NCBI GenBank assembly: GCA_014802435.1 | Contig: JAAVCG010000001.1 | Location: forward strand, 1 to 56,230 | From: Bacteroides sp. | GTDB taxonomy: Bacteria > Bacteroidota > Bacteroidia > Bacteroidales > Muribaculaceae | DNA length: 56,230 nucleotides | Direction: 5' to 3' | In this document: positions 1-56,230 of the stretch, one piece after another | Layout of the letters: each line of letters begins with the position of its first letter | Numbering within the stretch: the first letter of the stretch is position 1 | Notes under the pieces: model-generated | Told to the model about the DNA's origin: nothing | What the model saw: only the letters and a program-made list of their open reading frames with translations | Database searches by the model: none | Translations under genes and position numbers: made by a program

Positions 1-651
1 TTCTGTTCGGATTAGCTGATAATCCTTACCGTCAGCATCTTTGAGCGAATAGATTCCTTTTACATTGTTTCCGATATGGTGGTTATTCCAATTGTTGGCA
101 CCAACATAAAGGTCGTAAGTCATTTTCTTGTAGGAGAACTTTGAGAAAATGTTGTTGCGGCTTGAAAAGCCGACAAGGAAGTTTTCGTTTGTTGTCAGCT
201 TTGTGTAACCACCATAAGCATATTCCTGAACAATAATATTAATTACATGCTGCGCACCTCGGAAACGAGGGTCGGTAGGAAATTCAAGATACTCGACTTT
301 TTTCACGTCGTAAGTCCGCAGCCCTTCCATTTCTTCCCTTGATGCTTCAAGGTAATTTATAAAAATAGCCACCTCTCCACCGGCATTGTCGGTAACAGCT
401 TCATTGACGGGATTTATTTGAATTTGAGGCATAGCCATCTGGCGCAAAAGATCGACTGCATTTTGCGAGGCATTCTTTTGCTTGACGGTCGGTATAAAGG
501 TTGCAGAGGTCGGGGAAGTGCGTTGCATTTGCGCCTCCACAACAACCTCGTCAAGATTCTGTGTCTTGATGCTGTCTGGTACCTCGGTCTGTGCCATCGC
601 CTCAATCGCAAGTGTTGCGCATAATATTGATGTGATGATTCGGTATCGCAT
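1..651 (-). CDS. TonB-dependent receptor-like outer membrane protein (N-terminal part, cut by window edge)
   Basis: An open frame of 217 codons runs off the left edge, so only the N-terminus is present. It starts MRYRIITSILCATLAIEAMAQ, a signal peptide with a likely cut after AMA. Next come the short conserved stretch NLDEVVVEAQ, typical of the start of a TonB plug domain, and a plug-like region (AVDLLRQMAMPQIQ, FINYLEASREEMEGLRTYDVKKVEYLEFP) matching the plug of Bacteroidetes outer membrane beta-barrel proteins that lack the usual carboxypeptidase-like N-domain. From about residue 140 the sequence alternates as barrel strands do. Substrate unknown. A TAACTTTG box lies 26 nt upstream of the ATG. 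The family call rests on the plug motif order, so a non-transporting beta-barrel relative is possible. Confidence 0.7.
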   Translation of the reverse strand, partial: MRYRIITSILCATLAIEAMAQTEVPDSIKTQNLDEVVVEAQMQRTSPTSATFIPTVKQKNASQNAVDLLRQMAMPQIQINPVNEAVTDNAGGEVAIFINYLEASREEMEGLRTYDVKKVEYLEFPTDPRFRGAQHVINIIVQEYAYGGYTKLTTNENFLVGFSSRNNIFSKFSYKKMTYDLYVGANNWNNHHIGNNVKGIYSLKDADGKDYQLIRTE

Positions 652-677
652 TTCTTTTGTCAATAATTATTTCCGCA

Positions 678-685
678 CAAAGTTA
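678..685 (-). promoter_or_regulatory. Promoter -7 box for the TonB-receptor-like gene
   Basis: TAACTTTG read on the minus strand matches the Bacteroidetes TAnnTTTG -7 consensus. It lies 26 nt before the ATG at 651. No clear -33 TTG is visible at the usual spacing. Confidence 0.6.
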
Positions 686-745
686 GGCAGAATAATAGTA
701 TTAATACTCGAACTTGTTTGAGAAATGAAACTGAGTTAGCGTTAA

Positions 746-1009
746 TCAGTGGATTTTTTTGCGGATTCGGCTTAGATAGGTCGGTGTGACGTTGAGCAGG
801 GAGGCTATTACCTTCAATGAGAGCGGATTATCTCTGAATTCGGGCTTGAGGCGCTTGATGAAAACTCGGCGGCGCTGAATCATAGAGTCATATGCGTCAG
901 ACGTTGACCCCGAATGAACCAACCGGGTGGCGCGCCCGAAGTCAACCTTCAATGCGTCAGTAAACTCTCTATCGTCAAAGTCTGAAATATCTAAATCCGG
1001 TGTTTTCAT
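746..1009 (-). CDS. Small HTH protein resembling the C-terminus of Crp/Fnr regulators
   Basis: An 87-residue protein whose last 25 residues (SLKVIASLLNVTPTYLSRIR) match the recognition-helix motif IAxxLxxTPxxLSRIRK found at the C-terminus of Bacteroidetes Crp/Fnr-type regulators. No cyclic-nucleotide-binding beta-roll is present; the N-terminal half is short and acidic (DLDISDFDDREFTDALK). It could be a natural stand-alone DNA-binding stub or the remnant of a longer regulator. It diverges from msrAB, with back-to-back -7 boxes between them, so msrAB is a possible target. The predicted promoter box ends only 4 nt before the ATG, so the mRNA may be leaderless. The motif is clear; the function is inference. 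Confidence 0.7.
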   Translation of the reverse strand: MKTPDLDISDFDDREFTDALKVDFGRATRLVHSGSTSDAYDSMIQRRRVFIKRLKPEFRDNPLSLKVIASLLNVTPTYLSRIRKKIH

Positions 1010-1013
1010 ATCG

Positions 1014-1021
1014 CAAAGTTA
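1014..1021 (-). promoter_or_regulatory. -7 box immediately upstream of the small HTH gene
   Basis: TAACTTTG on the minus strand ends 4 nt before the ATG at 1009. If used, transcription would start at or next to the A of the start codon. No good -33 element is visible. Confidence 0.5.
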
Positions 1022-1043
1022 ACAATTTTTTTCAGAATTTTCG

Positions 1044-1051
1044 TAACTTTG
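1044..1051 (+). promoter_or_regulatory. Promoter -7 box for msrAB
   Basis: TAACTTTG lies 24 nt upstream of the msrAB ATG. It diverges from the minus-strand box at 1014-1021, and the two boxes are only 22 bp apart. Confidence 0.65.
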
Positions 1052-1075
1052 CCTAAAAATAATTGTTATTAAGTC

Positions 1076-2017
1076 ATGACAAAGAAGATTTATCTGGCAG
1101 GAGGATGCTTTTGGGGCACAGAGCATCTGTTTTCACTGATTGAGGGGGTCGAGCAGACCTCCGTCGGCTATGCTAACAGCCGCGTGCCCCACCCCACATA
1201 TGAGCAGGTATGCACCGGACTGACGGGCGCCGCCGAGACCGTAGAGGTCACTTATGACCCGGCGCTTGCGTCGCTAACGGAGCTACTGTCGATCTATTTC
1301 CGGAGCATTGACCCGACGTCGCTCAATCGCCAGGGTAACGACACGGGCACACAGTATCGCACGGGCATTTACTATGTCGACCCCGCAGACCTGGAGCCCA
1401 TCGAGGCCTTCGTGGCGACGGTGCAGCGACGCCATCAGGAGCCGCTGGCAGTAGAAGTCGGGCCGCTCCAAAACTTCTATCCCGCAGAGCTTTACCATCA
1501 GCAATATCTCTATAAGAATCCCGGGGGCTACTGCCATGTCTCGCCGGAGCTCTTTGCCGAGGTCAAGAACCACCGGGCCGACCGCAATGATAAATCCGAG
1601 CTGCGCGAGCGACTGACTCCCCTGCAATGGGAAGTGACCCAAAACGGCGCGACGGAGCGCCCCTTCGTCAATGAATATGACCATGAGTTCCGCCCGGGAA
1701 TCTACGTTGACATCACTGACGGCACACCTCTCTTCGTCTCCTCCCGGAAATATGATTCAGGCTGCGGCTGGCCCGCATTCTCGCGCCCGATTGACCCGGC
1801 GCTGATTACGGAACACACCGACAATTCCTTCGGACGGCGGCGCACGGAGGTTCGCTCCGCTTCGTCAGGCTCTCATCTGGGCCACGTCTTTCCCGATGGT
1901 CCGGCCGACGACGGCGGCATGCGCTATTGCATCAACTCGGCGGCACTCCGCTTCATTCCCGCCGATGAGATGGCCGCCGCCGGCTATGCCGACTTTCTGC
2001 CTCTGATTGAATCCTAA
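1076..2017 (+). CDS. msrAB: Bifunctional peptide methionine sulfoxide reductase MsrA/MsrB
   Basis: A 313-residue fusion that reduces both epimers of methionine sulfoxide in proteins. The N-terminal MsrA domain (about 1-155) carries the catalytic motif GGCFWGTE with Cys11, followed by GYANS and YEQVCTG. The C-terminal MsrB domain (about 175-313) has [18 protein letters not shown] and RYCINSAAL with the catalytic Cys285. No signal peptide is seen, so it probably acts in the cytoplasm. The usual MsrB stretch RSxxGDSHLGHVF reads [13 protein letters not shown] here, a small deviation before the conserved His. It is monocistronic, diverges from the small HTH gene, and ends 22 nt from the convergent gene at 2040. 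Confidence 0.95.
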
Positions 2018-2039
2018 ACACCCTCCGCAGGGGTGAGAT

Positions 2040-2405
2040 TCAGCGCTCGAAAGTAATGTCAAGAAACGGGCAAATCCCCTGCTCGACTTTCACACTCGCA
2101 ATCGTGCGCCCGAACAGGCTGCGCTGGTTGCGCAGGCGGATATACATGTCTGAAATATTCTGAGTGTAGACAGCGACGGAGCCGATTCGGTCGGGATTAC
2201 CGATTTCGGGGTAAATGGCATAACGGGTGTGAGGCCGAGCGCCTTTCTGCTTATAAACCGTGCGGTCAAAAACCGCAAACACCGCCAGAGCCGAAGAGCG
2301 GCGGTTTAACTTCTCGCGCTCCACAACGGAGTACTTTGACTCGCGTTCAGAGAGGTCATTGAAGATTGCGTTGAGTGACTGGTTGATTGAATTAAACTGT
2401 TTCAT
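2040..2405 (-). CDS. Conserved-looking small protein of unknown function
   Basis: A 121-residue soluble protein starting MKQFNSINQSLNAIFNDLSERE. I do not recognise the family. It has a helical, charged N-terminal third (residues 1-35) followed by a probable beta-rich basic region (AVFAVFDRTVYKQK, YAIYPEIGNPDRIGSVAVY, IASVKVEQGICPFLDITFE). There is no signal peptide or membrane segment. It has no -7 box close to its start: the nearest on this strand is at 2679, beyond a structured leader that ends in a terminator hairpin 31 nt before the ATG. Expression may therefore depend on readthrough of that terminator. The orderly composition and isolation make it a likely real gene. Confidence 0.6.
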   Translation of the reverse strand: MKQFNSINQSLNAIFNDLSERESKYSVVEREKLNRRSSALAVFAVFDRTVYKQKGARPHTRYAIYPEIGNPDRIGSVAVYTQNISDMYIRLRNQRSLFGRTIASVKVEQGICPFLDITFER

Positions 2406-2435
2406 ACTTTTTTAGTTTTTAAAAATTAAAAGATT

Positions 2436-2470
2436 AAAAAAAACGACTGCATGCTTAGTGCTTGCAATCG
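2436..2470 (-). terminator. Intrinsic terminator ending the structured leader
   Basis: On the minus strand an 11-bp stem CGATTGCAAGC/GCATGCAGTCG (one A-A mismatch, one U-G wobble), with loop ACTAA, is followed directly by eight T (2443-2436). The only gene downstream on this strand starts 31 nt later, so it acts as a terminator or attenuator before that gene. Confidence 0.7.
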
Positions 2471-2674
2471 ATACATCTATAATTACATCCGGAGGCCTTC
2501 CTCCGGGGTTTGTATCTGCTCAAAATGTCAAGATTCTAATTATTCACGTATGGATACACCATAGACGTAAATCATTTGAATAGTGAAATTTTGAGAAGAC
2601 CAACCAATCAAAAACTCAGTTTCTCTAAACTGACAAAAAAGTATGAATGTCGGCTGCAATTCATGGCGAATTGC
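2436..2674 (-). ncRNA. Candidate structured leader or small RNA (attenuator-like)
   Basis: Minus-strand segment of about 240 nt bounded upstream by a TAACTTTG box (2679-2686) and downstream by a hairpin followed by eight U. It contains a 7-bp stem GCAATTC/GAATTGC near the 5' end (about 2657-2675), a 7-bp stem TCAGTTT/AAACTGA (about 2613-2630) and a 7-bp GC-rich stem CCGGAGG/CCTCCGG (2490-2507). Two short reading frames lie inside: MNCSRHSYFFVSLEKLSF (2664 to 2608) and MIYVYGVSIRE (2575 to 2540). It could be a terminating leader controlling the gene at 2040-2405 or an independent small RNA. I cannot match it to a known class by eye. The 5' and 3' ends do not pair, which argues against 6S RNA. 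Confidence 0.5.
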
Positions 2675-2678
2675 GCTG

Positions 2679-2686
2679 CAAAGTTA
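2679..2686 (-). promoter_or_regulatory. Promoter -7 box of the structured leader
   Basis: TAACTTTG on the minus strand, about 5 nt before the first stem of the leader RNA. It is the only -7 box seen between the HAD gene and the gene at 2040-2405. Confidence 0.6.
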
Positions 2687-2723
2687 GGATGAATTTTTCA
2701 TATCTCCAAAATTTTCCGCAACT

Positions 2724-3377
2724 TTATTTTGATTTTTTCACGCCGAGCAGGGTTGAGAAGTTATCAATCAGGTGATTAGCACCTGCCCCTTGGAGCGATT
2801 CAGCGGAGCCGTTGCCGTAAGTGACTCCGCAGGTTTCTGTGCCGGCCCGCTGGCCCATGAGGATGTCAACGTCCATATCGCCCACAGTCAGCGTCTCCTC
2901 CGGATTCCATCCATGAGCTTCCAGGATTTTATTGACGGGTTCAGGCGAGGGTTTGCCCTCCCTGACATCGCCGCCACCTATGAGGCTCTGAAAATAATCC
3001 TCCATGCCCAGCTCGCTGACAAAACCCTCCAGCGAGGAGCGATTACGGCTTGAGGCAATGGCCATATTGACTCCGCGCTCATGAAGAGCCATGAGGGTTT
3101 CCTTCACTCCCGGATAAAGGTTAACCCGAAGTTTTTTCTTGACCTCCTCGAAGATGCGCCTGTAAGTTGCCGCATATTTTTCTGAGAGGTCCTTAACTTC
3201 GGGCCAGAGCACGGGGGGAATATCCTCGAGGCGCAGACCGATGGTGGCACGACACTCGTCGTCAGTCCTCGGGGGCAATCCCAATTCACTGATGGTCTGA
3301 TGCATCGTGGCTAAAATGTTGGCCGTCGTGTCGGCCAATGTTCCGTCAAAATCGAAGATGATATTCTTAAAGTCCAT
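2724..3377 (-). CDS. HAD-superfamily phosphatase, phosphoglycolate phosphatase-like
   Basis: A 217-residue HAD hydrolase of subfamily IA. Motif I is IIFDFDGTLADT near residue 5-16, with both catalytic Asp. The helical cap follows (residues 15-80). Motif II is the Ser of IASSRNRSS, and motif IV lies in ETLTVGDMDVDILMG with a conserved Asp pair. It most resembles Gph/PpaX-type enzymes, but the substrate cannot be read from sequence. I chose the ATG at 3377: the in-frame TTG at 3383 overlaps the TAACTTTG box (3381-3388) and cannot be translated from that promoter. With only 3 nt between box and ATG, the message is probably leaderless. Confidence 0.88.
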   Translation of the reverse strand: MDFKNIIFDFDGTLADTTANILATMHQTISELGLPPRTDDECRATIGLRLEDIPPVLWPEVKDLSEKYAATYRRIFEEVKKKLRVNLYPGVKETLMALHERGVNMAIASSRNRSSLEGFVSELGMEDYFQSLIGGGDVREGKPSPEPVNKILEAHGWNPEETLTVGDMDVDILMGQRAGTETCGVTYGNGSAESLQGAGANHLIDNFSTLLGVKKSK

Positions 3378-3380
3378 GCG

Positions 3381-3388
3381 CAAAGTTA
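3381..3388 (-). promoter_or_regulatory. -7 box abutting the HAD phosphatase start
   Basis: TAACTTTG on the minus strand ends 3 nt before the ATG at 3377, predicting a leaderless or nearly leaderless transcript. It also excludes the upstream TTG as a start. Confidence 0.55.
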
Positions 3389-3428
3389 CGCAAAAATTTC
3401 AAGAAATCCTAATGGGACGGTAAAACTG

Positions 3429-3465
3429 CTATGGGGGCGGCGGATCGGAATCCGCCTTTCCATAG
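3429..3465 (-). repeat. Dispersed palindromic element, copy 1
   Basis: A 37-nt element bounded by CTATG/CATAG, with core GGCGGATTCCGATCCGCC (a 7-bp GGCGGAT/ATCCGCC stem). It sits 2 nt after the stop of the gene at 3468. It is one of seven copies in this window; see 17407, 44618, 45598 and 56094. Confidence 0.85.
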
Positions 3466-3467
3466 GC

Positions 3468-3830
3468 CTATTCGGCATAGAGATTTTCTTCCTGCTGAGG
3501 GATATATTTTTCAACCAACTTGCTGATTTTGTTCAGGTCAGGGGTCTTGTCGGTATAGTTAACCAGAGTGCCGATAGGATAGAGGTCAGGGTCAGACGCC
3601 GACTGGAAATCGGCGGCATCTTCAGAATAGTCACCGTCTTCCACTGCATCGGCCTCAATGGCCTCATTACTGAATTCAATGGCCCGCTCGGCATCAGCAT
3701 GACGCTCCACGCCCACCAGCAGAGTGGTCGGGATGATGCTTAACTGAGGGTCAACACCCCAGGTTTCAGGATTGTTGATAACTTCGGCCACCTGAGCCGC
3801 TATGATAGAGGTAAGTTCTTTGCGTGTCAT
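3468..3830 (-). CDS. Small acidic protein of unknown function
   Basis: About 120 residues beginning MTRKELTSIIAAQVAEVINNPETWG. It has a helical N-terminus, an acidic middle (EADAVEDGDYSEDAADFQSASDPD) and a C-terminal segment DLNKISKLVEKYIPQQEENLYAE. I do not recognise a family. It has no signal peptide or membrane segment. An earlier in-frame ATG at 3857 would add MVNKKHQII. I prefer 3830 because an imperfect -7 box (TTATTTTG, about 3868-3875) leaves the normal leader length for it and the helix begins there. A palindromic repeat follows 2 nt after the stop and may serve as its 3' structure. Confidence 0.65.
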   Translation of the reverse strand: MTRKELTSIIAAQVAEVINNPETWGVDPQLSIIPTTLLVGVERHADAERAIEFSNEAIEADAVEDGDYSEDAADFQSASDPDLYPIGTLVNYTDKTPDLNKISKLVEKYIPQQEENLYAE

Positions 3831-3901
3831 AATAATCTGATGTTTTTTATTCACCATTATAACATAAAACTCGCAAAATAAGTTTACTTAACGGATTTAA
3901 C

Positions 3902-6900
3902 TTAGCGGATAAGGCGCTTGCCGGAGGGGGTGAGGTAAAGACCTCGGGAGGGATTTTTTACGGGGCGGCCAAGGATGTCTAATAAGGGCGCATTGCCGGA
4001 AATGGAGATTTCAGTCAGTCCGTCGGCAGTCAGGTCAAAGGCAAAGGAGTCGCCGAGCGAGGCGGGGACAACGCTTACGGGGACCACAATGCTGTTGGCG
4101 GGCCATTCGGCAGACTTGACAAATCTGTCGCCGAAAGAGACAAATGCGGGCTGCTGATTCGCGCGGCGGGCGAGCACTCCGGAGGCAATGGTTTCAAAAT
4201 TGACTCCGCCAGCTTCTCCGCCGACGACGGGGAGTTTAGCCTCGGCTGATTCGGCAGAAATTACCACGAAGGGCATTGAGGCGGCAATGACGTCGCCGGC
4301 TAAAAATTCGCCGTAGACCGCGCCTTTTTCCGGGTCAATGCCGGTCAGATATCCCACTTTCACCCCTGAGGGCACCTCGATATTCACGGGCAAAGTCATG
4401 GCCGCCGGGAAGGACTTGACAAGAATTTCCGTCAGTGGCTCAAACTTGAAAGTGAGCGTTTTCTTTCCGGCAGTGAGCTTCAATGAGGGCATTCCCGAGC
4501 CATAAACAAGCTCATAACCGAACTCTGCACCGGAGGCATCAACTGCGGAGCCATCAGCAGAGAGATGCAGCCCGGAATTGGCATGAACCATATGGCCATT
4601 TTCAAGGGTCCAAAGGGCGGCATAAGGATTTTCAGGCGATGAGACGGACGTTACGGTCAGGTCAGCATCATCAGCAGGGTCAGCTACGACATACGCGGTA
4701 GACTTTTTCAGAGTAAACGGGCGGCTGAGGCGTCCTTCCGGATAGGCCCAAACACGGGTTGACTTAGGTTTATAAATCACGCCGCCCTTCTCAGAATAGA
4801 CCTTTGAGCCTTCAATGCAATGGAAATCCATGATTGAAGGAACTCCGGCAAAGAGAGTGCCGGGCACTACGGCGGCATCCGGTTTACGGAACGTCAGAGT
4901 CATGTCAATTCCTCGGGGAAGGGTGGTTGCGAAGCGGCTGATTTCCTTCATCTCAGAGGAGTTGGTCAGGGTTTGAGTCTGCGAGTTGCCATTGCTCGTA
5001 ACCGTCATGCGGAGCTGCTTGGCCGAGGCGTCATATTCGCCCCGGATAGTAAACTTGCCGCTGACTTTCACTCCGGAGAATGTAACGGCATCGGCCGAGT
5101 CCCACTTGACGCTGACAGTGCCATCTTTCTTGAGGAAAATCTGACTCCAACCGCCACTGAAATTCTCGGCGAGGCAGTCTGTGCCATTGCCGTAAAGTCC
5201 GGAGCCATAATCATCAAACGCAGCGCCTGAAGTGGCCGTGCCCTCAATTATCATCACCCAGCTATCAGTTCCGGCAATGGCCGTTGAGAGGTTCGTAATC
5301 TTATTTCTTGTTCCGTCGCCGGTGATTTTCGCTGAAAAGATTTGAGCCCCGTCGGCGGTCAGTTCTCCTTCCGGGAGAGTCACTTCGGTGAGATTCCCGC
5401 AGTCAGCAAACAGTCCGGGAACGATTGAGCCCACGGCGGGAGTGGTCATCGAAAGGTCAAGATGAGAGTCACCGCGCTCAATGATTCGGTTCAGGCGAGC
5501 CTTTCCGCCAGCCATTCCTTCCCATCCGAATGACCATCCGCTGACCTGAATTGGCAGCGGTTCAAACTCGGCGGTAATGTGCGCGTTATCAAAGGCTTTG
5601 AAGTTGACGCTCAGGCCGTTATCGGCAATCCATTGAGCAGGGAGTTCACGCCCGTGATTGTCAACCCAGCGTTTCACAATGCATCCGGCGGCGGGGAATG
5701 CCGTGATGACTACTTCCTCTCCGGAGTTATAAACCATGGTTTCATTCTCGGAACGCATTGAGCCATAGGCATCATCATTAGGCGCATAAGTCACCTTGCA
5801 GGCATAGTCAGGCGAGTCGACCACCTCGAGCAGGAGTTCATAAACAAAGCGGTCAGTCAGTCCGTCGGGACGCATACATCCGGCTTCTTCGTCGCGGTCA
5901 GTAACGTTTGACGGGCTATCAAAGCGCAGGCGCAGATGAGTGGTGCCCGGCGCGGTTGAGTAAGGCAACAGCACATGGAGACTTCCGTTACCGACAGAAA
6001 GAAGTTCCGTTGCCGGGTTCAATTCAAATGTTCCGTCACCATTGAGGTCAACGAAGGCTGAGGGCATAAGGTCGCTCAAACCTCCGGCATCCGCCCACTC
6101 AAGGGTAAATTCGCCGCCGGGAGCAGCCTTGATTCGAGTGGGAATCTGAACAAACTGGCGCTCAGGGGCCGAGGAAGTAGAGTAAATCTCCTTGGTTTCG
6201 CCATTTTGGGTAAATGACATTAAGCTGATATATTGTTTCTTAGCCATGACGGTTGACTTATCGGCATATCCGTCAGTTGGCGGTACTCCCCATTTATTAA
6301 CAGCAAAATGAGCGGTAAATGAGGCATTTTCGCGGCCATAATAGGTCATGGGGTTATCATTTCCGGCATAATTTCCGGCGGCATCGGTCCAATGATTGAA
6401 ATCATATTCATCAAATGATGTCGCGCGGCAAATAACCGGGTCAGTCCCCGTAACGCTCAGAGCATCAGCGCCGTCAATGCTAACGGAGCCTTGCTTGGCA
6501 TCAGCCGTTGCGACGCTGACGGTGCGCGGCTCGGTAATCTTCACGATGCTTTTCAGGGTGAAGGTGAAGACAGTGCCGTCAGTCAGCGTGATTTGACACA
6601 TACGCTCGCCAACCGGAGCATTGTCAGGCATCATGAAAGCGCTCCCTGACTGAGTCTCGTTGGCCTCATAGCGTCCGTTTCTGCTGAAATCAACGGCAAT
6701 TTCGGCCACTTCGGCGCCCTCAATATCGGGAGAGTACAACGCGCCGGGCGACGCACAGTCAAAGAATTTACCCGTAGCGTCAGTAGAAAGCAGTCGGTCA
6801 ATGAAATAGGGCTGCAAAGTCTCGCCGGCGCCGAGTTGGCGGGGAGTGAATCGGCTCAAATACTTGGGCATAAGTTCACCAACAACCGTGCGGGTATCGC

Positions 6901-8995
6901 CCTGAGCCTCTGAGGAATAAGTACCGGGGTTAGAGTGCGCCCAATTCCATTCCCATTGGAACCATCCGCCGTTAGGGGCCTGCATTCCGTTGTCAAACCA
7001 TGTTTTCCAGCGCTGATAATAAAAATCGCGCAACATGCCACCCCATTCGCGGTAACTATAATCGCGGAGTCCGCCACCCTCGGCAGCTCCTTGCGGGCCC
7101 CAAGTGGATATCAGAGTGCGGGCATTATCGAGTTCAAGCCAGTCGGCATCAGTAGCCGTAGTGCCTTCGCCCTCATCGGCCATTGCGCGCGCACGCTCGG
7201 TCCAGTGGCCGAGGGTGAGGAGCGAATTGGTTGAAAGCAGTCGGTCAAGGTCAAGAATCAATTCAAGGAAAGCATCACGCCGCTGATTGAAGAGAGCCGT
7301 ATTGCCGGCGGCATGGGCCTGGCGAATACCGTCAAGCAGGCTCTTGGCATAGTCAGTCAGCGCCTGGCGCGACACGTCGGCCAGGTCATAGCTATAATTT
7401 TCGCCCTGCAGATTGGCGTCATAGAGCTTATAAGCAGCGCGCACGGGAAGAGTGCGGTCATAGAAAATCTCGGCCGAGCCCCAGGTTGAGACCTTATTGA
7501 CAGTCAAAGCGGGCCGGGAGCAGACAATTGCTTCATGAGGGCCCTGGAGCTGGCTCTGACAGTCAAGGGCCGATGTGCGGAGAAGTTCCCAGGCCTCGGC
7601 GGCTTCAGGCGACTCGGCATGATAGCGGCGCGCGGCATATTCGGCCATCCATCGGGCGGCATCAGGCTTCTCCGAAAGCCAGGGTAGCTCAAACAGCAGG
7701 TCATACATTACCGGAGTTTGCTCAATGGCCTCCGGGGCGGCGCCGATGCCTAACACGGAAGCCGTTTCCCGCGCCTCGAAGTATCCGTCAATAATGCGGT
7801 TGAAGCGACCGAAGAGGCCCGTGCGGCCCCCAAAGTTGAAAATTGTGCAATAAACCGTTTCGTGGCCTTTATAATTGCCCCATCCGGGACGCCCGTCACT
7901 ATAAAGGTCAAGAACAAGAAGCTTCCCCTTGGGGATATTGTCAAGGCTCTTATATTGGTCGCCGCTCCATTGCCATGACTGAATGACGAAATGAGAGCCG
8001 GGCGAGGCCTTGTCCATGGCATTATAGAGATTCTTATAGGCCTTGTCAACGTTTGAGGGTGTTGCGCCGCCTTCATGGAAGGGGTCAATGGAGTAATACT
8101 TGCTTTCGCCCATAACTTCCTTTAGCCGAGTATAATACTTGGCGGCAACGTCAGGAAATTTTGAAGTGGTGGCGTCAAGGATATAGGGGCGGGTGAAACC
8201 ACACCATCCCCCCTGGCTCGTCGCGGCAATGCCGGTTTTTTTCTGGAAATTGTCAGGCACCATTCCGGCAAATCCGGGCAAAACCGGCTCTATGCCCAAT
8301 TCACGCATGCGGGCCGACATTTTGCGTCCCATTTCAGCCTGGCGGGCATACCACCAGTCAGGGTTCGGCCCACCCCACCCTTGCAGATTGTTCATGCCAA
8401 ACCAGGCCATGAATCCTGGGCCGCCGATAAAGTCATTAGCCTCCTTGGCCGTATAGCCGTAATCCTCCGTCAGGAGTTTGCGCCAAACCTCTTCCAGACC
8501 GATAATCTGTAAAGGCATATTGATTCCATGGAGGGCCATCCAGTCAATTTCCTGCTGCCATCGCTCCCAGGTCCAGGTGCTCATGGAATAAGAAAAAGTG
8601 CAGTAATTGAGATAGTAGCGATAATCAGCCGCCGAGGTGTGTGTTTCCTGTTGCGGCAGGGGGAATTCAATGACTGAAAGGTCAGTAGTCAGATTATTCC
8701 AGGAGAGATTGACTCCGGCAGTATGGTTCAGATACCATCCCAGGCCGGAGGTCAATGCCGAGAGGGTTGAGCCCTTGACGCACGGTTTACCGTCAGCCGA
8801 AGTCAGGACAAAAGTCTCCTTGCCATTGACGGCCAGGGATTCATCCACTATGGTAACGAAGCGGTCAGCAGTGCCTGCACCGCCAATGCGGTTTAGCAAA
8901 TCACTGACTGCCGGCGGATTCGTTTCAATTGCCAAGAGGGTCACGCTGACCGACATCAGCGCACCAAGTGATATATAACGGAGAAAATTTTTCAT
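3902..8995 (-). CDS. GH89 alpha-N-acetylglucosaminidase, secreted multidomain
   Basis: A 1,697-residue secreted enzyme predicted to release alpha-linked GlcNAc from host glycans such as mucin or heparan-type chains. It has a signal peptide (MKNFLRYISLGALMSVSVTL, then AIETN). The NAGLU N-terminal, barrel and C-terminal domains span roughly residues 28-750. The region matches GH89 throughout (DYRYYLNYCTFSYSMSTW, WMALHGINMPL, GGWCGFTRPYILD). The two catalytic Glu are E308 in DPFHEGG and E422 in APEAIEQTP. About 900 further residues hold beta-sandwich-like and FIVAR/lectin-like segments I cannot assign. The tail LLDILGRPVKNPSRGLYL...GKRLIR resembles a Bacteroidetes type IX sorting domain. The first ATG in frame after the TTG at 9001 is at 8995. 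The usual GH89 length is 700-900 residues. Confidence 0.93.
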   Translation of the reverse strand: MKNFLRYISLGALMSVSVTLLAIETNPPAVSDLLNRIGGAGTADRFVTIVDESLAVNGKETFVLTSADGKPCVKGSTLSALTSGLGWYLNHTAGVNLSWNNLTTDLSVIEFPLPQQETHTSAADYRYYLNYCTFSYSMSTWTWERWQQEIDWMALHGINMPLQIIGLEEVWRKLLTEDYGYTAKEANDFIGGPGFMAWFGMNNLQGWGGPNPDWWYARQAEMGRKMSARMRELGIEPVLPGFAGMVPDNFQKKTGIAATSQGGWCGFTRPYILDATTSKFPDVAAKYYTRLKEVMGESKYYSIDPFHEGGATPSNVDKAYKNLYNAMDKASPGSHFVIQSWQWSGDQYKSLDNIPKGKLLVLDLYSDGRPGWGNYKGHETVYCTIFNFGGRTGLFGRFNRIIDGYFEARETASVLGIGAAPEAIEQTPVMYDLLFELPWLSEKPDAARWMAEYAARRYHAESPEAAEAWELLRTSALDCQSQLQGPHEAIVCSRPALTVNKVSTWGSAEIFYDRTLPVRAAYKLYDANLQGENYSYDLADVSRQALTDYAKSLLDGIRQAHAAGNTALFNQRRDAFLELILDLDRLLSTNSLLTLGHWTERARAMADEGEGTTATDADWLELDNARTLISTWGPQGAAEGGGLRDYSYREWGGMLRDFYYQRWKTWFDNGMQAPNGGWFQWEWNWAHSNPGTYSSEAQGDTRTVVGELMPKYLSRFTPRQLGAGETLQPYFIDRLLSTDATGKFFDCASPGALYSPDIEGAEVAEIAVDFSRNGRYEANETQSGSAFMMPDNAPVGERMCQITLTDGTVFTFTLKSIVKITEPRTVSVATADAKQGSVSIDGADALSVTGTDPVICRATSFDEYDFNHWTDAAGNYAGNDNPMTYYGRENASFTAHFAVNKWGVPPTDGYADKSTVMAKKQYISLMSFTQNGETKEIYSTSSAPERQFVQIPTRIKAAPGGEFTLEWADAGGLSDLMPSAFVDLNGDGTFELNPATELLSVGNGSLHVLLPYSTAPGTTHLRLRFDSPSNVTDRDEEAGCMRPDGLTDRFVYELLLEVVDSPDYACKVTYAPNDDAYGSMRSENETMVYNSGEEVVITAFPAAGCIVKRWVDNHGRELPAQWIADNGLSVNFKAFDNAHITAEFEPLPIQVSGWSFGWEGMAGGKARLNRIIERGDSHLDLSMTTPAVGSIVPGLFADCGNLTEVTLPEGELTADGAQIFSAKITGDGTRNKITNLSTAIAGTDSWVMIIEGTATSGAAFDDYGSGLYGNGTDCLAENFSGGWSQIFLKKDGTVSVKWDSADAVTFSGVKVSGKFTIRGEYDASAKQLRMTVTSNGNSQTQTLTNSSEMKEISRFATTLPRGIDMTLTFRKPDAAVVPGTLFAGVPSIMDFHCIEGSKVYSEKGGVIYKPKSTRVWAYPEGRLSRPFTLKKSTAYVVADPADDADLTVTSVSSPENPYAALWTLENGHMVHANSGLHLSADGSAVDASGAEFGYELVYGSGMPSLKLTAGKKTLTFKFEPLTEILVKSFPAAMTLPVNIEVPSGVKVGYLTGIDPEKGAVYGEFLAGDVIAASMPFVVISAESAEAKLPVVGGEAGGVNFETIASGVLARRANQQPAFVSFGDRFVKSAEWPANSIVVPVSVVPASLGDSFAFDLTADGLTEISISGNAPLLDILGRPVKNPSRGLYLTPSGKRLIR

Positions 8996-9081
8996 GGTCA
9001 AGACGTTGATTAATGATTAGTTATGCCAATCCCTCCAAAGGGCCCGGCGAATAATTAAAAGTGTGTTAATTATCGGTTGGG

Positions 9082-9113
9082 CAAATTTACGAATTAAAAT
9101 CCAAACCTGCAAA
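9082..9113 (-). promoter_or_regulatory. Promoter of the GH89 gene
   Basis: On the minus strand, TTTG (9110-9113) lies 20 nt upstream of TAAATTTG (9082-9089), the full Bacteroidetes arrangement. The ATG at 8995 is 86 nt downstream, leaving a leader of about 80 nt with no obvious riboswitch-like structure. Confidence 0.75.
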
Positions 9114-9132
9114 TTTATAACTTCCGGATATT

Positions 9133-9170
9133 AAAAAAAACGAGGCGGGGGAATTGCTTCCCTCGCCTCG
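9133..9170 (-). terminator. Strong terminator after the NTF2-like gene
   Basis: A 13-bp stem (9141-9153 with 9158-9170, one G-U wobble), loop TTGC, followed on the minus strand by eight T (9140-9133). It ends the gene at 9203-9586 and insulates the GH89 promoter. Confidence 0.85.
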
Positions 9171-9202
9171 TCGGTTTTCTCTCCGGAAATCCGTAGAATC
9201 TT

Positions 9203-9586
9203 TTATTTGCTGATGGTGTCAGAGTTTTGATTATAGGCCTTGGCAACACATTTCCATTCGCCGTCAAGCTTCAGCAACAGCAGGAAATCAGTGAAATCAA
9301 TGCTGCCACCCCAGCCTTCTTCCAAAACGCGCACAACTGCCACAGTCTCCTCTACAGCCAGGACATCAATGCGAGCTTTGAAGTCTGCACCGGCACCGAC
9401 AGTGTCCACATTATGATAGAACTGCTCGATTGAGCCGCGTTCCACTGCCCCGTTAAGAATGCCAAACAGCACGGCATCCTCCGTGAAAAGGGTCTTGGCA
9501 TACGAGCTATTGCCCTCGGCAACGCTCTTCACGAACTTTTCAGCAGCGCTGGCCACTGCGTCGTATTCCTTGATTTCGTCTCTCAT
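9203..9586 (-). CDS. NTF2-like / SnoaL-type protein (lumazine-binding-like family)
   Basis: A 127-residue cytoplasmic protein with the NTF2-fold pattern. A long N-terminal helix (DAVASAAEKFVKSVAEGNSS) is followed by YAKTLFTEDAVLFGILNGAVERGS, a helix (IEQFYHNVD) and a run of beta strands (FKARIDVLAVEETVAVVRVLEE, FTDFLLLLKLDGEWKCVAKAYN). This pattern fits the putative lumazine-binding or polyketide-cyclase-like families of uncharacterised small-molecule binders. It diverges from the HxlR regulator at 9739 across a shared operator region, the typical layout for an HxlR target responding to reactive electrophiles or redox stress. The true ligand or activity is unknown. Confidence 0.8.
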   Translation of the reverse strand: MRDEIKEYDAVASAAEKFVKSVAEGNSSYAKTLFTEDAVLFGILNGAVERGSIEQFYHNVDTVGAGADFKARIDVLAVEETVAVVRVLEEGWGGSIDFTDFLLLLKLDGEWKCVAKAYNQNSDTISK

Positions 9587-9617
9587 ATCTGATTATAATT
9601 TATGGGTTTAACGGGTG

Positions 9618-9648
9618 CAAAATTAATATGATATTTATTAAAAATCAA
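9618..9648 (-). promoter_or_regulatory. Promoter of the NTF2-like gene
   Basis: On the minus strand, TTG (9646-9648) lies 20 nt before TAATTTTG (9618-9625). Leader of about 25 nt. The -33 element lies next to the first operator copy at 9650. Confidence 0.6.
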
Positions 9649-9649
9649 G

Positions 9650-9684
9650 TACCGAAAAATTTTTCATATACCGAAAAATTTTTC
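9650..9684. promoter_or_regulatory. Duplicated operator between NTF2-like gene and HxlR gene
   Basis: Two identical 16-bp copies of TACCGAAAAATTTTTC, at 9650-9665 and 9669-9684, start 19 bp apart. Each has the perfect palindromic core GAAAAATTTTTC. They fill the space between the two divergent promoters and abut the -33 elements on both sides, so a bound repressor would be expected to block both genes. The likely binder is the HxlR protein at 9739 (inference). Confidence 0.75.
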
Positions 9685-9689
9685 CACTA

Positions 9690-9720
9690 TTGGAAATTAA
9701 GCCGTTATTACGTAACTTTG
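9690..9720 (+). promoter_or_regulatory. Promoter of the HxlR gene
   Basis: TTG (9690-9692), 20 nt spacing, TAACTTTG (9713-9720). The ATG at 9739 follows after 18 nt. Operator copy 2 ends 5 nt upstream of the -33 element. Confidence 0.7.
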
Positions 9721-9738
9721 TCGTAAAATTCACAACAT

Positions 9739-10098
9739 ATGGCCTACGAAAAGAAAATACCCGTTGATCTTGATTGCCCTCTGCGGCTGACAATGAGTCT
9801 CATTGAATCAAAATGGAAATCATGTATCCTTGATGAACTGAGGAGCGGCAAGCCTATGCGACCGAGCGAAATCCATAAATGTCTGCCGGAAGCCGCGCCC
9901 CGAGTGCTTGACATTCAACTCAAGGAGATGGTTGAGGATGGTTTGATTGAAAAGACCATCTATGCGGAACTGCCTCCGCGCTCCGAGTATTGCATTTCTC
10001 AACTCGGACTCTCGCTGATACCCATCATTGACCTGATGCTCCAATGGGGTACGGAGCATTATGATATTTTCGAGAAAAAATACGGGAAAGCGGACTAA
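9739..10098 (+). CDS. HxlR-family winged-helix regulator
   Basis: A 119-residue protein with the HxlR signature: an N-terminal CPLRLTMSLIESKWKSCILDELRSG, the winged helix RPSEIHKCLPEAAPRVLDIQLKEMVEDGLIEK, the wing TIYAELPPRSEYCISQLG and a dimer helix (SLIPIIDLMLQWGTEHYDIF). HxlR proteins sense reactive carbonyls, quinones or oxidants, often through a Cys near the N-terminus; Cys14 in LDCPLR is in the conserved place. It is divergent from the NTF2-like gene with a double palindromic operator between, suggesting autoregulation and control of that gene. Its stop overlaps the convergent EamA gene. Confidence 0.93.
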   Translation: MAYEKKIPVDLDCPLRLTMSLIESKWKSCILDELRSGKPMRPSEIHKCLPEAAPRVLDIQLKEMVEDGLIEKTIYAELPPRSEYCISQLGLSLIPIIDLMLQWGTEHYDIFEKKYGKAD

Positions 10099-11015
10099 GG
10101 CCGACGGCGGGGAAACATTTTGCGCACTCGGAGAATGAGTTTGTCGACCGGCTTATCGGCAATGACCATCCCCGTAGCAATCACAATCAGCAGGCCGCCG
10201 ATGACGTCACGCAACGTCAGCGACTGGCCTAACACGACGACACTCAAAACGATGGCCGACACCGGCTCGAGAGCGCCGAAAATAGCCGTCGGAGTCGAGC
10301 CGATTAACTGAATAGCCCGAGTGGTGCAGCCCAGAGAGAGTACCGTAGGGATAATTGCCAGGGCGGCTAATCCCATCCATCCGGCGCCATTGGCGGGCAT
10401 CGTGAAGCTGAAACCGGCCGGAATCAGTGCAATATAGAGCAGACTGCCCCAGAGAAGCACATAGAAGAGCAGCTTTGTAGTCGGAACGGCCCGAACTATT
10501 TTTGAGACATTGGTGAACACTATATATAGGGCGTAAGTCAGCGCGGAAATCATCACCAGTAAGACTCCCGTCAAACTGATGGATTCCCCGCCTTGGGGCT
10601 TCATCAGAAGCACCAGTCCTCCGGCCATAACAGCCAAACAGAGCGCCAACGACGGCTTAAACCGCTCATGGAAGAAGAAAATCATCATGACGGCAACCAT
10701 TATGGGATAAACAAAAAGCAGAGTGGACGCAATGCCGGAGTTCATATACTTATAACTCTCAAACAGGGCAAGCGATGAAAGAGACATCAGTATGCCCAGA
10801 AGGGCCAGAGGGGCCGCCTCATCGCGCGTCAGGCGGAATGAAACCCCGCGAACCGCCATAATGAGAGCCATGATTGGCAGGCCAAGAAGGTAACGAAACA
10901 AGAGCACGGAATTAGGATTCATTCCCTGCTCATAAAGGGGGATGGCAAACGCGGGATTTGTCCCATAAGCGGCAGCCGCTACCGCTGCCAATATATAGCC
11001 TCTGAATTTCTTCAA
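10095..11015 (-). CDS. EamA/DMT-superfamily transporter
   Basis: A 306-residue inner membrane protein of about ten membrane segments made of two EamA repeats (residues 5-135 and 150-285). Typical landmarks are NPAFAIPLYEQGMNPNSVLLFRYLLGLP early, the ALFESYKYMNSGIASTLLF pattern, and GALEPVSAIVLSVVVLGQSLT near the C-terminus. Family members export amino acids or other metabolites; the substrate here is unknown. Translation seems to start at TTG (11015-11013): AAGGAG lies 7 nt upstream and no in-frame ATG is near. A 6-codon upstream frame (11032-11012, MSKELF) ends with a TGA that overlaps this TTG, so the start may be translationally coupled. Confidence 0.88.
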   Translation of the reverse strand: MKKFRGYILAAVAAAAYGTNPAFAIPLYEQGMNPNSVLLFRYLLGLPIMALIMAVRGVSFRLTRDEAAPLALLGILMSLSSLALFESYKYMNSGIASTLLFVYPIMVAVMMIFFFHERFKPSLALCLAVMAGGLVLLMKPQGGESISLTGVLLVMISALTYALYIVFTNVSKIVRAVPTTKLLFYVLLWGSLLYIALIPAGFSFTMPANGAGWMGLAALAIIPTVLSLGCTTRAIQLIGSTPTAIFGALEPVSAIVLSVVVLGQSLTLRDVIGGLLIVIATGMVIADKPVDKLILRVRKMFPRRRP

Positions 11016-11059
11016 AATAACTCCTTGCTCATCAAAAATTAATACGATAATTTATGATG

Positions 11060-11090
11060 CAAAGTTAGGGATTTTTTCGGTAATTTCAAA
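11060..11090 (-). promoter_or_regulatory. Promoter of the EamA transporter gene
   Basis: On the minus strand, TTTG (11087-11090), 19 nt spacing, TAACTTTG (11060-11067). Back-to-back with the promoter of the GNAT gene at 11100. Confidence 0.7.
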
Positions 11091-11099
11091 TTGCAGCTA

Positions 11100-11130
11100 T
11101 TGTGTGCAATCAGATTTTTCAGTAAATTTG
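11100..11130 (+). promoter_or_regulatory. Promoter of the double-GNAT gene
   Basis: TTG (11100-11102), 20 nt spacing, TAAATTTG (11123-11130). Only 8 nt separate it from the ATG at 11139, so the leader is a few nucleotides at most. This also rules out the in-frame codons upstream of 11139 as starts. Confidence 0.7.
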
Positions 11131-11138
11131 CACTACAT

Positions 11139-11996
11139 ATGGAGATACGCAGTTTAGAGAATATTGATTTCGAGACATTGTTTGACGGCTTTTCAAAAGC
11201 CTTTTCAGACTATGAGGTTCACTTTGACAAAAGCGAAGTGCGCTCTATGTTGACCCGCCGGGGATATGACCCGAAGCTCTCGTTTGCCGCATTTGAGGGC
11301 ACCGACATTGTGGCGTTCACTCTGAACGGAACGGGGCTGTTTGATGGCGTTCCGACAGCCTATGATACCGGAACGGGAACAATTAAGGAATATCGGGGCC
11401 AAGGATTGGCCGGAAAAATTTTCAATTACTCGCTTCCTTATTTAAGGCAAGCGGGCATCCGGCAATATCTATTGGAGGTGCTGCAAAATAATCATCGGGC
11501 AATCAGCATTTACCGGCAGATGGGGTTCAGCCCGACGAGGGAGTTTGACTGCTTCAAGCAATCAATTTCCGAGATTGCTGACCCTCAGCGGCTTAATCAT
11601 TGCGCCAATCTCAGAATCGAGCCCGTTGAAGTGGATACCGTCCGCGCATGTCAGCCGTTTTGTGACTTTAATCCTTCATGGCAAAACGGCATAGAGTCGA
11701 TTGAACGGGGCATTGAGGGGCTGACTTGCTTAGGAGCCTTCATTGATGATAACCCGGTGGGTTACAGTGTTTTTGACCGCGCGACAGGCGATCTTACTCA
11801 AATAGCCGTCAAACGCAAATTCAGGCGCCAAGGAATTGCCTCACGGCTGCTCAATGAGGTTCTGAAACGGATGGCGACCGACTTTGTCAAGATAATCAAT
11901 GTGGAGGCCGATAATCAGTCTTTACCGGCATTTCTTCAAAGCCGGAACATCAGCCTGATGAACAAACAGTTTGAAATGACAATGGATTTAACCTGA
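11139..11996 (+). CDS. Tandem-domain GNAT N-acetyltransferase
   Basis: A 285-residue cytoplasmic protein with two GNAT domains. The first (about 1-135) has the acetyl-CoA loop TIKEYRGQGLAGKIF and the NNHRAISIYRQMGF helix. The second (about 150-285) has QIAVKRKFRRQGIASRLLNEV and an NVEADNQSLPAFLQ equivalent. The substrate cannot be deduced. The start is the ATG at 11139; the frame is open further upstream but is excluded by the promoter at 11123-11130. A second GNAT gene follows after 2 nt, so the two are almost certainly cotranscribed. Confidence 0.88.
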   Translation: MEIRSLENIDFETLFDGFSKAFSDYEVHFDKSEVRSMLTRRGYDPKLSFAAFEGTDIVAFTLNGTGLFDGVPTAYDTGTGTIKEYRGQGLAGKIFNYSLPYLRQAGIRQYLLEVLQNNHRAISIYRQMGFSPTREFDCFKQSISEIADPQRLNHCANLRIEPVEVDTVRACQPFCDFNPSWQNGIESIERGIEGLTCLGAFIDDNPVGYSVFDRATGDLTQIAVKRKFRRQGIASRLLNEVLKRMATDFVKIINVEADNQSLPAFLQSRNISLMNKQFEMTMDLT

Positions 11997-11998
11997 CC

Positions 11999-12538
11999 AT
12001 GGAAAGAATAATTGAAACCGAACGACTGATACTTAGACCCTGGAGAGAAGACGACGCCGAATCGCTCTTCAAGTATGCCCAATCTCCTGACGTCGGCCCC
12101 GCCGGCGGATGGGCGCCGCACACTTCAGTCGAGGAAAGCCAGGAAATCATCCGGACGGTATTTTCCGGACCGGAGATTTATGCAGTGGTGCTCAAAGAGA
12201 CCGAAGAGCCCATTGGGAGTTGCGGCATAATGTTTTCCGATAATATGGATGATACCGAAGGCGAAATAGGATACTGGATTGGTAAGCCCTACTGGGGCCA
12301 AGGATTGATTCCGGAGGCGGTCAAGGCGCTGCTCTCAAGAGGCTTTCAGGAGCTGAATCTCAGCGCTGTTTGGTGTGGGTTCTACTCCGGCAACCTGAAA
12401 TCGAAACGTGTCAGTGAGAAATGCGGATTCAAATACCATCATACTAACACCGATGTCGTCTCGCCCCTTGGCGACCATCGAACCGAGCATCTTCACATAA
12501 TGACGAAAGAGGATTTCATTAAACTCCGGGGGTCTTGA
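11999..12538 (+). CDS. RimJ/RimL-type GNAT acetyltransferase
   Basis: A 179-residue protein with the RimJ/RimL/SpeG-like start MERIIETERLILRPWREDDAESLF. The acetyl-CoA motif is GYWIGKPYWGQGLIPEAVKALLSRGF, and the C-terminal LNLSAVWCGFYSGNLKSKRVSEKCGFKYHH is the typical last helix/strand. Such enzymes acetylate protein N-termini or small amines. It follows the double-GNAT gene by 2 nt in the same operon. There is no signal peptide. The specific substrate is unknown. Confidence 0.9.
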   Translation: MERIIETERLILRPWREDDAESLFKYAQSPDVGPAGGWAPHTSVEESQEIIRTVFSGPEIYAVVLKETEEPIGSCGIMFSDNMDDTEGEIGYWIGKPYWGQGLIPEAVKALLSRGFQELNLSAVWCGFYSGNLKSKRVSEKCGFKYHHTNTDVVSPLGDHRTEHLHIMTKEDFIKLRGS

Positions 12539-12601
12539 ACTTTTTGGTGAGGCCGGGCGTATAGATTTAAACGTATTGTTAAATTCTTAAGCTCAGAAAT
12601 C

Positions 12602-13507
12602 ATGACGGCAGAACATAGTCATCACCACCATCACCACCACCCCGTCGAGACCATCAATAAAATCATGGTATGGTCCATCATAATCAATCTTCTCTACGTC
12701 GTAATCGAGGCGGGAGTCGGTATTTACGGCGACTCGCTCGGGCTGGTTTCTGATGCCGGGCATAATCTGGGCGATGTGTTTTCGCTGGTGCTGACTCTCA
12801 TAGGGTTTAAGCTCGCTCATGCAGCCGCCAACCATAAGTTTACCTACGGGTATCAGAAATCCACCATTCTGATTGCGCTGCTGAATGCAGTGATTCTGCT
12901 CGTCGCCGTCGGGATAATCATAGTGGAAAGTATCCGCAAAATCAAGCATCCGGAACCCATTGACGGAGCATTGGTCAGCTGGACCGCCGGAATCGGCATA
13001 ATCGTCAACGGGCTGACGGCCTGGATGCTCATTAAGGACCAAAAACATGACCTCAACATTCGCGGCGCATTCCTCCATATGGCGGCAGACACTCTCGTCT
13101 CCTTCGGAGTAGTCATTGCCGGCATCATAATCTCGCTGACCGGATTCGTTATGATTGACCCGATAATCTCGCTGGTGATTGCCGCCGTAATCCTCGTTTC
13201 GACATGGCATATGCTCCGAGAGAGCCTCAGCCTCTCAATTGACGGAGTCCCGGAAGAGATTGATGTTGACCGGCTTAAAAACGACATAGAGTCCCTGCCC
13301 CATGTCAAATCAATCCATCATATCCATGTCTGGGCCTTGAGCACCACTCTCAACGCGATGACGGCCCACGTAGTGATTGACAGCAGAGAGAATGAAGACT
13401 CCGCCCTCGCCGCTATCAAACAGTTAGCCCACGAGGCCGGCATAAATCATCCGACAATACAATTTGAGACAACCCCCTGCGAGGGCTGCTCTACCTACGC
13501 CCTCTGA
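12602..13507 (+). CDS. Cation diffusion facilitator (Zn2+/metal exporter)
   Basis: A 301-residue CDF/ZitB-CzcD-type inner membrane antiporter that exports Zn2+ or similar divalent metals. A run of seven His (residues 7-13) forms a metal-binding N-terminus. Six membrane segments follow, with metal-site motifs SDAGHNLGD in TM2 and HMAADTLVS in TM5 (the two HxxxD pairs). The cytoplasmic C-terminal domain includes SLPHVKSIHHIHVWALS and TAHVVID, the ferredoxin-like dimer domain. It ends CEGCSTYAL, adding a possible Cys metal ligand pair. The upstream 63 nt shows no clear -7 box. It converges with the DUF2461 gene 2 nt away. Confidence 0.94.
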   Translation: MTAEHSHHHHHHHPVETINKIMVWSIIINLLYVVIEAGVGIYGDSLGLVSDAGHNLGDVFSLVLTLIGFKLAHAAANHKFTYGYQKSTILIALLNAVILLVAVGIIIVESIRKIKHPEPIDGALVSWTAGIGIIVNGLTAWMLIKDQKHDLNIRGAFLHMAADTLVSFGVVIAGIIISLTGFVMIDPIISLVIAAVILVSTWHMLRESLSLSIDGVPEEIDVDRLKNDIESLPHVKSIHHIHVWALSTTLNAMTAHVVIDSRENEDSALAAIKQLAHEAGINHPTIQFETTPCEGCSTYAL

Positions 13508-13509
13508 CG

Positions 13510-14202
13510 TCAGCGGCTCGGGCGCATCAGCGGGAGCCCGGATTCAGTCAGCGCAAAGTTGATGAAATCATTCAGGCGCTTGATTTGAGCCAGGGCCGGC
13601 AGCAAGCGTTCAATGAAATCAGGACGGTTGAAAAAGGCGTCAGGCAACGGCATCATGACTCCAAATTCGCGCGGACGGAGATAGTCAATGTATTGCCAGT
13701 CACGGTCAAATCCCTTGGGGGCGGTTTTGAGCAGATTGCTCCCCACTTCCGGGAAAAACTCCTTGAACTCGGCCGATTCAACTATGGCGAGATATTCATC
13801 AATGTTATCGCGAATGTCATTGCGGATAGCCGTCAGATAAGGAGTTGGAAGTTCATAATTTCCGCCATAAAGCGCCGAGGCACCGGGTTCGAGATGAAGA
13901 TAATAGCCCGAGAGGAGTGACTTCTTGCCCAAGGGAGGACAGATAAAGATTCCGATATGAGTCTTATAGGGAGTCTTATCTTCAGAGAAACGAGTGTCAC
14001 GCATCAGGCGATAGACGCATTGATTGACCGACATTGCGGCCGCCTCCGGCTCAATTGACGCTATGGCATCAATCAGTCGCTGAGTCAGCTCGTTACGCTC
14101 CTCCATCACGGCGTTATATTCCGCCTTATGTTCGGCGAGCCATTCGCGCGAGTTATTGCGCTTGAGCTGCTTGAGGAATGTGAGGATTCTGTTTTTCATC
14201 AT
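13510..14202 (-). CDS. DUF2461-family protein (TIGR02453-like)
   Basis: About 230 residues beginning MMKNRILTFLKQLKRNNSREWLAEHKAEY, the hallmark of DUF2461 (FLxxLxxNNxREWFxxHK). Further conserved blocks are VYRLMRDTRFSEDKTPYKTHIGIFI and GYYLHLEPGASALYGGNY. The function of the family is unknown; no membrane or export signals are present. The start is the ATG at 14202, 4 nt after the stop of the upstream HAD gene, which makes it the last gene of the five-gene operon. The frame is open further upstream inside the HAD gene but has no family similarity there. Confidence 0.9.
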   Translation of the reverse strand: MMKNRILTFLKQLKRNNSREWLAEHKAEYNAVMEERNELTQRLIDAIASIEPEAAAMSVNQCVYRLMRDTRFSEDKTPYKTHIGIFICPPLGKKSLLSGYYLHLEPGASALYGGNYELPTPYLTAIRNDIRDNIDEYLAIVESAEFKEFFPEVGSNLLKTAPKGFDRDWQYIDYLRPREFGVMMPLPDAFFNRPDFIERLLPALAQIKRLNDFINFALTESGLPLMRPSR

Positions 14203-14206
14203 TAAG

Positions 14207-14890
14207 TTACTGAAGGAGTGAGCTGAGGGAAGGAATCTGAGAGGGATGGGTCTGCGCATCCTCATCGGCAGTCCATCCCTTGCCCTTAATCCAGGCGGTT
14301 TGACAGCCGATGGATTCCGCCGGGAGGATGTCCTTTTTGAGGCTGTCGCCAACGACGAGTACCTCCTCCGCCGGCAATCCGAGGGCCTCAACCCCCAGGC
14401 GAAAAATGGCGGGGTCAGGCTTGCGCACGCCAACGACCGCACTCTCTATAATCCGGGGAAAATAGCGCAGCAGGTCAAAATCAGAAAGCACCGCCGATAC
14501 ATTGCCATAAAAATTGCTGACCAAAACCAGAGGATAACGGGCCGAAAGAGCCTCAAGAACGGGGCGCGATTCCTCAACACATTCGCGGGCCGAGTCATAA
14601 CAATATCGGGCGATTGATTCGCAGCGTTCCGGAGTAAAAATCCCGAGGAATTCAAGCTCAATTTTGACTTTTTTGCGCATGAGTTCGAGGAAATTATCCT
14701 CCGGGAGGATGATTTGACTCTTGGCCAGGGCGCGCTCGGCATGAACATAAGCCTCGCGAAATTGCTCCTTGGTGACGGCGACGGCAGCTCTCTGCCATCC
14801 GGCCCAAATCACTTCACTCCAATGCACTCCGCGGCTATCCAGGGTGCCGCCATAGTCAAAAATTATCCCTTTAATCTTGTTCCAGTTCAT
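14207..14890 (-). CDS. HAD-superfamily phosphatase in head-group operon
   Basis: A 227-residue HAD-IA hydrolase. Motif I reads IIFDYGGTLDS, so the nucleophile Asp is present but the second Asp of DxDGT is Gly, a variant also common in related HAD enzymes. Motif II is the Ser of LVLVSNFYGN, motif III has VRKPDPAIF, and motif IV is VLVVGDSLKKDILPA. It is expected to dephosphorylate a small phosphoester. Its start overlaps the end of the CDP-alcohol phosphotransferase gene by 20 nt, which strongly suggests a role in the same pathway, perhaps removing a phosphate from the transferase product or precursor (inference). Confidence 0.88.
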   Translation of the reverse strand: MNWNKIKGIIFDYGGTLDSRGVHWSEVIWAGWQRAAVAVTKEQFREAYVHAERALAKSQIILPEDNFLELMRKKVKIELEFLGIFTPERCESIARYCYDSARECVEESRPVLEALSARYPLVLVSNFYGNVSAVLSDFDLLRYFPRIIESAVVGVRKPDPAIFRLGVEALGLPAEEVLVVGDSLKKDILPAESIGCQTAWIKGKGWTADEDAQTHPSQIPSLSSLLQ

Positions 14891-15797
14891 TTGTAATCTT
14901 CTTGCAAATTGATTCGTGACGCCACATCATATAGGCCATAATCGCGTTGAACACCGTCAGCTCGGCAACGAAGTAGAGCCAGGGCATCCGGAGGAAGAGC
15001 GAGATGAAGAGAGTGATTGAGCGCCAATTGAATGACAGGATGTTAGTATACTTCATGAGCGGTAGGCTCAGGGCGCGAAATTGGTCGCGCAGCGCTTGCG
15101 GCACATTGCCGTCGGGGTACTTGCGGAGCATCGCGGCGCGCATTTTCTGCATTTGAGGCGTGCGCGATTCCTGGCCGGAGGTATAGTTCATGTAGAACCA
15201 TTGAATCAGCAGGTTGAAAAATCCGGCGCCCTCCTTTTTGCTCTGCTCGAACTTTTTGCGAAGGGCCGACGCATTGTCAAGCTCGCTCTTGCCATTGACG
15301 CAGAGCAGATGCATCTGCCGATAATAGTCGGCCATCGAGGCCTGAGTGGCATGACAGATTCCGGCAGCGACGGCCAGGGTCCATACAACCCATGAATGGG
15401 CGCTGAAAAATTCAGATGTGTTGTTGACGCGCAGACAGATGCAGACGTAGATTGCGATAAACCAGAAATCGCCGGCCATGCCGTCAAGAATTCGGCCCAG
15501 ACGGGAATATTGCTTGGTCATGCGCGCAAGCTGTCCGTCGGCCGAATCAAAGGCGTCGGCCAGAATCAGAAGTAACATTCCGCAGACATTCACCCAGATA
15601 TTCGTCGGGTAAAAGCAGATGCCCGCAGCCACTCCAATGAAGATTGAAGCGATAGTGATGGCATTAGGCGAGATATGGAGTGAACGGCCTATACAGGCGA
15701 AGAAATAGCCCAGACGGCGATAAAAATAGAGGTCGATATGCTCTTCCGTATCCGGACTTTTCAGCGTTGATTCAAATTCTTCTTTGCTAAATTTCAT
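14871..15797 (-). CDS. CDP-alcohol phosphatidyltransferase family membrane enzyme
   Basis: A 308-residue inner membrane protein that should transfer a phospho-alcohol group from a CDP-linked donor, releasing CMP. The signature is DSADGQLARM (D84, D87, G88, A91, R92), then G101 and D105, with the next Asp at 110. That gives D-x4-D rather than the usual D-x3-D, which may mark a subfamily. An amphipathic N-terminus (about 1-45) precedes several membrane segments (SIFIGVAAGICFY, VCGMLLLILADAF, FWFIAIYVCICL, WTLAVAAGICHA, and two C-terminal). The gene overlaps the ATP-grasp gene by 4 nt upstream and the HAD gene by 20 nt downstream. Acceptor and donor are not identifiable. Confidence 0.9.
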   Translation of the reverse strand: MKFSKEEFESTLKSPDTEEHIDLYFYRRLGYFFACIGRSLHISPNAITIASIFIGVAAGICFYPTNIWVNVCGMLLLILADAFDSADGQLARMTKQYSRLGRILDGMAGDFWFIAIYVCICLRVNNTSEFFSAHSWVVWTLAVAAGICHATQASMADYYRQMHLLCVNGKSELDNASALRKKFEQSKKEGAGFFNLLIQWFYMNYTSGQESRTPQMQKMRAAMLRKYPDGNVPQALRDQFRALSLPLMKYTNILSFNWRSITLFISLFLRMPWLYFVAELTVFNAIMAYMMWRHESICKKITNELEQD

Positions 15798-16609
15798 AAT
15801 AGTTGGGATATTGCTTTGCCGGCGGCTTCACGGCAGGGCGAGAAGCTGGGCCAGTCATTGAAATCAATAATTTTAATGGTTCCGTCAGGGCTGACAATGG
15901 CGTCGCCGCCATAAACGCTGACGTTAACCGCGCGCGAGGCCTCGGAGCAGATTTGCCGCAACCGGCTCTCATCAAAGGCAATTCCGGCGCTATGGCCGTT
16001 AATTTCTTCATAGCCGAATTTGGAGTGGCCATGCTCCAGGGGGTAGAACCAATAAAAGAAATCGGTTCCTTCAACTCCATAGAACTTAATCAGGTCTCCG
16101 TCAAGGTGCTGGCAAATCACTGCGCGCCGGATTCCGCGGGAGTCAAAGGCACGGAGGGCGGCTTCAACATCGGCCCGTGAGCGGCAGAAGCTAACGTCAG
16201 CCTTCTGCATAGTCTGGCCGTCGGCCCGTTTCACCCAGCAGGGCAGCGGGACATCGGCGGGCAGCGGCTCCGAGCTCTCCAGAATCAGTGAACGCGGAGA
16301 GGCCACTCCGGCCTGCTCAAAGCATCTGACCAGGGGTTCGCGGCGACAGTTGTCAACTCCCTGCGGCGAGTTGATTATGCGTATCCCCTGCCCTTCCATC
16401 TGCTTAAGCAGCGAAACCGAGCGCTCTGACCGACACATCTGAATGATGGCATCAACCCGCTCCACGCCGGTCAGCTCCCGCTCGGAAATAACCGTCACCT
16501 CATGGCCCTGCAGGCGCAGATTGTCGGCAGCTTCCGCCAGAATTTTGGCATCATTATCAACCAGATTGGGCGAAAATTCCTCGCCCCGGGCAATGGCTAA
16601 TATCTTCAT
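15794..16609 (-). CDS. ATP-grasp ligase-like protein
   Basis: A 271-residue cytoplasmic protein with an ATP-grasp/RimK-like order: an N-terminal Rossmann-like domain (MKILAIARGEEFSP...VTVISERELT), the lid and ATP-binding part (CWVKRADGQTMQKADVSFC, VICQHLDGDLIKFYGVEG), and the metal-binding end VYGGDAIVSPDGTIKIIDFNDWPSF, where the D and IDFNDWPS residues take the place of the Mg ligands. Such enzymes join a carboxylate to an amine or thiol via an acylphosphate. It is translationally coupled by 4-nt overlaps to the nucleotidyltransferase upstream and the CDP-alcohol transferase downstream. The substrate is unknown. Confidence 0.85.
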   Translation of the reverse strand: MKILAIARGEEFSPNLVDNDAKILAEAADNLRLQGHEVTVISERELTGVERVDAIIQMCRSERSVSLLKQMEGQGIRIINSPQGVDNCRREPLVRCFEQAGVASPRSLILESSEPLPADVPLPCWVKRADGQTMQKADVSFCRSRADVEAALRAFDSRGIRRAVICQHLDGDLIKFYGVEGTDFFYWFYPLEHGHSKFGYEEINGHSAGIAFDESRLRQICSEASRAVNVSVYGGDAIVSPDGTIKIIDFNDWPSFSPCREAAGKAISQLL

Positions 16610-17310
16610 TTGAGGAGTTCTTTAGCGCGTTGGATATCTGAGAGATGGTCAACGTCTATCACCTTGCCGAAGGCAAAGGCCTCCAGGCGCAGGCCGGCAG
16701 AAATCAGCGCGCGCTGATAATTACGCATACGGCTCACTCCCGCTTCCAGACACTGGCCTAACACACTGATTCCCTTGGGAGTCAGCCCATAAATTCCGGC
16801 CGAAATATATTTTGAACCGGGATAATCAGCATCCTTAAAGCCGAGAATATTCATATCGGCCTCATCTACTTCAACATAAAGGGGCTTTTCATCCTCAATA
16901 TAGTCCGTAACGCCCATCAGTCCGTCAATTTGCTCCGAACTCTCAAAGGCATTGACATAAGCGCGGAAATCCTCGGGGCGGAAAATGGTGTCGACAGTGG
17001 TCAGGACAAATTTCGCGGCTCCGGCAGGAAAAACGCGGCTAACCTCATAGAAAGAATGCATTGACGAGGGAGTAGACTTAACGACGATATGAAACGGCAC
17101 AGGCAAGCGGAGCCCTTCAAGATACTCCCTAACCTCAGTCATCTGCTCATTGACAATGACCGAAAGCGACTCTGCGCCACATTCCATCATAATGTCAATC
17201 AAGCGTTTAATCATAGGCCGGCCATCAAGGTCAACCAACGGCTTAGGGACATTCAACCCTTCGCCAACAAGGCGCGAGCCCTCGCCCGCAGCAATTATAG
17301 CATAATGCAT
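16606..17310 (-). CDS. Sugar/alcohol-phosphate nucleotidyltransferase (MobA/LicC-like)
   Basis: A 234-residue NTP-transferase-fold enzyme, first gene of the operon. The signature AIIAAGEGSRL (residues 4-14) and PKPLVDLDGRPMIKRLID match enzymes that activate a phosphorylated sugar or alcohol with an NTP. TTVDTIF supplies the metal-binding Asp region. With a CDP-alcohol transferase two genes downstream, CTP is the most likely nucleotide, making a CDP-alcohol such as CDP-inositol, CDP-choline or another CDP-polyol (inference). A TAACTTTG box lies 28 nt upstream. It overlaps the ATP-grasp gene by 4 nt. Confidence 0.88.
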   Translation of the reverse strand: MHYAIIAAGEGSRLVGEGLNVPKPLVDLDGRPMIKRLIDIMMECGAESLSVIVNEQMTEVREYLEGLRLPVPFHIVVKSTPSSMHSFYEVSRVFPAGAAKFVLTTVDTIFRPEDFRAYVNAFESSEQIDGLMGVTDYIEDEKPLYVEVDEADMNILGFKDADYPGSKYISAGIYGLTPKGISVLGQCLEAGVSRMRNYQRALISAGLRLEAFAFGKVIDVDHLSDIQRAKELLK

Positions 17311-17338
17311 ATACAGTCAATTTTTAGGAATTCCACCG

Positions 17339-17346
17339 CAAAGTTA
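17339..17346 (-). promoter_or_regulatory. Promoter -7 box of the five-gene head-group operon
   Basis: TAACTTTG on the minus strand, 28 nt before the ATG at 17310. It is the only box upstream of the five coupled genes, down to 13510. Confidence 0.6.
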
Positions 17347-17406
17347 CAAAAATTCCACGAAAACTGAAAATTCCCGCAAAAATGCCCCCATTAGAGCCCG
17401 CGAAGC

Positions 17407-17555
17407 CTATGGAAAGGCGGATTCCAATCCGCCGCCACAGGAATAGTGTCCCGGGAATATAGAGGGCGAAAACAAAAGCCACCGGGCTCCAAATGACGAA
17501 ACGCCTCACAGGCCATTTTGACGGTGGCGGTGGATCGGAATCCGCCTTTCCATAG
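17407..17555. repeat. Inverted pair of dispersed palindromic elements, copies 2 and 3
   Basis: Copy 2 (17407-17438, plus orientation) begins CTATGGAAAGGCGGATTCC. Copy 3 (17524-17555) is the same element inverted, ending CCGCCTTTCCATAG. They face each other across 85 bp of unrelated sequence, forming a 149-bp unit with ends like those of a miniature inverted-repeat element. Copy 2 has A for G in the core (TTCCAATCC); copy 3 has one T change (GGTGGAT). With the promoter (17339) and terminator (17570) this accounts for the whole gene-free stretch 17311-17647. Confidence 0.85.
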
Positions 17556-17569
17556 TCCGCGGCTCATAG

Positions 17570-17639
17570 AAAAAAAGGATTGCAGGACATAACCCACATA
17601 AATTACACATTGATAAAATAATCCAATATCCCGCAATCC
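17570..17639 (-). terminator. Terminator after lipoprotein A
   Basis: On the minus strand GGATTGCGGG (17639-17630) pairs with CCTGCAATCC (17586-17577), with one G-U wobble, around a 43-nt conserved loop, then seven T. The whole segment is duplicated after lipoprotein B (19591-19663), sharing most positions including ACACATTGATAAAATAATCC. Confidence 0.65.
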
Positions 17640-17647
17640 GCTATTTT

Positions 17648-18034
17648 TTATTTACTTTGAGTTACGAATATGTCAAGAAATGTATCGTAGTATTGACTGC
17701 CAATTATCAGCTTTCTTTTTTTCTTGGTGGTATTCGGTTCGGCTATCAGTTTAAATTGATGAGTTTTACGGTTGTGAATAACCGTAAGCCATTCATACTG
17801 CAAGCTAAATTCATCAACTTCGGAATCGTGCATATATATGAAATCACTTCCACCATTATTATTCTCAATTGAAAAATAGTATAATCCAACTTCGCCTGAG
17901 ATTATCCGTTCACCACCATCCTTGGAGAATTTAACCTTCTCCGGATAACCATGCTGGTTATGAGTAATGGAAAAGCAACCATTTATGCTGAACACCATCA
18001 GCATGACAGCTATAATTTTTATAAGCTTTTTCAT
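17648..18034 (-). CDS. BACON-like small lipoprotein A
   Basis: About 128 residues, a lipoprotein with signal MKKLIKIIAVMLMVFSINGC (lipid-anchored Cys20). The rest forms one small beta-sandwich with a BACON-like pattern: GYPEKVKFSKDGGERIISG, YEWLTVIHN, LIAEPNTTKKKRKLII and the closing DIFVTQ. It is a clear paralogue of the protein at 19669-20046. The frame is open 75 nt upstream, but the signal peptide fixes the ATG at 18034. It lies 94 nt downstream of the serpin gene with a stable sense-strand hairpin between, and is probably cotranscribed. It may be a surface accessory to, or partner of, the serpin (inference). Confidence 0.78.
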   Translation of the reverse strand: MKKLIKIIAVMLMVFSINGCFSITHNQHGYPEKVKFSKDGGERIISGEVGLYYFSIENNNGGSDFIYMHDSEVDEFSLQYEWLTVIHNRKTHQFKLIAEPNTTKKKRKLIIGSQYYDTFLDIFVTQSK

Positions 18035-18065
18035 AACGATATAATTCGATTTTTTATAAGGAAAG

Positions 18066-18105
18066 CCGGACACCGCGATGTCTTTTTTTTCGTCGCGATG
18101 CCCGG
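18066..18105 (-). other. Sense-strand RNA hairpin between serpin and lipoprotein A
   Basis: On the minus (coding) strand CCGGGCATCGCGA pairs with TCGCGGTGTCCGG over 13 bp, using two G-U wobbles that exist only on this strand, with a 14-nt A-rich loop. No T-tract follows, so it looks more like an mRNA processing or stability element than a terminator. Confidence 0.55.
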
Positions 18106-18128
18106 TCACGGCCTTGCGGCGCTATTGT

Positions 18129-19502
18129 TTAGAGTCGGTTGACAGTACCGATGAAGAGGACCATGCCGGTGGCATTATCGGTAATGCGGAAGGCAAAGGG
18201 GCGGTCAACGTTGATCACCTTAGGCTGCGGCTTTTCAAAACCGGGGCCGGGAGAAGAGAACCAATCATCCGCCGTAGCGGCGGCGGCTTCAATACCGAAT
18301 TCGCTGACATGGATTTTTGCCTTATGAGCCACTTGCTCTACATTGAATTTAAACGAACCCATGCGGCTAAAGTTTGCCTTATCATCATCGAAAACATCAA
18401 CCAGTCCGAGGGATTCTAATGCGCTCTTCATTTCAAAGGTATGATCAGACTCCACTTCAAACTCAGGCATGGTTAGTGAGATCAGTTCCTTCTCCATTGA
18501 AGGGATGACTCCGGGAGAAAGCATGGCCGAAGCATCAACGCCGTCGCCCTTAGGCAGGATGATGGTGTAAGTCATCTGCTCTGCAAGGGCACCCAGCGGG
18601 AGTTTAATGAAGTGAGCATCAGCCGTTTCTCCATATTCATAATCAGATTCATTCTTAAGCGAGGTAACCTTTGATTTTGTGCCGTCAGAGTTGGTAAATT
18701 CAAGCTTTTCTTCACCCACAGAAAAGCCTCCCCACCATTGTATATTCAGATAAAGGGCATTGACACATACAATGTCAGTGAGAATGGGACCAAATTTATT
18801 CACAATGGAGGGAATCAAACCGTTTGTAACGTCACTTGCCCATTGATTGATTGCCGATGGAGTAATCGTATTGAAGTCAGTCACCATTGCTTCAGCGTTA
18901 AGCCACTGCTTACACTCGTCGATATACGATTGATAAGGAGTGCCTACTTTAGAGGCATCATACCAAATAGAATTAGCCAGTGCAACCTTAGTGAGCGAAG
19001 AGAGCATTGACTCGTATGATTCCATTAATTCTTCTTTATATCGCTCAGGATCAGGGTAATCATCCGGTATAAAAGCCGACAAATCAGGCTCGGGAAATTC
19101 CTGATTCTTGGCCTCGATGGCGGCAAAGCTGTCAAACTGCCTACGACACAGAGCCACGACTTCATCGTTGCTCTTCGCCCCTAACACCTTGATAATCTGA
19201 TCAAGGGTTTGACCATCAGCGCCATTGGCCAACATTGCCATAAAGTTATAAATGCTCAGCGGCGAAAACACCATGTTTTGCCCCGGATGGGCAATCTCCG
19301 ATGCCAACCGACCGGCAAACTGCTGATGAGAGTCCGTAAGCTCCACGGCGCGCGAATCAGAAATCTTGATAGGCTCGCTGATTGTGTACTCTTCGCCACG
19401 AGGGTCTACCGCAGACTCAACGGTGCTATCGTCAGTTTGACATGCAAAAGCTCCGAGAGCAAGGGCTGCTACCGGCAGCCAATTAAAAAAAGACTTGTTC
19501 AT
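18129..19502 (-). CDS. Serpin family protease inhibitor (lipoprotein)
   Basis: A 457-residue serpin anchored as a lipoprotein (MNKSFFNWLPVAALALGAFAC, Cys21). Serpin core features are NMVFSPLSIYNFMAMLANGADG, VALANSIWYD, WASDVTNGLIPSIV, CVNALYLNIQWWGGF and FAFRITDNATGMVLFIGTV. The hinge of the reactive loop reads SEFGIEAAAAT, close to the inhibitory consensus ExGTEAAAAT. P15 Gly and P12-P9 Ala are kept but P14 is Ile instead of Thr/Ser. The loop continues ADDWFSSPGPGF, putting the scissile bond near Ser-Ser-Pro. It probably inactivates serine or cysteine proteases at the cell surface, maybe the host's, or the C10 protease encoded nearby. It has its own promoter (19550). Confidence 0.95.
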   Translation of the reverse strand: MNKSFFNWLPVAALALGAFACQTDDSTVESAVDPRGEEYTISEPIKISDSRAVELTDSHQQFAGRLASEIAHPGQNMVFSPLSIYNFMAMLANGADGQTLDQIIKVLGAKSNDEVVALCRRQFDSFAAIEAKNQEFPEPDLSAFIPDDYPDPERYKEELMESYESMLSSLTKVALANSIWYDASKVGTPYQSYIDECKQWLNAEAMVTDFNTITPSAINQWASDVTNGLIPSIVNKFGPILTDIVCVNALYLNIQWWGGFSVGEEKLEFTNSDGTKSKVTSLKNESDYEYGETADAHFIKLPLGALAEQMTYTIILPKGDGVDASAMLSPGVIPSMEKELISLTMPEFEVESDHTFEMKSALESLGLVDVFDDDKANFSRMGSFKFNVEQVAHKAKIHVSEFGIEAAAATADDWFSSPGPGFEKPQPKVINVDRPFAFRITDNATGMVLFIGTVNRL

Positions 19503-19549
19503 AAGAGTGTGATTTTGAGAGGTTTTTAATTGACAGGCGCAAGTTACGC

Positions 19550-19557
19550 CAAATTTA
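19550..19557 (-). promoter_or_regulatory. Promoter -7 box of the serpin gene
   Basis: TAAATTTG on the minus strand, 47 nt before the ATG at 19502. It lies downstream of the terminator at 19591-19663, so the serpin unit is separate from the C10 protease unit. Confidence 0.55.
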
Positions 19558-19590
19558 ATAATTTTCCAATAAATATGCTATATAACATAT

Positions 19591-19663
19591 AAAAAAGTGG
19601 ATTGCGGGGTGAAACCCACATAAGTTACACATTGATAAAATAATCCAACATCCCGCAATCCAC
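19591..19663 (-). terminator. Terminator after lipoprotein B
   Basis: On the minus strand GTGGATTGCGGG (19663-19652) pairs with CCCGCAATCCAC (19608-19597), with a 43-nt loop, followed by six T. It is nearly the same sequence as the terminator after lipoprotein A at 17570. Confidence 0.75.
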
Positions 19664-19668
19664 TATTT

Positions 19669-20046
19669 TTACTTATCTTGAACTACAGTTATATCTACCG
19701 TAGGTACATAACTTGGACATTTGATAATTAGTTTCCGCTTCTTTCGGGTTCTGTTTGGTTCTGCTATTAGAGTGACCTCCTTAGTATCTGTTTGGTGAGT
19801 AACCGTCAGCCAATCAAATTTCAGATAAAGAAATTCTGAATCATGGCGGGAATAAACCATGTCACAACCACCATTTGGATATGCAATAATTATATACATC
19901 AATGAAGAATCACCTGATATGATTTTTTCGCCCCCATTTTTTGAAAACGAAACTTTTTCCGGGTATCCATAGTTATGCAATGGTATACAACTTTGCATAC
20001 AACATAGGAGATGTACTCCAACAACAACTCTTATTAAGTAACGCAT
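19669..20046 (-). CDS. BACON-like small lipoprotein B (paralogue of A)
   Basis: A 125-residue lipoprotein with signal MRYLIRVVVGVHLLCCMQSC (Cys20). The body parallels lipoprotein A: GYPEKVSFSKNGGEKIISG, FDWLTVTHQ, LIAEPNRTRKKRKLII, DITVVQ. The order, spacing and closing VxQ resemble a single BACON-type beta-sandwich. It starts 6 nt after the C10 protease stop and so belongs to that operon. It may be a surface adhesin or a protease partner. Some Bacteroides C10 proteases have adjacent propeptide-like inhibitors, but this fold looks different. Function is not established. Confidence 0.78.
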   Translation of the reverse strand: MRYLIRVVVGVHLLCCMQSCIPLHNYGYPEKVSFSKNGGEKIISGDSSLMYIIIAYPNGGCDMVYSRHDSEFLYLKFDWLTVTHQTDTKEVTLIAEPNRTRKKRKLIIKCPSYVPTVDITVVQDK

Positions 20047-20052
20047 AATTAA

Positions 20053-21606
20053 TTAGTATAACAGGACCTGAAGAAGCCAATTATAGTTAAGGCTATAGGA
20101 TCCTTTTCCATAATCCATTTCAACTCGACTATCCTCTGTGTTAAAAACGCCGGATACATAGTACCCATTATTAGTACCACCTTGGTTATAATCACAATGC
20201 ACCATCTTATATGTTTCTTGTTTTTGTTCGGTTTTAACTAACTCATTATTCTTATATGTATTAATAGTCTTGGTTCGCGTTTTAATTTTATATCCATCAA
20301 TATTCCAACAGTGACAACTTGTTAATTGCCATCCTGGAATACCATATATTATAACGGGTTTGTGATTATCAATCATTGATGTCACAAGTTCGAATTCATA
20401 GTCTTTTATAGAAGCATTGAACCCTATAGAATTCATATAGCTTCTCGCGTTAAATGGCCATGTAAAAGTCCCGGTATAGAAATACAAACTATTACAGTCT
20501 GAGCTAATCTTCTTTAGAAGGTGAGCGGCAGAAAGTTTCCAATCGTTAATCCCATAGTTAAGAGAATACCAGTCAATGGTGTATCCTCTATGGGTATAAT
20601 TCCGGGGATATTGCAGTAGTGTTAACACTTTGGCTATGGCCAACGGGAAACAACCGGCATATGCCCTCCTCTTCTTCCAAAAGAGCGGAAAATGCCTTAC
20701 ATAAGGGTATAAATCATTAAACGGGTCCTCTTGAGTCCATTCGTTAATGTGCCATAGTATGGGGGGTACTTGTCTGACAATAGACCAAGCGCCCTCTATA
20801 ACTTCCGTACTGTTAGTTTCTATATCAGATTGACCATCACCTGAACCTCCCGAGCCGCCATTACCCATACCGTCTCTATTATTCGGAATAGATAAATTCA
20901 AACGACCATTATTTGCAATCTGACGCTTTGCATAGTCCACGGTAAGTTTTGTTGGTAACAATTCTGCCGTTCGGATTAACTTTGACTCGGAATCAATATT
21001 TAAGCCACCTTCATCTAAAATCTCCTCCTCATCAAGATAAAAGTCTCCAATCAGATACCCTCCTTTTTCCGCATCATAAAGTGAAACGGTGTTAAGATTC
21101 ATAAACACCTCATCTCCGGTTTCGGGGGTAGTGAAAAATCCCGGGCCTGTGGTGGGGTAATTCTTGAAGACGGGACGCCGGTACATTTCAGACAGTGCGA
21201 TATTAACCGTTTGACGAGAAAGAGAACCGGAGTCGGCAAGAACGATAACCTTGTCTGAAATTCTTGTATCGCCGGCCAAAACGGCATAGCCTTTGTCATT
21301 TGCAAAGTTAGCCACATAAAGGAGATTGTCGCAATTGAGAGAATCTTGCTCGGCCCGACTTGCAACGTGATTATATTTCACGGGATATACCCCGCCTATA
21401 TCATTGGCGGAGCGAGACTTTCCAAGGTCGGAATCTTCTAAGAAGTCTGAGAGATATTCCAATGCGGTTTCAATCGGAATAGCACACGGATTTTTCTCTT
21501 CAATAATCTGCTTTTGTTCCGTTAAGGACTCCGTAAGATCTTGCTGTTCGGTGCAGCCCGAGAGCAGCGCGGCAAACATGCCGCATAATAACAGGATTTT
21601 TTTCAT
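20053..21606 (-). CDS. C10 family cysteine protease (SpeB/streptopain-like), lipoprotein
   Basis: A 517-residue secreted protease precursor. The lipoprotein signal ends LLSGC (Cys18). The propeptide has the Spi-type inhibitory pattern (residues 40-180: NLLYVANFANDKGYAVLAGDTR). A Gly/Ser linker (residues 246-260) precedes the mature domain from about 275. The catalytic Cys is C319 in RRAYAGCFPLAIAKVL, and the His is H432 in CHCWNIDGYK; a Trp/Asn region follows at GGTNNGYYVSG. It is expected to autoprocess and cleave extracellular proteins. It is the middle gene of a three-gene operon with a DUF3244-like protein upstream (27 nt) and BACON-like lipoprotein B downstream (6 nt). Base composition is more AT-rich than the flanking SusC/SusD locus. 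Confidence 0.92.
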   Translation of the reverse strand: MKKILLLCGMFAALLSGCTEQQDLTESLTEQKQIIEEKNPCAIPIETALEYLSDFLEDSDLGKSRSANDIGGVYPVKYNHVASRAEQDSLNCDNLLYVANFANDKGYAVLAGDTRISDKVIVLADSGSLSRQTVNIALSEMYRRPVFKNYPTTGPGFFTTPETGDEVFMNLNTVSLYDAEKGGYLIGDFYLDEEEILDEGGLNIDSESKLIRTAELLPTKLTVDYAKRQIANNGRLNLSIPNNRDGMGNGGSGGSGDGQSDIETNSTEVIEGAWSIVRQVPPILWHINEWTQEDPFNDLYPYVRHFPLFWKKRRAYAGCFPLAIAKVLTLLQYPRNYTHRGYTIDWYSLNYGINDWKLSAAHLLKKISSDCNSLYFYTGTFTWPFNARSYMNSIGFNASIKDYEFELVTSMIDNHKPVIIYGIPGWQLTSCHCWNIDGYKIKTRTKTINTYKNNELVKTEQKQETYKMVHCDYNQGGTNNGYYVSGVFNTEDSRVEMDYGKGSYSLNYNWLLQVLLY

Positions 21607-21633
21607 TGTTAGTGATAATTAAAGGGTTAATGT

Positions 21634-22011
21634 TTAGTTATTGATAGTACCATAGTAAGTATGTCCGTCTTCCGTTTCTATGCATATTTCAGCATCAGTG
21701 AGATTGCCTACATAAATGGTTTCGATTTGATCACTGCTAAGATTGAACACCGTAGCAAGCTCTTCCTCAGATTGAGTGATACTTAATGAGTAATTCCCTT
21801 CCGAATAAAGGAATTCAATTGATAAGGTCCCATCTGAGTAATACAGACAGGTTACTGCTTGGCGACTCGGAGCCTTGGGTCTATGAACCGGTCTCGGAAC
21901 AACGATGATTCTTTTCGGATCATCCTGCTTTGAAGAATCATCGGCAAGAGCAGGGAATGCAAGTCCCGCTATAGGCAATAAAGCCATAAAATAAAGTGCT
22001 AACTTTTTCAT
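21634..22011 (-). CDS. DUF3244-like secreted protein
   Basis: A 125-residue exported protein with signal MKKLALYFMALLPIAGLAFPALA. The mature part is a short basic linker (RIIVVPRPVHRPKAPSRQ) and a beta-sandwich with the DUF3244 pattern (CLYYSDGTLSIEFLYSEGNYSLSITQ, closing ICIETEDGHTYYGTI). DUF3244 proteins often sit beside C10 proteases in Bacteroides, and this is first in an operon with one. A role as chaperone or inhibitor of the protease is possible but unproven. Promoter box at 22037. Confidence 0.72.
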   Translation of the reverse strand: MKKLALYFMALLPIAGLAFPALADDSSKQDDPKRIIVVPRPVHRPKAPSRQAVTCLYYSDGTLSIEFLYSEGNYSLSITQSEEELATVFNLSSDQIETIYVGNLTDAEICIETEDGHTYYGTINN

Positions 22012-22036
22012 ACTGTTCTTGAATTAAATTATGGCA

Positions 22037-22044
22037 CAAAGTTA
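22037..22044 (-). promoter_or_regulatory. Promoter -7 box of the C10 protease operon
   Basis: TAACTTTG on the minus strand, 25 nt before the ATG at 22011. The rest of the gap, 22045-22225, is AT-rich and shows no gene. Confidence 0.6.
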
Positions 22045-22225
22045 ATAAAAATCCGGCTTTATGACCTCAAATTTCAGGATTTACTTTGTCTACAATAATC
22101 TCTATATCTCATTGACTACCAGAATATTACATAAGGAGAGATTTTTATTTTGTCCTCAAATCATAACCTGCTGATAATCAGCAATATACAATTTTATCAC
22201 ATATAACTATGTCTATATCAGCTAT

Positions 22226-23962
22226 TTACATAAGCTTAGAGCGGAATAATTCAAGATGCGTCGGATTTCGCTCAGAAATTTTTTGGATTAATCGCTGACG
22301 TTTGGTATAGAAAGTTTTTAATTTAATATCAAGGAATAGGCACATTGTACGAGGCTCAAATCCGGCGAAATTCAGAAGAATTAATTTATAGTCTTCGTCC
22401 TTGAGATCAGGACATTCTTGCTTAAGTAATGTCATGATCCCCGACATGTATTTGTTAACCATTTCTTCAATGGCTAACATATTATTCTTAGATTGAAGTT
22501 TCCGAAGTTGTTTTTTAAACTCATCTAAAACCAAGTTTTTTTTCAGACTATCAGATGAACTCTCAAAATACTGGTAAGCTATTTGGTTGAGTAAATTCCA
22601 CTGTTCTCTGAAAAGAGATTCAATCTCAGAGCTCAAGCTATCGGTAACATCAGTCAACGACTGTCTTGTTTGCTCCAGCTGCGAAGAAAGATTCTCCGTA
22701 ACATCTGATAACGACCGATTCGCTTGCGCCAATCTTTTTGAGAGACTAATCGTTTCTGCTATTTTCGTTTCAATCTCCAAATTCTTTATTAATATTCTCT
22801 GATGAAAAAAATAAACGATAATAAAAATAGTAAGCAGTAAAAAGAACACTATAGCCACAGTTAGTCGCTTCATTCTTCTTTGCTCTGAGATTTTAAGATT
22901 AACCTTATCCTGATAATATCTTCCATTAGCAGCTAAAGTGGATTGCTTAAGAATCTCACGCAATGAATGGTAGAGGGCTTTTTGATTATCTTTAGTAGCT
23001 TGTATCAGTGACTCCGAATCATCCATAAACTTATAAAGTTCAACAAGCGCATTGAAATAGATGTGCTTATCATAATCCGAAAGAATCATATTCTTAGCAG
23101 TCTGCAAACATTCTTTCGCCTCTGATATTTTTCCATCCTTAGCATAAACACGCGCGAGATAACTATACTCCGCAGAGAGGAATTCATCCGAAAGATTAAG
23201 TCTTTGAAGCATAATCAATCTATCTTTCCCTTCTTCCCAACGCTTATTGTCAATCAAAATAGGATATTGAACACGTAAACAATCGGCCATTAATATTGTA
23301 TCTATTTCGTTAGATTGAGAAAGCAAAATTAAACTATCAAGTAGCGCGATGCTCTCATCAGTGTGATTTATCCGCTCTAATGCTACGGCTTTGTCACATA
23401 ATGCAAAACGCACGTTGCGTTCCTTTCCGGCAGCGCGATAATATCCAATTGCCTTCTCTATATAAGGTAAGGCCTCACTAAAGTTTTGAGTGACGGCAAA
23501 CAAATCGGCAATCTGCTCGGCTGAGCGGGCTTTCCAATCATAATCGGCGACCTTCTCAGCAATCTCAGTTGCATGCAGAGCGTCATCCATGGCTTCTGTA
23601 TATTCAATATTCCGATAGCGCAAATCCGCACGGAGAAAAAGAGCCTTCATCAAGCTGACAGGGTCCGGTCTATCGGTATAATAGTCAACGGCAATGGTGA
23701 TTAATGAGTCGGCTGCAGGACAAGAATAATCATTGAGGCGATAGCGGGCCATGGCCATCAGTAGCTGATAACGGGCGCGGTCTTCGCGGCCCCTTACCCG
23801 CTTCGGTTCAATTTCGAGCAATGAGGTCATCGCCGAGTCAGCATCGGTCATGACAAGGGCCTCCGCGCGGTCAAGCCGCTCGAGAACCCCGGAATCTGAC
23901 CGCCGGCACGCAATCGCCATCAACGCAATGACGCAAAAAAATATCGCCTTAAAACATTTCAT
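22226..23962 (-). CDS. Membrane TPR regulator with C-terminal HTH
   Basis: A 578-residue protein of the Bacteroidetes TPR/transmembrane/HTH type. It has a lipoprotein-like signal (MKCFKAIFFCVIALMAIAC, Cys19), TPR-type helical repeats (about 25-335; e.g. LRYRNIEYTEAMDDALHATEIAE), one membrane segment (LTVAIVFFLLLTIFIIVYFF, about 378-398), a coiled coil with repeated LSxVTxxLSSxxE units (about 415-465) and a C-terminal domain EDYKLILLNFAGFEPRTMCLFLDIKLKTFYTKRQRLIQKI like LuxR-type HTHs. It probably senses an envelope signal and controls transcription, likely of the divergent SusC/SusD operon. The -7 box is 4 nt from the ATG, predicting a leaderless mRNA. Confidence 0.88.
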   Translation of the reverse strand: MKCFKAIFFCVIALMAIACRRSDSGVLERLDRAEALVMTDADSAMTSLLEIEPKRVRGREDRARYQLLMAMARYRLNDYSCPAADSLITIAVDYYTDRPDPVSLMKALFLRADLRYRNIEYTEAMDDALHATEIAEKVADYDWKARSAEQIADLFAVTQNFSEALPYIEKAIGYYRAAGKERNVRFALCDKAVALERINHTDESIALLDSLILLSQSNEIDTILMADCLRVQYPILIDNKRWEEGKDRLIMLQRLNLSDEFLSAEYSYLARVYAKDGKISEAKECLQTAKNMILSDYDKHIYFNALVELYKFMDDSESLIQATKDNQKALYHSLREILKQSTLAANGRYYQDKVNLKISEQRRMKRLTVAIVFFLLLTIFIIVYFFHQRILIKNLEIETKIAETISLSKRLAQANRSLSDVTENLSSQLEQTRQSLTDVTDSLSSEIESLFREQWNLLNQIAYQYFESSSDSLKKNLVLDEFKKQLRKLQSKNNMLAIEEMVNKYMSGIMTLLKQECPDLKDEDYKLILLNFAGFEPRTMCLFLDIKLKTFYTKRQRLIQKISERNPTHLELFRSKLM

Positions 23963-23966
23963 TCGG

Positions 23967-23974
23967 CAAATTTA
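23967..23974 (-). promoter_or_regulatory. -7 box abutting the TPR regulator start
   Basis: TAAATTTG on the minus strand ends 4 nt before the ATG at 23962. No clear -33 element. Confidence 0.5.
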
Positions 23975-23994
23975 CAAAAAAATCAGAAAAAATA

Positions 23995-24024
23995 TTGAAA
24001 ATACGTAAATAAATGTTAACTTTG
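23995..24024 (+). promoter_or_regulatory. Promoter of the SusC/SusD operon
   Basis: TTG (23995-23997), 19 nt, TAACTTTG (24017-24024). It is divergent from the TPR regulator box 42 bp away. It overlaps the in-frame ATG at 24013, so translation must start at 24049. Confidence 0.7.
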
Positions 24025-24048
24025 CAGAATAAACCAATCTGCTTATTC

Positions 24049-27000
24049 ATGAATCGTTACATAGAACTATTACTTAAATGGCTAATATTCCTGATGTTAC
24101 CGCTCGGAGCACTTGCCGCTGAGCCGGAATCAGAGAGCCATCGGCTGACCGGTCAGGTCACGGATAATCACGGCGAGCCCCTGCCCGGAGTCGTTGTCAG
24201 AATCAAATCCTCGCCTTACGGAACGGCAACGGATGCCGACGGCCGCTATGAGCTGACGGGCAAATACCGCCTCGGGGCGAAAATCGAGTTTACATGCGTC
24301 GGGATGAAACCGCTGACGTTCACCTTTGAGGGTCAACGCGTTCAGGATGCCGCCATGGAGACTGACGATAAGGTGCTGAACGAACTGATAGTAACGGCTG
24401 AACCTAACATTAACGCCCTTGATATCCGGGCGCGCTCCGGAGTGGTGCAGACAGTTGATATGAAGCGCCTGACGGAGAAGCCGATGATGGATATTTCCCT
24501 GGCCCTGCAAGGCTCCGTTCCCGGCCTGATTGTCACTAACACGGGCGCCCTGGGCTCCAAGCCGACAATCCGAATTCGCGGCAATCAGAGCCTGCGCAGC
24601 GGCGACGCCGCCAATGAGCCGCTCTACGTTCTTGACGGAAAGGTTATCTCCTCTGATGCCTTTGCGGCGCTCAACCCGCAAGACATCAAGGAAATCAAGG
24701 TGCTGAAAGACGCGGCCGCATGTGCCCTCTATGGAATCAAGGCCGCTAACGGAGTAATTGAAATCACCTCGCAGAGAGGCTCGCATTTCGGCACGGTCGA
24801 CATCACTTATTCGCTCAACATGGGCGTAACCTTCAAGGGGCGCCGAGGGGTGACCGTCATGAAAAGTGCTGAAAAACTCGAGCTGGAGCGACTGATGAAA
24901 AATGAAGCCGCCCCGGGTTATCGCTACAGCGAGGAATATATCCGCAAGACCAATCCCTATGCTCCGAACCTTACCCAACTCATTGCTGCCGGTGCCTTTA
25001 AACTTGACTCCCTGAGGGCCATCAATACTGACTGGTTTGACTATCTGATGCGCAATTCGCTCTATCAGAGCCATAACCTCTCGCTGCGCGGAGGCAACGA
25101 GCAGACGTCATACTTTGTCAGCGGCAACATTTCAAGCCAGGGAGGTCAAATCAAGGGCAATAACACCCTGCGCGGCAATCTGCGCCTGGGCATTGACCAG
25201 ACCATTGGCCGCATAGGTTACTTCACCATCAGCATGGACGGAAGTTACTCAAAGGTGAACACCCCCATCGGCACGTCATTCACCCCCTCCTCCCTGATCT
25301 ATAACCTCAACCCCTATGAGACCCCCGATGAAGGAAAGCTCTGGAGCTACCCTAACCGCACTTATAAGGACCTGATGAACCAATATCAGGCCCATTCAAG
25401 CGACAAGCGCGGAGGCGCCTCCGCCTCGCTGACCCTGCGCCCCGTGGAGGGCCTGGAAATTGCCGGAGTGGCCGGACTGGATTATATGCTGACCGAGGGC
25501 CAACAGTTCACCCCCGCCAGCTCTTACTCCGAGCAGCAGAGCGGATTCAGCGCCGCCGAGCTCGGCCGACTCAATGAGTATAAGAACACTCTGATGAACT
25601 TCAGCTATAACGTCCGCGCAATCTATAATAAGATGTTTGCCGAGAAGCATGACGTCACTTTCTCCATTAACCATGACTATTACCTCACCAACACTGACAA
25701 TCAGTCAATTACCGGATATGGTGTAGGTGACCATCCATCATCGGCCCTCATCAATCAGAGCCTGACGGGCTCCCGCAAGGTTTCGATTTCAACCCTCAAG
25801 GAAAAAGTAGCCCAATTAGGCGTCGGAGCTGTGGCCGGCTATACGTTTGACCATACCTATGACCTCTTTGCCACTTACAAGCTCGACGCCTCATCCGTTC
25901 TCCCCTCTGATAAAAGATGGAATTCAGCCTGGGCCGTCGGTTTGGGCTGGACTCCCAGTGCCTATAAATTCCTGTATAACAACCGCATTCTCTCGCGCCT
26001 CAACCTCAAAGGCAGCTATGGACGCACGGCCTCGCTGGCCGGAGTCAGCGCCGCCCAGACCATCGGCACTTTTGCCTATACGGAAGATGCCTACTCCACC
26101 CAGCGCCTGCTCCAACTCCTGGCCCTCTACAATCGAGACCTGGAGCCTGAACACACCACGAGCATCGACGCCGGAATCCAAATCGGGCTGCTCCGATGCC
26201 TCAACCTCGACTTCAACTGGTATCGCCGCCAAACGGCAGATGCCCTGCTCGACGTTCCCATCGCCGCCAGCAACGGTTTCAGCATGATGAAACGAAACAT
26301 CGGCACTCTCCGCAACGACGGCATCGAACTCTCGGCCTCCGTGAGCCTCAATGACCTCACTCCTGACTTCCGATTCCGCCTGGGCGCATCATTCTCTTAT
26401 AACCGCAACAAGGTTGTCGACCTCTATTACACTGATAAGCTCTACACCAGCGAGAGTGCCCTGATTCCTGACTTTCAGGTAGGCCAGGCCTATGACATCC
26501 TCTATGGACTGAAATGGGGAGGAATAAACTCCGTGACCGGACTCCCCGTCTTTATCGGCAAGGATGGACGCGAAATCGAACCCGGCAAGACCACTCTCAC
26601 CCGCGATGACTTCGTCAGCCTCGGACACATGACCCCGCCCTATTCCGGCACGGTGAACCTCAGCGTTGGCTGGCGCGAATTTGAACTGGATGCCGACTTC
26701 TACTGGGTTGGCGGCGGAATCCGGCAATATAGTTATTCCTATGTCCGCGACCGCGATTCGGCCAACCGCAACGCCATTGCCGGGCTGACATCGGATATGT
26801 GGTTCCAACGCGGCGACATTGACAAAAAATATTACTCTCCCTTCTATTCCTCTGCCGCCATTGAGGCCCTGTCATATGCCAATACCCATAACACCGGCCG
26901 CAGCGACTATCTTCGCCTGTCAATGCTCTCGTTCCGCTATCGGTTCCCCTCAAAGCTCCTCCAGCGAACCAACGGAATCATCAAGTATGCCTCTGCCGCA

Positions 27001-27117
27001 ATTCAGGCCTCTAACCTCTTCACTATTACCCCCTATGATGAAAGCGACCCGGAAACCGGACAACTTGGAGCCTCAATTCAGCCGGTCCTGACGCTTAACC
27101 TCAGCATTACTTTCTAA
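24049..27117 (+). CDS. SusC/RagA-type TonB-linked outer membrane transporter
   Basis: A 1,022-residue SusC-family protein that imports ligands bound by its SusD partner, powered by TonB. It has a signal peptide (MNRYIELLLKWLIFLMLPLGALA), a carboxypeptidase-D-like N-domain (LTGQVTDNHGEPLPGVVVRI...DGRYELTG), a plug (ALQGSVPGLIVTNTGALGSKPTIRIRG, PLYVLDGKVISSDAFAALNPQDIKEIKVLKDAAACALYG) and a 22-strand barrel ending LNLSITF with the terminal Phe. The SusC motif (I)RG and ALYG are intact. I start at 24049 because the earlier ATG overlaps the promoter. The substrate is not known; no glycoside hydrolase sits in the operon, and proteases lie on both sides, so a peptide ligand is possible. Confidence 0.95.
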   Translation: MNRYIELLLKWLIFLMLPLGALAAEPESESHRLTGQVTDNHGEPLPGVVVRIKSSPYGTATDADGRYELTGKYRLGAKIEFTCVGMKPLTFTFEGQRVQDAAMETDDKVLNELIVTAEPNINALDIRARSGVVQTVDMKRLTEKPMMDISLALQGSVPGLIVTNTGALGSKPTIRIRGNQSLRSGDAANEPLYVLDGKVISSDAFAALNPQDIKEIKVLKDAAACALYGIKAANGVIEITSQRGSHFGTVDITYSLNMGVTFKGRRGVTVMKSAEKLELERLMKNEAAPGYRYSEEYIRKTNPYAPNLTQLIAAGAFKLDSLRAINTDWFDYLMRNSLYQSHNLSLRGGNEQTSYFVSGNISSQGGQIKGNNTLRGNLRLGIDQTIGRIGYFTISMDGSYSKVNTPIGTSFTPSSLIYNLNPYETPDEGKLWSYPNRTYKDLMNQYQAHSSDKRGGASASLTLRPVEGLEIAGVAGLDYMLTEGQQFTPASSYSEQQSGFSAAELGRLNEYKNTLMNFSYNVRAIYNKMFAEKHDVTFSINHDYYLTNTDNQSITGYGVGDHPSSALINQSLTGSRKVSISTLKEKVAQLGVGAVAGYTFDHTYDLFATYKLDASSVLPSDKRWNSAWAVGLGWTPSAYKFLYNNRILSRLNLKGSYGRTASLAGVSAAQTIGTFAYTEDAYSTQRLLQLLALYNRDLEPEHTTSIDAGIQIGLLRCLNLDFNWYRRQTADALLDVPIAASNGFSMMKRNIGTLRNDGIELSASVSLNDLTPDFRFRLGASFSYNRNKVVDLYYTDKLYTSESALIPDFQVGQAYDILYGLKWGGINSVTGLPVFIGKDGREIEPGKTTLTRDDFVSLGHMTPPYSGTVNLSVGWREFELDADFYWVGGGIRQYSYSYVRDRDSANRNAIAGLTSDMWFQRGDIDKKYYSPFYSSAAIEALSYANTHNTGRSDYLRLSMLSFRYRFPSKLLQRTNGIIKYASAAIQASNLFTITPYDESDPETGQLGASIQPVLTLNLSITF

Positions 27118-27119
27118 GC

Positions 27120-28478
27120 ATGAAGAAACTTCTCTCTATCATATCCGCGCTGACTCTGCTCTCGGCTTGTTCGCTCGACATCCCCTATGAGAATCAGTTT
27201 TCAGACCCTACGGCTATCTCATCCCCCCAAACGGCGCGCGAGCTCCTCAGCTCCGCCTATGCCGCCCTGCCGAATCCGGAGTTTGACCTGTCAATTCTTG
27301 CCGATGATTTCGCCCCTACATATTGGGCCGCGGTCAATTCATCAATGCAAAACCAATATAACTGGCAACCGCAGTCCATTGAAGACCTCTCAATTTCCTA
27401 CTGGAATGACCATTATGCCGTCATTGCCACACTCAATGCCCTGATTGAACGCGCTCAAAAAATTGAAGACTCTCCCACCATGCGTCGCATCCTTGGCGAG
27501 GCTATGGCTCTGAAGGCTTATTGCTATTTCCAGCTGCTCCGGGTTTATGGCGCCGGGCCGCAGGACCTTGAAGCTGATGCCATTGTTCTGAAAGATGAAC
27601 TCGCTATGGCCAATTTGCCCCGCTCATCAGCCCGCAGTGTCCTCGCTGAGATTGACCGCCTGCTCTCCCGGGCTCTCCCTCTGATTGAGGAAGAACCCTC
27701 CGCATCAACTGACTGGATGAGCGCCGACGCCGCACTGATTCTGCGTTCGCAAGCCCGCCTGTATGCCGGCGAATATGGCTCTGCTGCAACTGATGCCCTC
27801 GCCGTGATTGACCGCCATGGGTATGAGCCATTTGCCGCCGATGCCTATCGCTCCTTCTGGCAAGGTGACCAATCCGCCGAACGGATTTTTGCCCTTAACG
27901 CGCCCTCCGTGGCCCAGTCATTTTATCTCTCACTGGTTTATGATAATGCCGGAGGCGATTACTTCACAGTCTCCCCCTCTGTCGCAGCCTCATTTGCCGC
28001 CGACGATATTCGCCTCGCCGCCTCCGTCTTCCCAATGCAGACAACCTCCCTCGGCACTCAAAACTGCCTCGGAAAATACAACGCCATGCGCAAGAATCAG
28101 CGTGAAATCCTCTTGATTAACAAGACCAGGCTTGCCGATGCGCTCTTTGCCTATTGTGAGGCATCGGCCCTCGCCGGTAACGATCTGCAGGCCCTCACCG
28201 CAATCAATAAGTACCTTGAAAAGCGCGGGGCCGAGCCCATAGACGATTCGCTGACCGGCGATAACCTCCTGAGCCGAATCCTCGCTGAAAAACAAAAAGA
28301 ATTCCTGGGCGAAGGAGTGCGCTTTTTCGACCTGAAATTTTATCGCGACTCCGTCCTGAAAAACAAACGGATGGAGCCCGACGATTACCGCTGGCTCTGG
28401 CCTATTCCCCGCGAGGAATATCTCTATAACGACCTGATGACGCAAAACCCATCCTGGACTAAAACATCATTTAATTAA
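27120..28478 (+). CDS. SusD/RagB-type surface lipoprotein
   Basis: A 452-residue lipoprotein (MKKLLSIISALTLLSAC, Cys17) that caps the SusC barrel and binds ligand outside the cell. SusD traits are the early TARELLSSAYAAL, a TPR-like helical body (LNALIERAQ, LGEAMALKAYCYFQLLRVYG), and the C-terminal block LLSRILAEKQKEFLGEGVRFFDLKFY followed by the usual WPIPREEYLYNDLMTQNPSW. The ATG is 2 nt after the SusC stop. At 452 residues it is on the short side for the family. Confidence 0.95.
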   Translation: MKKLLSIISALTLLSACSLDIPYENQFSDPTAISSPQTARELLSSAYAALPNPEFDLSILADDFAPTYWAAVNSSMQNQYNWQPQSIEDLSISYWNDHYAVIATLNALIERAQKIEDSPTMRRILGEAMALKAYCYFQLLRVYGAGPQDLEADAIVLKDELAMANLPRSSARSVLAEIDRLLSRALPLIEEEPSASTDWMSADAALILRSQARLYAGEYGSAATDALAVIDRHGYEPFAADAYRSFWQGDQSAERIFALNAPSVAQSFYLSLVYDNAGGDYFTVSPSVAASFAADDIRLAASVFPMQTTSLGTQNCLGKYNAMRKNQREILLINKTRLADALFAYCEASALAGNDLQALTAINKYLEKRGAEPIDDSLTGDNLLSRILAEKQKEFLGEGVRFFDLKFYRDSVLKNKRMEPDDYRWLWPIPREEYLYNDLMTQNPSWTKTSFN

Positions 28479-28496
28479 TCTATAATCACTTAAACA

Positions 28497-29768
28497 ATGA
28501 AAAGTTACAAATTTCTTGCATCTGCCGCATCGCTCCTGATGGCCGTCGCTATGGTTTCATGCGACAAGGAGAACAATGATGACGACAAAATCCTCTCAAA
28601 CCATGTCTATTTCACCACAGAGGGCCCGACAACCCTCGTTCAGGGCTCAGGAATGACCGTCGATGTCCACCTGACTCTCAGCCAGGCCGTCGCTGAAGCA
28701 ACTTCCTTTGAGCTGACCGCCTCCGGTGAAGCCGCTGACTGCATCGCCTTTGACCCCGAGACCGTAACCGTCACTGCCGGAACTAACACCGCTGACTTCA
28801 CCGTCTCCTTGACTGATAACGTCAAACTGACCAAGGAAGCTGTCGCCGCCATCGAAATCAAGAACCTCAATGAGGACGCTTTCGATGTCCGCGCCACAGT
28901 CAGACTCTCCGTCCTCCCCGCCGCCCAGTACAGCGAGGAAGAAGCTTCCTTTGCCCAGGCCTTCCAAGCCGCTAATGATGTTGACCTCCTCAGCCTCTTT
29001 GGTGACCTTACTCTCGCCGGAACCATCGAATTCCCCGGCGGAGGCAACCTCTCTTCATTCACCGAGCCGACAACCATCAACCTCAGCGGAACCTCATCAA
29101 TCCATCTCAACCCCGCCTCTACAATGGAGCGCGTGATCATCGACATGACCGCAAACCCCATGGGCATGAATGACTATCTCCATGACTCATTCCGCAAACT
29201 GACCATTGAAGACAAGGAATTCTTCGCCCTCGACGATGAAGATAACTTTGGCGGCCCCCAGCTGATGAACCTCATCAACTGGAATGAAAACACCAATGAG
29301 ACCTTCAAGACCACTATCTCCGGAATGGTGCTCGACTTTGCCCCTGACCATAAGACGGCCACTGTCAGCTTCGTGACTGAAGGTGAAAACTTCTATCTCA
29401 ACCCGGAAGGCGAACCCTTCGTTGACTCTGAAGGCGAACCCATCTACATGACCTGGAACGACAACCGCATCGGCTTTGAATACTCCTATACCGCATGGGA
29501 CCGCAACCTGGAAAAAATCGTCGGCGGCGACCCCACTGCCATCGAGCTCCTCGGCTATGGCATCTCAGCCCATCCCGGCGCTTGGCTCGGAATGTCGTCC
29601 GTTCTGGATGATGAATGGCTCCTGGAAGAAGACGGCGAAGTTAGCCTCTACTGCCAGCCCACAGGTGTTATCGACTTCGAAGCCGGAACAATGACCTTCG
29701 AATTCCCCTTTGACCATGCTGACCAATATGGCTACTCTCGCGTCAAAGTAACTTACAAACTCAAGTAA
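28497..29768 (+). CDS. Surface lipoprotein in SusC/SusD operon
   Basis: A 423-residue lipoprotein (signal to Cys22, then DKENNDDD, an acidic surface-export signal). Residues 30-140 look like a Calx-beta or cadherin-like sandwich (HVYFTTEGPTTLVQGSGMTVDVHLTLSQ..., FDPETVTVTAGTNTADFTVSL). The remainder (150-423) is a beta-rich domain with many acidic residues that I cannot place in a named family. By position it is the SusE/F-like third component, probably helping ligand binding at the surface. The operon ends here, followed by a 149-bp palindromic element and a bidirectional terminator. Confidence 0.82.
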   Translation: MKSYKFLASAASLLMAVAMVSCDKENNDDDKILSNHVYFTTEGPTTLVQGSGMTVDVHLTLSQAVAEATSFELTASGEAADCIAFDPETVTVTAGTNTADFTVSLTDNVKLTKEAVAAIEIKNLNEDAFDVRATVRLSVLPAAQYSEEEASFAQAFQAANDVDLLSLFGDLTLAGTIEFPGGGNLSSFTEPTTINLSGTSSIHLNPASTMERVIIDMTANPMGMNDYLHDSFRKLTIEDKEFFALDDEDNFGGPQLMNLINWNENTNETFKTTISGMVLDFAPDHKTATVSFVTEGENFYLNPEGEPFVDSEGEPIYMTWNDNRIGFEYSYTAWDRNLEKIVGGDPTAIELLGYGISAHPGAWLGMSSVLDDEWLLEEDGEVSLYCQPTGVIDFEAGTMTFEFPFDHADQYGYSRVKVTYKLK

Positions 29769-29774
29769 GATCCT

Positions 29775-29923
29775 GTTCCCCAATATTTGTTAAATCTGAG
29801 GCCGCATATCTCTGAGTGAATTTTGTGATGGAACGAAGGAGCGATGGGGTTCCATCGTGACTGAGCGACAACACAAAAAGCGCCGGAGAGATGCGGCTTC
29901 AGCTTTAACAAATATTGGGGAAC
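29775..29923. repeat. 149-bp MITE-like palindromic element
   Basis: The terminal 20-bp inverted repeats are perfect: GTTCCCCAATATTTGTTAAA at 29775-29794 and its complement at 29904-29923. Inside, second arms also pair (CTGAGGCCGCATATCTCT against AGAGATGCGGCTTCAG), and a third stem GATGGAAC/GTTCCATC closes a loop. The whole element can fold into one long hairpin. It has no coding capacity. It could be a non-autonomous mobile element or an RNA structure at the end of the SusC/SusD operon. No obvious target-site duplication is seen. Confidence 0.75.
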
Positions 29924-29945
29924 GGGGGCTTAGATCCCGTCCCTG

Positions 29946-29990
29946 AAAAACGGAATAATTCGGCCAAAATGACCGATTATTCCGTTTTTT
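29946..29990. terminator. Bidirectional terminator after the SusC/SusD operon
   Basis: CGGAATAATTCGG (29951-29963) pairs with CCGATTATTCCG (29973-29984) with a single bulge. It is preceded by five A and followed by six T, so it can stop transcription in both directions. Confidence 0.9.
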
Positions 29991-29991
29991 G

Positions 29992-30023
29992 TTTGCATGG
30001 ATGGAAAATTTAAGTTAACTTTG
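29992..30023 (+). promoter_or_regulatory. Promoter of the M16 peptidase gene
   Basis: TTTG (29992-29995), 20 nt spacing, TAACTTTG (30016-30023). The start codon at 30056 follows after 32 nt. The -33 element directly follows the T-tract of the terminator. Confidence 0.8.
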
Positions 30024-30055
30024 TAGGGTAAAATAATTCATCATAACCTGCAATA

Positions 30056-32920
30056 GTGAACAATCTGAAATATATCCTCCGAATCCTGATTGCCCTGATT
30101 TGCGGCATCTCTTTCTCAATTAAAGCTGAAATATCTGACACCATCGCCCTCCCGGAGGGCACCCGTGAAGGCCAACTGCCCAATGGGTTGAGATACCTGA
30201 TTCTCCCCTCTGACTTCCCCGCCGACAGGACGGAATTCCGCCTGATTTGGCAGGTGGGAGCCGTTCAGCAAGATGACTCTCAAGGCGGATGCGCCCACTT
30301 CCTGGAGCACATGGCCTTTGGCGGAAGCAAACATTTCCCTAATCGCGGAGCCGTCGCTTATCTGGAATCCCTCGGCATGAAGTATGGAATCGACGTCAAT
30401 GCTTTCACCGGCCATGACCGCACGATTTATATGTTTGCCGTCCCCTCTGATTCGCTGAAACATACCGGATTTGCAAAACCCCTCTCGATTATCCGAGACT
30501 GGATGACGGACCTCACTATCAATCCTGACAGAGTCGAAACCGAAAAGGGAATCATCCTTGAAGAACTCCGCTCAACCTTTCAGGAAGACCCCTTCTATGA
30601 CCTCAAAATCGGACAAAACCGATTCTCCTCACGCATGCCCTTAGGCACCCCCGACGAGGTGAAGAGCATGACTGCCAAAACCCTCAAAGACTACTATAAG
30701 AAATGGTATATCCCCTCATTGGCCGCAATTGTCGTCGTCGGCGATGTTGACCCCGATCTCACTGAAAAGGAAATTATTAGCCAATTTTCATCAATCAAGC
30801 CCAAAAAAGACCCCGGATTTTGCCATTATCCCCTGACTTATTCGCCCGCAAAACAGATTCAGTTAGACATTGACTCGCTCAATACTAACGAACAGATTGA
30901 ATACATTATCCCTCACCCCGGATTTGCCATAAAAACAATTGAGGATGCCCGCCGCAAGGAGCTCGGCAACATCATTGTCAACGCCCTGGCGCGCCGATTC
31001 AATGAGTTTGGAATCCGCGCCGACGTCAGCGATGCCTGGTATCTCGGAAACACTAACCATCTGGTGTTCAGCGCTCGCGAATCAAGGGAAATGCCCCTTG
31101 ACTCATGCGTGAAGATGATGGCCAACGAGGTGCAGAGCGCCCTGACCTATGGATTTGACGAAAATGAAATCCTCTATCACGTCAATAACGCCATCCGCCG
31201 AATAGGGCGGATGAACGCCCCCGACGGCAAAAGCTCCGCCCTCTGGTGTGACGACTTCAATGATTATTTCATCTCCGGCGACCGATATCTGACATCGCCC
31301 GAACAGATTAAGGAGCTCCAGGAATCATTGCGCACCATCACTCCCCAGGAAGCCCACACGATGCTCACCCAATGGATGGCTCCGATGGACACTACCCTGC
31401 TCGTGGCCCTGCAAACCTCCCCGCGCCATGCTGATGACCGCTCACTCGAGAGGGTGGAAGGATGGTGGAAGGAAGGCGCCGCAAGGCCCGCCATGCTCTA
31501 TGTTTTCATCGAGCCGGTCAGCGCCTCTATGGACACTATCCCCACTCCGGAAATCCTTTCCATGAGCCATCACTTTGACCCGCAGATGATTGCCTCCACA
31601 GCTGATTATGGCTCGCTCGGAATCCGCCAATATGACCTGACCAACGGAATCAGACTCCTCGTCAAACCGACGGCCGACGATGGTAACGCCCTCTTCGCCT
31701 CGCTCGCGCCCGGCGGATTGGCCCTGCTCTCCCCGGAGGATTTGCCCGTTTACGGCGCCACCGCCTCATATATTGACATGGGCGGAATTGCCAAGGCCGC
31801 CGAGGGTGTCAACGATTATATGTATCAAAACAACATGGCTCTGGCGACGGCCCTTGAAAACGACTGGCATGGATTCCTCGGGCAGTTCGATTCAGAACAA
31901 AGCCGCGAGTTTTTCAACCTGGTTTATGAGAAAATCACTGACCCGGAGCTCTGTTATGAAGACTTTGAAGACATTCGCGAGTCAATGATTGAAGACGTTG
32001 GCCGCGAATCAAATCTCTCCCGGATGCTCAAGCGCGACTCTGACCGCCAGCTGCTGGCCGCAATGAATCGCCTGATGGGAACAACCCTGGAGACTCCGAT
32101 TGCCGTCCCTGACTCGATTGACCCCCTGGAATTTCAGCGCGAAATGTACAGGAACATGAGCCTTGACTCCATCGCCGCTTTCTTTACTAATCTCTATTCG
32201 CGCCCTCAGGGGAGCATCTATCTGGTCTGCGGCAACGTCAATCCGGACTCCATCGCGGCCAATTTTGCCGCCTCGTTCTCCCGCCTTGTCCCCCACTCCG
32301 CTCCGCTGCCTCAGAGGGTTACTCCCCTCAGCCTGCCCTCTGACACCCTCTCCCTGCGCTTCAATAATGAGAATCCCTCGCAAACCGCCTTTGATTATCT
32401 CTTCTTCGGCCATTATGAGCCCGGGCTCAGAAACTCCCTGATTTTGAAGCTGATGAGCAATCTGCTGCGCAATCATATCATCGGCGACCTCCGCGAAAAG
32501 CGTGCGCTCGTCTATTCCCCCTTCGTTGACCTTTTCTATGAAGGAAATCCGCGCGGCTACTTCTACTATGACATCAACTCCTCTGCTGAAAATGACAATA
32601 TGCCGCAGGTGCATCAAGCAATCATGGAGGTTCTCAATCATCTCCGCAATGACCTCCCTGAAAATGACGAGCTGGAAGCTATCAAGCGCAGCTGCATAAT
32701 TGCCAAACGTGAAGCCCTCAATCCTTATTCGCCCGCAATGTGGCGAACCACTCTGCTCTCGCTCCTCAAAAACGGCGAGGAGATTGCTGACTTCAATGAG
32801 TATGAAACCATCATCAACTCAATCACTCCGGATGAGATTCGCCAGGCGTTCAGCTCCCTGATAAATCCTGACCTCTACGTTATCCTCTACATGAGTGACT
32901 CCCCCCTGCGAACTTTTTAA
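30056..32920 (+). CDS. M16 (insulinase/pitrilysin) family zinc peptidase
   Basis: A 954-residue exported metalloprotease with two M16 halves. The signal peptide is MNNLKYILRILIALICGISF. The zinc motif HFLEH (H81, E84, H85) sits in GGCAHFLEHMAFGG, and the downstream Glu ligand lies in the block from E161 (VETEKGIILEELRSTF). The second half (about 540-954) is the inactive M16 repeat that completes the clamshell, with the typical RxxxxLVYSPFVDLFYEGNPRGYFYYDI. It probably degrades peptides in the periplasm. The start is GTG at 30056, supported by the signal peptide and by the lack of an ATG after the promoter. Confidence 0.93.
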   Translation: MNNLKYILRILIALICGISFSIKAEISDTIALPEGTREGQLPNGLRYLILPSDFPADRTEFRLIWQVGAVQQDDSQGGCAHFLEHMAFGGSKHFPNRGAVAYLESLGMKYGIDVNAFTGHDRTIYMFAVPSDSLKHTGFAKPLSIIRDWMTDLTINPDRVETEKGIILEELRSTFQEDPFYDLKIGQNRFSSRMPLGTPDEVKSMTAKTLKDYYKKWYIPSLAAIVVVGDVDPDLTEKEIISQFSSIKPKKDPGFCHYPLTYSPAKQIQLDIDSLNTNEQIEYIIPHPGFAIKTIEDARRKELGNIIVNALARRFNEFGIRADVSDAWYLGNTNHLVFSARESREMPLDSCVKMMANEVQSALTYGFDENEILYHVNNAIRRIGRMNAPDGKSSALWCDDFNDYFISGDRYLTSPEQIKELQESLRTITPQEAHTMLTQWMAPMDTTLLVALQTSPRHADDRSLERVEGWWKEGAARPAMLYVFIEPVSASMDTIPTPEILSMSHHFDPQMIASTADYGSLGIRQYDLTNGIRLLVKPTADDGNALFASLAPGGLALLSPEDLPVYGATASYIDMGGIAKAAEGVNDYMYQNNMALATALENDWHGFLGQFDSEQSREFFNLVYEKITDPELCYEDFEDIRESMIEDVGRESNLSRMLKRDSDRQLLAAMNRLMGTTLETPIAVPDSIDPLEFQREMYRNMSLDSIAAFFTNLYSRPQGSIYLVCGNVNPDSIAANFAASFSRLVPHSAPLPQRVTPLSLPSDTLSLRFNNENPSQTAFDYLFFGHYEPGLRNSLILKLMSNLLRNHIIGDLREKRALVYSPFVDLFYEGNPRGYFYYDINSSAENDNMPQVHQAIMEVLNHLRNDLPENDELEAIKRSCIIAKREALNPYSPAMWRTTLLSLLKNGEEIADFNEYETIINSITPDEIRQAFSSLINPDLYVILYMSDSPLRTF

Positions 32921-32982
32921 TCTAACGGGGCGTTATAAAGTCAGAAAAACGAAAAAACCTTTAAAAACAACTTTTTTACTCT

Positions 32983-33282
32983 ATGGAAGACTTTGAAAAA
33001 CTCATAAACAGCGATAAGCCGACTCTCGTTGACTTCTTCGCAACATGGTGTGGTCCCTGCAAAATGCAAGCCCCGATTCTTGAAGATCTGAAAGCCAAAG
33101 TTGGCGATTCCGCTAACATCATCAAGGTTGACATTGACCGCAACGAGGCTCTCGCTCAGAAATATAGAATCCAATCCGTGCCTACCCTCATCGTGTTCCG
33201 CAATGGCGAACCTCAATGGCGCGGCTCAGGACTCCATCAGGCCGACGACCTCCTGGTTCACATCCAACACTCTGAAAAATAA
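32983..33282 (+). CDS. trxA: Thioredoxin
   Basis: A 99-residue classic thioredoxin with the WCGPC active site (C23, C26) in [14 protein letters not shown], the cis-Pro loop [12 protein letters not shown] and no signal peptide. It is a cytoplasmic general disulfide reductase. It lies 62 nt after the M16 gene with no -7 box in the gap, so it may be cotranscribed with it. A terminator-like hairpin follows at 33312. Confidence 0.95.
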
Positions 33283-33311
33283 ACTTCTAAACGTCAAATA
33301 ATAACCATTAT

Positions 33312-33339
33312 CCGGGGCTCTCCGCGAGCCTCGGATTTT
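33312..33339 (+). terminator. Terminator after thioredoxin
   Basis: The 9-bp stem CCGGGGCTC/GAGCCTCGG (one G-U wobble), loop TCCGC, is followed by ATTTTG. The T-tract overlaps the -33 element of the next promoter. Confidence 0.65.
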
Positions 33340-33367
33340 GTTATGTCAAAATTTCTTCGTATTTTTG
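33337..33367 (+). promoter_or_regulatory. Promoter abutting the NlpC/P60 gene start
   Basis: TTTG (33337-33340), 19 nt, TATTTTTG (33360-33367), then only 4 nt to the ATG at 33372. A complete promoter at this spacing predicts a leaderless mRNA. Confidence 0.7.
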
Positions 33368-33371
33368 CATT

Positions 33372-34088
33372 ATGAAGAAATCTCTTTTCGTGTTAATGTT
33401 GGCCTCGCTCTTATTGGCCTCATGCGGCTCAAAGAAAGTTGCCACTCCCGCTAAAAAAATAGAGCGCATCAGCCATGCCGTCCCCGTCAGCTCTGACCAG
33501 ACGCGCCGCCTCATCAGCGAAGCGCGCCGCTGGATTGGCACTCCTTATCGTTATGGCGGTCAAACCCTTGCGGGGACTGACTGCTCCGGATTCGTCATGA
33601 TGGTCTTTGATAGTGTCTACGGGCTTAAACTCCCCCGCTCTTCGGCCCAACAGCGCCAATACTCCTTGCCCATCGCCGAAAAGGAACTCGCCCCCGGCGA
33701 TTTGGTCTTCTTCTGCACCTCCGGCGGTTCGGCCGTCAATCATGTAGGAATCTACATCGGCTCCGGGAAAATGATTCATGCCTCGCTCTCTAAAGGAGTC
33801 ATGGAGAGCGCTCTCGACGAAAAATATTACAGCCAACGCTTCCATAGCGCCGGGCGAGTAGTCAGCCCGACATCTGACAGCCCATCGGAAATCGCCGCTG
33901 ACCGCCGCGAACTGAAGAATAAAATCAAACAGCTGGAAAAGGAAAAGAAAAAACTCTCCAAGGCTGCCCCCGAAGCCAAACCCGAACAAAGCCGGCAAAT
34001 CAAAACTAACCAACAGCTGATTATTCAGCAACAAACCACTCAGCCTGATACCACTTATGTCGTCACAGACCCCTCGATATTCGATTGA
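33372..34088 (+). CDS. NlpC/P60 family peptidoglycan endopeptidase lipoprotein
   Basis: A 238-residue lipoprotein (MKKSLFVLMLASLLLASC, Cys18) that should cleave peptidoglycan stem peptides. The catalytic triad is C71 in GTDCSGFVMMVFD, H124 in NHVGIYIG and H136 in MIHAS. A lysine-rich coiled-coil tail follows (about 175-230: ADRRELKNKIKQLEKEKKKL, then QQ-rich), unusual for the simplest family members. Its end overlaps the start of the U32 gene by 32 nt, so the two are likely coupled. Confidence 0.93.
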   Translation: MKKSLFVLMLASLLLASCGSKKVATPAKKIERISHAVPVSSDQTRRLISEARRWIGTPYRYGGQTLAGTDCSGFVMMVFDSVYGLKLPRSSAQQRQYSLPIAEKELAPGDLVFFCTSGGSAVNHVGIYIGSGKMIHASLSKGVMESALDEKYYSQRFHSAGRVVSPTSDSPSEIAADRRELKNKIKQLEKEKKKLSKAAPEAKPEQSRQIKTNQQLIIQQQTTQPDTTYVVTDPSIFD

Positions 34089-35868
34089 ACTCTTAGCGCC
34101 GGCCCGCAATGCCGAAATAGGAATCTGCGCTATTAACCATGGCGCCGACGCAGTCTATATCGGCGCGTCAAGCCATGGAGCTCGCGCCGCCGCCGGCAAT
34201 TCCGTTGAGGATATTGCCCGCCTCTGTAACTATGCTCATCAGTTCGGCGCGAGAGTCTACGTAACGGTCAACACTCTCATCTATTCCTCTGAACTTAAGG
34301 AGGTTGAAAAGCTCATCGGCCGGCTCTACCGCGTAGGGGTTGACGCCCTGATTGTCCAGGACCCCGGGATTTTGCGCCTTGACATTCCCCCGATTGCCCT
34401 CCATGCATCAACTCAATGTGATATCCGCACTCCTGAGAAGGCCCGCTTTTTCCAAGACCTCGGATTCTCTCAGATTGTCCTCCCGCGAGAAATGACCCTG
34501 GAAGAAATCCGCGCCGTCCGTGCAGCCACGTCCGTGCCTCTCGAAGGATTCGTCCATGGCGCTCTCTGCGTCAGCTATAGCGGGCAGTGTTATGCCTCGC
34601 TCCATTGCGGCGGACGCTCCGCCAATCGCGGCGAGTGCGCCCAGATTTGCCGATTGCCTTACGACCTCATTGACGGCCGCGGACGAGTCCTCGCAAAGGG
34701 AAAACACCTCCTCTCGCTCCATGATTTAAACCGCCTGGATGACCTCCCCGCAATGATCGACGCCGGAATCTCATCGCTCAAAATCGAGGGCCGATTAAAG
34801 GACGAAGCCTACGTGAAAAACACCGTGAGCGCCTATGATCGCATGCTCCGAAAGATGGGAGTGGAGCGCACCTCGGCCGGAACGGTGGAGAGGGAATTCA
34901 CCCCCGACGTCAGCCGCTCTTTCAATCGCGGATTCACGACCCACTTCCTCTATGACCCGCGCGCCACGGGAGTCGCCGCCCATGAGTCGCCCAAAAGCCT
35001 CGGAGCCGAAATCGGAAAGGTGCAGTCAATTCGCGGCAACCGCATAGAGCTTCAACGCCCCGCTCTGCTGGCCAACGGCGACGGCCTCAACTTCCTGTTC
35101 CGCGACAAGACCGTAGGCTTCCGTGTGAACCGATTCGAACCGCCCAAAACCATTATCTGCACCGGACATAACGCCCCGGAAGGACTGAAACCCGGAACCA
35201 TCCTGCGCCGAAATGCCGACAAGCGCTTTGCCGACATCCTCGCCGCGCCGTCAACTGCCCGACGCACTATTCCTTTGACCCTTACCCTCCGGCGCAACGG
35301 CGATTCACTGATTATTGACGACGCCTCAGGCGCCGCCGCAGCCATTGATTTCCCAAAGGCCGATGAGGCCCGCACCCCGCAGGCTGACGCGCGCCGCCGA
35401 GTCATCGCCAAGTTAGGCGACACCCCCTATTCCCTCCTGCAACTGACTGATATGCTTGGTCATGAATTCGTCCCCGCATCGGTTCTGACGCGCCTGCGCC
35501 GAGAGCTGACCGAGGCCCTCTCTGACGCCATGGCCTGCAGCATGAAGCGGGAGCTCCGTGCCCCCGAAAAAGCCGAGGCCATTTGGCCTGAAGGAACCTC
35601 GCTTCCGCCGGAGGCTAACATTGCTAATCCCCTGGCCGAACAGGTGATGCGCAGCCATGGAGTAACCGGAACGATTGAGCGCGCACCCGAGGCCGGAGGC
35701 TCTCCCGCCGCCGTAATGACCATGCGTTACTGCTTGCGGCGCGAATTAGGCCGATGCCTGCTGACTGAGGCCGGACGCGAATGGCCCGAACCGCTGACAC
35801 TCATCGGCGCCCCGCGCCCGCTGACTCTCCGCTTTGACTGCGCACGCTGCCTGATGCAGGTGCTCTGA
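34057..35868 (+). CDS. U32 family peptidase / RlhA-like protein
   Basis: A 603-residue protein of the collagenase-like U32 family. The N-terminal TIM-barrel part starts SIELLAPARNAEIGICAINHGADAVYIGA. The Cys-rich block LCVSYSGQCYASLHCGGRSANRGECAQICRLPYDL is the family signature and a likely metal-cluster or substrate site. Relatives (RlhA, TrhP/YegQ) hydroxylate 23S rRNA or tRNA using prephenate, so an RNA-modifying role is as likely as proteolysis. The C-terminal 250 residues form the extra domain found in longer members and end FDCARCLMQVL. It starts inside the NlpC/P60 gene. Confidence 0.9.
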   Translation: MSSQTPRYSIELLAPARNAEIGICAINHGADAVYIGASSHGARAAAGNSVEDIARLCNYAHQFGARVYVTVNTLIYSSELKEVEKLIGRLYRVGVDALIVQDPGILRLDIPPIALHASTQCDIRTPEKARFFQDLGFSQIVLPREMTLEEIRAVRAATSVPLEGFVHGALCVSYSGQCYASLHCGGRSANRGECAQICRLPYDLIDGRGRVLAKGKHLLSLHDLNRLDDLPAMIDAGISSLKIEGRLKDEAYVKNTVSAYDRMLRKMGVERTSAGTVEREFTPDVSRSFNRGFTTHFLYDPRATGVAAHESPKSLGAEIGKVQSIRGNRIELQRPALLANGDGLNFLFRDKTVGFRVNRFEPPKTIICTGHNAPEGLKPGTILRRNADKRFADILAAPSTARRTIPLTLTLRRNGDSLIIDDASGAAAAIDFPKADEARTPQADARRRVIAKLGDTPYSLLQLTDMLGHEFVPASVLTRLRRELTEALSDAMACSMKRELRAPEKAEAIWPEGTSLPPEANIANPLAEQVMRSHGVTGTIERAPEAGGSPAAVMTMRYCLRRELGRCLLTEAGREWPEPLTLIGAPRPLTLRFDCARCLMQVL

Positions 35869-35995
35869 GCCGGCGGGGTGTGATAACGGTCTTCCGCCCG
35901 GAAAAGCGAACCTCATTAAACTCCAATGGGGTCAACCGGCGCAGGCCCGGAATCGCCTCGCTGAGCTTTTCTATTACTTCCTCTTTCGTTGTCAT
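35801..35995 (-). CDS. Small ORF downstream of VKOR gene
   Basis: 64 codons, MTTKEEVIEKLSEAIPGLRRLTPLEFNEVRF, then a basic low-complexity tail. It starts 12 nt after the VKOR stop on the same strand, so it could be cotranscribed. The first 42 residues are unique sequence; the last 22 lie antisense to the end of the U32 gene and may be tolerated rather than selected. It has no Cys, signal peptide or membrane segment. The N-terminal helix resembles a leader-like or small regulatory peptide, but I cannot assign a family. Confidence 0.4.
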   Translation of the reverse strand: MTTKEEVIEKLSEAIPGLRRLTPLEFNEVRFSGRKTVITPRRLRAPASGSVRSQSGESAGAGRR

Positions 35996-36007
35996 AGTGT
36001 CTCGTTT

Positions 36008-37015
36008 TTATTTGTTGTTTCGGTCAAGAAGCGGCATCAGGGAGTTCAATCCGAGCATGACGGCCACATAAGTCACTCCAAGGACAAAGAATTCAACCCT
36101 CAGCGGCAGCGCTTCTCTCAGCCATCCGCCCCCGAGATAACAGAAAAAGAGCATCCAAAGCATGCACTGCACACACAAACAGAGTGTACACCAGGCCTTG
36201 GCCTTAAACTTCTGATACCATACGCTCCAAAATGAGAACGGCAGGCAGATGACATTACACAGAGCCAGATAGCCGATATATTGCGGGAATATCAGCAGGC
36301 AGAGCAGCGAAACGCTGAAATAGGCAAACCCTACTTCGCTCCACCCGAAAATCCCGAAGAATTTTGACGCATCGGTACTCAAAATGTCGTCACACCCTCC
36401 CGCCTCCACTACGGAGCAAACCGCGTCAGCATGCCGGTTCTTGATGTGAGCCGACTTCTGGACGAGCAGCATCGAGATATAGACCCCGGCAAGGTTGATA
36501 ATCGTCAAAAGAATGGTGGAAACATGACGGTAAAGCCCGTTAGCCACAAACAGATAGCCGAACAGCAACAGCGCGGCAACGGCCAAAACCCATTTCTTGG
36601 CCCCGTTGGCCATGTCCGTAAACCGGTGTGTAACATATTCGGGCTCTGACGCCTCCTCCCGGATGACCGGAACGAAAATCCGCCCCGTCATTGCCGAAAC
36701 AAAGCGCTCTTCCGGCGCCCTCTCGTCAACCGACTGCGACAGATAGCTGACCTCACCGCCGGCAACCTCCTTCACTATCACCAAACCCTTGACGGTCTGA
36801 GCTATGAAAGGAGTCGGAATGACGTCAATCTTCGAGCAATCATCCATCTGCAGCCCTACCAAGTCCACTCCATATTCTTCCAGGAGCTTCTTGAGCCCGA
36901 ACATCGTCGGAAAAGGCATGGTGCGAAAGCGCCGGTTGGAATACTCCGCCGTATGCCTCACACCAAGCAATCCCAGGAGGTCAGTAAACAGTGTATAATC
37001 GTCGGTGGTGACCAT
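36008..37015 (-). CDS. VKOR-family disulfide-generating membrane protein with N-terminal C39-like domain
   Basis: A 335-residue membrane protein. Residues 1-115 resemble a C39 peptidase domain but lack the catalytic Cys. From about 140 there are five membrane segments with the VKOR cysteine set: loop pair C200 and C208, and active-site C276-x2-C279 in WCTLCLCVQC. VKOR enzymes pass electrons from a DsbA-like thiol oxidase to quinone, so this protein should keep a periplasmic partner oxidised. The thioredoxin-like gene 12 nt upstream carries a CPHC motif and is the natural partner. The inactive C39-like part may bind a peptide. Confidence 0.88.
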   Translation of the reverse strand: MVTTDDYTLFTDLLGLLGVRHTAEYSNRRFRTMPFPTMFGLKKLLEEYGVDLVGLQMDDCSKIDVIPTPFIAQTVKGLVIVKEVAGGEVSYLSQSVDERAPEERFVSAMTGRIFVPVIREEASEPEYVTHRFTDMANGAKKWVLAVAALLLFGYLFVANGLYRHVSTILLTIINLAGVYISMLLVQKSAHIKNRHADAVCSVVEAGGCDDILSTDASKFFGIFGWSEVGFAYFSVSLLCLLIFPQYIGYLALCNVICLPFSFWSVWYQKFKAKAWCTLCLCVQCMLWMLFFCYLGGGWLREALPLRVEFFVLGVTYVAVMLGLNSLMPLLDRNNK

Positions 37016-37027
37016 AGGCGATGACCC

Positions 37028-37321
37028 TTACAGATGTGACGAGATTTTATGAAGCAACACCTCGCCCGACATTTCGCCCGACTGGCGCCATACCTCGCGC
37101 CCGCCCTTATACAGGATGAAGGTCGGAGTGCCGGTAATATGCTCCGCATCTGAGGCATCCTCATTGAGGTCCACGTCAAGCTGAATGATTTTTACCGTTC
37201 CCTCAAGCATCTCGCCTAACTGCTCCACCACCGGCTGCATAGCCTTGCAGTGAGGACACCATGTGGCATAAAACTCCACTAATACATTCTCGGCGCTGCG
37301 TGTCATTTGGTCGTAAGTCAT
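37028..37321 (-). CDS. Thioredoxin-like protein with DsbA-type CPHC motif
   Basis: A 97-residue thioredoxin fold with active site WCPHC (C22, C25) in FYATWCPHCKAMQP and cis-Pro in TGTPTFILYKGG. CPHC is the DsbA dipeptide, giving a strongly oxidising disulfide, unlike the CGPC of the thioredoxin at 32983. There is no signal peptide, which is odd for an oxidase partner of VKOR, so it may instead be a cytoplasmic reductant. It is followed 12 nt later by the VKOR gene. The 72 nt upstream has no recognisable -7 box. Confidence 0.9.
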   Translation of the reverse strand: MTYDQMTRSAENVLVEFYATWCPHCKAMQPVVEQLGEMLEGTVKIIQLDVDLNEDASDAEHITGTPTFILYKGGREVWRQSGEMSGEVLLHKISSHL

Positions 37322-37393
37322 AATCTTGTGCTTTTGTTTTCTTAAGTATTAGAATTTGTTTTACTAACCAAACAATCGCCCCGCCAAAAAGGT

Positions 37394-37654
37394 TTACGTC
37401 CCCTTGCGCCACATCCGCTTGAGCCGTCTCAGCCCCTCGGCCCCGAGGATGGTCAGACCCCCATACTGAGCCGTCTTGGCCAACCCGAAGAAAATCACCC
37501 ATAAGGCGCTCTTAGCCCCCGCCGATATCGGCAACGCCATCTGCGCAAACGATATCACATAAAAAGGCACACACATCGCCAGCACTATCACCCCCGTCCG
37601 AAACGAAAGCCCTGCCAACCACCCCCTAACCCTCTCAAACCACTTTCTAATCAT
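37394..37654 (-). CDS. Small two-TM membrane protein
   Basis: An 86-residue protein with two membrane segments (FRTGVIVLAMCVPFYVISFAQ and a second around SALWVIFFGLAKTAQYGGLTIL), basic ends, and the motif AKTAQYGGL, which I recall as typical of a conserved small Bacteroidetes membrane protein without assigned function. Its start overlaps the hsdR stop by 4 nt, so it is translationally coupled to the restriction locus, though it is likely a separate household gene. Confidence 0.75.
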   Translation of the reverse strand: MIRKWFERVRGWLAGLSFRTGVIVLAMCVPFYVISFAQMALPISAGAKSALWVIFFGLAKTAQYGGLTILGAEGLRRLKRMWRKGT

Positions 37655-40600
37655 GCCGCAACAATAGATTTATGTAACAATGAAACAAACTCGCCCACTT
37701 TATGGAACTTACCAGGGAAAATATCCTCCTCGTCAGCATCATCAAACGGCGACTCCGTCAGCAGGACCTCTACCTCTATGTCGCCGTTCTGACAGACATA
37801 GTTCAGAATCCCTTCAAGATATTCCTCCTGTTCCGCCGTCAGCTGATTGACGGAAATGAACTTCGCGAAGATATCAATCGCCTTCGTCCGGTCAACCCCC
37901 TGCAGTTTACGGATAAATCCGCCAATGGGGATATTTTCATCAAGTTGCTCCCGCTTCAAAAAGCGCTCATAGTCCGCCTTAGTGCCTAATTCTTCCCAGA
38001 AGATACGTTCAAGGGCGTCAACATCATCTGATGTCAGCTGCTCTATGTTTTGAATCTTCCTCAGAACCGGCATTTCGCGATGTTCCGCCAGAAAATCAAG
38101 CACCTTCTGCCGGTAGGTCATCGTAGAGTTTATCTCCCCGGCTTCGCCCTTAAATGTTGATTCATCGTCAATATTGACGTCAAACGTCCGGCTCGAATTG
38201 CCGCTGAGGAACTGAAGCAGGTCGCGAAGTTCAAGGCGCATTCTCTCAATGGCCGGCAATGACTTGTTTTCCCAGAAATTCGGGGTCAATACCTCATTGA
38301 TTACGTCAATCTTGGCCATAACTTGCGGCACTGTGCCAAGCTGCTTCAATGCCCCGGCTATCAGGGTGATTTTCCCCTCATAGCGCGCGGCGTCAAAGGT
38401 GTCATCAAGCAGGGAGAGTTGAACATAGAGCGCCAGCATATCAAACTTCAATGCCGCCTCATTGCCCCCTTGAGTCGGCAATAGAGGGCCTATCTCCCGC
38501 TTCATGTCGTCAACTCCTACTGCCGTGAGAACCTGCCAGTTGGCTCGATTTCGGTAATAGGCAACGGTCTCCCAATGTTCCCTGACGGATATGTGGCTGT
38601 CATTGAGCCGGAGGAGCTGGCCTTGGAGCAGCTCTTTCAGCTCATCGTGCCATTCCTTTTCCCATCGGCCTTCTTCCTGATATTGCGCGCCCTGAAGCAG
38701 AAGCGCGATGTCGGCCCTAAGCCCGAAGAGACGTTCCGTCAATGACTGAGTGCGCACCGGCTCAATCCCCTGAGGATTCTCCCCGAAGTAATCGAAGTTT
38801 CCACACCAGTCAAAAATATAAAACTCCTCCTTATCCTTGCCCGGACCGAAGATATCGGCCGAGAGGCGCGTGCCCCGCCCTATCATCTGCCAGAACTTGA
38901 TGCGCGAACGTACTCGCTTGAAAAACACTAGGTTAAGCACGTCAGGCACATCTATCCCGGTGTCAAGCATATCAACCGAGACCACCACTTGTGGCAATCC
39001 GCCGCGAACCTCGAATTTCTCAATCAGGTCCTGCGCATACTTTATGGAGTAGTCAATCTGCTTGCAGAAATCAGGCCCTAAATGAGGAAACAGCAGGTTG
39101 AAGCGACTGACTATCTTCTCGGCATGTTCGCGGTTCATCGCAAAGATGATGGTCTTGCCTATCTTTTCGCCGCTTTCAATCCTGAGGCCTTTCGCCATCA
39201 GCTCATTGAGCATATTGTCAATTGTCGACGTGTTATAGACATACTTAAAAATCTCTGAGTTGCTGATGTCACGCGGCTCCGGCTCCTTCTCCGGGTCTAT
39301 GGCGTCTTGCAGCGCTTCCCATTCCCATATCTGCTCCATCTGTTCCCGCTCCTCTGCCGTCAGTTCATCATATCTGATGCCGTTTGTCAGCACTTCTGAT
39401 TCATATCTGAGCCCGCGATATGGGCAGAGAAAGCCGTCGTCAACCGCCGTCTGATATTCATAGGCATAGTTTGGCTCCCCCTGCTCCAGCTCGAAGATGT
39501 CGTAGGTAGAGCGGTTTACCTGGTCGCGCGGAGTCGCTGTCAGCCCGACGAGCATCGCATCGAAATATCGGAAAATTGCCTTAAACTTATCAAAGATGGA
39601 GCGGTGAGCCTCATCAACTATTATCAGGTCAAACCGGCCGACGGAGAACGGCTTCTCTTCCGCATCAACATAGTTAATCATCGTTTGATACGTAGAGAAT
39701 AGTATCCGGGCGTTCTTGTTATGCTCCGTCGCCGTCAGGTCGCTGCATTCCGTGTTGGGCAGATGCTTGGCAAACTCCCTCCTCGCCTGCTTGACGAGCG
39801 AGGTGCGGTCAGCCAAAAACAGCACATTCTTCACCCGCCCGCTTCTCATCAGCAGCTCCACCAGTGATATCGCCGTGCGGGTCTTGCCCGTTCCGGTGGC
39901 CATGACCAGGAGGCCCTTGCGATGTTTCCGGTTGAAATGGTCACATAGGGCATGGATGCCGGCAATCTGATAATAGCGGCCAGAGATTTCCGCCTTGACC
40001 TGCATATCCGTGATGTCCGCCTGTCCCTGGCGATGATGGAGAACTTGAAGGTCTTCAAGGCTATGAAATGCCGCGATTTCCCGCTTGGGAAAGCACAGAC
40101 GGTCTATCACATAGTGCTTAAACCCGTTAGTGAGGTAGATTACCGGGCGCACACCATATTTCTTTTCCAGAGCGGCGGCATAGAGTTCCGCCTGATGCTC
40201 GCCCGCCACGGGATTGACGCTCGTGCGCTTCGCCTCTACGACGGCCAGCGGTTTCCGGTCAGGCCCGAACATGACGTAGTCAGCATAGCCAACTCCCTCA
40301 TTATTAGGCATCCCCTCAACCTTTACCTCGATGGCGGCCTTGCCGGGCTGAATATCGCCCTCAGTTTCAAGCACCTCCCATCCCGCTTCTTTCAGCATCA
40401 GGTCAATAAACCGTCGGCGCGTCTCCGCCTCTGAAATATTATCCCAGGTGATGGCCGGAGTTACTTCTGAGGCCGACGCAACTGCCTCCGGCTCAACCTT
40501 TTCAGTAAAATCCTTCGCCGTTGCCGGGTTAACCTCTGCCGTCGGAATCGACAGGGACGGCGCCTGCGGAAGCAGCTCCTTGTCAAACGGCTCCAAGCTC

Positions 40601-40983
40601 TCTATCACCCGCAGCTTCAGCATCACTGCGCCAATGAAGTTATAGAGATTCAATACCGCAAAAAATGACTCCCGCCGAGTCACTCCCCCAACGTGGGCCC
40701 CCGTATTTCCTATCTTCCGGATATAATGTACGGCTCGAAGCAGCCGTTCGTCGTTAACAAACTCCGTAAAGCCCCCTGACGTTACCATATCAAAGAGCGA
40801 GCAGCGCTCCGGAAGCGCCTCATGTTTCAGCGTCAAAATTGCTCGCGCTATCCATTCCAGTGCACGTCGCGCATTCAGGGCCGAGACCTCCGGGTCAGCA
40901 TACTGATTCCGTTCCGCAGCCTCGCAATAACGATACAGAGTCGCAACCTCCGGTATATCTTTTAGATAATCAAAGTTCATCAT
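37651..40983 (-). CDS. hsdR: Type I restriction enzyme R subunit
   Basis: A 1,110-residue motor/nuclease subunit. The N-terminus (about 1-130) is a DUF4145-like helical domain. Residues 185-330 form the HSDR_N nuclease region, with the PD-(D/E)xK-type AVVEAKRTSVNP. Then comes the helicase: Walker A ATGTGKTRTAISL, VDEAHRSIFDKF, LTATPRD, and motif VI region MIGRGTRLSADIFG. The C-terminal part is EcoEI-type (residues 880-1,110). It cleaves unmodified DNA after translocation, together with HsdM and HsdS. It starts 11 nt after the four-helix-bundle gene. Confidence 0.97.
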   Translation of the reverse strand: MMNFDYLKDIPEVATLYRYCEAAERNQYADPEVSALNARRALEWIARAILTLKHEALPERCSLFDMVTSGGFTEFVNDERLLRAVHYIRKIGNTGAHVGGVTRRESFFAVLNLYNFIGAVMLKLRVIESLEPFDKELLPQAPSLSIPTAEVNPATAKDFTEKVEPEAVASASEVTPAITWDNISEAETRRRFIDLMLKEAGWEVLETEGDIQPGKAAIEVKVEGMPNNEGVGYADYVMFGPDRKPLAVVEAKRTSVNPVAGEHQAELYAAALEKKYGVRPVIYLTNGFKHYVIDRLCFPKREIAAFHSLEDLQVLHHRQGQADITDMQVKAEISGRYYQIAGIHALCDHFNRKHRKGLLVMATGTGKTRTAISLVELLMRSGRVKNVLFLADRTSLVKQARREFAKHLPNTECSDLTATEHNKNARILFSTYQTMINYVDAEEKPFSVGRFDLIIVDEAHRSIFDKFKAIFRYFDAMLVGLTATPRDQVNRSTYDIFELEQGEPNYAYEYQTAVDDGFLCPYRGLRYESEVLTNGIRYDELTAEEREQMEQIWEWEALQDAIDPEKEPEPRDISNSEIFKYVYNTSTIDNMLNELMAKGLRIESGEKIGKTIIFAMNREHAEKIVSRFNLLFPHLGPDFCKQIDYSIKYAQDLIEKFEVRGGLPQVVVSVDMLDTGIDVPDVLNLVFFKRVRSRIKFWQMIGRGTRLSADIFGPGKDKEEFYIFDWCGNFDYFGENPQGIEPVRTQSLTERLFGLRADIALLLQGAQYQEEGRWEKEWHDELKELLQGQLLRLNDSHISVREHWETVAYYRNRANWQVLTAVGVDDMKREIGPLLPTQGGNEAALKFDMLALYVQLSLLDDTFDAARYEGKITLIAGALKQLGTVPQVMAKIDVINEVLTPNFWENKSLPAIERMRLELRDLLQFLSGNSSRTFDVNIDDESTFKGEAGEINSTMTYRQKVLDFLAEHREMPVLRKIQNIEQLTSDDVDALERIFWEELGTKADYERFLKREQLDENIPIGGFIRKLQGVDRTKAIDIFAKFISVNQLTAEQEEYLEGILNYVCQNGDIEVEVLLTESPFDDADEEDIFPGKFHKVGEFVSLLHKSIVAA

Positions 40984-40994
40984 AACTCAAATTA

Positions 40995-41645
40995 TTAAAA
41001 ATCCTCTGAATCCTCAGAATCCTCCTGAGCCCTCTGAGAACTCTGATTTCTCTGATAACTCTGATCCCTCTGATAACTCTGATAACTCTGATAATTACCC
41101 CGGCTGGCAATCCGCGCCCGATACATCTCCTCCTTTATTCCCCCCTTCTCAAGAAAAATCTCCTTTGCCCGCTCTATAACCCTATAAAGCATATAGTCAA
41201 GCTGATGGCAAAGAGTAATCGCTATGTTGCAAAACGCCTCCGGTGAGCGCTGCTTCAATCGTTCAATGTAATCTTCCGGCTCGGTGTGTGTCCGCGAAAA
41301 CCGTCGGATGCTCTGTGTGCGCTGATCATCCTTCCCCCATAAACTCAGGCCGTTATGTCTGGCAAAATCACGATAATCCTCACGCAGCTCCCCGAGGCTC
41401 GCCTTCGCTACGTTCGTCAGCTTGATTTCCGTCTCCCTGGAGGTCGCCGCAGCCATCGATCCCTCAACTATGTTCTGCTTACAACTCCGAGCCGCCTGAA
41501 CCATCTGATCCACTGTACGGTCGCGATACTTATCAAGATAAGTCTTCACAAACAAATCAGTAATATCCACAATCACCAACGACAACTTATAGACATTCCA
41601 ATCCTCAAACTTTCCGGTCTGCCTCAAAAAATCCCGACTATTCAT
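40995..41645 (-). CDS. Four-helix-bundle protein of the type I R-M locus
   Basis: A 216-residue protein. The four-helix-bundle core (about 10-165) reads WNVYKLSLVIVDITDLFVKTYL, QMVQAARSCKQNIVEGSMAAATSRETEIKLTNVAKASLGELREDYRDFAR and CHQLDYMLYRVIERA, like the rRNA-intervening-sequence protein family and the four-helix-bundle suffix proteins found next to type I systems. The tail from about 186 is low-complexity (YQSYQSYQRDQ), made of the same 9-bp unit as the array at 41697. It probably binds nucleic acid or structures the complex; its role is untested. It starts with a 4-nt overlap with the YQS-repeat ORF. Confidence 0.85.
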   Translation of the reverse strand: MNSRDFLRQTGKFEDWNVYKLSLVIVDITDLFVKTYLDKYRDRTVDQMVQAARSCKQNIVEGSMAAATSRETEIKLTNVAKASLGELREDYRDFARHNGLSLWGKDDQRTQSIRRFSRTHTEPEDYIERLKQRSPEAFCNIAITLCHQLDYMLYRVIERAKEIFLEKGGIKEEMYRARIASRGNYQSYQSYQRDQSYQRNQSSQRAQEDSEDSEDF

Positions 41646-41974
41646 CTCAAAAAATTTAAACCATTAATAACCCAAGCCCCCAGATAGCTCTGAGAACCCT
41701 GATAACCAAGCCCCCTCAGAGCCCTCTGAGAACTCTGATAACTCTGATAACTCTGATAACTCTGAGAGTTCTGATAACTCTGATAACTCTGAGAGCTCTG
41801 ATAACTCTGATAACCAAGAGCCCTCTGATAACTCTGATAACTCTGATATCTCTGATAACCAGAAGCCCTCTGATAACTCTGATAACTCTGAGAGCTCTGA
41901 TAACCAAGAGCCCCCTGATAACTCTGATAACTCTGATAACTCTGATAAGATAATCTCATACCGCTGTCATTCAA
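41642..41974 (-). CDS. YQS tandem-repeat ORF between hsdS and the four-helix-bundle gene
   Basis: 110 codons, almost all (Y/S)QS-type triplets with short breaks (ALGYQ, RASGYQR). It starts at TTG overlapping the hsdS stop (TTGA) and ends with a TGA that overlaps the ATG of the next gene (ATGA), so ribosomes could run through from hsdS to the bundle protein. The array is built from a 9-bp unit close to TATCAGAGT. Because 9 is a multiple of 3, all changes in copy number keep the frame. It may be a genuine translated linker or an untranslated array whose open frame is a by-product. There is no known domain. Confidence 0.4.
   Translation of the reverse strand: MNDSGMRLSYQSYQSYQSYQGALGYQSSQSYQSYQRASGYQRYQSYQSYQRALGYQSYQSSQSYQSYQNSQSYQSYQSYQSSQRALRGLGYQGSQSYLGAWVINGLNFLR
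41697..41955 (-). repeat. 9-bp tandem repeat array in the type I R-M operon
   Basis: About 28 copies of a 9-bp unit (plus strand CTGATAACT, with variants such as CTGAGAACT and CTGATATCT), interrupted at intervals by AGCCCTCTG or AGCCCCC. The same unit recurs in the 3' end of the four-helix-bundle gene at about 41030-41095. There are no spacers or palindromic repeats, so it is not a CRISPR array. Copy number is likely to vary between strains. Confidence 0.9.
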
Positions 41975-43077
41975 TCATTAAACCAATAATCCATACGGCT
42001 GGCAAGAAGAACCTCCAAGTCCGAAATCGTCGACTCTATCACGCGCTTCTGCTCCTCTATCGCCTCAATCTTTGATGCGAATTCGTTCTGTAAGGAGAGA
42101 GGAGGAACAGGAATTGATAAATTCCCATATAGCTGAGCATTGACATTGGGTTGCGCTGCTCCTCTAATTGATTTACTTATATAATTCCAATAATATGCAG
42201 TTTTAGTAAACTCGTATAGGTAAATTGAATTCAATATAGACATATCAATGGAAACTTTTATTAGATAGCCTGCATAAATGGCCGGACCAATAGACTTTTT
42301 ATAAAGAAAAGCCTTTCCAACGGTAGCTCCACTTCTTGCTAATAAAATATCTCCATGCTTTAACATGTATTTTGAATTATACTCAGATGGAGAAGATGCA
42401 ATTTCAGGTTTAAGATTTCCACGTTCATCTATATCTGTAATTCTAATGTAACGTATTTTATTATCATAAGGTATCCCTGAAGCGCCTGAACCATAGGATA
42501 ATTTTTCCTTAACAAGATCCCTCAAATGAAAGGTTTCCCACCCTTGCGGATTCTCTATGGGTTCCCCAAACATCTCATAAAAGAGCGACTGCGAAAGCAT
42601 ATCAAGATCCTTCAGCTGACCTCGCTTAACCTCAAGCATCTCATTTATCTTATCCAACTCCAATACTATTTGTTTTTGTTTTTCCAATGGAGGAATTGGT
42701 ATTACAACTGGAGATAATGAGATACGTGTAATTTGAGGTTGTGCAGCACCTGTTATAACACCCGTATAATCTACTGCCTGCAAAGCTATCCGAAGGTATG
42801 ACTTTGACAATCCTTCTGATGTAGGATGAACAACCATTGCATTCCCATTTATCCAGCTTTTAGGATTAGATACATTTATGGTCCCACACGTTGCTCCACG
42901 ACAGGTTAGAAGAACTTCCGGTTCTTCATGGTTGTAGGATGTATATTTCCCAATTATTCCATTAGCACCAAAAACATCATATTCACCACCTTCGACTAAA
43001 TCTTTTGTTGAAATAGTTTTAGGTTGATAAATATCACAAACGTCGCCCAGTCGTTTCTTTTCCCAGCCGTGATTCAT
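41971..43077 (-). CDS. hsdS: Type I restriction-modification specificity subunit S
   Basis: A 368-residue subunit with two target-recognition halves. Each TRD is followed by a conserved helix: IPIPPLEKQKQIVLELDKIN (about residues 130-150) and IPVPPLSLQNEFASKIEAIE (about 325-345), ending LLASRMDYWFND. It determines which bipartite DNA sequence is methylated or cut. The start overlaps the hsdM stop by 4 nt. The TRDs are clearly more AT-rich than the flanking hsdM and hsdR, as is usual for exchanged specificity domains. Confidence 0.95.
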   Translation of the reverse strand: MNHGWEKKRLGDVCDIYQPKTISTKDLVEGGEYDVFGANGIIGKYTSYNHEEPEVLLTCRGATCGTINVSNPKSWINGNAMVVHPTSEGLSKSYLRIALQAVDYTGVITGAAQPQITRISLSPVVIPIPPLEKQKQIVLELDKINEMLEVKRGQLKDLDMLSQSLFYEMFGEPIENPQGWETFHLRDLVKEKLSYGSGASGIPYDNKIRYIRITDIDERGNLKPEIASSPSEYNSKYMLKHGDILLARSGATVGKAFLYKKSIGPAIYAGYLIKVSIDMSILNSIYLYEFTKTAYYWNYISKSIRGAAQPNVNAQLYGNLSIPVPPLSLQNEFASKIEAIEEQKRVIESTISDLEVLLASRMDYWFND

Positions 43078-44573
43078 TGCGCAAGCAGTTTTTGCAGTTC
43101 TACCATCCCGCGGAGAAAAGTCTCCTCCGTGGTGTGGAGGCGGTTCATGATTGAATCGGTCGCTTCATATTCAATCTTCTCGCGGATGGTCTCCTTATAG
43201 GTGTTGAAAGCCAGGTCATATCCCTTATCAATTATCTCACTTTGAGCAACGAGAAACGACTGATCAGTGCGCTTGCGCTCCTTCTCTCCGCCCTTGCGGT
43301 CATGAAACCGCGCAATAACGTCGGGAATATCATTCTCCGTCACCTCATTGCGCTTCTGGTCAAGCGAATACCCGTCGGCCTTCATGTCGTAGAACCATAC
43401 CTTATCCGTGCCGCCCCCATTGGTCTTGGTGAAGATCAGGATAGCCGTCGACACTCCCGAATAGGGCTGGAAAACGCCCGACGGCATTGAAATAACCGCC
43501 TCCAGACATTGATTCTCTACCAGTTCCTTGCGCAAATCCTTATGAGCCTTTGAGGAGCCCGTCAACACCCCGTCAGGAACAATCGACGCACACCGTCCGC
43601 CCACCCGCAATGAGCGGATAAAGAGCGCCAAAAACAGCAACTCCGTCTTCCGCGTCTTGGCAATGGCCAGCAGGCTCTTTGAAACCGCATCGCTGTCAAG
43701 GCTCCCCGCAAACGGCGGATTGGCCAATATCAGCGAGTAGCGCTCCGTGTCCGTATTGTCGGCCGAGAGAGAATCCTGCCAGGCAACTTGCGGATTATCA
43801 ACATCATGGAGCATCAGGTTCATCGCCCCGATGCGGAGCATCGTCGCGTCGGTGTCAAACCCATGCAGCATCGTGTTGCGGAAATGCTCCTTGACTGACT
43901 TCTTGGCCAGCTCCTTCTTATAATGCTCCTGAACATACTTGGCACTCTCTACGATGAACCCCGCGCTACCCATTGCCGGATCACAGACCGTATCATCAAG
44001 CCCCGGCTGCATCAGCTCTACCATCATGCGGATAATATGGCGCGGAGTGCGGAACTGACCGTTAGTGCCGCTGGCTGCCATCTTCCCCAGGACGTACTCA
44101 TAGACATCGCCCATCGCATCCCGGTTATTCATGTCAAGCGCACTGATGCCGTCAACGACCTTAACCAGCGTCCGCGGATTCTGAATCATGAACACCGCAT
44201 CCTTCATAAACCGCGAATAAGCCGACTGCTTACCCCGATTAAGATGCTTAATATAAGAAAAAACATCCTGACTGACAACCCTATACATCCTCTCCGGCTC
44301 AAAATGGCGGAAATTACTCCAGCGCAAATCAGCCAGCGCGACATCGCGATCCGTCTCCGGATTATGCCAAGTCCCGTAATCAAACATCGGCTCGCTTACC
44401 TGAGTACCCAAGGCCGAAGCCTTGCTCTCCTGGCGTATCTGCGCATCATCAAGCATCTTCATAAACAGAAGATAAGTCATCTGTTCCAGCAGAGTTATCG
44501 AATTAGTGATACCTCCCGTCCAGAACGCCTCCCATATCTGGTCAATCTGTAATTTAATCTGTCCCGTAATCAT
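43074..44573 (-). CDS. hsdM: Type I restriction-modification methyltransferase subunit M
   Basis: A 499-residue N6-adenine methyltransferase. The N-terminal helical domain begins MITGQIKLQIDQIWEAFWTGG. The SAM motif is DPAMGSAGFIVES and the catalytic motif NPPF is in ILANPPFAGS. The C-terminal part ends with the conserved ETFLRGMVELQKLLA. I place the start at the ATG 44573: the frame is open for another 80 codons upstream but lies in repeat DNA and beyond the TATATTTG promoter box at 44578, just 4 nt from this ATG. It is the first gene of the locus. Confidence 0.96.
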   Translation of the reverse strand: MITGQIKLQIDQIWEAFWTGGITNSITLLEQMTYLLFMKMLDDAQIRQESKASALGTQVSEPMFDYGTWHNPETDRDVALADLRWSNFRHFEPERMYRVVSQDVFSYIKHLNRGKQSAYSRFMKDAVFMIQNPRTLVKVVDGISALDMNNRDAMGDVYEYVLGKMAASGTNGQFRTPRHIIRMMVELMQPGLDDTVCDPAMGSAGFIVESAKYVQEHYKKELAKKSVKEHFRNTMLHGFDTDATMLRIGAMNLMLHDVDNPQVAWQDSLSADNTDTERYSLILANPPFAGSLDSDAVSKSLLAIAKTRKTELLFLALFIRSLRVGGRCASIVPDGVLTGSSKAHKDLRKELVENQCLEAVISMPSGVFQPYSGVSTAILIFTKTNGGGTDKVWFYDMKADGYSLDQKRNEVTENDIPDVIARFHDRKGGEKERKRTDQSFLVAQSEIIDKGYDLAFNTYKETIREKIEYEATDSIMNRLHTTEETFLRGMVELQKLLAQ

Positions 44574-44577
44574 ACCG

Positions 44578-44609
44578 CAAATATACAAACTTTTCCCGAA
44601 TCCCCCAAA
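44578..44609 (-). promoter_or_regulatory. Promoter of the hsdMSR locus
   Basis: On the minus strand, TTTG (44606-44609), 20 nt, TATATTTG (44578-44585), then 4 nt to the ATG at 44573. The complete promoter predicts a leaderless hsdM message. Confidence 0.75.
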
Positions 44610-44617
44610 CGCCACTA

Positions 44618-44646
44618 TATGGAAAGGCGGATTCCGATCCGCCGCC
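44618..44646 (+). repeat. Dispersed palindromic element, copy 4
   Basis: TATGGAAAGGCGGATTCCG followed by ATCCGCCGCC, the same element as at 3429. It lies directly upstream of the hsdM promoter, pointing away from it. Confidence 0.9.
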
Positions 44647-44666
44647 CCCTCTCTATGAGATAGAAA

Positions 44667-44755
44667 ACAGCCTCGGAGAGGCGGCGTCATTGCCAACCCC
44701 AGGCACAAGCCTGGGGACAGTCCGGACCGAAGATATGACAGCCTCGGAGAGGCGG
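44667..44755. repeat. Mosaic of small palindromic repeats upstream of tmRNA
   Basis: An exact 18-bp direct repeat ACAGCCTCGGAGAGGCGG (44667-44684 and 44738-44755), each holding the palindrome GCCTCGGAGAGGC. Between them is a 20-nt inverted repeat CCCCAGGCACAAGCCTGGGG (44697-44716). There are no credible genes in 44574-44812. Related palindromes recur at 56138-56189. Confidence 0.7.
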
Positions 44756-44812
44756 TGTTATGTCTGCGCCAAAACATCGCCCCTCCAAGGCTGTCGCAAA
44801 CCCACACACACA

Positions 44813-44857
44813 AAAAAACATCCGATTTTCGCCGCTAAAGCACAGCAAAAATCGGAT
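44813..44857 (-). terminator. Terminator of tmRNA
   Basis: On the minus strand, ATCCGATTTT (44857-44848) pairs with AAAATCGGAT (44829-44820) around an 18-nt loop, followed by GTTTTTTTG. It lies 9 nt after the tmRNA 3' end. Confidence 0.8.
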
Positions 44858-44865
44858 AAAATCAG

Positions 44866-45263
44866 GGTGGAGTTGGGGGGATTTGAACCCCCGTCCAAAC
44901 GTGGAATTGATGAGTTTTCTACATGCTTATTCCCGAGTTGGTTTTCGAGCCGTGGCAGGAACGGGACCTCCAACCATGGCCTTAGCTTCTAAAATTTCGG
45001 GCAAACCTCGAAGCTCGGCTTTCCCTATACCCGATTTAGCTGCACCGCCTTATCGAGGAGTCTCGGGTCCAGGACTCTCGGGCGATGTCTCGTCCGCGTA
45101 ACTGTTACGCGGATAAAGCTGATCTACTATACTTCAATCAAGCAGCGAGAGCGTAGTTGTTTTCGCCATTTGAAATTTTGATGTCAGAGATTTAAGAGCT
45201 TAGGCATCATTGCTCTGCATGCTTGCTGACCACTTCTACACGCTGTCAAAACCGGTCAACCCC
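44866..45263 (-). ncRNA. ssrA: tmRNA (transfer-messenger RNA)
   Basis: A one-piece tmRNA of about 398 nt that rescues stalled ribosomes. The 5' acceptor strand GGGGTTG (45263-45257) pairs with CAACTCC (44875-44869, one G-U). The T-arm reads GACGGGGGTTCAAATCCCCC. The tag frame starts at GGC (45167) and reads GENNYALAA-stop (45167-45138), the Bacteroidetes type. The 3' end is encoded as A-CC-C, so the final A of CCA must be added. Pseudoknot-rich sequence fills the rest. It diverges from tRNA-Pro. Confidence 0.96.
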
Positions 45264-45281
45264 ATTCTCTAATGAGGACTG

Positions 45282-45312
45282 CAAATTTACGCATTTTCCG
45301 CGAATAATGCAA
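45282..45312 (-). promoter_or_regulatory. Promoter of tmRNA
   Basis: On the minus strand, TTG (45310-45312), 20 nt, TAAATTTG (45282-45289), 18 nt upstream of the tmRNA 5' end. Confidence 0.7.
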
Positions 45313-45399
45313 TAGTTTATGGAGATTTTTTGGCATAAAAATTTTTCTCCCTGTAAATCAACGTTTTAAAAAATTTTTGTAAAAAAAGTTGCAAAAATA

Positions 45400-45431
45400 T
45401 TTGGTGGTTTCAAAAAAACCTCGTAACTTTG
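45400..45431 (+). promoter_or_regulatory. Promoter of tRNA-Pro
   Basis: TTTG (45400-45403), 20 nt, TAACTTTG (45424-45431), 19 nt before the tRNA. Confidence 0.8.
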
Positions 45432-45450
45432 CAGTGCTTTTAAGGCCCAG

Positions 45451-45528
45451 CGGGGTGTAGCTCAGCCCGGTTAGAGTACGCGTCTGGGGGGCGTGTGGTC
45501 GCAAGTTCGAATCTTGTCACCCCGACCA
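45451..45528 (+). tRNA. tRNA-Pro (GGG)
   Basis: Acceptor CGGGGTG pairs with CACCCCG, the C1-G72 pair typical of bacterial tRNA-Pro. D-arm GCTC/GAGT. The anticodon loop CTGGGGG gives anticodon GGG. T-arm CAAGTTCGAATCTTG. The 3' ACCA is encoded. Confidence 0.96.
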
Positions 45529-45548
45529 AGCAAAAGCCTAAAGCAACG

Positions 45549-45587
45549 AATCGCTGAACCATCCCCGGTTCAGCGATTCCTTTTTTT
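45549..45587 (+). terminator. Terminator of tRNA-Pro
   Basis: A perfect 12-bp stem AATCGCTGAACC/GGTTCAGCGATT, loop ATCCCC, then CC and seven T. Confidence 0.93.
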
Positions 45588-45597
45588 GTGCCCCACC

Positions 45598-45708
45598 CTA
45601 TGGAAAGGCGGATTCCGATCCGCCGCCACGTCTGCGGGGATTGTGCATTCCTGGGGTCATGAGCATGAGCCAGAGCGGTGGCGGCGGATCGGAATCCGCC
45701 TTTCCATA
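45598..45708. repeat. Inverted pair of dispersed palindromic elements, copies 5 and 6
   Basis: Copy 5 (45598-45629, plus) and copy 6 (45678-45708, inverted) face each other across 48 bp, like the pair at 17407-17555 but with a different centre. The shared arm begins CTATGGAAAGGCGGATTCCG. The pair lies between two tRNA terminators with no gene. Confidence 0.88.
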
Positions 45709-45733
45709 AGGTTTTCGCCAAGATATAGCCAGC

Positions 45734-45773
45734 AAAAAGGAAATGCTGAGATGGGGATGACCATTCTCAGCAT
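45734..45773 (-). terminator. Terminator of tRNA-Arg
   Basis: On the minus strand, a 9-bp stem ATGCTGAGA/TCTCAGCAT with a 13-nt loop, followed by TTCCTTTTTG. Confidence 0.8.
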
Positions 45774-45785
45774 CGGTTCTTTTTG

Positions 45786-45857
45786 TAGGCCCGAGGGGAA
45801 TCGAACCCCTATCTAAGGTTTAGGAAACCTCTATTCTATCCGTTGAACTACAGGCCC
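45786..45857 (-). tRNA. tRNA-Arg (CCT)
   Basis: On the minus strand, acceptor GGGCCTG pairs with CGGGCCT (with G-U pairs). The anticodon loop TTCCTAA reads CCT, decoding AGG. T-arm AGGGGTTCGATTCCCCT. CCA is not encoded after the discriminator A. The terminator at 45734 follows. Confidence 0.93.
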
Positions 45858-45876
45858 GGATTCTCTTGAACGAGTG

Positions 45877-45884
45877 CAAAGTTA
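45877..45884 (-). promoter_or_regulatory. Promoter -7 box of tRNA-Arg
   Basis: TAACTTTG on the minus strand, 19 nt before the tRNA 5' end, as for tRNA-Pro. Confidence 0.7.
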
Positions 45885-45927
45885 GTGATTTTTTTTGTGA
45901 AAATTTAGTTTTTACTGAATTTTTTCG

Positions 45928-45935
45928 TAACTTTG
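45928..45935 (+). promoter_or_regulatory. Promoter -7 box of the psd-pssA operon
   Basis: TAACTTTG, 27 nt before the ATG at 45963. It overlaps an in-frame TTG (45933), which is therefore not the start. Confidence 0.7.
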
Positions 45936-45962
45936 CGGAAATTTTATTGCTTGACTTTAATA

Positions 45963-46682
45963 ATGGCTAAACTGCATAAGAAACTGAAACGTGTAAAAAT
46001 TCATCGCGAAGGCACTGATATTCTGGTCGTTACCTTTGTGCTGCTTTTGATTTTAAACGTCCTTATCTGGTCGCTTTCAACCCCCTGGGGCATTGCGACG
46101 TCCATTATCACGGGTATCTTCTACTTACTTTTAGTCAACTTTTTCCGCTCGCCGAAGCGCCATTTTACCGGCAACGAAGAAAACGTTGTGGTCAGCTCCG
46201 TCGACGGCACAGTCGTTGCGCTTGAAGAAGTCTATGAGCCGGAATATTTGAAGCGCAATTGCATCCAGTTGAGCGTCTTCATGACTCTATTTGACGTTCA
46301 CGCCAACTGGTTCCCGGTCAATGGCGAGGTAATTTACACAGCCCATCACCATGGACGCTTCATGAGCGCATGGCTCCCCAAGTCAAGCACTGAAAATGAA
46401 CGGTCAACAATCGTTATCCGCACTGACGACGGCCAGGAAATCCTCGTGCGCCAAATTGCCGGCGCTATGGCCCGCCGAATCGTAACGTATGCCGAACCGG
46501 GCATGGAGGCTAACATTGAGGACCATATGGGCTTCATCAAATTCGGCTCGCGAGTTGACATCTTCCTGCCGCTCAACACTGAAATCCTGACCCAACTAAA
46601 ACAAAAAACCATTGGCGGCATAACTGAAATTGCCCGCCTGCGCCCTGAATCAGAGGCGAACAATAAGGAAGGAGAAAACTAA
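45963..46682 (+). CDS. psd: Phosphatidylserine decarboxylase proenzyme
   Basis: A 239-residue short-form (PSD-A/archaeal-like) enzyme that converts phosphatidylserine to phosphatidylethanolamine. It has two N-terminal membrane segments (ILVVTFVLLLILNVLIWSL and GIATSIITGIFYLLLVNFF), then FFRSPKR, VVSSVDGTVV, LSVFMTLFDVHANWFPVNG with the conserved His, and GFIKFGSRVDIFLP. Self-cleavage at Gly195-Ser196 makes the pyruvoyl group. The start is the ATG at 45963, downstream of the -7 box. The stop overlaps the pssA start by 1 nt (TAATG), so the two steps of phosphatidylethanolamine synthesis are coupled. Confidence 0.96.
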   Translation: MAKLHKKLKRVKIHREGTDILVVTFVLLLILNVLIWSLSTPWGIATSIITGIFYLLLVNFFRSPKRHFTGNEENVVVSSVDGTVVALEEVYEPEYLKRNCIQLSVFMTLFDVHANWFPVNGEVIYTAHHHGRFMSAWLPKSSTENERSTIVIRTDDGQEILVRQIAGAMARRIVTYAEPGMEANIEDHMGFIKFGSRVDIFLPLNTEILTQLKQKTIGGITEIARLRPESEANNKEGEN

Positions 46683-47347
46683 TGAAACGCTATTTCAGCT
46701 GGCTCCCTAACGCCATCACCTGCCTGAACCTTACTTCCGGATGCGTAGCCCTGGTGCTCGCTTTCAACGGTTTTTATGGCTATGCCTCACTGGCAATCTG
46801 TGCAGCGGCCGTTTTTGACTTCCTTGATGGCGCCGTGGCCCGCCTGATGGGCGCTTATTCGGACATAGGCGCCGAACTTGACTCTCTCAGTGACCTGGTC
46901 AGCTTTGGCGTTGCCCCCGGCCTGATGGTCTATTGCCAGCTCCCCGCGCCTTATAATATAGTGGCCGTAATGATTCCTGTCTGCGGCGCCCTCCGCCTGG
47001 CCCGGTTCAATGTCGATACGCGCCAGACTACTTCATTCATCGGCCTGCCCATCCCCGCAAACGCCCTCTTCTGGATTGGCATGACCGCATTCTGGCAGGG
47101 CTCAGTCCTGATGAATGAAATCTTAGTGTGGACGCTGTGTGTCGTGTTCATCTCCCTGGCCATGCTTGCGCCCATCAATCTCCCCTCGCTTAAGTTTCAT
47201 GACTTCAAGTTTGCGGGTGAAAACCGCGTGCGCTATCTGCTTATCGTACTGACTATCGCCCTGTTAGCCCTGTTCGGCGTCCCCGGATTGGCCTTAGTGA
47301 TCATCGTCTATCTGATGCTTGGCGCAATCTCCGCCTTCATTAAGTAA
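46682..47347 (+). CDS. pssA: CDP-diacylglycerol-serine O-phosphatidyltransferase
   Basis: A 221-residue inner membrane enzyme that makes phosphatidylserine from CDP-diacylglycerol and serine. It begins MKRYFSWLPNAITCLNLTSGC, typical for the family. The CDP-alcohol signature is DGAVARLMGAYSDIGAELDSLSD, with the canonical D-x3-D ending. Six to seven membrane segments follow. Its product feeds the decarboxylase encoded just upstream. Confidence 0.96.
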   Translation: MKRYFSWLPNAITCLNLTSGCVALVLAFNGFYGYASLAICAAAVFDFLDGAVARLMGAYSDIGAELDSLSDLVSFGVAPGLMVYCQLPAPYNIVAVMIPVCGALRLARFNVDTRQTTSFIGLPIPANALFWIGMTAFWQGSVLMNEILVWTLCVVFISLAMLAPINLPSLKFHDFKFAGENRVRYLLIVLTIALLALFGVPGLALVIIVYLMLGAISAFIK

Positions 47348-47376
47348 TCCCCTCCGCGCCGCCCCGCCTTCTCCTT

Positions 47377-47703
47377 ATGATAACAGTACTGATAATCATA
47401 ATCTTAGCCTATCTGTTTTGGCGCTACGTCGTGCCCTATCTGATTCGCCGAAAACTTGAAAAGACCTTCGGTTTTGACCCGCGTAACGCTCAGAATCAGC
47501 GCCGGCAGCGTCAGCAAACTCAACCTCAACAGCCTGCCCATAAAAAAATCATTGACCCGACTGTCGGCGAATACGTTGAGTTTACCGAAACGGAGACAAC
47601 CACACGAGTGGAAACCCCGGAAGGAACTGAAACGACCACCGTCACCGAACAGCAAATAACCGATATTCAATGGGAAGACCTGCCCCCGAAGGAATCCGAA
47701 TAA
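47377..47703 (+). CDS. DUF4834-family small membrane protein
   Basis: A 108-residue protein with one N-terminal membrane segment (VLIIIILAYLFWRYVVPYL), a basic stretch, a Q-rich linker (QNQRRQRQQTQPQQP) and an acidic Thr/Glu tail (FTETETTTRVETPEG, ending PPKESE). This layout matches DUF4834 from Bacteroidetes, which I recall near phospholipid genes. Function unknown. The last 34 nt overlap the next gene. Confidence 0.82.
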   Translation: MITVLIIIILAYLFWRYVVPYLIRRKLEKTFGFDPRNAQNQRRQRQQTQPQQPAHKKIIDPTVGEYVEFTETETTTRVETPEGTETTTVTEQQITDIQWEDLPPKESE

Positions 47704-48275
47704 TCGACGCTACGATTGACGACGCTCCGATGATTGCCCGCGCCATTATGGACGCCGTCGGACCTGAGATAGTCAACGGAATGGCCGGCGAAAACGGCTC
47801 GGCCGACGATGTCTTCGGTGTCTTTACTCGCCTTGCCCGCCGCGATGACTCCCAATATTCTTACCTCAACACGCGCATAGCCTTAGCCCCCGACGGCCAA
47901 AAGGCCGGAGTGTGCGTCAGCTATAGCGGCAAAGAATTGATCCCACTCCGCCGAGCCTTCTTTAATGAGGCCCGCCAAGTGTTCGGATGGCAATTAACTC
48001 CTGAAGAAGTGGATTCACTCCCCGGCGAAACCACCCCTGAAGAATTCTATCTCGACACCCTCTCCACCCTCCCCAAATATCGCGGCCAAGGGATAGCAAC
48101 CGCCCTGATTGCCGATGCCAAACTCAAGGCAGACCAATGCGGCCTCCCACTGGGGCTTCTATGCGCCGATGATAACCCAAGGGCCCGCAAACTCTACGAA
48201 TCTATTGGTTTCCAGCCCGTTGGGCGCCGTCTGTTTGCCGGTGAAGAAATGACAAATATGCGCCTGATTGAATAA
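47670..48275 (+). CDS. GNAT acetyltransferase
   Basis: A 201-residue cytoplasmic enzyme with a single GNAT domain: IRIIDATIDDAPMIARAIMDAVG at the start, then YLDTLSTLPKYRGQGIATALI (acetyl-CoA loop) and DDNPRARKLYESIGFQPVGRRLF. The substrate is unknown. The start overlaps DUF4834 by 34 nt. The upstream in-frame start could be at any of the first codons before IRIIDA; I keep the first ATG. Confidence 0.88.
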   Translation: MGRPAPEGIRIIDATIDDAPMIARAIMDAVGPEIVNGMAGENGSADDVFGVFTRLARRDDSQYSYLNTRIALAPDGQKAGVCVSYSGKELIPLRRAFFNEARQVFGWQLTPEEVDSLPGETTPEEFYLDTLSTLPKYRGQGIATALIADAKLKADQCGLPLGLLCADDNPRARKLYESIGFQPVGRRLFAGEEMTNMRLIE

Positions 48276-48277
48276 TT

Positions 48278-48347
48278 GCGTAAATTTTACACAAAATATT
48301 TGGCCGATTCAAAAATTATGCCTAACTTTGCAGTGTAAATATTACAC
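48278..48347. promoter_or_regulatory. Two palindromic operators flanking the ARH/NrtR promoter
   Basis: Box 1 GCGTAAATTTTACAC (48278-48292) and box 2 GTGTAAATATTACAC (48333-48347, perfect palindrome) lie 55 bp apart (centre to centre). The promoter sits between: TTG (48300-48302), 20 nt, TAACTTTG (48323-48330). Both extend with CAAA. The arrangement, upstream of -33 and at the transcription start, is typical of a repressor binding both sides. The likely binder is the NrtR protein at 49733 (inference). Confidence 0.75.
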
Positions 48348-48368
48348 AAACTCTAAATTATTACAATT

Positions 48369-49730
48369 ATGTTAGGCGCAATTATCGGCGACATCATCGG
48401 CAGTCGCCACGAATTTCATCCCACGAACAATTACGATTTCCACCTCTTCACTAACCGCTGCTTCTTCACCGACGACACCATCTGCACCTTCGGAGTTGCC
48501 GACGCACTGGTCAAATCCGAGTCTTATGCCGAGTCCATCCACTCATGGTGTCAAAAATACCCCCATGCCGGCTATGGCGGCCACTTCTACGGCTGGGTAC
48601 ATACCGCTAATCCGCAACCCTACGGATCATTCGGCAATGGCTCGGCAATGCGCGTAAGCCCCATCGGATGGTGGTTTTTCACGGCAGAAGAAGTTCTTGA
48701 AGAAGCGAAAAAGACGGCTGAATGTTCTCACAATCATCCCTTTGGAATTGCCGGAGCTCAAGCTGTAGCCATCGCCATCCATGACTGCCTCAAGCTGCGC
48801 AGAAGCCATCACGGCGGCTCCATCTCACGCGATGACATCCTCAACATAGGCCTGCGTCGCGCAATCCAATTCTACGAGTCGGACCACACGAAATTCCACC
48901 TCAATATTGAACACCATCGCAACATCTTCGACGAAACCTGTCAAGGCACCGTCCCCGTGGCCCTCGCAATCATTCTCCAAAGCCAGGGATTTGAAGACGC
49001 CGTGCGTCGCGCTGTCAGCCTCGGTGCAGATGCCGACACTCTCGGAGCCATCGTTGGCAGCATAGCCGAAGCCATCTGGGGAATACCCGAATGGATAAAA
49101 CAGAAAGCGCTGACCTATCTCGACCCCGAAATGCTCGCCCTCCTCAAGGACTTCCGCCACAAACTCCACCTTCGTCGCAAAAAATATGAGGAGGAACAAG
49201 AAGACAAAATACAACAGCATATGCTACTAATGCGCTGGAAACTCGGACTGGGCAACATGAACGACATTATGTTTGACACCCCTACCCCTTCTCCGCAGAA
49301 AACCCGCATCGCCACGGCCGACATGATGGAAATCACCCCGATACCCTCCGAGGACAAATCCATATGTACGGACTGGAAATATGGCTATCTATCTCACGAG
49401 CAGATGGATATTCTTAAGATGGGCCACATCCCCGAATCGCAGGAAGACCATTGGTTCATGTACTATGATCCCAAGGATATGACCCTCCACTATATTCGCA
49501 GCTGGACCGGAATGGAGGCGTTCACGGTCTATCTCAGCGGATATTCACGCGGAATAATAATTAAGAAAGTAGAAATCAACCGAAACCTTGCCACATTTGG
49601 CGTCAACGGGGATGATTCAGCCCTTGCTCTATTAAACTATCTGCTGACGGCAGAAACGGGTTTAGACGCCGAAACTGCCTGGAAAGAATATCTCCGGGTC
49701 TGGGCATATACTGAAAATAAATATAACTGA
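48369..49730 (+). CDS. ADP-ribosylglycohydrolase (ARH/DraG family) with extra C-terminal domain
   Basis: A 453-residue protein. Residues 1-260 form an ARH domain that should remove ADP-ribose from proteins or small molecules. The start MLGAIIGDIIGSRHEF, the metal-binding FTDDTICTFGVADAL, and SLGADADTLGAIVGSIAEAIWG carry the binuclear metal ligands. A charged helical linker follows (residues 255-290: LKDFRHKLHLRRKKYEEEQ). Then comes a C-terminal domain of about 125 residues (YLSHEQMDILKMGHIPESQEDHWFMYYD...) that I do not recognise. It is in an operon with the NrtR-type regulator 2 nt downstream, behind a two-operator promoter, so ADP-ribose/NAD status probably controls it. Confidence 0.92.
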   Translation: MLGAIIGDIIGSRHEFHPTNNYDFHLFTNRCFFTDDTICTFGVADALVKSESYAESIHSWCQKYPHAGYGGHFYGWVHTANPQPYGSFGNGSAMRVSPIGWWFFTAEEVLEEAKKTAECSHNHPFGIAGAQAVAIAIHDCLKLRRSHHGGSISRDDILNIGLRRAIQFYESDHTKFHLNIEHHRNIFDETCQGTVPVALAIILQSQGFEDAVRRAVSLGADADTLGAIVGSIAEAIWGIPEWIKQKALTYLDPEMLALLKDFRHKLHLRRKKYEEEQEDKIQQHMLLMRWKLGLGNMNDIMFDTPTPSPQKTRIATADMMEITPIPSEDKSICTDWKYGYLSHEQMDILKMGHIPESQEDHWFMYYDPKDMTLHYIRSWTGMEAFTVYLSGYSRGIIIKKVEINRNLATFGVNGDDSALALLNYLLTAETGLDAETAWKEYLRVWAYTENKYN

Positions 49731-49732
49731 TA

Positions 49733-50410
49733 ATGGAACAGAAAGAGTATTGCTACAAATATCCGCATCCGGCGGTCACGACTGATTGCGTCATCTTCGG
49801 CTTTGATGGCCAACGCCTCAAAGTGCTGCTCATCAGGCGCGGAATCGACCCTTACAAAGGCCTATGGGCGCTCCCCGGCGGATTCCTCACCCCCGACGAA
49901 ACCGCCGAGCAGGGAGCCGCACGCGAACTCAAGGAGGAAACCGGATTTGAGGCCTCCTATCTGGAGCAGCTCAGAGCCTACACGGCCCCGGGACGCGACC
50001 CCCGCGAACGGGTCATTACAATAGCCTTCATAGCCCTGGTGAAGATTGCCGACGTCTGCGGAGGCGATGATGCCGCCGAGGCCCGATGGTTTGCAACTGA
50101 CGAGATTCCGCAATTAGCATTTGACCATGACCTGATTCTGCGGGATGCGCTCACACGCCTGCGCGAGAAAATCCATTTCCACCCCATCGGCCATGACCTC
50201 CTTCCCGAGCAGTTCACCATGAAGGAGCTCCAAACGCTCTATGAATCAATCCTTAACGTCAACTTCGACCGCCGAAACTTCGCCAAGAAAATGATTCATA
50301 TCGGCATTCTCTCTCCGATTGAGGAGCCCAAATCGCGCCCGCAGCTCTATGAGTTTGATCTCAAGACCTACTCCGAGCTGAAAAACCGAGGATTCCGCCT
50401 GGAATTTTAA
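49733..50410 (+). CDS. nrtR: NrtR-type NUDIX/winged-helix transcription regulator
   Basis: A 225-residue regulator. The N-terminal NUDIX domain (about 15-150) has an intact Nudix box GFLTPDETAEQGAARELKEE, so it could bind or hydrolyse ADP-ribose-type ligands. The C-terminal winged helix (about 155-225) reads FTMKELQTLYESILNVNFDRRNFAKKMIHIGIL...KSRPQLYEFDLKTYSEL, the NrtR pattern. NrtR repressors release DNA on binding ADP-ribose and control NAD metabolism. The gene partner here, an ADP-ribosylglycohydrolase, fits. A related Bacteroidetes branch (AraR) senses sugars, so the ligand needs testing. Its stop overlaps the convergent antiporter stop. Confidence 0.9.
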   Translation: MEQKEYCYKYPHPAVTTDCVIFGFDGQRLKVLLIRRGIDPYKGLWALPGGFLTPDETAEQGAARELKEETGFEASYLEQLRAYTAPGRDPRERVITIAFIALVKIADVCGGDDAAEARWFATDEIPQLAFDHDLILRDALTRLREKIHFHPIGHDLLPEQFTMKELQTLYESILNVNFDRRNFAKKMIHIGILSPIEEPKSRPQLYEFDLKTYSELKNRGFRLEF

Positions 50411-52614
50411 CTGAGCGTACGAGCTACGGAGGGCTGACCGACGAACCAGACAATATCGCCGAGGTTAAAGCGCTGAGTCGGAGTCAATTCAACGAATTCC
50501 GAACCGCGCTGAATCGCTACGACAAGCAGATGATGCTTGCCGCGCAGATTAGCTGACGAGAGAGTCTTGCCCAACAGCGGCGAACTCTCCGTCAGCTCTA
50601 TGCTTTTAAAGCCGACATCCTCGCCTGAGCCGGTGTCTGTTGACTCCTCGGCGCCCGCCTCAATCAGCGGCATGACCTTGGTGATGTTTTCTTCCGTGCC
50701 TATAATGCCGACCAAATCGCCCGGGAAAAGGCGCTCATCCGGTCCCGGAACGGGTATCAGGCGGCCGCCGCGCATGATTGAAGCGACATTGATGCCATAA
50801 TTACTGCCGACGTTGCTTATACAGAGCCTGTCGCCGATAAACGGACTGTCATAGCCAACAGTTCCGAAGGCCATGTGCATATTGCTGACAAGATTATTAT
50901 TAGCGCCGGTGCGTCGCAATTCGCGCTCATTGAGGTTATTAAGGAACTTATTCTCAATTCGGCTGAGACGGTGACGCAAATTGCGCGAGGCAAAAATAAT
51001 CCAGAGCACAACTCCCGTAATGCCGAAAAGCATACCCAGACCAAGGCCGAAATGCGCGCTAATCACGTAAACGACGAAGCCCATGCAAATCAGCAGGCGG
51101 AAGACGGTCATGCAGACCAGCGGCGCATCAAAATGAGCGTTAGCCTTGACCAGGCGTTCCCGCTCCCAGCGCTTTGACGAGGGGAAAGTCAACCCCAACA
51201 GGAATGGAGCCATGGCAACCAATGTCAGCACGCAGCAGAGCAGACGGCCCCAGAATCCGGGCAGGAAGTTGCTAACCAGCGGATGAACATAAAGCCGGAA
51301 TACAAGCGCTATCGCCACTAAGACAACACTATAGAGCACAACTCTCCAGGCATATCGCTTGAGGACTGAGGTCCAGAGGGCGCGAACCTCTGAGGTATTG
51401 GCCGTCGACTCCGAGTAGCGGTCAACGAGCCATTGGAGCCGCTTGGGCAAATGCCGCTCTACGATGTTATAAACCGGGTCGGCACACTTGATAAATATCG
51501 GAGTGGTAAAAGTAGTGATTACCGAAACGGCCACTACTATCGGGTAAATAGTCGGGTCCAAAACTCCGAGCGACATGCCAAGTGAGGCTATGATGAATGA
51601 AAATTCACCAATCTGAGTCAAAGTGAAGCCGCTCTGAATGGCCACTTTGAGCGTCTGGCCCGAAAGGAGCATACCGGTAGTCCCAAACAGTATCATTCCG
51701 ATAACAACAGCGGCCGAAAGCACCAAAATAGGCTGCCAGTACTCCATGATTACCTGAGGATTAACCATCATGCCGACGGAGATAAAGAACACTGCCCCAA
51801 ACAGATTTTTAACGGGAGCAACGACGTGTTCAATGCGCTCGGCATAACTCGTTCCGGCAAGTATCGAGCCCATCACAAACGCCCCGAGTGCCAGTGAGAA
51901 CCCACATTCAACCGCACACACGGCCATGCCCAGACAGAGAGCCATTGAAAGCACTAACAGCGTCTCTTCATTCAGGAACCGCCGAACTCCGTTGAGGAAC
52001 GACGGCAAAAGATACGTCCCCACAAGGAACCAGATAATCAGGAAGAAACAGAGTTTGGCCACGGAATAAATCATTTCGCCACCTTCGACATTACCGACGG
52101 CCACGGACGAAAGAATAACCATCATCAACACGGCAAACAAATCCTCAACAATCAAGACGCCGAAAACCTGCGCGGCAAAGCGCTTGTGGCGCAATCCCAG
52201 GTCAGTCAGCGCCTTCAGGATAATCGTTGTCGACGACATGGAAATCATGCCGCCAAGAAAGATGGAGTTGATGTTTGAAAAGCCTAAGAGATGGCCGATG
52301 GAAAATCCCGTAATCATCATGCCGATGATGCAGACCAGGCAGGTCACAATAGCCGAACTGCCGCAACTGAGTAACTTCTTGAAACTGAACTCCAAACCCA
52401 AGGAAAAGAGCAAGACGACGATGCCTATCTCCGCCCAAAAGTCAATATTATCCGCATGGGCCAGCGACGGCAACGGCTCAAAATTTGGCGACGCCAGAAA
52501 TCCGGCGACGATATAGCCAAGCACTACGGGCTGCTTTATCCACTTGAAAAGCAGCGATACAATTGCTCCGAGGACCAGGATATAGGCCAGGTCCATAATC
52601 AGCGATTCAATCAT
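50407..52614 (-). CDS. CPA2-family cation:proton antiporter with C-terminal TrkA-C domains
   Basis: A 735-residue inner membrane antiporter of the KefB/CPA2 type. The membrane domain (about 1-390, 12 segments) has LAYILVLGAIVSLLFKWIKQPVVLGYIVAGFLASP, VVLLFSLGLEF and the helix-break GVLIVEDLFAVLMM. A second, shorter hydrophobic part follows (about 430-545). The cytoplasmic tail carries two TrkA-C-like domains (RLIPVPGPDERLFPGDLVGIIGT and VAIQRGSEFVELTPTQRFNLGDIVWFVG), which gate K+ or Na+ antiport by ligand binding. The start overlaps the MgtC gene by 4 nt. Confidence 0.9.
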   Translation of the reverse strand: MIESLIMDLAYILVLGAIVSLLFKWIKQPVVLGYIVAGFLASPNFEPLPSLAHADNIDFWAEIGIVVLLFSLGLEFSFKKLLSCGSSAIVTCLVCIIGMMITGFSIGHLLGFSNINSIFLGGMISMSSTTIILKALTDLGLRHKRFAAQVFGVLIVEDLFAVLMMVILSSVAVGNVEGGEMIYSVAKLCFFLIIWFLVGTYLLPSFLNGVRRFLNEETLLVLSMALCLGMAVCAVECGFSLALGAFVMGSILAGTSYAERIEHVVAPVKNLFGAVFFISVGMMVNPQVIMEYWQPILVLSAAVVIGMILFGTTGMLLSGQTLKVAIQSGFTLTQIGEFSFIIASLGMSLGVLDPTIYPIVVAVSVITTFTTPIFIKCADPVYNIVERHLPKRLQWLVDRYSESTANTSEVRALWTSVLKRYAWRVVLYSVVLVAIALVFRLYVHPLVSNFLPGFWGRLLCCVLTLVAMAPFLLGLTFPSSKRWERERLVKANAHFDAPLVCMTVFRLLICMGFVVYVISAHFGLGLGMLFGITGVVLWIIFASRNLRHRLSRIENKFLNNLNERELRRTGANNNLVSNMHMAFGTVGYDSPFIGDRLCISNVGSNYGINVASIMRGGRLIPVPGPDERLFPGDLVGIIGTEENITKVMPLIEAGAEESTDTGSGEDVGFKSIELTESSPLLGKTLSSANLRGKHHLLVVAIQRGSEFVELTPTQRFNLGDIVWFVGQPSVARTLS

Positions 52615-53339
52615 GAAAGTTGATTACTAAGGGTTATAGATTCAGTGGGGCCGAGGGAAGAGAGGTCCTCAAACAGAGTCATATAATCCGTCGTCTCCTT
52701 CAGCAGGACAACGAGGTTCATCCGGGTTACCCGCTCCGTATAATCATAATCGACATAAGTCTTGACCAGCGTCACGCCATGATGACGCAAAACCCGGTCA
52801 TAGGCCGACATATCCGTACATATCTCGCCGATTTTCAGGCGTATGATGCGCGATTCTGAGCCGACGGCATGCTTATGTTCAATGTTTTCGAGCTGTACCA
52901 GAATAAAGAGTATTAACAAAGTGGCAAAAATTGAAACGACATACATCCCTACTCCGACGGCCAAACCGATAATCGAAGCCATCCAGATGCCCGCCGCAGT
53001 GGTCAGTCCTCTGACGGAGCCTTTCATCTGAATAATCGCCCCGGCGCCAAGAAAACCGACGCCCGTGATGACCTGCGCCGCTATGCGCCCGGGGTCACCG
53101 TTTTTCAGCCCTACGTATTCCTGACAGACATAAATGCTGACAAGCATCGCAAGGGTGGAGCCTAACGCTATGAGCGAGAAGGTTCTGAGCCCCGCCGGCT
53201 GGCCCTTGCGCTTGCGCTCGAATCCGATGCTCGCGCCAAGTACCATACTCAGGCAGAGCTTGAACAGCGCCTGAGGAAATGATACCTCAGGCGCAGTCAG
53301 CTGCTCATACATTTCGTATATCGTCGTTAAAATCGTCAC
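52611..53339 (-). CDS. MgtC/SapB family membrane protein
   Basis: A 242-residue inner membrane protein. The MgtC core (about 20-145) has KLCLSMVLGASIGFERKRKGQPAGLRTFSLIALGSTLAMLVSIYV and ITGVGFLGAGAIIQMKGSVRGLTTAAGIWMASIIGLAVGVG. The cytoplasmic C-terminal part (about 165-242) is an ACT-like regulatory domain (RIIRLKIGEICTDMSAYDRVLRHHGVTLVKTYVDYDYTERV). MgtC proteins act in Mg2+ limitation and phosphate or ATP-synthase regulation. It is coupled by 4-nt overlaps to the coiled-coil gene upstream and the antiporter downstream. Confidence 0.92.
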   Translation of the reverse strand: MTILTTIYEMYEQLTAPEVSFPQALFKLCLSMVLGASIGFERKRKGQPAGLRTFSLIALGSTLAMLVSIYVCQEYVGLKNGDPGRIAAQVITGVGFLGAGAIIQMKGSVRGLTTAAGIWMASIIGLAVGVGMYVVSIFATLLILFILVQLENIEHKHAVGSESRIIRLKIGEICTDMSAYDRVLRHHGVTLVKTYVDYDYTERVTRMNLVVLLKETTDYMTLFEDLSSLGPTESITLSNQLS

Positions 53340-54235
53340 TTTTTCATTTCAAAGTTTCGAGAAGCCAGGCGATAATTATCCGCAAACAACTCTACGCGAT
53401 AGCTGCCGGGGTTAAGAGTGGCGTTTACATCCCAGTAAATCTTCACTCCGGCTATTTCCTGACCTTCATATTCAACTACTTTCTGAGCCGACGCTTCGAG
53501 GGTTGCACCCTCAAAGGTGAAATGAATGCCATTGCCGCTAAGGAGGTTACCCTCCGGAGAGGTGATGCGCAGATAAATCGTCTTTTTGCCGACGGGAGTT
53601 GAATTATTCTGCGGAATGGTGAACGTTACCATCAGCTGTTTGGCCTTGGTTATGTTCTTTTCATTCTTGCCGTTACCCTTGAGGGCCGTGAGGCTCACTG
53701 AGCTGACGTTCAGCTTCTCGGCAAGCACCATCTTTTCCGTCAGCACCTTGTTCTCGCGCGCAGTTGACTGAACCTGTGATGACAGCTGATTATTCTGCTG
53801 CTCAAGGGTTTCATTCTTCTGGCGGAGCTCCTGATTCTGCTGATTCAGCTCATTGATCTGCTCAACATAATGGCGCATAATCTGCTTCAAGGTAGCTATT
53901 TCAGCCTGCAACTGGGCTATGCGCTCTGACGAGAGCTTATCCCGGCGCTTGAGTTCCTGCCGAAGCTCCTCTACCTTGTTCTTGGCCGCTTCATATTCCG
54001 CGCGGATGGAGTCATTATTAAACAATACCATCTGCCCTTCATGCTGAGTGAAGCTCGCCGAGAGCTCATCATATTCATTGGTCAGCTGCAGCTGTTCATT
54101 CATCAGCTGCAACTCGGCTATCTGCTGGGTGGCCTCCTGAGTGGCCCGGTTTTGACGCACGAGCATCCAAACCAGGCAACCCAGTACTACACCTACTACG
54201 AGGCAGGCCGCTGAAATGATTACTTTCTTGTTCAT
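53336..54235 (-). CDS. Membrane-anchored coiled-coil protein
   Basis: A 299-residue protein with one N-terminal membrane anchor ([22 protein letters not shown]), a long coiled coil (about 30-175, Q/E/L-rich with heptads such as [22 protein letters not shown]) and a C-terminal beta-sandwich-like domain (about 195-299: [35 protein letters not shown]...[21 protein letters not shown]). It looks periplasmic. I do not know a characterised family; architecture suggests an envelope spacer or sensor. Four-nt overlaps join it to fumarase and MgtC. Confidence 0.75.
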
Positions 54236-55878
54236 TTAACGATGGGGCATGCGGCACACTTGGCCTGAATTTCCGTAAAGAAGTCGTTGCCCTTGTCGTC
54301 AACAAGGATAAACGCCGGGAAGTCCTCTACTTCGATCTTCCAGATGGCCTCCATTCCCAGTTCGGGATACTCCAAGAGTTCAACCTTCTTGATTGAATTG
54401 GCCGCAAGAATTGCTGCCGGGCCGCCGATGGAGCCGAGATAGAATCCGCCATGCTTCTGACAGGCATCTGTAACCTGCTTGGAGCGGTTGCCCTTGGCTA
54501 TCATAATCATCGAACCGCCGGCTTCCTGGAACTGGTCTACGTATGAGTCCATGCGGCCGGCAGTAGTCGGACCGAAGGAGCCGCTGGCCATTCCCTTCGG
54601 AGTCTTGGCCGGTCCGGCATAGTAGATGGGGTGATTCTTCAGATATTCAGGCATCGGTTCGCCCTTGTCCAGACGTTCCTTAATCTTGGCGTGAGCAATG
54701 TCGCGGCCAACGATGATGGTGCCATTAAGGCTCAGGCGAGTGCTTACGGGATACTTGCTCAGCTCCTTCAGCACATCGGCCATCGGCTGATTAAGGTCAA
54801 TCTTAACAACTGCACCCTCGCCGGCATTACGCAGCTCTTCCGGTATCAGTTCGCCCGGATTCGAGTCCAGTTTTTCAATCCAGAGGCCCTCGCGGTTAAT
54901 CTTAGCCTTGATATTGCGGTCGGCCGAGCAGCTAACTCCCATACCGATGGGGCAAGATGCGCCATGACGCGGCAGGCGAATCACTCTGATGTCATGAGCA
55001 AAGTATTTGCCGCCAAACTGTGCGCCGAGTCCTAACTCTTCTGATGCCTTCTTAAGCTCCTTTTCAAGCTCGATGTCGCGGAAGGCATGGCCAAGTTCAT
55101 TGCCGTGAGTGGGCAGATTGTCAAGATACTTGACTGAGGCCTTCTTGACCACTTCAAGGTTCTTCTCAGCCGAGGTGCCGCCAATAACAAACGCGATATG
55201 ATAAGGAGGACACGCCGCAGTGCCAAGAGTCTTCATCTTCTCAACGAGGAAAGGCACCAGCTTCTGAGGAGTGATGATAGCCTTGGTCTCCTGATAAAGA
55301 TAAGTCTTATTTGCAGAACCGCCGCCCTTGGCAACGAACAGGAACTCATATTCTGAACCCTCGCCGGCGTGAATGTCAATCTGAGCGGGGAGGTTACAGC
55401 CCGTGTTGACCTCCTCATACATGGTCAGCGGTGCGTTCTGACTGTAACGAAGGTTATCCTCCGTGTAAGTCTTATAGATGCCGTGAGCAATCATCTCCTC
55501 GTCACAGCATCCCGTCCAAACGTGCTGGCCCTTATGGGCATGACAGATGGCCGTACCCGTGTCCTGACAGAAAGGAAGCTGACCCTTGGCGGCAATTTCC
55601 GCATTGCGCAACATGGTCAGCGCCACGAACTTATCATTTTCGCTTGCCTCCGGGTCATGCAGTATCTTTGCAACCATCTCGTTATGCTCGCGGCGAAGCA
55701 TAAACGCATTGTCGTGAGTCGCCTGGCGGGTCAACACCGTCAAGGCCTCCGGATCAACCACGAGAATCTCATGGCCGTTCCAGTTTTCAACTTTTACATA
55801 GTCTGAGGTCAGATGATAATACTCTGTTTTGTCCGGGCCGAGGGGAAACATCGGCTGATATTTAAACGGTTTCGTCAT
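54232..55878 (-). CDS. fumA: Class I (iron-sulfur) fumarate hydratase
   Basis: A 548-residue two-domain FumA/FumB-type enzyme that interconverts fumarate and malate, part of the succinate-forming branch in Bacteroidales. The alpha part (about 1-330) has [20 protein letters not shown] and [12 protein letters not shown]; the third cluster Cys is in [17 protein letters not shown]. The beta part (about 350-548) has [38 protein letters not shown] and [13 protein letters not shown]. Three Cys bind the 4Fe-4S cluster. It is the first gene of a four-gene coupled operon; promoter at 55906. Confidence 0.95.
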
Positions 55879-55905
55879 AATGAATGAATGTTAAAAATCT
55901 TTCCG

Positions 55906-55937
55906 CAAATTTAGCAATTTATTCTAACATAAGCAAA
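55906..55937 (-). promoter_or_regulatory. Promoter of the fumarase operon
   Basis: On the minus strand, TTTG (55934-55937), 20 nt, TAAATTTG (55906-55913), 27 nt before the ATG at 55878. Confidence 0.8.
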
Positions 55938-56045
55938 TTTTCACCCCATTTTCACCCCCTCCCCCAAAATCATTTATCATTTTAAACCCCGGATAGGCGA
56001 CGCTATTGCCAGGACGGCGTTACAAAACTCACGATTAAGCAAAAT

Positions 56046-56087
56046 CTGACCGGGCACCGTGGCGCCCTCGCCACGGTGCCCGGTCAG
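56046..56087. repeat. Perfect 19-bp-stem palindrome
   Basis: CTGACCGGGCACCGTGGCG (56046-56064) is followed by a CCCT loop and the exact complement (56069-56087). There is no T-tract on either side, so it is not a normal terminator. It lies in the gene-free end of the window (55938-56230). Confidence 0.8.
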
Positions 56088-56093
56088 AGACCC

Positions 56094-56132
56094 CTATGGA
56101 AAGGCGGATTCCGATCCGCCGCCACCGCATAG
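56094..56132 (+). repeat. Dispersed palindromic element, copy 7
   Basis: CTATGGAAAGGCGGATTCCG to CGCATAG, including the full CTATG/CATAG ends as in copy 1. It starts 7 nt after the 19-bp palindrome. Confidence 0.9.
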
Positions 56133-56137
56133 AAGGT

Positions 56138-56189
56138 AGCCCGGAGGGCTTCCACGAGCGTTAACCCCCAGTCGCGAAGCCACTGGGGG
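56138..56189. repeat. Further small palindromes at the window end
   Basis: AGCCCGGAGGGCT (56138-56150) and the 8-bp stem CCCCCAGT/ACTGGGGG (56165-56189). The second resembles the inverted repeat at 44697 in its surroundings (AACCCC before, GGGGACA after). With the elements at 56046 and 56094 they fill the gene-free end; no ORF of interest is present in 55938-56230. Confidence 0.6.
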
Positions 56190-56230
56190 ACAAGAAAATA
56201 AAACAAAAAGGCACCATCTCCGCAGACGGT

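Follow-up and report, generated by a model that had tools for sequence, protein, structure and literature searches.

In Bacteroides thetaiotaomicron, the BT_1522-1526 genes make inositol lipids from CDP-diacylglycerol by way of a PIP intermediate and a PgpA-type phosphatase, and the text that describes them lists no ATP-grasp gene. Loss of inositol lipids in this species changed capsule expression, antimicrobial peptide resistance and mouse fitness, as Heaver et al. reported in 2022 (PMC9246714). The same paper describes an alternative cluster in B. vulgatus and Prevotella, in which an NTP transferase, a CDP-alcohol transferase and a HAD protein lie near MIPS (inositol-phosphate synthase); CDP-inositol was proposed for this cluster and was called unconfirmed. 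Also by that account, B. vulgatus and Prevotella veroralis carry the alternative cluster and no BT-type cluster, and make phosphoinositol dihydroceramide. The relevant part of a 2023 review (PMC10191378) repeats the alternative cluster as an in silico prediction. The inositol-lipid route itself is already proposed in print from genomes; our searches found no literature testing it experimentally, and for an inositol lipid nucleotidyltransferase in Prevotella they found, since 2022, only the paper of Heaver et al.

A CTP:inositol-phosphate cytidylyltransferase is combined with a CDP-inositol-using transferase in the IPCT/DIPPS protein of Archaeoglobus. Lipid synthesis from CDP-inositol has reportedly also been described in Rhodothermus marinus, by Jorge et al. 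in 2015.

The operon and the putative alternative cluster

We analyzed a stretch of 56,230 nucleotides (the window), which is contig C1 of a 98.6% complete Muribaculaceae assembly of 2.48 Mb in 45 contigs (GCA_014802435.1). A preliminary description of the window had placed in it a five-gene operon making a CDP-activated head group that it called unknown. The open reading frame list agrees with that layout of five minus-strand genes, with overlaps of 4, 4 and 20 nt followed by a 4-nt gap (14203-14206), and Pfam backs the family labels given to the nucleotidyltransferase (NTP), CDP-alcohol transferase, HAD and DUF2461 proteins (Table 1). As listed, the DUF2461 reading frame begins at 14442; its domain starts at residue 86, and the ATG at 14202 gives the 4-nt gap.

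Table 1. Positions of the operon genes and related features
Feature	Position	Strand	Basis or context
Nucleotidyltransferase (NTP), probable CTP:inositol-phosphate cytidylyltransferase, 234 aa	16606..17310	-	Pfam NTP_transf_3, 49 bits
ATP-grasp enzyme, 271 aa, constant cluster member	15794..16609	-	sub-cut-off rimK_fam match, predicted fold, relatives
CDP-alcohol phosphotransferase, 308 aa, fourth motif Asp replaced by Gly	14871..15797	-	Pfam CDP-OH_P_transf, 47.3
HAD-fold protein, 227 aa, motif I DYGGT, activity unsure	14207..14890	-	Pfam Hydrolase, 67.2
DUF2461 / TIGR02453 protein, probable passenger	13510..14202	-	Pfam DUF2461, 211.8; TIGR02453, 211.5 bits against a cut-off of 105.4
pssA	46682-47347		window
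psd	45933-46682		window
Second ATP-grasp gene of the same genome	G000 C12:69907-70692 (L060:9716-10735)		between pdxA and an acyltransferase gene

The route is separate from the main phospholipid genes pssA and psd, which were found elsewhere in the window as the preliminary description had said. PF01066 domains occur at three places in the genome: the operon gene, the PssA protein near 46.7 kb, which scores above the TIGR00473 cut-off, and a stretch of contig C17. About 3 kb including pssA (window about 45203-48646) is 98.2% identical to the end of C17, so that this stretch on two contigs is either a duplication or a strain mixture in the assembly.

Because the first four genes recur together as a group in other Bacteroidota, their grouping is more than chance. 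The neighborhood had been expected to be conserved, and for these four genes it is; the conservation does not extend to DUF2461. Linkage was scored in 80 named loci, which were picked on the ATP-grasp gene and are the best 80 of 564 confirmed stretches; a neighbor was taken as linked when it had the same strand and lay no more than 9 kb away. DUF2461 was linked in only 1 of the 80, and its label is absent at the same-genus locus L206. We therefore set it aside as a cluster member; it is probably a passenger.

The window operon belongs to the type that Heaver et al. describe as a putative alternative inositol lipid cluster. It encodes the NTP transferase, CDP-alcohol transferase and HAD protein together, and the one MIPS of the genome is on contig C6, not adjacent to the operon. 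In Phocaeicola massiliensis, P. sartorii and P. paurosaccharolyticus (L111, L159 and L130), which share those three genes with the window, the order is PdxA, NTP, ATP-grasp, CDP-transferase, flippase-like gene, HAD and an adjacent MIPS; MIPS also adjoins the cluster in another member of the family (L062 of genome G025). The window operon departs from the alternative cluster in that MIPS lies on a different contig, a flippase-like gene is lacking, and DUF2461 is added. By tag numbers alone, the one-gene gaps between the B. vulgatus tags RS13095, RS13105 and RS13115 would fit ATP-grasp and flippase-like genes. The term ATP-grasp has no match in the main text of Heaver et al. (PMC9246714), although its figures or supplement may name the gene. 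Searches for literature linking CDP-inositol with ATP-grasp found none, and those for ATP-grasp genes in phosphatidylinositol gene clusters of the Bacteroidetes found literature concerning another ATP-grasp ligase; an ATP-grasp companion gene of inositol synthesis is apparently unreported so far.

A candidate CDP-inositol route

From gene order, homology, co-occurrence and predicted folds, we infer each chemical step of the following route, and we consider it likely that the first four genes make inositol lipids via CDP-inositol. MIPS, encoded on the other contig, would make inositol phosphate, which NTP would convert with CTP into CDP-inositol. From there, the membrane CDP-alcohol transferase would move phosphoinositol to diacylglycerol or dihydroceramide, with no phosphatidylinositol-phosphate intermediate, and the substrates of the HAD and ATP-grasp proteins would be inositol phosphates or the completed inositol lipid. 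The predicted end-product class is that of BT_1522-1526. PIP synthase and PgpA, enzymes of the PIP route, were absent from the genome by the searches run (the PgpA search control was positive in 4 of 14 genomes), and an IPC synthase query, run without a control, gave no match there.

The preliminary description was right, in our judgment, to propose CTP activation of a phospho-alcohol followed by CDP-alcohol transfer. Its unknown head group we set aside in favor of inositol on the neighborhood, the MIPS linkage and the relatives, and given the published putative cluster noted above; the operon is real, and its head group is very probably inositol. In a single-sequence search the top PDB match of NTP was 4jd0 (E 1.3e-6), which came only fourth, after other sugar nucleotidyltransferases, in a family-profile search. 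Its residues R13, K23 and D107 are invariant in 24 of 24 aligned sequences. By sequence, the protein resembles CTP:inositol-1-phosphate cytidylyltransferase and is probably a CTP:inositol-phosphate cytidylyltransferase. The operon is like IPCT/DIPPS in pairing such an activity with a putative CDP-inositol-using transferase, and differs from it in having two separate genes and a transferase whose fourth Asp is replaced.

That same pair of families, joined in Archaeoglobus (4mnd), and the HAD protein that follows it here would also suit an operon making a soluble solute of the di-inositol phosphate type, in which NTP and the transferase act before a phosphatase, as in hyperthermophiles. We regard this as very improbable, since the carriers of the alternative cluster named above make a phosphoinositol dihydroceramide by the account of Heaver et al., serine palmitoyltransferase is present in the host genome, and the HAD protein is without its usual second Asp. 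It is unlikely, too, that the head group is another phospho-alcohol such as glycerate, glycerol or an amino-alcohol. CpgD, which is kin to inositol-phosphate cytidylyltransferase, does make CDP-glycerate in Caulobacter (PMC12275187), and relatives of the CDP-transferase occur without MIPS in three genomes (G039, G121 and G142); against this, MIPS is linked in 46 of the best 80 of 564 loci and is present in every one of the 24 order-sample genomes that carry ATP-grasp.

Returning to the CDP-inositol route, its transferase and HAD protein both depart from their family motifs. The transferase scores above the PF01066 cut-off and shares the family fold, and its predicted model comes nearest to archaeal AF2299 and IPCT-DIPPS. 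The first seven signature residues of the motif DxxDGxxARx8GxxxDxxxD are kept; the fourth Asp is Gly in all 104 clade members (sequences over 120 bits with the first half of the motif matched), and the same holds for all 11 proteins from the outside-order regions. The residue after that Gly is D in 98, N in 5 and I in 1 (L137). Six PIP synthases and five weaker paralogues keep the canonical motif. Motif I of HAD phosphatases is DxDx[TV]. The window protein has DYGGT and so lacks the second Asp, and D-[YF]-G-[GA]-T was found in 81 of 87 relatives by regular expression and in the five of its six misses that were inspected. The Gly-for-Asp change in the transferase and the missing second Asp in HAD are clade-wide, and the earlier labeling of HAD as a phosphatase is doubtful and unsafe because of this motif.

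Distribution and neighbors of the ATP-grasp gene

Within the family sample, the ATP-grasp gene was found in 112 of 119 genomes and in 30 of 30 genera. Among the 198 genomes of the order sample, 24 carried it, 27 carried the CDP-transferase clade (100 bits or more) and 23 carried both, and 7 of the 31 genomes with MIPS were without it. The phylum sample yielded 12 positives in 296 genomes (E up to 1e-8), ten of them outside the order, and all 11 regions taken from outside-order genomes encode NTP, the CDP-transferase and a HAD protein with D[YF]GGT. One scan of viral_contigs found no relative, hence no phage link was seen.

Counted over the best 80 of 564 loci, the genes linked to ATP-grasp were the CDP-transferase (79/80), NTP and HAD (66/80 each), GtrA (11/80), flippase-like PF03706 and acyltransferase genes (9/80 each), and PIP synthase and IPC synthase (5/80 each); neither NTP nor PIP synthase was linked in 11. 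The relatives' gene order is NTP, ATP-grasp, CDP-transferase and HAD, often with MIPS. Fusions of NTP with ATP-grasp occur in L075, L077 and L147, and in L078 a triple fusion includes the CDP-transferase. A same-strand pdxA is a frequent neighbor (50/80), mostly just upstream of NTP.

In sister genera, ATP-grasp has GtrA, PIP synthase and IPC synthase homologues as neighbors, with no NTP or CDP-transferase in the sequence examined (L088, L214, L221, L224 and L225), and a whole-genome search of G139, the source of L088, found no CDP-transferase of the operon's clade. Because the gene thus also accompanies the B. thetaiotaomicron-type route, it is not the CDP-activation step, a role that we reject because of these five loci. 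The extra ATP-grasp step raised in the preliminary description is a sound question to ask. Both inositol-lipid routes occur in one locus in, for example, L128, L135, L215, L219 and L222. The 20 family loci examined were hand-picked among the 112 positives and comprise 17 distinct weak or same-genus matches; L207 repeats the sequence of L092.

Some clusters hold further genes. Seven loci from outside the order (L245, L246, L247, L248, L250, L251 and L253) include a class-III aminotransferase and a GFO/IDH/MocA oxidoreductase, labels given by Pfam on L247 and by similar sequence starts in the others. These enzymes could make an amino-inositol head group; a search for literature on inosamine lipids found none. 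In L245-L248 and L250-L253, genes for MlaE, an ABC ATPase and an MlaD-like protein (Pfam on L247 only) lie between NTP and ATP-grasp, which suggests transport of the product lipid. ATP-grasp itself is a tandem pair in L246, L247, L248 and L250. Beside the inositol cluster of L080 (320-13808) and L081 stands a gene like that for serine palmitoyltransferase (62% identity to the host enzyme), along with a second pair of NTP and canonical CDP-transferase and an aminotransferase-like gene; these neighbors hint at a ceramide acceptor and a second head group.

In the second ATP-grasp copy of the host genome, the metal Asp is replaced by Asn, and by its sequence this copy may be inactive. A tree of 137 ATP-grasp sequences, built by a quick method, with long branches and with the window gene not among its rows, places L092 and L206_b, the nearest relatives of the window gene (L092 is 76% identical), outside the family clade in which the second copy falls. 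We are unsure of the placing of L092 and L206_b and draw no claim of transfer from it.

Kinase and ligase readings of the ATP-grasp protein

No Pfam or NCBIfam family matched the window protein above cut-off; LysX_preATP_grasp reached 16.4 against 27, and RimK TIGR00768 (rimK_fam) 34.2 bits against 143.4, over residues 30-116 only. The ATP-grasp label rests on this rimK_fam match together with the predicted fold and the relatives. Over 24 members, Pfam was split between RimK (3), YheCD (2) and Ins134_P3_kin (PF05770; 2, best 2.4e-4), and PF05770 had no match in the window protein at E up to 0.1.

In a PDB profile search, an inositol 1,3,4-trisphosphate 5/6-kinase (1z2n) came first with either of two alignments (E 1.8e-10 for A1 and 1.5e-4 for A2), by three stretches that are each nonsignificant alone; RimK reached 0.0046 with A1 and did not fall below 1 with A2. 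Near the C end, 128 of 137 ATP-grasp sequences carry D-x-N-x-x-P-S-aromatic, as in the 1z2n and ITPK4 alignments. The nine sequences off the D-x-N...PS pattern comprise four with N-x-N, four with S-x-N (two of these also without the Ser) and one in which Asp stands for Asn with the Asp kept; eight of them are of the second-copy type or come from PIP synthase loci. These likenesses to ITPK, in the best profile match and the shared D-x-N-x-x-P-S-[FY], are set against the few members that match PF05770 and an overall fold nearer RimK.

It is possible, and we propose it tentatively as a first choice narrowly ahead of a ligase, that the ATP-grasp protein is an inositol-phosphate kinase whose substrate is either the lipid head group or the product of MIPS. 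A literature search on prokaryotic ATP-grasp inositol phosphate kinases did give matches. The usual product of MIPS is Ins(3)P. Because ITPK1 is able to use Ins(3)P, according to the relevant text of PMC8024741, the tie to MIPS fits a kinase acting on that compound. A salvage kinase for inositol as the sole role is unlikely, since none of the 24 ATP-grasp-positive order genomes is without MIPS, and is further disfavored by the statement in the same text that inositol itself is no substrate of the four inositol-phosphate kinase families. The predicted fold is nearest RimK, LysX and ArgX. ITPK is not among the 50 matches listed by VIA-align or Foldseek, though a likeness to its fold may still exist; in one of the two listings, the 50 matches are RimK, LysX, other ligases, carboxylases and synapsin. 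A RimK/LysX-type ligase could attach a carboxylate, such as an amino acid, either to a partner protein or to a head group derived from inositol, but myo-inositol has neither carboxylate nor amine, and no aminotransferase is encoded in the window operon. RimK-type ligases have E-x-N at the metal motif. The D-x-N seen here in 128 of the 137 sequences, a form shared with the kinase alignments, likewise makes a ligase doubtful. What probability remains belongs to some other activity or to a noncatalytic role.

If the kinase reading is extended to the phylum, Bacteroidota would own a soluble ATP-grasp kinase of inositol phosphates or inositol lipids, a bacterial cousin of eukaryotic ITPK that accompanies inositol synthesis and makes inositol bisphosphates or phosphoinositides beside either route. 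We offer this as speculation, less likely than not. If true, such a kinase could, together with the CDP route, set which inositol hydroxyl bears the lipid link, a second phosphate being added, the head group transferred and the first phosphate then removed. The tie between ATP-grasp and MIPS points to a definite missing step that can be assayed. Were the protein a kinase, gut bacteria would themselves encode an enzyme that makes phosphorylated inositols, which would bear on host signaling and on the origin of eukaryotic inositol phosphate kinases.
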